34,180 bases of DNA from a virus. The notes beneath the pieces are model-generated. The model made no database searches. It was not told the origin of the DNA and saw only the letters and a program-made list of their open reading frames with translations. This document shows positions 1 to 34,180 of this stretch, in pieces. The translations under genes were made by a program, and so were the position numbers. The stretch spans positions 1 to 34,180 of IMG/VR virus record IMGVR_UViG_3300025137_000136; one strand, written 5' to 3'. Position 1 is the stretch's first letter. Every line of letters begins with the position of its first letter.

Positions 1-435
1 TTTTTTGGAACTGCTGATACTAATTATGAAATAAAAGGTGGTGGAAATTATGGTTATTTAAGTTTAAATGCTCCTATATTACGATTTGATACAGGAGGTA
101 CAGAAAGAATGCGTATAGACACTTCAGGAAACGCAATTTTTGCAGGAAATGTTACAATTCCAGAATATATTTATCATTCTGGAGATGGAGATACTTATTT
201 TCAATTTCCTGCAGCAAATGAGTTTAAATTAGTGGCAGGTGGTAACAATATAATTGCAGGAGATGCTAATGCAGCATATTTATATTATCAAGGTGGTGTA
301 AAATTACAAACTACATCAACAGGTATATCAGTAACAGGTGTATCAGAGTTTGCAGATAATACAGCGGCTATTGCAGGAGGATTAACAACAGGAGATGTTT
401 ATAGAACAGGAGATTTATTAAAAATAGTACACTAA
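1..435 (+). CDS. Tail-fibre-like protein, 3' part
   Basis: The reading frame is open from the first base and ends in TAA at 433-435, so this is the C-terminal 144 residues of a longer protein; the first in-frame ATG at 109 is probably internal. The motif GTERMRIDTSGN is the repeat unit typical of phage fibre and collar-adhesin proteins. The stretch after it (IYHSGDGDTYFQFP) closely matches a segment of the next gene (IRHSGDTNTSFGFP), so the two share a module. The C-terminus GDVYRTGDLLKIVH is a common ending in phage fibre proteins. No S74 chaperone follows, so this fibre does not use the cleavage system of its neighbours. Role in host binding is inferred. Confidence 0.75.
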   Translation, partial: FFGTADTNYEIKGGGNYGYLSLNAPILRFDTGGTERMRIDTSGNAIFAGNVTIPEYIYHSGDGDTYFQFPAANEFKLVAGGNNIIAGDANAAYLYYQGGVKLQTTSTGISVTGVSEFADNTAAIAGGLTTGDVYRTGDLLKIVH

Positions 436-438
436 GAT

Positions 439-2469
439 ATGGCAATAAAGTTTTCACAATTCGTAGTAGAAACAGATAAAGCAAACGTAAATTATTTAGT
501 TGGCTGGGATGGTGCAGAAAACGTACAAATAACTCCTGCCGATTTATTATCTACTTTCGCATCAGGTAGTGGAACGACTGGTTTTATACCTAAATGGACA
601 AGTTCTTCAAACTTAGGAGATAGTATATTAGAAGTTAACAGCGCTTTACCAGATGATGTTTTAATGCCACGATATATAAGGCATTCTGGAGACACTAATA
701 CTTCTTTTGGTTTTCCCAGCAATGATACTTTTGTAGTATCTACAAGCGGAAGCGAAGTAATGCGTGTTACAAGCGCAGGCAGCGTTGGTATCGGAACGAC
801 TAGTCCAGTTTCTAAACTACAAGTAGAAGGAAGTTTTATTTCTAGTGGTATATCACAACTTGGATCTAGTGGTGTTAATGTATATTTAACATCTTCTAGT
901 GCGGGTAATGTTGGTGTTGGTACTAGTAGCCCTAGTGAGAAGTTAGAAGTTGTAGGTAATGTAAAAATAAACGGCACAGGTAATACTCAGTTAATACTTG
1001 AATCAGGTGGCCCATGTGATGTAGATTTGCTTAACGCTCAATCTGAAGCATATCTAAGAACTACAACAGCTCACGATCTATATTTTAGAACCACCAATCT
1101 CAATAGAATGGTTATCAAGGCCGCCGGCAACGTCGGGATCGGGACTACTGCGCCAGGTAATAAACTTCATGTAAATGGAGGTGAAATACAAGTGGTTAAT
1201 GGTCAAACTGGTAAATTATTATTACAAAATTCTAATAATTACCTTTATGGTGATCAAAACGGTGTTGGTATATTTAATGCTAATAATAATTTAAGATTAT
1301 ATACTGTAGGCTCTGAAAGAATGCGTGTTACAAGCGCGGGCAACGTCGGGATCGGTACGACTAGTCCTAGCCATAAGCTGGAGGTAAATGGTAATATTCA
1401 AGCAACAGGCACAGCATTTATTAGTTCTTCATTTGACGCTAATCACTACATGCGTATTGAATCAAACTCATCAGGTGGAATTTTAAAAGGAGCAGATGGT
1501 GGTGTAATTACAACATTAGTAAGAACATATGGCGATTCGTATTTTAACGGCGGCAACGTCGGGATAGGGACGACTACTCCTGATTATAAACTAGAAGTTC
1601 AAGGTGTAATATCAAGCGCTGATGCTGGTTTACAAAAAGCAACTTTTGCAAACGTAGGTAATGATTTAGTTTTAACAGCTAATGCAGACGCAACAAATGC
1701 AACCGCTAATATATTATTTAAAAGTTCTGGAACTGGAGGTGGCGCTGTGAGTGAAAAAATGCGTATTGACTCCGTAGGCAACGTCGGGATTGGGACGGCT
1801 ACTCCAGTAACAAAACTTCACGTAAATTCCAGCAATACTGTTTCTTATATTCACTTAACTAACTCATCTACGGGAGATACAAGCAATGATGGTGTAGATT
1901 TTGGAGTTAATGGTTCGGATGTTTATTTATGGAATAGGGAAAATTCATCTACTATTTTTGGGACTAATGGTACTGAAAGAATGCGTGTTGATAATGCAGG
2001 TAATGTATTGTTTGGAACCACAGGAGTACCTAATGGAACTTCTATTTATGGTGCTGGATTTATTCCAGAAGCTGATGATAGATCTACACTTTTTCTAGCA
2101 ACATCAAGAAGTACAGCAGCAGCTTTAATTATATTTTACAATCCAAATGGAGTTGCTGGAAGTATATCTATAAGTGGTAGCGCAACTGCGTTTAACACTT
2201 CTTCAGATTATAGATTAAAAGAAGATTTACAAGATTTTGCAGGTTTAGATATGGTTTCTAAAATACCTGTTTATGACTTTAAATGGAAAACAGATGAAAG
2301 CAGAAGTTATGGAGTTATGGCTCACGAACTGCAGGAAGTTTTACCTGATGCAGTAACAGGAGAAAAAGATGCAGAAGAAATGCAAGGTGTAGATTACAGT
2401 AAAATAGTACCAATCTTAATCAAATCAATACAAGAGTTAAAAGCAGAAATAGAATTATTAAAACAATAA
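439..2469 (+). CDS. Tail fibre with repeats and C-terminal S74 self-cleaving chaperone
   Basis: 676 residues, starting 3 bases after the previous stop. The N-terminus (MAIKFSQF...DKANVNYLVGWDG) looks like a virion-attachment domain. The middle has about seven copies of the unit MRVTSAGNVGIGTTSP followed by KLEVNG, expected to form a trimeric beta fibre. The last 88 residues are a Peptidase_S74 (chaperone of endosialidase) domain. Ser589 and Lys594 in SDYRLK have the i/i+5 spacing of the known catalytic dyad, so the chaperone should assist trimerisation and then cut itself off. The tail ends in a coiled coil. It probably sets host recognition on the cell surface. Some repeat copies have much more GC-rich codons than the rest of the gene. 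Confidence 0.9.
   Translation: MAIKFSQFVVETDKANVNYLVGWDGAENVQITPADLLSTFASGSGTTGFIPKWTSSSNLGDSILEVNSALPDDVLMPRYIRHSGDTNTSFGFPSNDTFVVSTSGSEVMRVTSAGSVGIGTTSPVSKLQVEGSFISSGISQLGSSGVNVYLTSSSAGNVGVGTSSPSEKLEVVGNVKINGTGNTQLILESGGPCDVDLLNAQSEAYLRTTTAHDLYFRTTNLNRMVIKAAGNVGIGTTAPGNKLHVNGGEIQVVNGQTGKLLLQNSNNYLYGDQNGVGIFNANNNLRLYTVGSERMRVTSAGNVGIGTTSPSHKLEVNGNIQATGTAFISSSFDANHYMRIESNSSGGILKGADGGVITTLVRTYGDSYFNGGNVGIGTTTPDYKLEVQGVISSADAGLQKATFANVGNDLVLTANADATNATANILFKSSGTGGGAVSEKMRIDSVGNVGIGTATPVTKLHVNSSNTVSYIHLTNSSTGDTSNDGVDFGVNGSDVYLWNRENSSTIFGTNGTERMRVDNAGNVLFGTTGVPNGTSIYGAGFIPEADDRSTLFLATSRSTAAALIIFYNPNGVAGSISISGSATAFNTSSDYRLKEDLQDFAGLDMVSKIPVYDFKWKTDESRSYGVMAHELQEVLPDAVTGEKDAEEMQGVDYSKIVPILIKSIQELKAEIELLKQ
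758..2015 (+). repeat. Degenerate fibre repeats (GNVGIGT units)
   Basis: About seven units occur near 770, 905, 1120, 1330, 1550, 1770 and 1990. Several share long exact DNA words: GGCAACGTCGGGAT recurs near 1127, 1340, 1552 and 1778, and ATGCGTGTTACAAGCGC occurs near 762 and 1321. These copies use GC-rich codons although the surrounding coding sequence is AT-rich. Confidence 0.8.
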
Positions 2470-2478
2470 ACAAATAAG

Positions 2479-2796
2479 ATGGCACATAAAATAAGTGAAG
2501 CAACAGAGGTTAAATTAGATGTTAAAACAATAGCAATTATTGTAGGATTTTCTATTTCTCTAGCGACAACTTATATAACGCTTTCAGCTGCAGTATCTAA
2601 AAATACCGAAGATGTTGTTGCTTTAAAAGAAAATTCTGTAAATCCAATAGAGTTTCAGTACAAAGACGAACTAGTAAGATCAACAGTAAAAAGATTAGAG
2701 GAAAAGCAAGATGTGTTGGGAGATGATATAAGTGAGATAAAAGATCAGCTAGCTAAAATTGACGAAAGACTTTATCAAATAAGCAAAGGTAGATGA
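2479..2796 (+). CDS. Membrane-anchored coiled-coil protein of the lysis block
   Basis: 105 residues. A single hydrophobic segment (about residues 19-40, TIAIIVGFSISLATTYITL) is followed by a charged helical region with heptad character from about 65 to the end (VKRLEEKQDVLGDDISEIKDQL). This is the architecture of an inner-membrane anchor with a coiled coil on one side. It starts 9 bases after the fibre gene and overlaps the next gene by ATGA. Inner-membrane spanins share this shape, so an i-spanin-like role is possible, but I see no family-specific motif and the topology is a guess. Confidence 0.7.
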   Translation: MAHKISEATEVKLDVKTIAIIVGFSISLATTYITLSAAVSKNTEDVVALKENSVNPIEFQYKDELVRSTVKRLEEKQDVLGDDISEIKDQLAKIDERLYQISKGR

Positions 2797-3116
2797 GATC
2801 TGCAATAATTATTTTTTTTATAACATGTTTTAGTTTTGGCCAAACTGATATAGAAATAATACAATTTAGCGCTTCGTTTGTAAAAGATAACGAAGTTTCA
2901 CTAAAAAAATTCAAATATCAGACTAAAACTATTTACATGTCTGAGAACCCAGATAAATTCAAAAAACATAAACTCAAATACATACCTACTATTATATTAT
3001 TATATAATGGAAATGAGTATCACAGAGTAGAATCAGGGATATCATTAAAATTACCCGAGGACACAATCAATCAAATTGAAGATAAAATTGATGAAATAAT
3101 CGAAAGTAAATTTTAA
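2793..3116 (+). CDS. Secreted thioredoxin-fold protein lacking the CxxC site
   Basis: 107 residues. Residues 1-17 (MRSAIIIFFITCFSFGQ) are a signal peptide ending in the FGQ typical of flavobacterial Sec signals. The mature part runs IEIIQFSASF, then ENPDKFKKHKLKYIPTIILLYNGNE. Tyr-Ile-Pro-Thr at 63-66, followed by a strand and NGNE, is the cis-proline loop of thioredoxins. The place where WCxxC would lie reads FSASFVKDNE, with no cysteine, so redox activity is not expected; the only cysteine is in the signal peptide. It is coupled by ATGA to the gene before and sits in the envelope/lysis block. It may be a periplasmic binding or chaperone module. The fold call is moderately sure, the role unknown. 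Confidence 0.65.
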   Translation: MRSAIIIFFITCFSFGQTDIEIIQFSASFVKDNEVSLKKFKYQTKTIYMSENPDKFKKHKLKYIPTIILLYNGNEYHRVESGISLKLPEDTINQIEDKIDEIIESKF

Positions 3117-3123
3117 AGATAAT

Positions 3124-4299
3124 ATGAAACAAATTACAACTATTATATTAGTTCTAGGATTATGCTGGAACTTAAATTCTCAAAACAAAAAAGATAATAT
3201 ATTTAAAAAGTTATTTAAATATAGTACTTTGTATGTCGCTGGCGATATAGATAATCCAAAAGAAAATGTAAAAAATTATTTTGTAAGAACAAATCCTGAT
3301 GGTAATTTGTATGCTCCACCTATAGTTGTGGATGGTACTGATTATTATAATTTCGATTACCGCTACGGCATTGGTATACGCAAACTTGCACGATTTGATT
3401 ATGAAATTAAAAGTAAACATTATTACGATGGCACAGAAAATAACATTGGATTATCCGCAACCAACTCTCCTGTAAACGGGTTGGAATATACTTTTCATTA
3501 TGAAAAAGAAAGATCAAGAGATGAAGTGTTTACTAATCATAGATATTTTTTAAAACACAGCGGTAAACACCATGTTGTAAAATTAGAAAGCAGAAAACAA
3601 GGTAGGGTTGATTTTAATTATAAAGCAGCAGAAATTAAAGCTAAACTTCCAATTGGAAAAAAATTTAGCATTTCAGCCGGAGCCATCTACAGGACTCACA
3701 CTCGCCCCTATGGATACAACCCAGTGGAAATATGGTTAAATGAAACTGACGAAAACGGCTGGCCAGTTAACCCCTGGTACTCTTTAGGTTTTGATTATGG
3801 GTATGATGATATATATTACACTCAGGAAGACGAAAGTGGAAATGAAATATCCGACTGGTACTGGATTAATCCGGAAGGAGAAGTAATTGCTAATACAGAT
3901 TTAGAATTTAGAAATACAGTTTTTGCGGATTTAATGAATAGGTATAATCAAGAAATATGGAATGATCTTGATGCCTTTGGAGTAGTAAGTCCAATTATAA
4001 GTTTTGATGTATACCATTATAAAAGAAATTTTTGGCTACATGCATTCGGATCATACTTACTACCTTATCATAAGTACGTTAAAGGAGATTTAGATTTTAG
4101 CTATTTAAATAGAAACAACTGGGGCTTAGGAGGATTAATTGAAGACGCTGATCTTGAGCAGTGGAAAGACTATCAAGCAGGAATTTCTTTAGGGTGGAAA
4201 TTATCAAAAAGTTTAGGTATATTTGTTGAAACCGAATATACAAAGTTTTGGGATTCTGAAATATATCAATCGTCTATTGGGTTTAACATTAGACTGTAA
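3124..4299 (+). CDS. Predicted outer-membrane beta-barrel protein
   Basis: 391 residues. A signal peptide (residues 1-20, ending LNSQ) is followed by alternating amphipathic segments rich in Tyr, Trp and Phe, such as YYNFDYRYGIGIRK, LEYTFHYEKERS, KFSISAGAIYRTHTRP, AGISLGWKLSKSLGIFVETEY and the final SSIGFNIRL. That pattern and a terminal strand ending in a hydrophobic residue are characteristic of outer-membrane barrels. It does not resemble a TonB receptor or a lipase that I know. It lies between a secreted thioredoxin-fold protein and lysis genes, and overlaps the next gene by one base (TAATG). It could disrupt or mask the outer membrane, or block re-infection; these roles are inference. 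Confidence 0.65.
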   Translation: MKQITTIILVLGLCWNLNSQNKKDNIFKKLFKYSTLYVAGDIDNPKENVKNYFVRTNPDGNLYAPPIVVDGTDYYNFDYRYGIGIRKLARFDYEIKSKHYYDGTENNIGLSATNSPVNGLEYTFHYEKERSRDEVFTNHRYFLKHSGKHHVVKLESRKQGRVDFNYKAAEIKAKLPIGKKFSISAGAIYRTHTRPYGYNPVEIWLNETDENGWPVNPWYSLGFDYGYDDIYYTQEDESGNEISDWYWINPEGEVIANTDLEFRNTVFADLMNRYNQEIWNDLDAFGVVSPIISFDVYHYKRNFWLHAFGSYLLPYHKYVKGDLDFSYLNRNNWGLGGLIEDADLEQWKDYQAGISLGWKLSKSLGIFVETEYTKFWDSEIYQSSIGFNIRL

Positions 4300-4529
4300 T
4301 GAATAAGATTCCTAAAGACAAGTTATTGCACTTTTTTTGGGGAGGTATAAGCGCCTTTCCTCTTATATATATATTCTCTATTTACGGATTTATTTTTTCA
4401 CTAACTTTGTACGCAGCAAAGGAGATTGTTTATGACTGGTATATGAATAAAGGTAATCCTGAATTTATGGATTTTGTATATTCTAGTGTACCAGCAGTAT
4501 TTTATTTAACATTAAAATTAAATTTATGA
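4299..4529 (+). CDS. Small VanZ-like membrane protein
   Basis: 76 residues. It begins MNKIPKDKLLHFFWGG; the KDKLLHF...G pattern, with a later AKEIVYDWYMNKGNPEFMDFVYSS, matches a small phage membrane family that resembles part of VanZ. Two hydrophobic stretches (about 12-38 and 58-74) suggest two membrane helices. The gene overlaps both neighbours (TAATG before, ATGA after), directly ahead of the peptidase, so a holin-like or accessory lysis role is plausible. The family's biochemical function is unknown to me. Confidence 0.6.
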   Translation: MNKIPKDKLLHFFWGGISAFPLIYIFSIYGFIFSLTLYAAKEIVYDWYMNKGNPEFMDFVYSSVPAVFYLTLKLNL

Positions 4530-4987
4530 AAGCAATAAGCGACCACATAACGTACGCAGAGGCAATACATTCAAATACAGCTAAAAGAAAAGGTATTGAC
4601 AACACGCCTAATCCTACTCAAATAGCAGCAATGATAACTGTAGCTGAAATGGTATTTGAACCTTTAAGGAAATGGGCAAATGGTGCTATTAAAGTTAATT
4701 CATTTTTTAGGTCTTCATCTTTAAATGAAGCTATTGGCGGAGTAAGTTCTAGCCAGCACTGTAAAGGTGAGGCAATTGACTTAGACGATGTGTATGGGAA
4801 TAAAAGCAACGCAGAAATGTTTATGTACATAAGAGAAAACTTAAATTTCGATCAATTAATTTGGGAGTTTGGAACAGATATGAATCCAAATTGGATACAT
4901 GTATCATACGTGGATAAAGATCAAAATAGAAATAGATGTTTACGAGCATATAAAGAAGATGGCAAAACAAAATATAAAACTATATGA
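4526..4987 (+). CDS. Peptidase M15 endolysin (zinc D-Ala-D-Ala carboxy/endopeptidase-like)
   Basis: 153 residues, one catalytic domain with no obvious wall-binding domain or signal peptide. The zinc motif SxHxxGxAxD is seen as SQHCKGEAID, giving His78 and Asp85; the third ligand is His125 in WIHVSY, and Glu114 in LIWEFG is in the place of the general base. VNSFFRS at 57-63 is the usual upstream family motif. It should cut the peptide part of peptidoglycan at lysis after passing the inner membrane through a holin. It is coupled by ATGA on both sides to membrane-protein genes, which fits a lysis cassette. Confidence 0.9.
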   Translation: MKAISDHITYAEAIHSNTAKRKGIDNTPNPTQIAAMITVAEMVFEPLRKWANGAIKVNSFFRSSSLNEAIGGVSSSQHCKGEAIDLDDVYGNKSNAEMFMYIRENLNFDQLIWEFGTDMNPNWIHVSYVDKDQNRNRCLRAYKEDGKTKYKTI

Positions 4988-5418
4988 GTAAAAAGAAATC
5001 TTTCAAAGATACAAAGGTTGGCCAATTTCTTACTAACGCAGCCCCAGCCTTACTGGGAAGCATAGGAGATGTTTTGCCTAACCAAGGTGTGCTTGGTGTA
5101 GTAAAAAATTTAATTGAAAAAGACGAAGTTATGCCTGCTAAAGATAAAGAAGAGGCAATGAAACTTTTAGAAATAGATATAATTGAAATGCAAGAAGTGT
5201 CTAAAAGATGGCAAGCCGATATGAGTTCAAGCGGCACTTGGTTAACAAAAAATGTACGACCAATTACATTGTGTTTTTTTTCTTTTTCTTATGTTGTTGG
5301 TTGGTATTGTGGATATGATCTTACTAGTATACAATCAGTGGTTTCAATAATAATTGCTTCATATTTCGGAAGTCGTGGAATTGAAAAAGTAATGGGAAAT
5401 AATAAACACAAACAATAA
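4984..5418 (+). CDS. Holin-like membrane protein (3TM holin family type)
   Basis: 144 residues. An N-terminal helical part is followed by the conserved RWQADMSSSGTWLTKNVRP (about 75-93), then two hydrophobic segments (about 94-110 and 114-130) and a lysine-rich tail. The WLTKNVRP motif just before the membrane segments is typical of the phage holin_3TMs family. It overlaps the endolysin by ATGA and the next small gene by one base. Function as the pore that releases the endolysin is inferred from family and position. Confidence 0.7.
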   Translation: MSKKKSFKDTKVGQFLTNAAPALLGSIGDVLPNQGVLGVVKNLIEKDEVMPAKDKEEAMKLLEIDIIEMQEVSKRWQADMSSSGTWLTKNVRPITLCFFSFSYVVGWYCGYDLTSIQSVVSIIIASYFGSRGIEKVMGNNKHKQ

Positions 5419-5573
5419 TGGCAAAAAAAGGAAGAACAAAAGAAAATAAAATATGCCCTTCTGGAATAGCTTGGGCAAAAAGAACTTTCGACAGATACCC
5501 ATCGGCTTATGCAAATATGGCTGCGAGTAAATATTGTAAAGATCCTAACTATGCAAAAAAAAGTAAAAAATGA
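5418..5573 (+). CDS. Small basic phage protein, FDxYPSAYAN type
   Basis: 51 residues, found by reading the gap between longer genes. The start ATG shares a base with the stop before it (TAATG). The core is WAKRTFDRYPSAYANMAASK, followed by YCKDPNYAKK. The FDxYPSAYAN motif is, from memory, a signature of a widespread small protein of marine phages; its function is not known to me. It has two cysteines and about 30% Lys plus Arg. The motif and the overlap on both sides make it a real gene. A DNA-binding or virion role is speculation. Confidence 0.75.
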   Translation: MAKKGRTKENKICPSGIAWAKRTFDRYPSAYANMAASKYCKDPNYAKKSKK

Positions 5574-5689
5574 TAGATAAAAAAAAACTTAGAACTATTT
5601 CTGCAGAATTAAAAAAAGCCTCTGCGCTTCACAAAGGACAGGCGGTTAAAATTGATAAGATGCTTAAATCTCTTAATAAAAAAAAATAA
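5570..5689 (+). CDS. Tiny lysine-rich protein
   Basis: 39 residues, beginning MIDKKKLRTISAELKKASAL and ending KMLKSLNKKK. It overlaps the previous gene by ATGA, like most genes here, which supports translation. It is predicted helical and strongly basic. Short helical proteins with ASxLHKGQA and KxLKSL elements occur beside the FDxYPSAYAN protein in related marine phages as I recall; no function is known to me. Confidence 0.6.
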   Translation: MIDKKKLRTISAELKKASALHKGQAVKIDKMLKSLNKKK

Positions 5690-5714
5690 TAAATAACAAG
5701 TAAAAAAATAAATC

Positions 5715-6050
5715 ATGAAAACAAAAAAAACTATGCTTAGTGCTGTACAAAAAGTCAAAATGGCAATGGGCAAAATGCTACCAAAATTAAGTAAGCCGTC
5801 TTTAAACGCAGGTTTTGAAAAACTTCCCGAATCAGTACAAAATAAAATGATGAAAGTCAAAAAGGCTAAAATGGTAACGGCTACAAAAAAAAAACAAAAT
5901 CCATACCCACCTAACACAGCCGCTCATAAAGCTTTTAATGAAAGAGCAAAAAATTCTAGAAAGGAACTTCAGGCAAATTTAGACAAAATGGCAACAAAAA
6001 AGGGGAGAGAACAAGCAAAAAAGGAAGCAGCAAAAAAGAAAAAAATATAA
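5715..6050 (+). CDS. Lysine-rich protein of unknown function
   Basis: 111 residues with about 30% lysine and almost no acidic clusters; the first 60 residues are also rich in methionine and the C-terminus is a run of KK/AKK. The ATG at 5715 follows an A-rich leader 25 bases after the previous stop. It ends overlapping the next gene by one base. Composition suggests nucleic-acid binding, possibly as an internal DNA-condensing protein, but no domain is recognised. Confidence 0.65.
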   Translation: MKTKKTMLSAVQKVKMAMGKMLPKLSKPSLNAGFEKLPESVQNKMMKVKKAKMVTATKKKQNPYPPNTAAHKAFNERAKNSRKELQANLDKMATKKGREQAKKEAAKKKKI

Positions 6051-6415
6051 TGGCTTTTAACTTTAAAAATATTTATGAGGTTTTCGGACACAACAAACAA
6101 TACTCTAATGGGGATAGAATTGTTGTAGAAAAAAAAATGTCTAAAAATGTTTTAGGTCAAATAAATCCAAACGGTGTTATTGAAATAAATAAAGACGCAA
6201 CACCGGCAAACAAACGTAGAGCTGTAAAGCATGAGCAAGTACATCTTGATCAAATTAGATTAGGGTTGTTACATTTCGATCACAACAACTATCATTATCG
6301 AGAAAGTATTACATCGCCAATACAGCGTATACCGAGTAGTAAAATTAACACCTATGACAGAACACTGCCATGGGAAATACAAGCGCATAATGGGGGAATT
6401 AAAAAATTGGGTTAA
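6050..6415 (+). CDS. Small putative zinc metallopeptidase (HEQVH)
   Basis: 121 residues. KRRAVKHEQVHLDQIR gives a perfect HExxH zinc motif (His61, Glu62, His65). A glutamate in LPWEIQAH (Glu109), 44 residues downstream, is a good third ligand, as in gluzincins. The N-terminal part (GDRIVVEKKMSKNVLGQINPNGVIEINKD) looks like two or three strands. There is no signal peptide, so it would act in the cytoplasm or the particle. Its place among small basic proteins and before fibres gives no clear substrate; head maturation or an anti-host role are both possible. The motif is clear, the activity unproven. Confidence 0.65.
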   Translation: MAFNFKNIYEVFGHNKQYSNGDRIVVEKKMSKNVLGQINPNGVIEINKDATPANKRRAVKHEQVHLDQIRLGLLHFDHNNYHYRESITSPIQRIPSSKINTYDRTLPWEIQAHNGGIKKLG

Positions 6416-6626
6416 ACAAAAATGGGTTCGCATTGGTACTGATGGAAAAATCAAAGGGCCTTGCGGTTCTTCTAAAAATAAAAAGAATCCTGATAGATGC
6501 TTGCCATTAGCTAAAGCAAGAAGATTAAGCAAAAAACAATTAGCGGCAACAGCTAAGAAAAAAAAGACACAAGGCAAAAGCCGTCAATTTGTTTCAAATA
6601 CTAAAGCTGTACGAGCAAAAAAATAA
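6390..6626 (+). CDS. Small basic conserved protein (resembles DUF5872)
   Basis: 78 residues from ATG 6390 (MGELKNWVKQKWVRIG), which overlaps the previous gene by 26 bases; an in-frame ATG at 6354 would overlap by 62 bases and is less likely. The core KWVRIGTDGKIKGPCGSS, then NPDRCLPLAKARRLSKKQ and AATAKKKK, has the two-cysteine layout (PCG...CLP.AKA) I associate with the DUF5872 family found in marine phages and large viruses. The family has no known function. The family name is from memory and should be treated as tentative. Confidence 0.65.
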   Translation: MGELKNWVKQKWVRIGTDGKIKGPCGSSKNKKNPDRCLPLAKARRLSKKQLAATAKKKKTQGKSRQFVSNTKAVRAKK

Positions 6627-6633
6627 ATTAATT

Positions 6634-6924
6634 ATGGCTATTAAAAAAAACATGTCTTGCAATAAAGTAAGACCCTCAACAAGGCCAGGTAAAAAGAAAA
6701 TGGTTAAAGCTTGTGAGGGTGGCAGAGAGAAACTAATTCACTTTGGAGCTAAAGGTTATGGTCATAACTATTCAGCAGCAGCAAGAAAAAGTTTTAGAGC
6801 TAGACATAAGTGTGGTACAGCAAAATCAAAACTAACTGCTAGATACTGGGCATGCAAAAAATTATGGGCAGGTAAAGGTGGAAGCACAAAGTCTTCCCCT
6901 AAAAATAAACAAGGAAAATATTAG
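6634..6924 (+). CDS. Small Cys/Arg-rich conserved phage protein
   Basis: 96 residues from ATG 6634; an upstream in-frame ATG at 6589 lies inside the previous gene and is rejected. The core is EKLIHFGAKGYGH, then ARKSFRARHKCGTAKSKLT and ARYWACKKLW. The SFRARHxC...ARYWxCK signature recurs in many marine phages, where I know of no function. Four cysteines (at MSCNK, KACEG, HKCG and WACK) could bind a metal, giving a small zinc-ribbon-like fold; this is inference. Confidence 0.7.
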   Translation: MAIKKNMSCNKVRPSTRPGKKKMVKACEGGREKLIHFGAKGYGHNYSAAARKSFRARHKCGTAKSKLTARYWACKKLWAGKGGSTKSSPKNKQGKY

Positions 6925-6932
6925 TATCTTTG
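6925..6932 (+). promoter_or_regulatory. Putative Bacteroidetes-type promoter box TATCTTTG
   Basis: TATCTTTG matches the Bacteroidetes -7 consensus TAnnTTTG and lies 31 bases before the ATG at 6964, straight after a gene ends. No clear TTG at the -33 position is seen. It probably drives the duplicated fibre genes. Confidence 0.6.
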
Positions 6933-6946
6933 TAAAATAAAGAAAA

Positions 6947-7094
6947 AAGACAAATAATATACTATGGCAACAATACCTACAGGACAACAATTTCACACCC
7001 TATCATCTACAGTAGATACTACAGAGAGAGGATCGGCTTTTGCAAATGAACGCAGACAATCATTTACGATGCAAGACATCAAAGATACTATTGG
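6947..7094 (+). repeat. Direct repeat, copy 1 (fibre gene leader and start)
   Basis: This stretch recurs at 8207-8354 with a constant offset of 1260 bases and no gaps. Exact blocks are 6947-6969 (23 bases), 6984-7010 (27 bases) and 7053-7094 (42 bases). It covers the leader and the first 44 codons of the fibre gene. Confidence 0.9.
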
Positions 7095-8217
7095 GGCGGC
7101 TACGAGTATCAATGAATTAAGTGATGCCTCGGCAGGAGGAGGAACTGAAGCTACAGGAACAGTAATAAACTTAGGTACAAAAGCAACATGGTCTGGCGCT
7201 GGAGGATTAGGTTTTCAGGGAGGGATAAGTGTGGTTTTAGGATTTAAAGCTTTAGAAGTATTTAACTCTACAGTAGACTCAGCGAGTGGTAATTTTGGAA
7301 GACATCTTTCTATTGGGTATAAGTCAAACAACTCAATGAATGGATCTGTGCACAGATATAATTCTTTTGCAATTGGAAATTCTGCAGTAGAAAAATGGAA
7401 TCCCTCAACCGGAGTAAATCCAATATATGGAATAGGTAACTTAGCTATGTCAAATACTATAAACGCCACTAATTGCATAGCAATAGGGCCACAAAGTCTA
7501 TCTGAACTAGGAAATGCTTCAGACACCGTTCAGGATCCCGATGCTAATAAAGATAATATATATATCGGTGGGTATACTAGTTGGCTTAGAGGAAAAAATA
7601 ATGTATCTATAGGGTGGTCAGCAGGCCCAACCTTTAGCTCAAATCAAAACACTACACCAGTGGACTCGAATACAATTATAGGTCGCGGAGCTGGGGCCGG
7701 TGGAAATGCAGTGCAAAACATTACATGTTTAGGTGCTAATTCTACTCCTAGTGCTTCTAATGCTACAAATGAAATTACACTTGGTGATACAAGTATTGCA
7801 ACTTTAAGGTGTAATGTTACAACCATAACTAGTTTATCAGATGAAAGAGATAAAAAAGATATAGCGGATTTAGATAAAGGGTTAGATACCGTAATGAATT
7901 TAAAGCCGCGTAAATTTATTTGGAATAATAGGTCAGAGCAAAGAATAAAAGATATTATACCTGCTGAAATCGATCAAGAAGGTGAGATAATTAAAGACAG
8001 TGAAACTATATATGAAGAGATTAGCAGTACAAGAAAAGGCACTAAGGATATAGGTTTTATAGCGCAAGAACTACAAACTGTAGATGATGAATTTATGCAA
8101 TTAGTTTTTGACAAAAACCCTGAAAAACTAGAGGCTAGTTATGGAAGATTAATCCCAGTATTAGTAAAAGCTATACAAGATTTAAAAGCTGAATTAGACA
8201 ACAAACAAGACAAATAA
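6964..8217 (+). CDS. Fibre/tip protein with C-terminal S74 chaperone, copy 1
   Basis: 417 residues. The N-terminal 44 residues (QQFHTLSSTV...FTMQDIKDTIG) are nearly identical to those of the next gene and should be the particle-attachment domain. The middle is a distinct glycine- and serine-rich beta region with recurring SIGYK/AIGN/IIGRG elements. Ser292 and Lys297 in SDERDK form the expected S74 dyad, leaving a 126-residue chaperone that ends in a coiled coil. LVKAIQDLKAEL is the usual ending of such domains. It is likely a self-processing receptor-binding or tip protein. Confidence 0.87.
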   Translation: MATIPTGQQFHTLSSTVDTTERGSAFANERRQSFTMQDIKDTIGAATSINELSDASAGGGTEATGTVINLGTKATWSGAGGLGFQGGISVVLGFKALEVFNSTVDSASGNFGRHLSIGYKSNNSMNGSVHRYNSFAIGNSAVEKWNPSTGVNPIYGIGNLAMSNTINATNCIAIGPQSLSELGNASDTVQDPDANKDNIYIGGYTSWLRGKNNVSIGWSAGPTFSSNQNTTPVDSNTIIGRGAGAGGNAVQNITCLGANSTPSASNATNEITLGDTSIATLRCNVTTITSLSDERDKKDIADLDKGLDTVMNLKPRKFIWNNRSEQRIKDIIPAEIDQEGEIIKDSETIYEEISSTRKGTKDIGFIAQELQTVDDEFMQLVFDKNPEKLEASYGRLIPVLVKAIQDLKAELDNKQDK

Positions 8218-8354
8218 TATACTATGGCATTAATACCACTATTACAACAATTTCACACCCTATCATCTACGGTAAGTACAATTGAAAGGGGTTCTGCTTT
8301 TGCAAATGCAAACAGACAATCATTTACGATGCAAGACATCAAAGATACTATTGG
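8207..8354 (+). repeat. Direct repeat, copy 2 (fibre gene leader and start)
   Basis: Partner of 6947-7094. The left end includes the stop codon of the first fibre gene (at 8215-8217), so the duplication carried its own leader. Confidence 0.9.
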
Positions 8355-9750
8355 TGGAGTTAGCATAGATCCTACGTATACTCCTATACCAGGACAAATA
8401 CCTAGATGGATAGACGCAGATACAATTGGAGGTGGAATAACTCCATCTTTTTCTCCAGGAGGTGTTAGTACAGTTATTAATCGTGCATATACTAATGAAT
8501 TTATTCATCCAAAATTAACGAACTTTGGTTTTCATAGCTGGTCAGGGTGGTGGAAAACAGGTTTTCCAATAGGATCATTGGCCTCAGTACAGGGGATGAA
8601 TCCAGGTTTCTTGAAAAATTTTATAGTATGGGATTCTGCGGTTAGTGATGCTGCAGTAGATTTTACTGGAAGTACTCCTACTAAATTTGTGGGTACCTTA
8701 GCTATTGGAGTTAATTTTGCTAAAGATTGGTTCACTACCAGTGGCACAGCTTTCAACGACTCTGTACTTCTTGGTATGACAGAATCCGGAGATGGGGGTT
8801 TTAGTAACCTAGCAGGAAAGCAAGTCTCACTAAGTGTACTGATTGGTGGAGATATGTTCGGGCAAACGAGTGGGAGTAATTTGCCAAGTCAATTAAATGA
8901 TGTGGTAGTAATTGGTGGTGAGTGTTTTGAAGGAGCAAATTTTAGCAATGGAAATATAAATGGCGGTGTTTATATAGGAAGAGAACAACTAAAGGGTTCA
9001 AATCCTTCCGCAAGCAGTTGCCAAAATAATGTAAGTATTGGTTATAGAGCAATGGGTGGTAAAGTCAACGGAACAGAAAATGTAGCTATAGGTTACTTTT
9101 CTGGATACGATATAAGCAACTCTGTCGTTACAAACTACAATTCATTTTACGGAGTTAAAGCAGGATATGAACATGTTTCAGGAGAATACAATACATTTAT
9201 TGGATATAATTCAGGACCTTCTAATAACGCAGCGTCAACAGGGAACAACAACACTGCAATAGGAAATGGAGCGCAGTTTACATCTGCAAATACTTCTAAT
9301 GAAATTGTTTTAGGTAATTCAAGTGTTACGGCTTTAAAATGTCAGGTTCAAACTATTACAGCCTTGTCTGATGAAAGAGATAAATCTGATATAGTAGATT
9401 TAAACCATGGATTAGATCTTGTAATGAGCTTGAAGCCTAGAAAATTTGTTTGGGATTTAAGAGATGAAGTTGTAATTGAAACAGAAGAAAAAATTACACC
9501 AGGTAAAGATGGCGAAAAAGATGTTACTGAAGTTATTGAAACATTTAAAACAGTAAAACCTTCAACGAGTGGAATTAAAGACGTTGGATTTATAGCACAA
9601 GAACTACAGGGGTTAGATAATGATTTTTTAAGATTAGTAAATTCATCAGACCCTGAAAAACTACAAGCTTCTTACGGAAGATTAATTCCTGTATTAGTAA
9701 AAGCTATACAAGAATTGTCTGCAAAAGTTTCAGCGTTAGAAAACGCATAA
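8224..9750 (+). CDS. Fibre/tip protein with C-terminal S74 chaperone, copy 2
   Basis: 508 residues, paralogue of the previous gene. The first 44 residues and the S74 end (Ser382 and Lys387 in SDERDK; 127-residue chaperone) are shared, while the middle 330 residues differ in length and sequence. Units such as SIGYRAMGG, AIGYFSGYD and FIGYNSGP suggest a beta-helix of SIGY-type turns, like bacterial YadA-type heads. An extra insert (TEEKITPGKDGEKDVTEV) lies inside the chaperone. Shared ends with a divergent centre indicate a mosaic host-recognition protein. The gene follows copy 1 by 6 bases. Confidence 0.87.
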   Translation: MALIPLLQQFHTLSSTVSTIERGSAFANANRQSFTMQDIKDTIGGVSIDPTYTPIPGQIPRWIDADTIGGGITPSFSPGGVSTVINRAYTNEFIHPKLTNFGFHSWSGWWKTGFPIGSLASVQGMNPGFLKNFIVWDSAVSDAAVDFTGSTPTKFVGTLAIGVNFAKDWFTTSGTAFNDSVLLGMTESGDGGFSNLAGKQVSLSVLIGGDMFGQTSGSNLPSQLNDVVVIGGECFEGANFSNGNINGGVYIGREQLKGSNPSASSCQNNVSIGYRAMGGKVNGTENVAIGYFSGYDISNSVVTNYNSFYGVKAGYEHVSGEYNTFIGYNSGPSNNAASTGNNNTAIGNGAQFTSANTSNEIVLGNSSVTALKCQVQTITALSDERDKSDIVDLNHGLDLVMSLKPRKFVWDLRDEVVIETEEKITPGKDGEKDVTEVIETFKTVKPSTSGIKDVGFIAQELQGLDNDFLRLVNSSDPEKLQASYGRLIPVLVKAIQELSAKVSALENA

Positions 9751-9766
9751 AGTAAAATAATTTAAG

Positions 9767-9774
9767 TAAATTTG
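9767..9774 (+). promoter_or_regulatory. Putative Bacteroidetes-type promoter box TAAATTTG
   Basis: TAAATTTG fits TAnnTTTG and lies 26 bases before the ATG at 9801. It is just after a short perfect 5-bp hairpin (GCGTT-AGAA-AACGC, 9733-9746) at the end of the fibre gene, which lacks a T-run and so is a poor terminator. Confidence 0.45.
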
Positions 9775-9800
9775 AAAAAATAACAATAAAATATAATATA

Positions 9801-10058
9801 ATGAGTGAACAAGTAAAAAAAGTAAGTGAAGAACATTTAAGTAAACTTCAAGAATTAAACCAACAATTCACCGCCATGCATCAACAAGTAGCTGAGCTAG
9901 AGGTAAGAAAATTCCAGGTAGTAGCTGCTATCGAAACTTTAAGAGCTGAGTTTAAAACTTTTGAAGGCGAGTTGATTAAAGAATACGGAGACAACGTAGT
10001 CATTAATTTACAAACTGGTGAAATAAAAGACAAACCAGAAGATGGCGAAAATAAGTAA
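9801..10058 (+). CDS. Small coiled-coil protein
   Basis: 85 residues. Residues 5-60 form a continuous heptad-like helix (LQELNQQFTAMHQQVAELE). It ends with YGDNVVINLQTGEIKDKPED; the V-x-L-x-TGEI motif is common at the end of small phage coiled-coil proteins. It has its own promoter-like box upstream and overlaps the next gene by 17 bases. Function unknown; oligomeric structural or chaperone roles are both possible. Confidence 0.65.
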   Translation: MSEQVKKVSEEHLSKLQELNQQFTAMHQQVAELEVRKFQVVAAIETLRAEFKTFEGELIKEYGDNVVINLQTGEIKDKPEDGENK

Positions 10059-10581
10059 TATAACCGCATACCCTACAATTAGTAATCTAGATGGAAGCGA
10101 TTACTTAATTATAACAGATGCAAATAATTCATTAGCAACTAAAACTGTGACTCTTTCACAAGTTCAAAGTTTTTTAGGTTTAGCTGCGGATTCTCCTGTA
10201 ATAGCAAATGTTTCTGTAAGTAGCGCAACCTTATTAACATTAGCTACTACGCCAGCAACCTTGGTTGCAGCACCAGGAGCAGGAAAAGTTCTTGATATAA
10301 TAAGCATAATGTGCTACCTGGATGCGGGAGCTACCCCTTATGATTTTGCACCTAATTTGCCAGTAACAATAGGGACTGAATCTATTGCTTCAGTATCAAA
10401 TGGCAATGTTAATTCGGCTACAGATGTAGTTTTTAAACCAGAAGTACCTCAGTCAAATGAAGTTATAGCTCAAAATACTGGGCTTACTTTAACTGCTGGT
10501 GGAAGTAATCCTACACAGGGTACAGGAGTATTGTATGTAAATGTATACTATAGAGTGCTAACAGTCGGTTCAAGCTTCTAA
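10042..10581 (+). CDS. Decoration- or head-fibre-like structural protein
   Basis: 179 residues. Residues 1-45 (MAKISNITAYPTISNLDGSDYLIITDA, then TKTVTLSQVQSFL) are of the attachment type seen at the start of phage fibre proteins. From about 55, the sequence (LATTPATLVAAPGAGKVLDI) matches a beta-sandwich domain known in phage head-fibre and decoration proteins. It probably trimerises on the capsid or tail surface. It is placed shortly upstream of the packaging genes. Assignment rests on pattern recognition. Confidence 0.6.
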   Translation: MAKISNITAYPTISNLDGSDYLIITDANNSLATKTVTLSQVQSFLGLAADSPVIANVSVSSATLLTLATTPATLVAAPGAGKVLDIISIMCYLDAGATPYDFAPNLPVTIGTESIASVSNGNVNSATDVVFKPEVPQSNEVIAQNTGLTLTAGGSNPTQGTGVLYVNVYYRVLTVGSSF

Positions 10582-10586
10582 TCAAA

Positions 10587-10811
10587 ATGGATATTAGGAA
10601 GATTTCAATAGGTTCTGATTATAAATCGAACGCTATGCATTACTTAATAGGGCAGCCTGTGTTAGGTGGTAGTTACACTATACATTTAATTAAACATGAT
10701 TCTTTAAATAGTTCAATAAAAATTTGGATTGAACAAAATAATGAAGTATTATTATGGAAAGAATTTAATTCTAACATGCCTATATCTATAGAATATAATA
10801 TAAATTTTTAA
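10587..10811 (+). CDS. Conserved small protein of unknown function
   Basis: 74 residues, beginning MDIRKISIGSDYKSNAMHYL and containing QPVLGGSYTIHLI. The body is predicted beta-rich, with alternating hydrophobic residues. I recall similar short proteins beside GroES-like genes in marine Bacteroidetes phages, but no function. It starts 5 bases after the previous stop and overlaps the next gene by one base, so translation is likely coupled. Confidence 0.6.
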   Translation: MDIRKISIGSDYKSNAMHYLIGQPVLGGSYTIHLIKHDSLNSSIKIWIEQNNEVLLWKEFNSNMPISIEYNINF

Positions 10812-11374
10812 TGAAATCTCCTTATTACTTTATAGTAAAACCTTTAAAGGGTAGAAGATATGATAATGTAAAAAAAATAGGAAGTATAGATTTTTTTACA
10901 AGTGTTTCTCAAGAAGATCACACGGCCTCCAATAGATTTGCTGAAGTAGTTAGTTGTCCATTAAATTATAAGGGAGAAATAAACACAGGAGATATATTGT
11001 TAGTTCATCATAATGTTTTTAAAATATATTATGACATGAAAGGTCGAGAAAAAAGCGGAAGAAGTTTTTTTAAAGAAGATTTATTTTTTATTGATTACGA
11101 TCAGTTTTATATGTATTATAATAAAGGTAAATGGCAAACTCATTCTAAGTATTGTTTTATAAAACCCGTGCCTGTAAGAGAATCAATAATTATGAAACCT
11201 GTAGAGGAAGAACCTCTTGTAGGTATAGTTAAATATTCTAATCAAAAACTAACTGACTTAGGTGTAAATGAAAATGATGAAGTAGTATTTGAGCCTGAGT
11301 GTGAATATCCTTTTTATATAAATGGAGAAAAACTATACAGAATGTTTTGGAATAATATAACTATGGTATTATGA
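10811..11374 (+). CDS. GroES-like co-chaperonin with two tandem domains
   Basis: 187 residues, about twice the usual 95-100 of GroES. First half: YYFIVKPLKG, then RFAEVVSCPLNYKGEINTGDILLVHHNVFK, which has the G-x-V and GD-x-[VIL] layout of GroES, with a mobile-loop-like stretch between strands. Second half: KYCFIKPVPVRES, then LVGIVKYSNQKLTDLGVNENDEVVF, with the equivalent E-N-D-E-V element, and an ending EKLYRMFWNNITMVL. Phage co-chaperonins such as T4 gp31 replace host GroES to fold the large capsid protein. It lies just upstream of terminase, portal and capsid genes, fitting that role. Sequence similarity is remote. Confidence 0.65.
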   Translation: MKSPYYFIVKPLKGRRYDNVKKIGSIDFFTSVSQEDHTASNRFAEVVSCPLNYKGEINTGDILLVHHNVFKIYYDMKGREKSGRSFFKEDLFFIDYDQFYMYYNKGKWQTHSKYCFIKPVPVRESIIMKPVEEEPLVGIVKYSNQKLTDLGVNENDEVVFEPECEYPFYINGEKLYRMFWNNITMVL

Positions 11375-11649
11375 AAACAACAAAAGATTTGAAGATTGAA
11401 ATAATTAGCGCAGGCAGATTAGCTGTATCACAATTAATAAAAGTAGCTAAAGAAGATATTATTAAATATGATAAAGATGATGAGTTAGCTGCGGATAGAT
11501 TAAAGAATGCAGCTGCTACTAAAAAGCTTGCTATATTTGATGCATTTGAAATATTAACAAGAATTGAATTAGAAAAAGATTTATTAAACGGAGTTGAAAA
11601 AGTAGAAGAAAAATCAATACAAGGATTTGCAGAAAGACGATCAAAATAA
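11371..11649 (+). CDS. Possible small terminase subunit
   Basis: 92 residues, all predicted helical (ELAADRLKNAAATKKLAIFDAFEIL). It overlaps the GroES-like gene by ATGA and ends at or inside the start of the large terminase gene. Position directly before terL and size are those of a small terminase, but no helix-turn-helix motif is recognisable, so the call rests on position. Confidence 0.45.
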   Translation: MKTTKDLKIEIISAGRLAVSQLIKVAKEDIIKYDKDDELAADRLKNAAATKKLAIFDAFEILTRIELEKDLLNGVEKVEEKSIQGFAERRSK

Positions 11650-13873
11650 ATTATATACTGTAGTAAAAAATCATGTATCTAAACAATCTATGCTAAAGAT
11701 GAATCAGCATAGATCCTGGTCTTATGGTTATAATCCTAAACATGATTTGGTTGTTATTAGTAAAGACGGTACGGTAGGTGATATATATAATATAAATGGT
11801 TTGTTAATTGGTTTGCCAAAAACTCCAAATCAAATTTTTAAAAAATCTAAAAAAACTTCAGATCAATATTGGTCAGTATTTGAGTATCCTAAAATGCTAT
11901 CAAAAATTAATTCAATATTTCAATGGCACGAAATGAATACTGAATTTAAAAATCAATGGGTAGATTATATTGAAACTGAGTTTGATAGAAGAGACGAAGG
12001 CTTTTGGTTTTATAATAACGGAAATTCTACATACATAACAGGGACTCATTATATGTATTTGCAATGGACAAAAATAGATATTGGTAAACCAGATTTTCGA
12101 GAGGCTAACAGAATATTTTATATTTTTTGGGAAGCATGTAAGGCTGATAAAAGAAGTTTTGGTATGTGTTACTTGAAAATAAGACGTTCAGGTTTTTCGT
12201 TTATGGGTTCTTGTGAAGCGGTTAATACAGCTACTATAAGTAAAGATGCAAGAGTAGGTGTACTTTCTAAAACAGGATCTGATGCTAAAAAAATGTTTAC
12301 AGATAAGGTAGTTCCTATTTCTAACAACTATCCTTTCTTTTTTAAACCGATACAGGACGGTATGGATAGGCCAAAAACTGAATTAGCCTACAGAGTTCCA
12401 GCTTCTAAGATTACTAAAAAAAATATGTTTCAGGCAAATGAAGAAGAGTTAGAAGGATTGGATACAACTATAGATTGGAAGAACACTGCAGACAACAGTT
12501 ATGATGGGGAAAAATTAAAACTATTAATTCATGATGAATCAGGTAAATGGTTAAAGCCAGATAACATTATAAATAATTGGAATGTAACCAAGACTTGTTT
12601 AAGGTTGGGTAGTAAAATTATTGGAAAGTGCATGATGGGCTCTACATCTAACGCATTAGACAAGGGAGGTTCTAATTTTAAAAAACTATTTTATGATTCT
12701 GATGTAAAAAACAGAAATCAAAACGGTCAAACAAAAAGTGGACTATATAATCTTTTTATACCTATGGAATGGAATTTTGAAGGATACATAGATAGGTACG
12801 GAATGCCTGTGTTTAAGACTCCAGACAAAAATATTATAGGTTCTGATGGAGAGTTTATTTATCATGGTGCTATTAATTATTGGGAAAACGAAGTAGAATC
12901 ATTAAAAAAAGATCCAGATGTTTTAAATGAATTTTACAGGCAATTTCCAAGAACTGATTCACATGCATTTAGAGATGAAAGTAAACAGTCATTATTTAAT
13001 TTAACAAAAATTTATCAGCAAATAGATTACAATGACTCTTTAATTAAAGAACATTTTTTAACGCAAGGTAGATTTAGTTGGAAAGATGGAATCAAAGACT
13101 CTAAAGTAGTATGGTCTCCAGATTCAAGAGGCAGGTTTTTAGTTTCTTGGATACCAGAAAAAAACTTGCAAAATTGCAGGTTAAATAACAACGGAATGTA
13201 TTTGCCGGGTAACGAACATTTAGGTAGCTTTGGTTGTGACTCATATGATATATCTGGAACAGTAGGTGGTGGCGGATCTAATGGAGCATTGCATGGTCTA
13301 ACTAAATTTAATATGGATAACGCTCCTAGTAATGAGTTTTTTTTAGAGTATGTTGCTAGACCTCAAACAGCAGAGTTGTTTTTTGAAGACGTTCTTATGG
13401 CTTGTGTGTTTTATGGAATGCCAATATTAATAGAAAATAATAAACCTAGATTATTATATCATTTTAAAAACAGAGGGTATAGAAAATATTGTATGAATAG
13501 GCCTGATAAAATTTATAATAAATTATCAAAATCAGAAAAAGAAATAGGAGGAATACCTAATTCTTCTGAAGAAGTAAAACAGGCTCATGCTAGTGCTATT
13601 GAAAGCTATATAGAAAAGTATGTAGGTATGGATATGGAAGGTTCGTTTAGAGATAAATTGGATATGGGTAGTATGTATTTTAATCGTACTTTAGAAGACT
13701 GGGCTAGATTTAATATTAACAACAGAACTAAGTTTGATGCAAGTATAAGTACCGGACTGGCTATAATGGCTAATCAAAAACACTTATACACACCGCAAAA
13801 AAAAGAGTCAAAAATAAAGATTAACTTTGCAATGTATAATAATAAGGGAATATATAGCAAAATACGTACTTAA
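11627..13873 (+). CDS. terL: Terminase large subunit
   Basis: 748 residues if translation starts at TTG 11627; the first ATG is at 11690, which would give 727 residues. There is no in-frame ATG upstream (stop at 11603). The ATPase part shows a Walker A-like KIRRSGFSF (184-192), Walker B KLLIHDE (298-304; Asp303, Glu304) and a coupling GST at 338-340. The RNase H-like nuclease part shows Asp538 (FGCDSYD), Glu603 (LIENN) and Asp704 (KFDASISTGLA). It pumps and cuts DNA into the head at the portal. The Walker A lacks the usual lysine in GKS/T, having Gly-Phe-Ser instead. It overlaps the portal gene by one base. Confidence 0.9.
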   Translation: MQKDDQNKLYTVVKNHVSKQSMLKMNQHRSWSYGYNPKHDLVVISKDGTVGDIYNINGLLIGLPKTPNQIFKKSKKTSDQYWSVFEYPKMLSKINSIFQWHEMNTEFKNQWVDYIETEFDRRDEGFWFYNNGNSTYITGTHYMYLQWTKIDIGKPDFREANRIFYIFWEACKADKRSFGMCYLKIRRSGFSFMGSCEAVNTATISKDARVGVLSKTGSDAKKMFTDKVVPISNNYPFFFKPIQDGMDRPKTELAYRVPASKITKKNMFQANEEELEGLDTTIDWKNTADNSYDGEKLKLLIHDESGKWLKPDNIINNWNVTKTCLRLGSKIIGKCMMGSTSNALDKGGSNFKKLFYDSDVKNRNQNGQTKSGLYNLFIPMEWNFEGYIDRYGMPVFKTPDKNIIGSDGEFIYHGAINYWENEVESLKKDPDVLNEFYRQFPRTDSHAFRDESKQSLFNLTKIYQQIDYNDSLIKEHFLTQGRFSWKDGIKDSKVVWSPDSRGRFLVSWIPEKNLQNCRLNNNGMYLPGNEHLGSFGCDSYDISGTVGGGGSNGALHGLTKFNMDNAPSNEFFLEYVARPQTAELFFEDVLMACVFYGMPILIENNKPRLLYHFKNRGYRKYCMNRPDKIYNKLSKSEKEIGGIPNSSEEVKQAHASAIESYIEKYVGMDMEGSFRDKLDMGSMYFNRTLEDWARFNINNRTKFDASISTGLAIMANQKHLYTPQKKESKIKINFAMYNNKGIYSKIRT

Positions 13874-16308
13874 TGGTAGATGTAAAAATTGATATAAACC
13901 CAGTTGGGTTTCCGAGCTTATTTGTTTCTGATAGTGAAAAAGATACGGTAGAATATGGATTGCAAATTGGACAAGCAATTCAATATGAATGGTTTCGAAA
14001 AGACAGTAGCACTTGTAGGTTTTACTCTCAATGGAGAGATTATCACAGATTAAGACTGTACGCTAGAGGTGAGCAGTCAGTTCAAAAATATAAAAATGAA
14101 TTAGCAATAGATGGCGATTTAAGTTATTTAAATTTAGATTGGACACCTGTTCCTATTATACCTAAGTTTGTTGACATTGTAGTTAATGGAATGTCAGACA
14201 GATTGTTTAAAGTTCAAGCATATTCTCAAGATGCTCTGTCTGCTGAAAATCGTTCTTCATTTCAAGATATGATTGAAGCGGATATGGTGGCTAAACCTAT
14301 ACTAAGTCAAATACAAAAAGGATTTGGTGTAAATCCTTTTGCAACTGATCCAGAAGAACTTCCAAACAATGATGAAGAGCTTGCATTGTACATGCAATTA
14401 AACTACAAACCAGGTATTGAGATTGCAGAAGAAGAAGCTATAAATACTTTGTTTGAAGAAAATCATTATTCTCAAGTTAGAAAAAGAGTTGATTATGATT
14501 TAACGGTGCTAGGTGTTGGAATGACAAAGCAGTATTTTTTGGCTGGTGAAGGAGTAAAGGTGAATTATGTGGATCCAGCTAATGTAGTATATAGTTATAC
14601 GGAAGATCCGTATTTTAAAGATTGTTTCTATTGGGGTGAAATAAAAACTGTCCCAATGACAGAGCTTCCTAAAATTGATCCAACATTAACTAATGATGAT
14701 TTAGATGAAATTTCTCAATATAGTCAAGCGTGGTATGATTATTATAATGTAGCTCAATTTTATGAAAATAGTATTTTTAACAGAGATACTGCAACTTTAT
14801 TATATTTTAACTATAAAACAACTAACTCAATAGTATATAAGAAAAAGAAACTAGATGGAGGTGGGGCAAGAGTTATAGAAAAAGACGATCAATTTAATCC
14901 CCCAGAAGAAATGATGGATGAGGGGAATTTTGAGAAAGTAGAGAAGAAAATAGATGTATGGTATGAAGGTGTTATGGTTATGGGAACAAATATAATGCTT
15001 CAATGGAATAAAATGGAGAACATGGTAAGGCCTCAGTCAGCCTCTCAATATGCAATGCCTAATTATGTGGCTTGCGCTCCAAGAATGTATAAAGGCGCAA
15101 TAGAATCTTTAGTAAGACGTATGATTACATTTGCTGACTTAATTCAAATGACACATTTAAAACTTCAACAAGTAATCGCACGAACTGTACCAGACGGGGT
15201 CTTTATAGATGCGGATGGATTAAATGAAGTAGACTTAGGGACAGGTAATGCTTATAACCCTCAAGATGCATTAAGGTTATATTTCCAAACCGGTTCTGTT
15301 ATTGGTAGAAGCTATACGCAAGATGGTGAATTTAATAACGCTAGAGTACCTATCCAACAGCTAACAGCTAGTAGTGGTCAAGGCAAGATTAATAGTTTAA
15401 TAGGAACTTATAATCATTACATGGATATGCTAAGAGGTGTGACAGGTTTAAATGAAGCTAGAGATGGTTCAAAACCAGACCCATATGCTTTGGTAGGTGT
15501 GCAAAAATTAGCGGCTTTAAATTCTAATACAGCAACTCGTCATATTCTACATGCTAGTTTATATATAACTCAAACTTTAGCAGAAGCTTTATCTGTTAGG
15601 ATTGCAGATATATTACAGTATGCAGAATTCAAAGAGGAATTTAAAATGCAAATCGGCAAATACAATGTAGGTATACTAGAAGAGATAAAAGATTTATACA
15701 TATATGACTTTGGTATATTTATAGAAGTTGCTCCGGATGAAGAAGAAAAAGCTCAGCTAGAACAAAATATCCAAATGGCTTTATCTAAAAACGATATAAA
15801 TTTAGAAGATGCTATTGATATAAGAGAATTAAAAAACATTAAACTTGCAAATCAATTACTTAAAGTAAAAAGACAAAAGAAACAAGAAAAAGATCAGCAA
15901 TTTGCAATGACACAAAAACAAATGGATGCGCAAACAAAAATGCAAGTTCAACAAATGCAAGCTGAACAAGAAATGAAAAAAATTCAAATGGAAGCTCAAG
16001 TAAAAATGCAAGCAAAACAAGCAGAAGTAGCTTTTGATATTGAAAGACTTAAAAATGAAGCTATGTTAAAACGTGAATTGATGCAAGTTGAATTTGATTA
16101 TAATATGCAGTTAAAAGGTAGAGAAGAAGAAGCTGTAGATCAAAGAGAAAAAAGCAGAGAGAAAGCTAAAAACAAAAGAATAAGTCAAGCTAATACTGAG
16201 CAATCAAAATTAATCGAACAAAGAAAAAATAATTTACCACCTATAAGTTTTGAATCTAATGAAGATACTTTAGATGGTTTTGATTTAGCTGAATTTGACC
16301 CTAGATAA
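13873..16308 (+). CDS. Portal protein
   Basis: 811 residues, directly after the large terminase with a TAATG overlap. The N-terminal region includes WTPVPIIPKFVDIVVNGMSDRLF (about 90-112), a portal-type motif for the crown/clip region of large podovirus portals. It then has a long mixed region, and a C-terminal helical barrel or coiled coil from about 655 onwards, very rich in Gln, Met and Lys (QKQMDAQTKMQVQQMQAE). It should form the dodecameric ring at the capsid vertex that holds the terminase. Size and order between TerL and the scaffold and capsid genes support the call. Confidence 0.82.
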   Translation: MVDVKIDINPVGFPSLFVSDSEKDTVEYGLQIGQAIQYEWFRKDSSTCRFYSQWRDYHRLRLYARGEQSVQKYKNELAIDGDLSYLNLDWTPVPIIPKFVDIVVNGMSDRLFKVQAYSQDALSAENRSSFQDMIEADMVAKPILSQIQKGFGVNPFATDPEELPNNDEELALYMQLNYKPGIEIAEEEAINTLFEENHYSQVRKRVDYDLTVLGVGMTKQYFLAGEGVKVNYVDPANVVYSYTEDPYFKDCFYWGEIKTVPMTELPKIDPTLTNDDLDEISQYSQAWYDYYNVAQFYENSIFNRDTATLLYFNYKTTNSIVYKKKKLDGGGARVIEKDDQFNPPEEMMDEGNFEKVEKKIDVWYEGVMVMGTNIMLQWNKMENMVRPQSASQYAMPNYVACAPRMYKGAIESLVRRMITFADLIQMTHLKLQQVIARTVPDGVFIDADGLNEVDLGTGNAYNPQDALRLYFQTGSVIGRSYTQDGEFNNARVPIQQLTASSGQGKINSLIGTYNHYMDMLRGVTGLNEARDGSKPDPYALVGVQKLAALNSNTATRHILHASLYITQTLAEALSVRIADILQYAEFKEEFKMQIGKYNVGILEEIKDLYIYDFGIFIEVAPDEEEKAQLEQNIQMALSKNDINLEDAIDIRELKNIKLANQLLKVKRQKKQEKDQQFAMTQKQMDAQTKMQVQQMQAEQEMKKIQMEAQVKMQAKQAEVAFDIERLKNEAMLKRELMQVEFDYNMQLKGREEEAVDQREKSREKAKNKRISQANTEQSKLIEQRKNNLPPISFESNEDTLDGFDLAEFDPR

Positions 16309-16853
16309 TGTTTTCAGGATTTAGCATTGACAAATATAAATCAATTTCTTATCCTAGTGATAATTCACTAAAGACATTAAATGAAATAAAAAATCTAAAA
16401 CTAAAACCTTTAAATACAATTCAGGCTAATAAATTTGATAACATAATAAATGTATTTCAGAATATTTTTGCATATAGAATTGAACCTTTTCCATATAAAG
16501 TAGTAGAAAAATTATTGAAAGAATCTGAGCCAATAATATTAAAGATTAAAAAGTATCACAAAAGACCACGGCCTAATGTGAATGCAGAAAAATTTAACAT
16601 TAACTTAGATTATTTAAAAATGAAAAGCGCACAAACTCCTGCATTTCCTTCAGGTCACTCCGCGCAATCAAAATTAGTGTCGCTTGCTTTAACAGATATG
16701 TATCCTAATTTAAAAACAGAATTTAAAAAAGCATCAGATAATATATCTAATAGTAGACTTTTAGCAAGAGTTCATTATGAGTCCGATAAAACGGTAGGAG
16801 AAAAATTAGGAAAAGATCTTTATACTCATATAAAAGGTCTTAAATATATTTAG
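16308..16853 (+). CDS. PAP2-type acid phosphatase/phosphatidate phosphatase-like protein
   Basis: 181 residues. All three signature motifs are seen in order: K-x6-RP (Lys81 to Arg88-Pro89, in KKYHKRPRP), PSGH at 114-117 (FPSGHSAQ) and SR-x5-H (Ser149-Arg150 to His156, SRLLARVH), followed by Asp160. These are the phosphate-binding and phospho-histidine residues of the superfamily that includes lipid phosphatases and bacterial class A acid phosphatases. There are no clear transmembrane segments and no signal peptide, so it looks like a soluble form. It is coupled to the portal gene by TAATG. Substrate is unknown; a nucleotide, phospholipid or cell-wall lipid carrier are candidates. Confidence 0.8.
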   Translation: MFSGFSIDKYKSISYPSDNSLKTLNEIKNLKLKPLNTIQANKFDNIINVFQNIFAYRIEPFPYKVVEKLLKESEPIILKIKKYHKRPRPNVNAEKFNINLDYLKMKSAQTPAFPSGHSAQSKLVSLALTDMYPNLKTEFKKASDNISNSRLLARVHYESDKTVGEKLGKDLYTHIKGLKYI

Positions 16854-16863
16854 AATTATTGTT

Positions 16864-16871
16864 TAACTTTG
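16864..16871 (+). promoter_or_regulatory. Putative Bacteroidetes-type promoter box TAACTTTG
   Basis: TAACTTTG fits TAnnTTTG, lies between the phosphatase stop and the ATG at 16888, and would start a transcript for scaffold and major capsid genes. No -33 TTG is evident at proper spacing. Confidence 0.55.
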
Positions 16872-16887
16872 TAAAAAATTAAATCAA

Positions 16888-18048
16888 ATGGAAATTAAAG
16901 TAAAAGACCTAGGTGAATTAGAATCTAAGTCAACACAAGAAATTGAAAAAGAACTACTTGATAAGCATGAAGCTCAGCAAGAGGCATTAGACAATTCTGC
17001 ACCACAGGATGGTGTAGAGCGTATTAATCTTCAAAAGGCTCCTCCTGAAAAGGAATCAGTAGTAGAAGAAAAAGTTGAAGAACCTGAAGTTGAAACTCAA
17101 GAAGTTTCTGCTCCAGAAATGTCAGATAGTGACGTTCTTTCATATATTGAAAACAAATACGGTGAAGAGGTATCTTCACTGGATGATTTCATTGTTAAGC
17201 GTAATACGTCAGAGGAATTACCTGAAGACGTTAAAGCTTACTTTGAATACAAAAAAGAAACAGGAAGAGGGATTGATGATTTTGTAAAATTACAACAAGA
17301 TTATGATTCTATGAATCCTGATTCTTTAATTGCTAGTTATTATTCTGTAACCGAAGAAGGTTTAGATTCAGAAGATATACAATATTTAATGGATGATAAG
17401 TTTGGTTATGATGAGGATTTAGATGATGACAAAGAAAAAAAGAAAAAACAACTAGCAAAAAAAAGAGAACTATCTAAAGCTAAAAAGTACTTTAAAGAAC
17501 AAAAAGAAAAATACAAGCTTCCACTTGAGTCAAGAGGAGTTGTTTCTGAGAGTGATGATAAGGAAATAAAAGCTTATAGAGAGTACATAGAGCAAAATGC
17601 TGTTTACGAAAAGGAAACAGCTAATAAGCTAAATTGGTTTAAAGAAGAAACTAATAAAGTATTTAATAAAGATTTCAAAGGTTTTGAGTTTGTTATTAAT
17701 GATAAAAAGATTTCTTATTTACCTTCTGCTGTTGAAGATGTTAAAAAGAGTCAATCGTCTATCGATAATTTTATCCAACAATATGTTGATGATAGAGGTT
17801 TGGTAAAAAACACTTCGCAGTATCATAGAGCTTTATCTATGGCCATGAATCCAGACAAGTATGCTAAGTTCTTTTACGAACAAGGCAAGGCTGATGCTGT
17901 TGATAATATATCCAAAAAAACAAAAAACATAAATATGGATGTAAGATCAGCTCCACAAGTCACATCAAAATCTGGCTTCAAAGTAAGATCTCTAAATCAA
18001 GATTCAGGTCGAGGTTTAAAGATTAGAAGTATAAAAAAAAATAATTAA
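16888..18048 (+). CDS. Head scaffolding protein
   Basis: 386 residues. The first 90 are acidic and helical (EEKVEEPEVETQEV); the middle is Lys/Glu-rich with coiled-coil potential (about 190-240), and the C-terminus is basic (VRSLNQDSGRGLKIRSIKKN), as expected for scaffolds that bind capsid protein through a charged tail. It lies immediately upstream of the major capsid gene. Identity rests on composition and position, since scaffolds share little sequence. It has its own promoter-like box, suggesting strong late expression along with the capsid gene. Confidence 0.7.
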   Translation: MEIKVKDLGELESKSTQEIEKELLDKHEAQQEALDNSAPQDGVERINLQKAPPEKESVVEEKVEEPEVETQEVSAPEMSDSDVLSYIENKYGEEVSSLDDFIVKRNTSEELPEDVKAYFEYKKETGRGIDDFVKLQQDYDSMNPDSLIASYYSVTEEGLDSEDIQYLMDDKFGYDEDLDDDKEKKKKQLAKKRELSKAKKYFKEQKEKYKLPLESRGVVSESDDKEIKAYREYIEQNAVYEKETANKLNWFKEETNKVFNKDFKGFEFVINDKKISYLPSAVEDVKKSQSSIDNFIQQYVDDRGLVKNTSQYHRALSMAMNPDKYAKFFYEQGKADAVDNISKKTKNINMDVRSAPQVTSKSGFKVRSLNQDSGRGLKIRSIKKNN

Positions 18049-18070
18049 TAACATTTAAAAATTAAAAATT

Positions 18071-19501
18071 ATGCCAGGAGCAGTAGCCGGCGCTCCATCA
18101 TTTGCGTTACAACCAAGTGCTGAGAGAGTAGCCGTACAATCAAACTATATTACTAATTTCAATTTCTTGAATCAGTATCTTCCAGATACTTATGAAAAGG
18201 AGTTTGAAAGATATGGTAATAGAACAGTAGCGTCATTCTTAAGAATGGTAGGCGCTGAAATGCCTTCTAATTCTGACCTTATCAAATGGGCGGAACAAGG
18301 AAGATTACACACTAAATACGCGAATGTAACTTCAGCTGCAGCAGCAGCTCAAGATGTTGCTACATTAACTATTAATGACGCCCTTGTACCAGGTACAGGA
18401 GGAATTGCTATTAGAGTAGGACAAACATTTATGTTATCAGACAGTTCAGTTGGTTCGACTAATAGTAACAAAGGTATCGTTACTGCAGTTAACTATGCAG
18501 CAGGAACAATTGATGTTGCGTATTATGAAGCAGGTGGTCAGACAATGGCTGCAGCTGTACAGTGTTCATTATTTATATATGGTTCTGAATTTCAAAAAGG
18601 TTCAGTTGCTATGGAAAATTCTTTAGAAGCTGACGATGTCATTTTCCAAAACAGCCCAATCATTATCAAAGATCTTTACGAAGTATCTGGTTCTGATATG
18701 GCTCAAATTGGATGGATTGAAGTTACTACAGAAAACGGAGCAACAGGATACTTATGGTATTTAAAATCAGAACATGAAACAAGATTAAGATTTGAAGATT
18801 ACCTAGAAACAGCTATGGTGGAAGCAGTTCCAGCTGAAGCAGGATCTGGTGTAGCAGCTATTGCAGCTGGAGTAGCATCAGGAGCAGGTAATAAAGGATC
18901 TGAAGGATTGTTTTATGTGTTAGGTCAAAGAGGAAATGTTTGGGGTGGTGGAGTACCTGCTGCTTTAGCAGACTTTGATGCTGTCATTCAAAGATTAGAT
19001 AAGCAAGGAGCTATCGAAGAAAACGTATTATTCTTAAACAGAGAATTTTCTTTTGATATCGATGATATGTTAGCTGCACAAAATTCTTATGGTGCAGGTG
19101 GTAGTTCTTATGGATTATTTGATAATGATGAAGAGATGGCTTTAAATTTAGGTTTCTCTGGATTCCGAAGAGGTTATGATTTCTACAAAACAGATTGGAA
19201 ATACCTTAACGATCCTACTATGAGAGGTGATATTGTTGGAGGGAAAATCAACGGGGTACTTGTACCAGCTGGTTCAACTTCAGTATATGATCAAATCTTA
19301 GGTAAGAACGCTAAGAGACCATTCTTACACGTAAGATATAGAGCTTCTGAAACTGAAGATAGAAGATACAAAACATGGATTACAGGATCTGCTGGTGGCG
19401 CTGCTACTTCAGGAACTGATGTAATGCAAGTTAACTTCTTGTCAGAAAGAGCGCTTTGTACTTTAGGTGCAAACAACTTCTTCTTATTCCAAGATGCATA
19501 A
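18071..19501 (+). CDS. Major capsid protein
   Basis: 476 residues. The N-terminal arm (LNQYLPDTYEKEFERYGNRTV, then FLRMVGAEMPSNSDLIKWAEQ) and the later GRLHTKY, MENSLEADDVIFQNSP and LRFEDYLETAMVEAVPAE have the pattern of HK97-fold capsid proteins of this group. A Gly/Ala/Ser-rich stretch (about 75-165) may be an inserted domain. The gene is followed by a strong terminator, and its codons are more GC-rich than its neighbours, consistent with high expression. Position after the scaffold supports the call. Confidence 0.85.
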   Translation: MPGAVAGAPSFALQPSAERVAVQSNYITNFNFLNQYLPDTYEKEFERYGNRTVASFLRMVGAEMPSNSDLIKWAEQGRLHTKYANVTSAAAAAQDVATLTINDALVPGTGGIAIRVGQTFMLSDSSVGSTNSNKGIVTAVNYAAGTIDVAYYEAGGQTMAAAVQCSLFIYGSEFQKGSVAMENSLEADDVIFQNSPIIIKDLYEVSGSDMAQIGWIEVTTENGATGYLWYLKSEHETRLRFEDYLETAMVEAVPAEAGSGVAAIAAGVASGAGNKGSEGLFYVLGQRGNVWGGGVPAALADFDAVIQRLDKQGAIEENVLFLNREFSFDIDDMLAAQNSYGAGGSSYGLFDNDEEMALNLGFSGFRRGYDFYKTDWKYLNDPTMRGDIVGGKINGVLVPAGSTSVYDQILGKNAKRPFLHVRYRASETEDRRYKTWITGSAGGAATSGTDVMQVNFLSERALCTLGANNFFLFQDA

Positions 19502-19514
19502 TAAGTAGTTCAAT

Positions 19515-19553
19515 AATATCGGGGGGGTGAAATTCACCCCCTAGATATTTTTT
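19515..19553 (+). terminator. Rho-independent terminator after the capsid gene
   Basis: The structure is a 6-bp lower stem AATATC/GATATT (19515-19520 and 19544-19549), a small internal loop, then an 8-bp GC-rich stem GGGGGTGA/TTCACCCCC-type (19523-19530 and 19534-19541) with a 3-base loop. A run of T follows (19548-19553). It is the strongest hairpin I found in the window. Confidence 0.85.
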
Positions 19554-19574
19554 ATAAATTTTAAATTAAATCAA

Positions 19575-20327
19575 ATGAAAAAAAGTAAACAAGTATACCA
19601 TGATAAGGTATACAGATTAAGAAGAGATGCAGCACCACTTTCCTATATGCTGGCATCTAAACACACAAAAAGAAAAGCCTTACTTCACTTCGATGAAGAA
19701 ACAGGAGTTAATAGATCATTACGCTATGCTAGAAATCAAAAATCTATTTTTGAAGATGAGCAAGACGGTAACGCTATATTAGAACCTATTATTTTTGAAG
19801 AAGGAATGCTAAGAGTTTCAAGACAAAATCAAATTTTACAGCAATTTTTAAAACTGCATCCAGGTAATGGTAATGTTTTTTATGAAGTAGATAATGAACA
19901 AGATGCTGCTGCAGATATGGAAATCATGAACTTTGAATTAGAAGCTCAAGTAGCTGCGCGTGATTTAACGCTTGCTAAGCTCGAAAGTATTTCTAGAGTA
20001 GTATTAGGTGTTATAGCAGATAAAATGACGACAGCGGAGCTTAAAAGAGATATAATGGTATTTGCTAGAAGAGACCCGCAAGAATTTTTAGATTTAATTA
20101 ACGACCCAATGGTTGGGTTACAAGATGAAGTAGTTAAAATGTTTAGCGCTACATTGTTGCAAATGAGAAACAAAAATAGAGATGTGTATTTTAATTTAAA
20201 GAAAAATAAAACTAAAATGCTTACGGTTCCTCATGGTGAAGAACCATCTTTTATTGTAGCTTCTTATTTTCAAACAGACGAAGGTATTGAATCATACAAG
20301 CTATTAAAGAAAATGCTAGATAAATAA
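19575..20327 (+). CDS. Conserved phage protein of unknown function
   Basis: 250 residues with the conserved opening VYRLRRDAAPLSYMLASKHT, followed by LLHFDEETGVNRSLRYARNQ, FEDEQDGNAILEPIIFEEG and a C-terminal KMLTVPHGEEPSFIVASYFQ. The N-terminal half looks beta-rich, the middle (110-175) a long helix. Such proteins follow the capsid gene in related marine Bacteroidetes phages as I recall, so a structural or assembly function is likely, but I cannot name it. It starts 22 bases after the terminator, so it depends on read-through or an unrecognised promoter. Confidence 0.65.
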   Translation: MKKSKQVYHDKVYRLRRDAAPLSYMLASKHTKRKALLHFDEETGVNRSLRYARNQKSIFEDEQDGNAILEPIIFEEGMLRVSRQNQILQQFLKLHPGNGNVFYEVDNEQDAAADMEIMNFELEAQVAARDLTLAKLESISRVVLGVIADKMTTAELKRDIMVFARRDPQEFLDLINDPMVGLQDEVVKMFSATLLQMRNKNRDVYFNLKKNKTKMLTVPHGEEPSFIVASYFQTDEGIESYKLLKKMLDK

Positions 20328-20369
20328 AGGAGTATATCCTCGAATAAATCAAATCGTCTTTTTTTTATG

Positions 20370-20377
20370 TATCTTTG
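20370..20377 (+). promoter_or_regulatory. Putative Bacteroidetes-type promoter box TATCTTTG
   Basis: TATCTTTG fits TAnnTTTG and lies 17 bases before the ATG at 20395. It follows an eight-T run and a weak AGGA/TCCT hairpin near 20327-20340 that might be a marginal terminator. An ATG at 20387 is not used, because it runs into a stop at once. Confidence 0.6.
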
Positions 20378-20394
20378 TATAAACAAATGATACG

Positions 20395-21339
20395 ATGATA
20401 AACGAAGTACGAAATGCAGTCATGGCTGTAATAAATAAAAACAACTACGGATACATTTCTCCTAGTGATTTTAATTTATTTGCAGAGCAAGCGCAACTTG
20501 ATATATTCGAGGATTATTTCTATCTATACAACAATCAGTTAAACGCAGAAGTAATGCGTAAATCCGGGACAGGATATGCAAATATTACCAAGGGTATAAT
20601 TGAAGTTATAGATAGTTTTTCTGTAAACACATTTTTAACTCAAGCCAACGCAAATACTTACAAGCTACCTAGTGATTATTACTTAGTAGATAAATTATTC
20701 TATTATTCTAACGTATTGACTTCAGGAAGTTCGGATACACCTGCGTCTACATTTGTACTTACAGATCTAAGTCAAAATTTTTTAAGCACAGTTCAAGTTG
20801 GAAACCTAGTGGTTAACATCACAGACAGCACACAAGCTATTGTGACAGCAGTGGCTACATTCAAAGTTGGTATAACTGAAAATATATTTAACACTGCTGG
20901 AAAAAAATATATTATTTACTCTAATACTCACATAAAAGAAGTAGAAAGAGTTACACAAAACAAAATATTTTATTTAACCAATTCTAATATTGCTGCTCCT
21001 ACTACTATGTTCCCAGCATATGTATTAGATAGCGCAACTGGAACGGCACTAGGGAATACAGTTACCGTTTACCCTACGACTATCACTGGAGCAGCGGATA
21101 TACACGCGCAATATGTCAGGTATCCCTTAGCGCCTAAGTGGACATTTACAGTTTTATCTGAAGGCGAACCGGTGTTTAATGCATCTGCTTCTGATTATCA
21201 GGATTTTGAATTACCTATTTCAGATATGAATGGTCTTGTAAATAAAATATTACAATATGCTGGCGTCTCAATCAGAGAAGCAGACGTAACTAAATTTGGA
21301 CAATCATTAGAAGCAGAAGACAGATTAACAGAACAATAA
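20395..21339 (+). CDS. Connector/neck (head-to-tail adaptor) candidate 1
   Basis: 314 residues. The start MINEVRNAVMAVINKNNYGYISPSDFNLFAEQAQLDIF is a helical opening typical of head-to-tail adaptor proteins. The remainder is mixed, with a threonine-rich beta region (about 110-180, SGSSDTPASTFVLTDL). Its position behind the head genes and before the tail stabilisation protein supports a connector role. It starts at 20395 after a promoter-like box. Related proteins in crAss-like phages form ring layers beneath the portal; this is a comparison by position only. Confidence 0.55.
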   Translation: MINEVRNAVMAVINKNNYGYISPSDFNLFAEQAQLDIFEDYFYLYNNQLNAEVMRKSGTGYANITKGIIEVIDSFSVNTFLTQANANTYKLPSDYYLVDKLFYYSNVLTSGSSDTPASTFVLTDLSQNFLSTVQVGNLVVNITDSTQAIVTAVATFKVGITENIFNTAGKKYIIYSNTHIKEVERVTQNKIFYLTNSNIAAPTTMFPAYVLDSATGTALGNTVTVYPTTITGAADIHAQYVRYPLAPKWTFTVLSEGEPVFNASASDYQDFELPISDMNGLVNKILQYAGVSIREADVTKFGQSLEAEDRLTEQ

Positions 21340-21343
21340 GATT

Positions 21344-22264
21344 ATGGCATACTTAACAGGTTATCAATATTATGAAAATTCAGGAACCGCTCCTACAAAT
21401 CAAAACTGGGGTAGCTATCAATATGTTTCATTGGAAGATGTTGTAAATAATTTTATGCTTATATACAATGACAATCTTCAACTAATAAATAATGTAACTA
21501 GATATCAGGTTTTGTTTTACGCAAAACGAGCTATACAGGAATTAAACTATGATGCTTTTAAAGAAATTAAAGTTTTAGAATTAGATGTTAGTGATCAATT
21601 ACGCTTTGTTTTACCACCAGATTTTGTAAACTACGTAAGAATATCAATGTTTAAAGACGGAATGCTTTATCCATTAAGTGAGAATATACAAATTAATTCA
21701 GCTACAAGTTATCTGCAGGATAATAATTGTGATATATTATTTGATGTAAATGGAAATATTTTGCAGGCAGAATTTTCTACCGTAGATAGAGAAAGAATAG
21801 CTGGTACAAAAAAATCAATCTACCTAGGTCAAGGTCAATATAACGGCAGAGAAGGATATAATGTAGATGGATGTTGGTATTTTGATTACCAAATTGGCGC
21901 AAGGTTTGGGTTAAACACAGAAACGGCTAACGTAAATCCTACATATAGAATAGACAAAAAAGCAGGAGTTATTAATTTTAGTTCTGGAATGGCTAATCAA
22001 TTATGTGTACTAGAATATGTTTCTGATGGTATGGAAAATGGAAACGATGGATCAGTGAGCGTTAACAAATTATTTGAAGATTATATATATGCATACATCA
22101 AATACGCTATATTAAATTCAAAGCTAGGAGTACAAGAGTATATAGTTAATAGAGTGAGAAAAGATAAATCAGCTCTTCTAAGAAATGCAAAAATTCGCCT
22201 AAGCGACATACATCCAGGTAGGCTTTTAATGAATCTTAGAGGTCAATCAAAGTGGATTAAATGA
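21344..22264 (+). CDS. Connector/neck (tail-tube-like) candidate 2
   Basis: 306 residues. It opens with GYQYYENSGTAPTNQNWGSYQ, then has VTRYQVLFYAKRAIQELNYD (helical) and LELDVSDQLRFVLPPDFVNYVRISMF, a pattern recalling podovirus tail tubular and gatekeeper proteins. The C-terminal helices end in IKYAILNSKLGVQEYIVNRV. It starts 4 bases after the previous stop and overlaps the next gene by ATGA. Role as a connector ring is inferred from order and fold pattern. Confidence 0.55.
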   Translation: MAYLTGYQYYENSGTAPTNQNWGSYQYVSLEDVVNNFMLIYNDNLQLINNVTRYQVLFYAKRAIQELNYDAFKEIKVLELDVSDQLRFVLPPDFVNYVRISMFKDGMLYPLSENIQINSATSYLQDNNCDILFDVNGNILQAEFSTVDRERIAGTKKSIYLGQGQYNGREGYNVDGCWYFDYQIGARFGLNTETANVNPTYRIDKKAGVINFSSGMANQLCVLEYVSDGMENGNDGSVSVNKLFEDYIYAYIKYAILNSKLGVQEYIVNRVRKDKSALLRNAKIRLSDIHPGRLLMNLRGQSKWIK

Positions 22265-25200
22265 CATTAATACAAACTAATTTTATTAAAGGCCGAATGA
22301 ATAAATCGGTCGATGAAAGATTACTTCCACCTGGTGAGTATGTAGATGCGTTGAACGTAAGGTTAGGCTCTACTGAAGATACAGAAATAGGTTCTGTAGA
22401 AAATTCAAAAGGAAATTTATTAATAGCTGAATTAAGTTATGACGGCGTTCTTTTAGATCCTGCTACCACAAGATGTCTAGGATCACTTGAAGATAGCGCT
22501 AATAACACTATATATTGGTTTGTTCAAGATTTAGGAACTGGAACACAACCAACTAAAGTTGATATGATTGTTTCATTTAATGTTATTAATAATAATTTAA
22601 TATATCACGTAATATCTACAAGTGTATTAAACTTCAATCCTACTTACTTAATTAATGCTGTAAACATAATAGATAATTTACTGTTTTTTACAGACAATAT
22701 TAATCCTCCAAGATGTATTAATGTAGACAGATCTTATCTTCCCCCAACAGCTTTAGATGTGGATCAAATTACTGCAGCAGAATTAAATGTTATAAAAGCG
22801 CCACCAATGTCAGCGCCTACAATTAATTTATTACAATCCGGTCAAGAAGAAAATTTTTTACAACAAAACATTGTAAGTTTTGCTTATAGATACAGGTATT
22901 TAGATGATGAATATTCTGCTATATCTCAATTTAGCGACATCGCATTTGTGCCAAGCTTTTTTGATTTAAACACTAGTGATTTATCTAACAGCGGTATGGA
23001 AAATGCTTTTAACACAGCTGAAGTCACATTTAATACAGGTAGCAAATTAGTAAAGGAAATCGATTTATTATTTAAATATGCTAATCAACCAGGTGTTTAT
23101 GTAGTAGAACAATTTAAGAAAGGAATACTAGGGTGGTCTAACAACATTAATAGAACTGAAGTATTTAGACACAATCAAATATATACTTCTTTAAGCGATA
23201 ACCAATTAACTAGATTATTTGACAACGTACCAAGAACAGCCAAGTCTCAAACTGTAATGGCTAATAGATTGATGTATGGTAACTATATAGATGGTTACAA
23301 TGTAAACAATCAATTAAATTATACAATTTCTCAACAAAGCGAGTTAATAAACTTACAGGAATTTAGCAGTGTATTATCAAGTGGTGCATACACAATAGAT
23401 ATAAGTAAAACAATTAGTAACTCGGTAGCTACTTTTGATTATTCTAACATTGACAATGCAGCTTCGTTAAAACAGGATACTCAAATAGGTTTTGAGTTTT
23501 CTTTTAAATCAGTTGATTTTGATGCCCCAGGCGGAGGATCGCCTCCTGGAACTCCAGATCAAGCTACAACATCCATAACTTTTACCATAACTCTAAATCA
23601 AGATTATAATAGTATATATGATTTGTTTAGTGGAACTTTTGCGACCGAACAAATAGGCACCCCAGCAACTATAGTCGGCACACCTACCGTGCCATTTACT
23701 ACAACAAGTCCATGCACAGGTACTACGTTTACGGATATATTAAATTGCGCTATTACTGATCAATCCCCTAATTTACATACATTTTCAGGAATAGACAATA
23801 GAGATGAACCAATAAAAATCACCACTACTCCTGGCAGCTCTTCGGTAAGTTTTCAATTAGTCGCAGCAGAATTTGATGACCCCGCTGTAGCTCCAAATCC
23901 AGATATGTTTGGATACTATCAATTTATAATAGCTCAGTCAGACTATTCATCTAATGGGAATAGAAAAAGTTTACACAGCAATAGAAACTATGATGTGGGT
24001 ATTGTGTATATGGATGAGTATTTAAGAAGCACAACAGCATTAACCTCTAGGAATAATACTATATACATACCTCCTGTAAGTTCTATCACTGCTAACAATT
24101 TAAAGGTAACTATACCTTCTACGATGATACCTCCGTCTTGGGCAAGCAAATATAAATTTGTTATTAAAAGAGCGGAAGATACTTACGAAACTATTTATTC
24201 AGTGATTTCATTTGATGATGATTCTACTAATTCAGTATGGATTAGACTTGAAGGAGATAATCAAGTAAAATCAAAAAAAGGAGATACTTTAATTGTTAAG
24301 GCTGACGTAAGTGGGCCTTTGAATACAATAGTAAAAACTAAGGTTTTAGCTATTGAATCAAAAGGAAATAATTTCTTAACCCCCGAAGCTTCACAAGGTA
24401 TTGGAAGCAACGCTCCATTTATTTCAGAACCTGCGGGATTATACATGAACCTTAAACCTCAAGGCTTTACAATAACTGATGATGTAAATGGGTTTTTTGA
24501 AAGTGGCCAAATAGGTGGTAGAAGTGCTAAAAGAGGAGGGCCGGCGGCAAAAGCAGGAATTCCTTGTTTTAAGGAATCTATAGATGCTTCTGGTAATGCA
24601 CAGGTTGAAAACATAGATATTCCTGAAGGATCATTAGTGAACTTTGCATTAAAATTTAACAGAAATGCAAGTGACGGCGGATTTTTAGTGGGGAGTTCAG
24701 AACAAAAAACATACGTGTACAATAGAACTGTGGTCTCTTCTCAAGATTACAACTCAATGTTTGAATTTGTTAATGGTGAAGGTATTGATTTTACAGAAGG
24801 TGTGGCGTCAGGAACTGGAACACAACCAACTAATGTATATACTAACACTATTGGTAATTTAGATACTGCATTTGATGGTGTTACTTTTCAACCTAATGGT
24901 GAAAATAAATATAGATTTTATACGGTAAACGGTACAAATCCACCTGCTTCAGGGGCGGTAGTACCCACAGATAATGGAGCAAAACTTACTCTGGGACTTG
25001 TAAGTGGAAACGGAGGAGATAGTGGTCAAAGAACTAGAATAGAAGGACAAATAACCATTAACATTGGTACGGCTTCACTGATATTAGAAACAGAGCCCTT
25101 GAACGCTGACTTAGACATATACTATGAAAACGAAGAGGTGTTTGAAATTACAGGAGGCTTTCATCAATCTGGAAGTAAAACAGGAGACCAAAACCAAACT

Positions 25201-27246
25201 GGTTCGCAAGTTGGATTAGTAAAGTTAGGATTTTTTGATTGTTTTTCTTTTGGCAATGGAGTTGAAAGTTATAAATACCTAGACGATCTAGATGGATCTA
25301 GTTTTAATTTAGGACAAAGAACAACTTCTGTATCTGAAGAGAATTACAAAGAAGCAAACAGATATGCAGGTGTAACTTATAGTGGATTATACAATGCAGA
25401 TACCAACATAAATAGATTTAATGAATTTAATTTAAGCGATGCTAATTTTAAAGATTTAGAAAAATCTTTTGGTGATATAAATATATTACATTCTTTTGAA
25501 ACGAACTTATTAGTATTGCAAGAAAATAAAATATCAAACGTACTTTTAAGTAAACAAGCATTGCAAGCAGCTGAAGGCTCTGGCGTAGTTGCAACTTCAA
25601 CTGCAGTATTAGGAACTCAAATAGCTAGAATAGAAGAGTATGGTATAAGCAATAATCCAGAAAGTTTTTCTGCATACGGAGATAGTAGGTATTTTACGGA
25701 CACTAATAGAGGTGCTGTAATTCAATTAAAAGGTACAGGCGGAGTCAGTGATAAATTAACACTTATTTCTGAATTAGGAATGAGAAGTTATTTTAGAGAT
25801 AATTTTATTACGTATCCAGATACTCAAAAAATAGGAGCCTTTGATCCATATATGAATGAATACGTTTTAAGTTCAAACACAATAGGACTCCCTAATGCAT
25901 ATGAATCTAATACAGAAATACCTGTAGAGTGTGGCGCTATATTTGGCCCTTACAATTATAATGATCCAATTATATATAACGTAAATTTAGGAGAAGCACA
26001 AGGAAATGTAGTTGTGAGTTACGCAATTACAGGAACTGTAGCTATCGATTATGTATGGAGTTCAGTATCAGGCAATATTCCAGCGGCTACTGGAACAGGC
26101 ACTTTTAATTTCAATAAAAATACAGCCAATCCTACTAATTTAAAAATTACAATAACACCAACCGGTTCTTACACAGCTAAGTTTAAAGTTAATTGTCCTA
26201 CGGTAAATAATTTAACTATAGTAAATGTATCTCTAGGGTCAGTGTCAGATGATGGGTTGTTTATACATGATGAGTTTTATTGGAGTGATGGTACAACCAC
26301 TAGTCCAGTAGAAAGCGCACAAACATCTTTTAGCTTTACTCCATTTGATACTAATAGATTAGCTAGGTATACTAGCATAACAGGGGTTGAATCTGAAGGA
26401 TTGTTTCCAGCTAATAACGCTACTGTATACATGGCTTCAAATAAAATAAATTTTGATACTTTAGTCTTTAGTCCATCTGCAGGATATTCAGGAAGCATTC
26501 CGTCAGCAGCAGATAAGTTTTCATTTTTAGTATCGAATACACTATACACATCTTCTCAAGCAGATATAAATGCATTGGTGGCGGCGGCTACAGTATCAGG
26601 AGGAAATATAACTACTGTGACTAATCCATCAACAGGATATTATGAAGCAAACTTTACATACAGTAATCCAAGTAATCAAACGTATTTATACTTAATATAC
26701 AATTATGCAGGTGTGGCTTCTATTACATTAGAATATGGAACAACAGCGAATAATGCTTGTTGCTTAGGTACATCAGCTCCATATTATTTAAATACGTCTA
26801 GCTTTACTACAGCCACGTCTGTTTATACCGACGCTAATCTTACAACTTTAGCTACAGATGGATTTTATAAAGATACTTTTGGAAACGTAAGAGAACAATC
26901 AAGTGGAATATTAGCGGTAACAGCAGCATGTGTCACTTGTAATTATATATATATAACTGGTGCTCGATCAACTAAATCTGATTTTTGTAGTGGAACTAGT
27001 TATGTAATGTCACAACAAGCACAGACAACAAATAATCATAATTTTGCAAGTGTAACAATTGGTGATGTGTTTAGTGAGCTTCCATCAGGCGCGGGCTCTG
27101 GCACTATGTATGTAGCATATAGCGCAGTAAGCGGTGAATCCACACCATCGGGTACAACATACAGAATAGCTGAAATAAATGCTAGTGGTCTAATAACAGG
27201 ATTATTCTTTGGAGGTAGCGGCGGTGGCTGTGGATCACCAATATAA
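22261..27246 (+). CDS. Large tail stabilisation-type protein
   Basis: 1661 residues, the longest complete protein in the window. Residues 5-50 (NFIKGRMNKSVDERLLPPGEYVDALNVRL, followed by EIGSVENSKGN) are the conserved start of the stabilisation/tail-hub proteins of short-tailed phages (tail tubular B or P22 gp10-like), expected to fold as a beta-propeller. From about 390 to 1300 there are many beta-rich, Thr/Ser/Asn-rich domains. The C-terminal ~170 residues hold most of the cysteines (CCLGTS, ACVTC, DFCSG) and end in GGSGGGCGSPI. It is probably the tail hub or nozzle; the Cys-rich end may form a surface domain. It is coupled to the previous gene by ATGA. Confidence 0.7.
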   Translation: MTLIQTNFIKGRMNKSVDERLLPPGEYVDALNVRLGSTEDTEIGSVENSKGNLLIAELSYDGVLLDPATTRCLGSLEDSANNTIYWFVQDLGTGTQPTKVDMIVSFNVINNNLIYHVISTSVLNFNPTYLINAVNIIDNLLFFTDNINPPRCINVDRSYLPPTALDVDQITAAELNVIKAPPMSAPTINLLQSGQEENFLQQNIVSFAYRYRYLDDEYSAISQFSDIAFVPSFFDLNTSDLSNSGMENAFNTAEVTFNTGSKLVKEIDLLFKYANQPGVYVVEQFKKGILGWSNNINRTEVFRHNQIYTSLSDNQLTRLFDNVPRTAKSQTVMANRLMYGNYIDGYNVNNQLNYTISQQSELINLQEFSSVLSSGAYTIDISKTISNSVATFDYSNIDNAASLKQDTQIGFEFSFKSVDFDAPGGGSPPGTPDQATTSITFTITLNQDYNSIYDLFSGTFATEQIGTPATIVGTPTVPFTTTSPCTGTTFTDILNCAITDQSPNLHTFSGIDNRDEPIKITTTPGSSSVSFQLVAAEFDDPAVAPNPDMFGYYQFIIAQSDYSSNGNRKSLHSNRNYDVGIVYMDEYLRSTTALTSRNNTIYIPPVSSITANNLKVTIPSTMIPPSWASKYKFVIKRAEDTYETIYSVISFDDDSTNSVWIRLEGDNQVKSKKGDTLIVKADVSGPLNTIVKTKVLAIESKGNNFLTPEASQGIGSNAPFISEPAGLYMNLKPQGFTITDDVNGFFESGQIGGRSAKRGGPAAKAGIPCFKESIDASGNAQVENIDIPEGSLVNFALKFNRNASDGGFLVGSSEQKTYVYNRTVVSSQDYNSMFEFVNGEGIDFTEGVASGTGTQPTNVYTNTIGNLDTAFDGVTFQPNGENKYRFYTVNGTNPPASGAVVPTDNGAKLTLGLVSGNGGDSGQRTRIEGQITINIGTASLILETEPLNADLDIYYENEEVFEITGGFHQSGSKTGDQNQTGSQVGLVKLGFFDCFSFGNGVESYKYLDDLDGSSFNLGQRTTSVSEENYKEANRYAGVTYSGLYNADTNINRFNEFNLSDANFKDLEKSFGDINILHSFETNLLVLQENKISNVLLSKQALQAAEGSGVVATSTAVLGTQIARIEEYGISNNPESFSAYGDSRYFTDTNRGAVIQLKGTGGVSDKLTLISELGMRSYFRDNFITYPDTQKIGAFDPYMNEYVLSSNTIGLPNAYESNTEIPVECGAIFGPYNYNDPIIYNVNLGEAQGNVVVSYAITGTVAIDYVWSSVSGNIPAATGTGTFNFNKNTANPTNLKITITPTGSYTAKFKVNCPTVNNLTIVNVSLGSVSDDGLFIHDEFYWSDGTTTSPVESAQTSFSFTPFDTNRLARYTSITGVESEGLFPANNATVYMASNKINFDTLVFSPSAGYSGSIPSAADKFSFLVSNTLYTSSQADINALVAAATVSGGNITTVTNPSTGYYEANFTYSNPSNQTYLYLIYNYAGVASITLEYGTTANNACCLGTSAPYYLNTSSFTTATSVYTDANLTTLATDGFYKDTFGNVREQSSGILAVTAACVTCNYIYITGARSTKSDFCSGTSYVMSQQAQTTNNHNFASVTIGDVFSELPSGAGSGTMYVAYSAVSGESTPSGTTYRIAEINASGLITGLFFGGSGGGCGSPI

Positions 27247-27255
27247 AATAAAAAT

Positions 27256-28005
27256 ATGGCAGCAATAACATTAACATATAGCGAAACTTCAAAAGGATGG
27301 CCATCATTCTATTCATTCATTCCTGAAAAAATGATTGGTATGAATAATTATTTTTATTCATTTAAAGGTGGTAAATTATATAGACATAATACAAATACAG
27401 TAAGAAATAATTATTATGGTGTAAGTTATAACTCTACTATATCTACTATATTTAACACCAAGCCGTTAGAGGTAAAATTATTTAAAACAATTTATTTAGA
27501 ATCTGATAGTGCATGGTCAGCAACATATAATTCTGATATGCATAATCCAGGAGGTAGTTTACTTTCTTCTTATTTTGTTCAAAAAGAAACAGATTGGTTT
27601 TCGTTTTTAAGAGCAGATCAAAATACTGTTAATTTTAATTTAAGGTCAGCCAACGGAATAGGAGATGTTGTGTCAGTAAACTCCACTAATCCAGCCCTAG
27701 TCGTGTTGACTTTTAACGTAGATGTGGGATCAATTATATCTGATGGAGATGTAGTTTATTTTGGAAATACGCCTAGTTTAGGAGGGACTGTTATGTCTCA
27801 TACATCAAATACAGTAACTATTGATACCACTATTGTGGGTGGTGCAATACCAACTGCAACCTCATTTATATGTTATATTAAAAACAGTGTAGCTGAATCG
27901 CATGGCGTAAGAGGTCATTATTTAGAATTTACACTTACTAATTCAGACACTATAGCAACAGAACTGTTTGCTGTTAAAAGCAGTATGTTTAAAAGTTACC
28001 CTTAA
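27256..28005 (+). CDS. Structural protein following the tail stabilisation protein
   Basis: 249 residues. The opening SETSKGWPSFYSFIPEKMIG, then NNYFYSFKGGKLYRHN, STISTIFNTKPLEVKLFKTI and LESDSAW, forms a pattern I recognise from the tail or stabilisation region of Bacteroidetes short-tailed phages. Residues 125-205 are a separate beta insert (VVSVNSTNPALVVLTF). It lies 9 bases after the giant gene. It may have been split from, or act together with, the large protein. Exact role unknown. Confidence 0.6.
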   Translation: MAAITLTYSETSKGWPSFYSFIPEKMIGMNNYFYSFKGGKLYRHNTNTVRNNYYGVSYNSTISTIFNTKPLEVKLFKTIYLESDSAWSATYNSDMHNPGGSLLSSYFVQKETDWFSFLRADQNTVNFNLRSANGIGDVVSVNSTNPALVVLTFNVDVGSIISDGDVVYFGNTPSLGGTVMSHTSNTVTIDTTIVGGAIPTATSFICYIKNSVAESHGVRGHYLEFTLTNSDTIATELFAVKSSMFKSYP

Positions 28006-28011
28006 AATTTG

Positions 28012-28019
28012 TATCTTTG
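28012..28019 (+). promoter_or_regulatory. Putative Bacteroidetes-type promoter box TATCTTTG
   Basis: TATCTTTG fits TAnnTTTG and lies 25 bases before the ATG at 28045, beginning 6 bases after a stop codon. It would serve the internal virion protein genes. No obvious -33 TTG is present. Confidence 0.6.
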
Positions 28020-28044
28020 TTATTAATATTTTAAATTTATTATT

Positions 28045-28809
28045 ATGGCAGACGGATTATCAGCAGCATTAGGTGCGGTCGGCGCGGTTTTTGGATTAGC
28101 TGGATCTTTATCTCAAGCAACAGCGTCTAAAAGAGCTATAGATAGAGCTAATGAAGAAGCGGCAATAGCAATCGCACAAGCAAGAGATAATATTAGTAGA
28201 ATACCTGATTTAGAATTAGGTATACCAACTATTGCAATGGAACAAATTCAGAAAGATTCTTTAAGAAATCGAAAGCAATTATTAGATGCTGTAAGAGGAT
28301 CAGGCCAAAGAAGTGTTTTAGGAGCAGTTCCTGTAGTAGGAGAGCAAATATTAACACAAGAAGAAAAAAATAGAGGAATATTAGAAAAAGAATTACTTGC
28401 TCGTGATAAAGCTATCATTCAAGCTGAACAACAACAACAAGATTTAGAACTTCAAATGTTAACAGCAGCTGGGTCAGCTGCACAAAAAAGAGCGGCAGCA
28501 GGAGCAAACACCCAAGCATTAGCAGTAGCTTCGGCAGGTAAGTCAGTAGGAGCATTAGGCTCATCTTTGTTAGAGGGTTCTGATTTATTTGGAGGAGAAA
28601 AAAGAAGATTTAACAGAGCTATAGACGCACAAATAGAAACTGCACCTGGAGACGTTGACAGAGAGGGGTTTGTAGATTATATAAATACACGTTCAGAATC
28701 AACAGAAGAACTAACTGACTTATTAAATGATCCTGAAAATAAATTAATGGGAGAGTATATAACATCACTTGGAGAAGTAGTTACAGAAATACCAGGCGAA
28801 TTAACATAA
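28045..28809 (+). CDS. Small internal virion (ejection) protein candidate
   Basis: 254 residues. A glycine/alanine-rich hydrophobic N-terminus (SAALGAVGAVFGLAGSLSQA, about 5-25) is followed by helical Gln/Ala-rich sequence (EEAAIAIAQARDNI and EQQQQDLELQMLTAAGSAAQ). This is the design of small internal virion proteins such as T7 gp14, which insert into the outer membrane at infection. The C-terminal 60 residues are acidic. It has its own promoter-like box and lies one base from the next gene. Homology to T7 gp14 itself is not visible; the call is by architecture and position. Confidence 0.55.
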   Translation: MADGLSAALGAVGAVFGLAGSLSQATASKRAIDRANEEAAIAIAQARDNISRIPDLELGIPTIAMEQIQKDSLRNRKQLLDAVRGSGQRSVLGAVPVVGEQILTQEEKNRGILEKELLARDKAIIQAEQQQQDLELQMLTAAGSAAQKRAAAGANTQALAVASAGKSVGALGSSLLEGSDLFGGEKRRFNRAIDAQIETAPGDVDREGFVDYINTRSESTEELTDLLNDPENKLMGEYITSLGEVVTEIPGELT

Positions 28810-28810
28810 T

Positions 28811-30622
28811 ATGGCAAAAAGTAATAATCAAAGCAGTAATAGATTCTCAGGAATGTTTGATTCTGGAGAAGGTTTTGTACCAGTTGATTGGTCAAAAATA
28901 ACAGGTGATATTGTTAAGGAAATACAAACAGTAGACGAAGAAAGACAAAAACAACGTGGTGAAATACAAACAAAAACCGACGAACTACTAACTGATTTAA
29001 GAGACTATCAAGCAGGAGGCAACAATACCTTTAATGGATATGTGTTAGATGGATCTACACAAGTCAAAGATTATATGCTAATGCAAAACAAATTGCTTAA
29101 GCAAGGAAAGCTAGATCCTAATTCTTACACTAGAAGTCAACAGCTACTTCAAGATGACTGGAATTCATTTCAAACAGCAGCGGACACTTTTAACACAGAT
29201 TATGCTGCAGCAATAGAAGCTGTAAATGCAGGAGATAGTTCTAAGCTAGCATTACTTAGTTTTGATGGAATGCAAAAAGCGACTGACATTCAAAATAGTA
29301 GGCTAGTAATTAATACAGATGGTAGACTATACTCACAAACTGAAGATGGTACTTTGGTAGGATTCACTAACATGAATGCTAGACAAAAAGATTTACCTAA
29401 AAATTATAATATAACAGAAGGAGCTAAAGGATTTGCTGCTACTTTAGGTCAATACCAAAAAGCTTATCCAAGTATGACTATACAAGATATAGCGTCGCAA
29501 CCTGATTTTGTTAAGGCAAGAGACACTTTTATTGACGGGGTTATCAATCAAGGCACAGGAAGAGATTTTTTAAGTATACTAACTCAAAATGGATTTGAAT
29601 TAACTCAAAATCCTGAAGAAGTAAATGAAAATACAATTCTTGTAAATCATGACGGAAACGGTATGTTACAACCTGATTCTGAATCTTTAAATAAACATTC
29701 CGATAGAGCTAAAGAAATTATGCGTAAGGCCATTAGTGTTCAATTAGATTATAAAGAAACAGCAGGTGGAACTGTTACTCCATCTGAAAGATTATATAAC
29801 CAAAAACAGAGGGATGCAATAAAAGGCGGAGGAGATGTTTATGCGTTAGTTGCAGATTTACAGTCACCAGATTCTAATACAGTTGAGTCAGCAGCTACAC
29901 AATTACAAAATCAATTTAGTGGCATAACTAGAATTCAACATCTGAGAGATGATGGAGGTAGAAACATAGGTATGCAAATATATACCAATACATCTGCAAA
30001 ACCTGTTCCAGTTCAGTTTAGAGATCCAAAGGGTAATGTAAAAACTAAAAGCCAAATAACCGCGGAATTATTTCCTATATTTAATGGTGGTGAATTAACC
30101 ACTCAACAATTTTCAGATATTGAATCTGGATATTCAAGTGGACTTTCAGAAGAGCAAAGAGATACATTCAATTCAATGTATAACACTCCTTTTCTTTCTG
30201 ATACAGAAACCTATGGGTTAGATTTAAAAAGACCTACTACTATTGAGCAAACAAATATAATTAATGATGAGTTCAAAGATGCTGCAAAACAACAGACAAC
30301 AGCTATTCGAGCGATACAAGATAAGGAAAGTTTAAGTAAATCGGAAAAGGAGAGACAAATAAAAGAGTTAAATAAACAATATCAACAACAATTAGGAAAC
30401 TCTCTTTCGTTTACTAATAAGGCAGGAGAGACTGAATCATTAAAGCTTGAGCAAGATGAAGGAGGAAGTTTAGTAATTATAGAGGACGGAAAAACTTATA
30501 CTATAGTGAATACAGTAACAGGAGATGTAGATCTTGCAACCTTACAAAAAATTATGAATTCTAAACAAGCTCCAGTTGGATCCCTTTCAACTAGAGATGA
30601 TGGAAGATTTTCAAAATTTTAA
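28811..30622 (+). CDS. Internal virion protein candidate
   Basis: 603 residues, hydrophilic and mainly helical. N-terminus MAKSNNQSSNRFSGMFDSGE; then a long helix with heptads (EIQTVDEERQKQRGEIQTKTDELL), a beta-containing middle, and a C-terminal coiled region (IRAIQDKESLSKSEKERQIK). No enzyme motif is seen. Its place between the small ejection-type protein and the giant open-ended gene fits the second of three internal virion proteins that travel with DNA into the cell. Role is inferred from order. Confidence 0.5.
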   Translation: MAKSNNQSSNRFSGMFDSGEGFVPVDWSKITGDIVKEIQTVDEERQKQRGEIQTKTDELLTDLRDYQAGGNNTFNGYVLDGSTQVKDYMLMQNKLLKQGKLDPNSYTRSQQLLQDDWNSFQTAADTFNTDYAAAIEAVNAGDSSKLALLSFDGMQKATDIQNSRLVINTDGRLYSQTEDGTLVGFTNMNARQKDLPKNYNITEGAKGFAATLGQYQKAYPSMTIQDIASQPDFVKARDTFIDGVINQGTGRDFLSILTQNGFELTQNPEEVNENTILVNHDGNGMLQPDSESLNKHSDRAKEIMRKAISVQLDYKETAGGTVTPSERLYNQKQRDAIKGGGDVYALVADLQSPDSNTVESAATQLQNQFSGITRIQHLRDDGGRNIGMQIYTNTSAKPVPVQFRDPKGNVKTKSQITAELFPIFNGGELTTQQFSDIESGYSSGLSEEQRDTFNSMYNTPFLSDTETYGLDLKRPTTIEQTNIINDEFKDAAKQQTTAIRAIQDKESLSKSEKERQIKELNKQYQQQLGNSLSFTNKAGETESLKLEQDEGGSLVIIEDGKTYTIVNTVTGDVDLATLQKIMNSKQAPVGSLSTRDDGRFSKF

Positions 30623-30638
30623 TAATTAAGTATCTAAA

Positions 30639-33600
30639 ATGAATCAAGAAGCACTAAGAGTATCATATGATCAAGCGGTTGAAGAGGGTTACAATGGGGA
30701 TATGTCTGAATTCTACACACTACTTCAAACAAACACTGAAGCTGCAGACTTAGCCTACAACATGGCTAAAGAAGAAGGTTATAAATCAGATCAGCTTAAC
30801 TTCGAAGCATTACTTGGCTTAAAAAAAAAAGAAGAAAATTTTCCAGACTTATTTCCTTCCGAATATCAAAGCTCGAACTTACCTTCGGGTTCAAAATTAA
30901 ATATTGATCCAGAACAGGTAGATAATCTTTTTAAAAAAAGAGAAAAAACAATACCTCGTATTCAAAGATTAGACCCTACTGTTCCTGAGATGGGACTAAC
31001 TGAAGTGCAAGAAGATTTGATTAAACCCGAAGAGGAACGAAAGGGTAGAGTAAATCAATCAAAAGTAACAGAAAGATTATTAGAAAAAACTTCATTAGAC
31101 GATAAAGTAAAGTCTATTGTAAAATCTGCACCATCTGAAACAAACAAAGGTATAGAGTTTAACCAAAACAAACCTTATGTTATAAATCAAAATTTAATAA
31201 TAGGTGAAATAATTACTGAAATGCCTGAGTTAGATAATATAACAGGTGAAGATGAATTAAATACATTTCTAGAAAACAACCCTGATGTTATTGAAAAATT
31301 TGAACAAAAAGTTAAAGAAAAATTAGAAGTTTATGTAGATAATACTTCTGATGATTCTATTTATAAGTATAAATCTTTTGATCCAACTCAATCTACAGAT
31401 GCGCAAACTATGACGGGCGCAAAAACAAATAAATTATCAAAAAAAGTTGATGCTGACCCTGCTAAACTTGCAATAGTTGAGAGCTTGTATAGCGGCTTAA
31501 GTGGATTTAATTTAAACGAACTTACAAATTACTTTGACGAAGAAGTTACCACAGAAGCTGGGCTAGATAAAAGAAATAGGATTATTCAGTCGGTTCAAGA
31601 TGGTAATTTAGATTTAATAGATAAATATAGTAACCAGGATTTTGATGATGAAGATGATGCAGACAGAGGTGCTTTAGCTTTAGACGTACAGAAATCACAA
31701 GCTCTAGGATTATACATTCAAGATAAAATAAAAACATTAGATGACAGAGAGGCTTTGTTACAATTAAATCCAGAGAAAAACAAAGATGCTTTAAAAAAAC
31801 TTAAACAAAACAGAAAAGAATTAATATTAAATTTTGGTGAATACAATCGTCAAAATTTACCTTTTTTAAATAATCATTTATACAAAAAAAAGGTTAGGTT
31901 AGCTGAAGAATATACATCAGGAGACATGGGGTTATATAACCCTGGAGATATTATACATGGTGGATATGAAGGAGGTAGAGAAATATTAGAAGGAGGTTAC
32001 GGAGCTACTGTAGATTTAGGTTCTACTGTGTTAGATTTCGTAGGTTTAGATTCTATGTCAGAAGATTTAAGGATACATAGAAATTTAAATAATTTATTAT
32101 GGACAGATCCTACATCATTTGGATATGCTGAAGGAAAAGCAGTAATCCATGATGGAAAAAAATATATTGTAACACCAGAGGGTAAAATAATAGACGAAGA
32201 AAGAGAAGTGGATGTTGCTTTTTTTGGAGAACAAGCTGGTATTGATTTAAATGCAATAAAAAATAAAGCTAAACTATCTGACACAACAGAGTCAACAGTT
32301 AGTACGTATGGTACTTATCAAATGGGTGCCAATGTAACAGGGAATCTTGCGGTTCAACTTGTAGGAATGAAGGGTACAGGAGCGCTTTTAAAGGGGGGTG
32401 GTAAACTTACTTCAGCTATAGGGATGGGTAAATTAACTAAAGAAGCTACCATGAGAACTAACGCAATGTTAAGTACTGGAGCTGTAGTTTATTCATCTAC
32501 TTACAATCAAGTATTAGAAGAAGGTAGAGAGCAGGGATTACCCGATAATTTATCTCATAAATATGCTAATGAAGTTGCTACAACAACAGGTTTGGTAGGA
32601 GCTATAACTGCAGTTACAATTTCTCCAAACATAGGTGGTCAACAATTATTTGCTAGAACATCACCAAAAGAAATAGCTCAGTATTTAATTAAAAACAAAA
32701 CTACTAACAATATCCCTGGTAAAGTATTGGATTTTTTAAAAGGAGGAGCTGTTGAAGGTACCTTCGAAGCAGTTCAAGAAAACTTAGAATTACTTAGTGA
32801 GCAATATGCAAAAAATAAAATAAACGAAAATGTAGGTAAAGAATTATTTAAACCTGTTTTTACTAAGACCAGTGTAATGAATAACTCTATTGCTGCGTTT
32901 GCATCCGCAGGCCTACTAGGTGGAGCAGGAAGTATTAACACTTCACGAGTTACTTTTTTTAACCGCTTAGGTTCTAATCAAGAATTGTTTCAAAAATACA
33001 TGAAGATGTATGTTGAGCAAGGATTAATTGATCAGATTGGCGCAGACAAAATTGTAAATGAAGTTAAGAATTATCATCAGTATAAAAATAAATTACCTGA
33101 AAATCTAAGAAATTCATCATTGTCTATTAAATTAACTAATTTATTAGCAGAAAAAACTAGACTTCAAGATTTATTAAAGACACAAGATGAGGTTTTTAGT
33201 GAAGATACTAACACTAGAATAGCTGCAATCGATAAAGAAATCAAAAGAATTTCTAACGAAGCAGGCAAGAAAAAAGTAACTCCATCGGCTGATATAAAAG
33301 ATGAAAGAGAAATAAGTAATCAAGAAGCTATTGATGCTATAACTAAAGAAAACCAAGGGAGAGAAGAGAGAGGTGAAAACCTAATAGGCTTTTCCGAGCA
33401 AGACATTGCAAACAAAAAACAAGAAATTTTAAAACAAGAACAAGATGCCAGTACGAAGCCGAGCGCAGTGGCGCAAACTAGCCAAGACGAATCCACAACT
33501 GTTGGGGAAGTGGCTGAAGGAGTACCCAGTGAGGTTCAGCGACCTTCCGGAACGAGTGACAGCGACACCGACAGTGACGTCGACACGACAACGCAGGAGG

Positions 33601-34180
33601 AGGTAATACCTGAAGATGAAGTTGTTGCTGAGGTAGAAGCTATAACAGAAGAACAAGCAGAACAAGAATTAGAAGGTCTTCTTAACCAAACAGAAAACAA
33701 AAATAAAAACGTCGTTAATGTTGGAACAGAAGGAAGAAATAAAAGTATATCTAGAAAAGCAAGTTCACAAACCAGGGAAGAAGGATTCAACACTAAAACA
33801 CCTCAAGGAAAAAGAAGGTTTAATAAAATAAAAAGCGAAATAACAAATGCCTATAACAAAAAATTAAGAACTTTAAAGAGGGCGGCTAATCTATTAGGTA
33901 AAGTAATTCCTGATACAAAAATTATTTTTGCAGAAACAAGAAGTGCTTATGAAAATTTAAGAGGAAAAACCAATTCAGTTGGGGCTTTTAGAATTGATAC
34001 ACGAGATGGGTCAACCGCTATAATTATTGATGTAACAAATTTAGATGGTGATAAAGGAATAGAAACATTAGTACATGAATTGTTTCATGCGGTTTTATAT
34101 AAAAGGTTTGGTCGTGATAAAGCTAAGGTGAGAAGAATTACTGATAAAATGGTAAAAGAATTACAAAAAACTTTACAAAA
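30639..34180 (+). CDS. Giant virion protein with HELFH zincin domain, 5' part
   Basis: Open from ATG 30639 to the window edge, at least 1180 codons, no stop. The N-terminus has two related helical units (YDQAVEEGYNGDMSEFYTLL and AYNMAKEEGYKSDQLNFEALL), seen in Bacteroidetes phage giant proteins. Around 555-790 are glycine-rich, membrane-active-looking stretches (NLAVQLVGMKGTGALLKGGG and AAFASAGLLGGAGS), as in ejection proteins. Residues 937-988 are an unusual GC-rich Ser/Thr/Asp linker. Near the end, ETLVHELFHAVLYKRFG carries HExxH (His1146, Glu1147, His1150), a zinc protease signature; the third ligand would lie beyond the window. It is probably a polyvalent protein injected with DNA. Gene continuation is certain, enzymatic activity inferred. 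Confidence 0.75.
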   Translation, partial: MNQEALRVSYDQAVEEGYNGDMSEFYTLLQTNTEAADLAYNMAKEEGYKSDQLNFEALLGLKKKEENFPDLFPSEYQSSNLPSGSKLNIDPEQVDNLFKKREKTIPRIQRLDPTVPEMGLTEVQEDLIKPEEERKGRVNQSKVTERLLEKTSLDDKVKSIVKSAPSETNKGIEFNQNKPYVINQNLIIGEIITEMPELDNITGEDELNTFLENNPDVIEKFEQKVKEKLEVYVDNTSDDSIYKYKSFDPTQSTDAQTMTGAKTNKLSKKVDADPAKLAIVESLYSGLSGFNLNELTNYFDEEVTTEAGLDKRNRIIQSVQDGNLDLIDKYSNQDFDDEDDADRGALALDVQKSQALGLYIQDKIKTLDDREALLQLNPEKNKDALKKLKQNRKELILNFGEYNRQNLPFLNNHLYKKKVRLAEEYTSGDMGLYNPGDIIHGGYEGGREILEGGYGATVDLGSTVLDFVGLDSMSEDLRIHRNLNNLLWTDPTSFGYAEGKAVIHDGKKYIVTPEGKIIDEEREVDVAFFGEQAGIDLNAIKNKAKLSDTTESTVSTYGTYQMGANVTGNLAVQLVGMKGTGALLKGGGKLTSAIGMGKLTKEATMRTNAMLSTGAVVYSSTYNQVLEEGREQGLPDNLSHKYANEVATTTGLVGAITAVTISPNIGGQQLFARTSPKEIAQYLIKNKTTNNIPGKVLDFLKGGAVEGTFEAVQENLELLSEQYAKNKINENVGKELFKPVFTKTSVMNNSIAAFASAGLLGGAGSINTSRVTFFNRLGSNQELFQKYMKMYVEQGLIDQIGADKIVNEVKNYHQYKNKLPENLRNSSLSIKLTNLLAEKTRLQDLLKTQDEVFSEDTNTRIAAIDKEIKRISNEAGKKKVTPSADIKDEREISNQEAIDAITKENQGREERGENLIGFSEQDIANKKQEILKQEQDASTKPSAVAQTSQDESTTVGEVAEGVPSEVQRPSGTSDSDTDSDVDTTTQEEVIPEDEVVAEVEAITEEQAEQELEGLLNQTENKNKNVVNVGTEGRNKSISRKASSQTREEGFNTKTPQGKRRFNKIKSEITNAYNKKLRTLKRAANLLGKVIPDTKIIFAETRSAYENLRGKTNSVGAFRIDTRDGSTAIIIDVTNLDGDKGIETLVHELFHAVLYKRFGRDKAKVRRITDKMVKELQKTLQ
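33447..33602 (+). other. GC-rich island inside the giant virion gene
   Basis: By hand count about 59% of bases 33447-33600 are G or C, against about one third in the surroundings. It encodes a linker (residues 937-988) rich in Ser, Thr, Asp, Glu and Val, including SDSDTDSDVD, using codons such as GCG, ACG, GAC and GTG that are rare elsewhere in this gene. The frame stays open, so it is part of the protein. Confidence 0.75.

Follow-up and report, generated by a model that had tools for sequence, protein, structure and literature searches.

How might a phage open the outer membrane of its host when its lysis genes come without a classical spanin pair? This question is raised by six tightly packed genes, here termed g1 to g6, on the plus strand of the window, a 34,180-nucleotide stretch of an IMG/VR virus record that covers a fragment of a marine phage genome, 34 kb where ~60 kb are expected. 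The hosts of these phages are most likely Bacteroidota. The original prediction of six coupled open reading frames was confirmed, with intergenic gaps from g1 to g6 of −4, +7, −1, −4, and −4 nt. Compared with a related locus, L003, all six showed dN/dS values of 0.06–0.27 and their homologues are intact, indicating that they are genes rather than chance open reading frames.

We searched for canonical spanins in the window and in five near-complete relatives of 60–65 kb, with lipoprotein criteria sensitive enough to pick up 48 of 52 known family members. No sense-strand open reading frame with a lipobox was found in any of them; all lipobox matches lay antisense to longer open reading frames. 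Neither an outer-membrane lipoprotein of the o-spanin type nor a u-spanin, a single protein with a lipobox and a C-terminal transmembrane (TM) segment, was therefore detected in the window or these relatives, and, judged from sequence, canonical o- and u-spanins are probably absent. This supports the earlier remark that no recognizable classical Rz/Rz1 pair is seen. Such a lack has precedent, as one survey recognized no spanin in about 13% of its phages, among them the Bacteroidota phages B124-14 of Bacteroides and P2559S/Y of Croceibacter (Kongari et al. 2018, PMC6139136). In that survey, an outer-membrane protein (OMP) was suggested as a possible o-spanin. Those phages likewise infect Gram-negative hosts and lack a lipoprotein spanin, but no OMP-based unit was identified there, whereas a conserved trio is present here.

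The trio consists of g1, g2, and g3, and the envelope layer originally proposed for each is supported. The first gene, g1 (2479..2796), encodes a 105-aa protein in which a short N-terminal tail precedes a single TM segment (approximately residues 18–38) and a coiled coil forms the C-terminal part. Exactly one TM segment was found in all 225 distinct g1 homologues. This arrangement fits an i-spanin (inner membrane, N-in and C-out, periplasmic coiled coil), the N-in part being weakly favored since the residues ahead of the TM segment carry a smaller negative net charge (−0.6) than those behind it (−2.4). The coiled coil begins with E[FY]xxKD[EQK][LMI][IV]R followed by heptads, and its V..I...L..I...L..I spacing is conserved in the alignment. 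The periplasmic part is short (~65 residues, ≤10 nm if fully helical), so a chain bridging the envelope would need g2 and g3 for reach. We dropped XhlA, in which the TM segment sits at the C-terminus, as a relative of g1 because the match was weak (E = 0.09).

Overlapping g1 by four nucleotides, g2 (2793..3116) encodes a 107-aa protein carrying a Bacteroidota-type signal peptide with likely cleavage before Q17. Its AlphaFold2 model (pLDDT 81.5) displays the element order b-a-b-a-b-b-a, the top 50 Foldseek matches of this model are all thioredoxin-fold entries or fusions to such (probability 1.0), and 20 of 37 family members matched Pfam Thioredoxin, all of which point to a thioredoxin fold. 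The family was too diverse for a single whole-family profile, and group-specific and g1 patterns were used instead. While g2 shares with thioredoxin the fold and the cis-proline, invariant as P65, it is secreted and has lost the active-site CXXC in all 223 distinct members, where the position mostly reads NxxN; the seven CxxC occurrences in the family all fall inside signal peptides. Given this loss of the catalytic cysteines, we rejected a redox or disulfide-exchange role. A lipobox was likewise found in none of the 223 sequences.

The 391-aa product of g3 (3124..4299) has no Pfam or PHROG match and stands outside known sequence families. Several features nevertheless identify it as a predicted outer-membrane β-barrel: a signal peptide, mostly antiparallel strands, a C-terminal β-signal (..GFNIRL), and a barrel fold, although the model reached only a moderate pLDDT of 70.7. 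In the PDB, Foldseek matched it to barrel proteins of the outer membrane (NanC, E = 1.7e-6), and the fold search returned a single viral homologue, A0A516LKJ4 (E = 2.5e-25, 26% identity).

Downstream of g4 lie the 153-aa endolysin g5 (4526..4987) and the 144-aa holin g6 (4984..5418), in line with the earlier labels of M15 peptidase and holin-like protein. g5 matched Pfam Peptidase_M15_3 (PF08291, E = 3.4e-15) and the endolysin family PHROG 894 (E = 2.8e-25); its zinc-peptidase motifs SSQHCKGEAIDLD and WIHVS are intact and it has no signal peptide, as in an M15 endolysin. g6, with two C-terminal hydrophobic stretches, matched the holin family PHROG 3427 (E = 1.3e-8), and tblastn linked it to proteins annotated as holins in Nonlabens phages P12024S/L and in Vibrio phages. 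The gene order is that of a two-component spanin locus, in that g1 and g2 overlap and, in the window, have g5 and g6 no more than 2 kb downstream.

We then compared about 290 related loci. The idea of one six-gene system did not survive this comparison, as lysin, holin, and g4 come and go, but the grouping of g1, g2, and g3 did. In the g1-anchored sample, g2 lay directly downstream of g1 in 82 of 92 copies, 44 of them at an ATGA overlap; in the g2-anchored sample, g1 was directly upstream in all 78 non-edge copies and g3 lay within 5 kb in 67 of 75. Where g3 occurs on bacterial genome contigs, g1-g2 were nearby at nine of ten loci, the tenth stopping at a contig end. The core is thus g1-g2, nearly always adjacent, plus g3, while lysin, holin, g4, and a lipoprotein family that we call LIPO are exchangeable. 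On a 113-leaf g1+g2 tree g3 changed state once, g6 eight times, and the lipoprotein ten times. The three core genes also diversify together more than any of them does with the lysin (distance covariation r = 0.73 for g1-g2, 0.65 for g1-g3, and 0.61 for g2-g3, versus 0.29–0.48 for each with the lysin). In L003, dS rises from 0.33–0.52 in g1–g4 to 1.4–1.6 in g5–g6, a recombination step between g4 and g5 indicating that the trio is exchanged independently of lysin and holin.

The single g3 change separates a clade of 13 that carries g1-g2 without g3, five of them with a lipoprotein instead; the outer-membrane partner is therefore not universal. Because the apparent tendency of g3 and LIPO to replace each other (Fisher p = 0.003) reflects this one evolutionary event, we discarded it as evidence. 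Frequent separation of the trio from lysis genes had been named as an outcome that would speak against the original proposal, and it applies in part. Of the 112 g1-g2 loci flanked by 4 kb on each side, 56 had an M15 or Amidase_2 lysin within 4 kb and the other 56 had no recognized lysin in that range; conversely, g2 was found within 4 kb in 37 of 45 M15-anchored loci. The pair or trio also stands beside such lysins in differently built phages, some with tail terminator and neck genes.

On this basis, we read g1-g2-g3 as a three-protein, spanin-like unit that bridges the Gram-negative envelope and most likely carries out the outer-membrane step of lysis, as spanins do elsewhere; we give this reading slightly less than an even chance. 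g2, the thioredoxin fold in the periplasm, would serve as an adaptor without catalytic function that connects the g1 coiled coil with g3, and g3, an outer-membrane protein, would stand in for the lipoprotein o-spanin. Intact peptidoglycan would keep the unit inactive. After the M15 endolysin g5 has been let out by holin g6 and has cleaved the wall, g1 and g3 would be drawn to one another, and the outer membrane would be disrupted or would fuse with the inner one. Several observations count against this reading: the clade lacking g3, the roughly half of sampled pairs that have no recognized lysin within 4 kb, the short periplasmic part of g1, the recombination step in L003, the incompleteness of the window, and the tendency of g1 PHROG matches toward "holin".

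The last of these leads to the first alternative, which we consider unlikely: g1 would be a single-TM holin with a large periplasmic domain, like T4 T, g2 a periplasmic regulator, like T4 RI, and g3 a separate outer-membrane factor, so that the pair times lysis rather than breaking the outer membrane. The topology of g1 fits a class III-type holin, and a 1:1 coupled membrane protein and secreted partner fits T/RI. Seven of 31 g1 family members matched PHROG 1296 (holin; best 7e-5) and three matched 10340 (holin/anti-holin), which agrees, but these matches are weak, as is the one match to an Rz-like spanin (7686), and could reflect TM and coiled-coil composition. Among 23 complete neighborhoods with a lysin but no g6, 13 contain no other predicted-TM open reading frame within 4 kb, leaving g1 as the sole local holin candidate; yet holins may escape so crude a TM scan, and their genes can be located elsewhere. 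Moreover, g1-g2 are equally present alongside g6 (40 loci), which would mean two holins, and co-inheritance with an outer-membrane barrel is left unexplained. T4 is not known to have such a co-inherited barrel, nor is RI known to adopt a thioredoxin fold.

The trio could instead serve envelope remodelling or superinfection exclusion, with g3 altering or masking a surface receptor, g1-g2 anchoring it, and the trio lying in the late region by chance and being dispensable for lysis. Phage-encoded outer-membrane proteins serving exclusion are known, the trio in the window is flanked by fibre-like genes, and in one subgroup the M15 gene lies 3.4–7.6 kb from the trio or is not seen. However, the tail-fibre neighbor is not conserved, since the upstream genes may be fibres, a 2,500-aa protein, or tail terminator and neck genes while the lysin recurs, and exclusion genes are usually optional, in conflict with the single g3 change; we judge this explanation improbable as well. 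Least credible, and quite improbable, is that g1 is an i-spanin that really pairs with a lipoprotein, LIPO or a different one, whose gene lies outside the fragment, while g2 and g3 have other tasks: LIPO does sit inside the module in LIPO-anchored loci, often with a 32-nt overlap on g1, but it is missing from 101 of 112 complete g1-g2 neighborhoods, changes repeatedly on the tree, and the five near-complete relatives encode no sense-strand lipoprotein of any kind.

Under the spanin-like reading, the unit resembles lambda Rz/Rz1 and T4 PseT.3/PseT.2, in which the gene for an inner-membrane protein with an N-terminal TM segment and a periplasmic coiled coil overlaps that of an exported partner beside endolysin and holin. 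Unlike in those pairs, the exported partner is a predicted soluble thioredoxin fold without a lipobox, and the outer-membrane element would be a barrel rather than a lipoprotein. The presumed task is also that of unimolecular spanins such as T1 gp11. To our knowledge, the trio would be the first lysis unit to combine an outer-membrane barrel with a thioredoxin-fold adaptor. With a somewhat less than even chance, coiled coil, redox-dead adaptor, and phage barrel form a three-component "spanin", a new outer-membrane disruption machine widespread among marine Bacteroidota phages that have not been cultured and not seen in those that have. Seven trio queries (two g1, two g2, and three g3) gave no related match by tblastn among 50,697 phage records, the sole match being a thioredoxin of Streptomyces phage BRock. 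The trio offers a concrete, conserved, and testable candidate for outer-membrane opening by spanin-less phages in an abundant phage group.

Within the same host group, a "unimolecular spanin" has been annotated in the Flavobacteriia phages Nekkels and Ingeline (PMC8776804). The lysis region of Nonlabens phage P12024L has a g6-type holin, an M15 peptidase, and, directly upstream, gp13 with a short TM and coiled coil, but neither g2 nor g3; homology of gp13 to g1 was rejected (hhalign probability 0.6%). LIPO, of which the window holds no copy, is rich in Tyr, Asn, and Pro and carries a lipobox (for example, L006:9874-10299). The remaining gene of the block, g4 (4299..4529), encodes a 76-aa accessory membrane protein. 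Its proposed VanZ-like nature found no support, with no Pfam match at E ≤ 1, and a YfiM identity was likewise not established, the profile match to a DUF2279/YfiM-like family present in related loci being weak (30% probability). g4 occurs in 25 of the compared loci, all near relatives, and carries the motif D-K-L-L-H-F (general form D-K-x-x-H-F).

The six genes at 2479–5418 on the plus strand (g1–g6) were confirmed; they are coupled and evolve under purifying selection. The original prediction read them as one envelope block, possibly an unusual lysis or envelope-remodelling system, and its protein families held for g1 (2479–2796, inner-membrane coiled coil), g2 (2793–3116, secreted thioredoxin fold), g3 (3124–4299, outer-membrane barrel), g5 (4526–4987, M15 peptidase endolysin) and g6 (4984–5418, holin); g4 (4299–4529, 76-aa membrane protein), labelled VanZ-like, gave no VanZ match.

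Sequence and structure models together give the trio g1–g3 its predicted anatomy. The 105-aa g1 has one transmembrane segment (TM) and a conserved E-[FY]-x-x-K-D-[EQK]-[LMI]-[IV]-R motif, then a 3-4 heptad pattern up to the C-terminus; exactly one TM is predicted in all 225 of 225 distinct homologues, and charge difference weakly favours an N-in orientation. The 107-aa g2 carries a signal peptide and by itself matches Pfam Thioredoxin only marginally, a family matched by 20/37 of its relatives (the two checked both lie above the curated cut-off). Its AlphaFold model (pLDDT 81.5) has its elements in thioredoxin order, and the best 50 PDB matches of the model all show the thioredoxin fold, as entries of their own or in fusions. 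None of 223 distinct g2 sequences has CXXC at the active site; among the 204 in which the motif could be located, Asn occupies the first cysteine position in 135 and the second in 164. The cis-Pro proline is invariant. g2 is a redox-dead secreted thioredoxin fold, and its role would be that of an adaptor, not an oxidoreductase. g3 (391 aa, with a signal peptide) matched nothing in Pfam or PHROG; the PDB matches of its moderate AlphaFold model (70.7) are outer-membrane barrel proteins, NanC first, and BFVD holds one clear homologue (A0A516LKJ4; E 2.5e-25, 26% identity). At nine loci (L060:5742–5969 and relatives), g3 adjoins a secreted 76-aa protein whose C-terminus is highly basic (KKKRKKRKKRKNEK) and which could act in a disruptin-like manner.

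Relatives were collected with four independent anchors, g3 (L002–L018), M15 (L019–L098), g1 (L101–L179) and a g2 subgroup (L190–L269), plus loci anchored on the lipoprotein family LIPO (L270–L291) and bacterial genome contigs (L180–L189). In the g1-anchored sample, g2 lies directly downstream of 82/92 g1 copies (44 with a 4-nt overlap); in the g2-anchored sample, g1 lies directly upstream of all 78 of 78 non-edge g2 copies, with g3 ≤5 kb away in 67/75. M15-anchored loci had g2 within 4 kb in 37 of 45 complete cases. Among 112 non-redundant g1–g2 pairs flanked by 4 kb on each side, g3 accompanied 99, M15 55, g6 40, LIPO 11, g4 seven and the Amidase_2 family two. State changes on the g1+g2 tree (113 rows) numbered one for g3, eight for g6 and ten for LIPO, and pairwise distances co-vary more strongly among g1, g2 and g3 (r 0.61–0.73) than with the lysin (r 0.29–0.48). 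Against L003, dS is 0.33–0.52 for g1–g4 and 1.4–1.6 for g5–g6; this jump from about 0.4 to about 1.5 marks a recombination boundary between g4 and g5 (4526–4529), and the lysin/holin pair was therefore swapped there as one unit. From the anchor counts, tree changes, distance correlations and dS step, we conclude that the natural unit is g1–g2(–g3), the lysis genes being its commonest but exchangeable company. The trio occurs beside M15 or Amidase_2 lysins; its carriers include podovirus-like contigs as well as phages that have tail terminator and neck genes. Because a recognised lysin is missing within 4 kb of about half the sampled pairs, the refuting observation named in the original prediction, its first three genes often lying away from the lysis genes, is partly borne out. 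Some modules carry two complete divergent g1–g2 pairs, one on each side of g3 (L068, L129, L132, L134, L168, L170), and others two g1 copies with one g2 (L131, L136, L145, L166).

The best supported reading, which we hold tentatively, is that the trio forms a spanin-like envelope-spanning unit. The inner-membrane coiled coil g1 would be joined to the periplasmic adaptor g2 and then to the barrel g3, and wall degradation would release this bridge; the three proteins would touch one another and disrupt membranes. The trio is co-inherited, and canonical o- or u-spanins are probably absent. Checking each start in all six frames for a lipobox gave no candidate on the sense strand of the window or of five trio-carrying 60–65 kb IMG/VR relatives (G001, G002, G003, G005, G006); every match in these sequences is antisense to a longer ORF, and the lipobox criteria recovered 48/52 LIPO members. 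No lipobox occurs in the 223 distinct g2 sequences. Kongari et al. applied the same logic in classifying phages as lacking o- and u-spanins, and they suggested that an OMP could serve as o-spanin (PMC6139136). The trio would work like a spanin. It falls outside the spanin families as these are defined, since their lipoprotein feature was looked for and not found.

The main rival reading, that g1 is instead a single-TM holin with g2 as its periplasmic regulator, appears unlikely. In its favour, g1 is the sole TM protein seen near the lysin in 13/23 complete loci with a lysin but without g6. The PHROG matches of the g1 family are weak and mixed (31 members: holin 1296 in seven, 1009 of unknown function in ten, holin/anti-holin 10340 in three, Rz-like spanin 7686 in one). 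Envelope remodelling or exclusion by the trio, for which the pairs lacking a nearby recognised lysin speak, is about as unlikely. Least credible is that g1 works together with a lipoprotein, LIPO or another, whose gene lies outside the window. LIPO, with its lipobox, conserved DTIQLDVNSLRPRVYQNIY stretch and Tyr/Asn/Pro-rich tail (for example L006:9874–10299, L029:4254–4670 and L270–L291), is absent from the window; it lies inside the trio module in many relatives (59 loci matched), often overlapping the g1 start by 32 nt, and is an o-spanin candidate in phages that carry it. The literature searched contained no description of a g1–g2–g3 unit, and among 50,697 phage records tblastn with all three, divergent members included, detected none related to them.

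The window is an entire linear IMG/VR record (34,180 bp) with one ORF open at its 3′ end (30639–34178; 1,180 aa, with a HELFHA zinc-peptidase-like motif near the visible end). In podovirus MW202828, whose genome is circular and 60.9 kb long, the terminase is 70% identical to the window's; in Flavobacterium elemoviruses, of about 60 kb, the figure is 44%. Because these relatives have genomes of ~60 kb, roughly half of the genome is absent from the record. The host most likely belongs to the Bacteroidota: signal peptides here terminate in ..FSQ/..FAQ, endings typical of that group; the nearest cultured phages infect Flavobacteriia, and MAG contigs of Bacteroidetes, Flavobacteriales and Sphingobacteriales carry the trio. 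Woesearchaeota, Alphaproteobacteria, Maricaulis and Nitrosopelagicus also stand in MAG titles, probably through faulty binning.

Three genes for fibre-like proteins lie around the lysis block: one has an S74 chaperone domain (439–2469), and the other two have C-termini that look alike by eye (6964–8217 and 8224–9750). Directly 3′ of the block lies a cluster of small, very Lys/Arg-rich proteins (5715–6924), one matching PHROG 23735 (unknown function). The cultured Nonlabens phage P12024L has a related holin and M15 peptidase, but in place of the trio encodes gp13, an unrelated short protein with a TM and coiled coil (L293:3214–3480), and could serve as a laboratory comparison. Upstream of its M15 gene, MW202828 encodes a 207-aa protein (L099:15506–16129) that begins with a TM and has a beta-rich, barrel-like stretch at the C-terminal end; it may condense the trio's design into a single protein.
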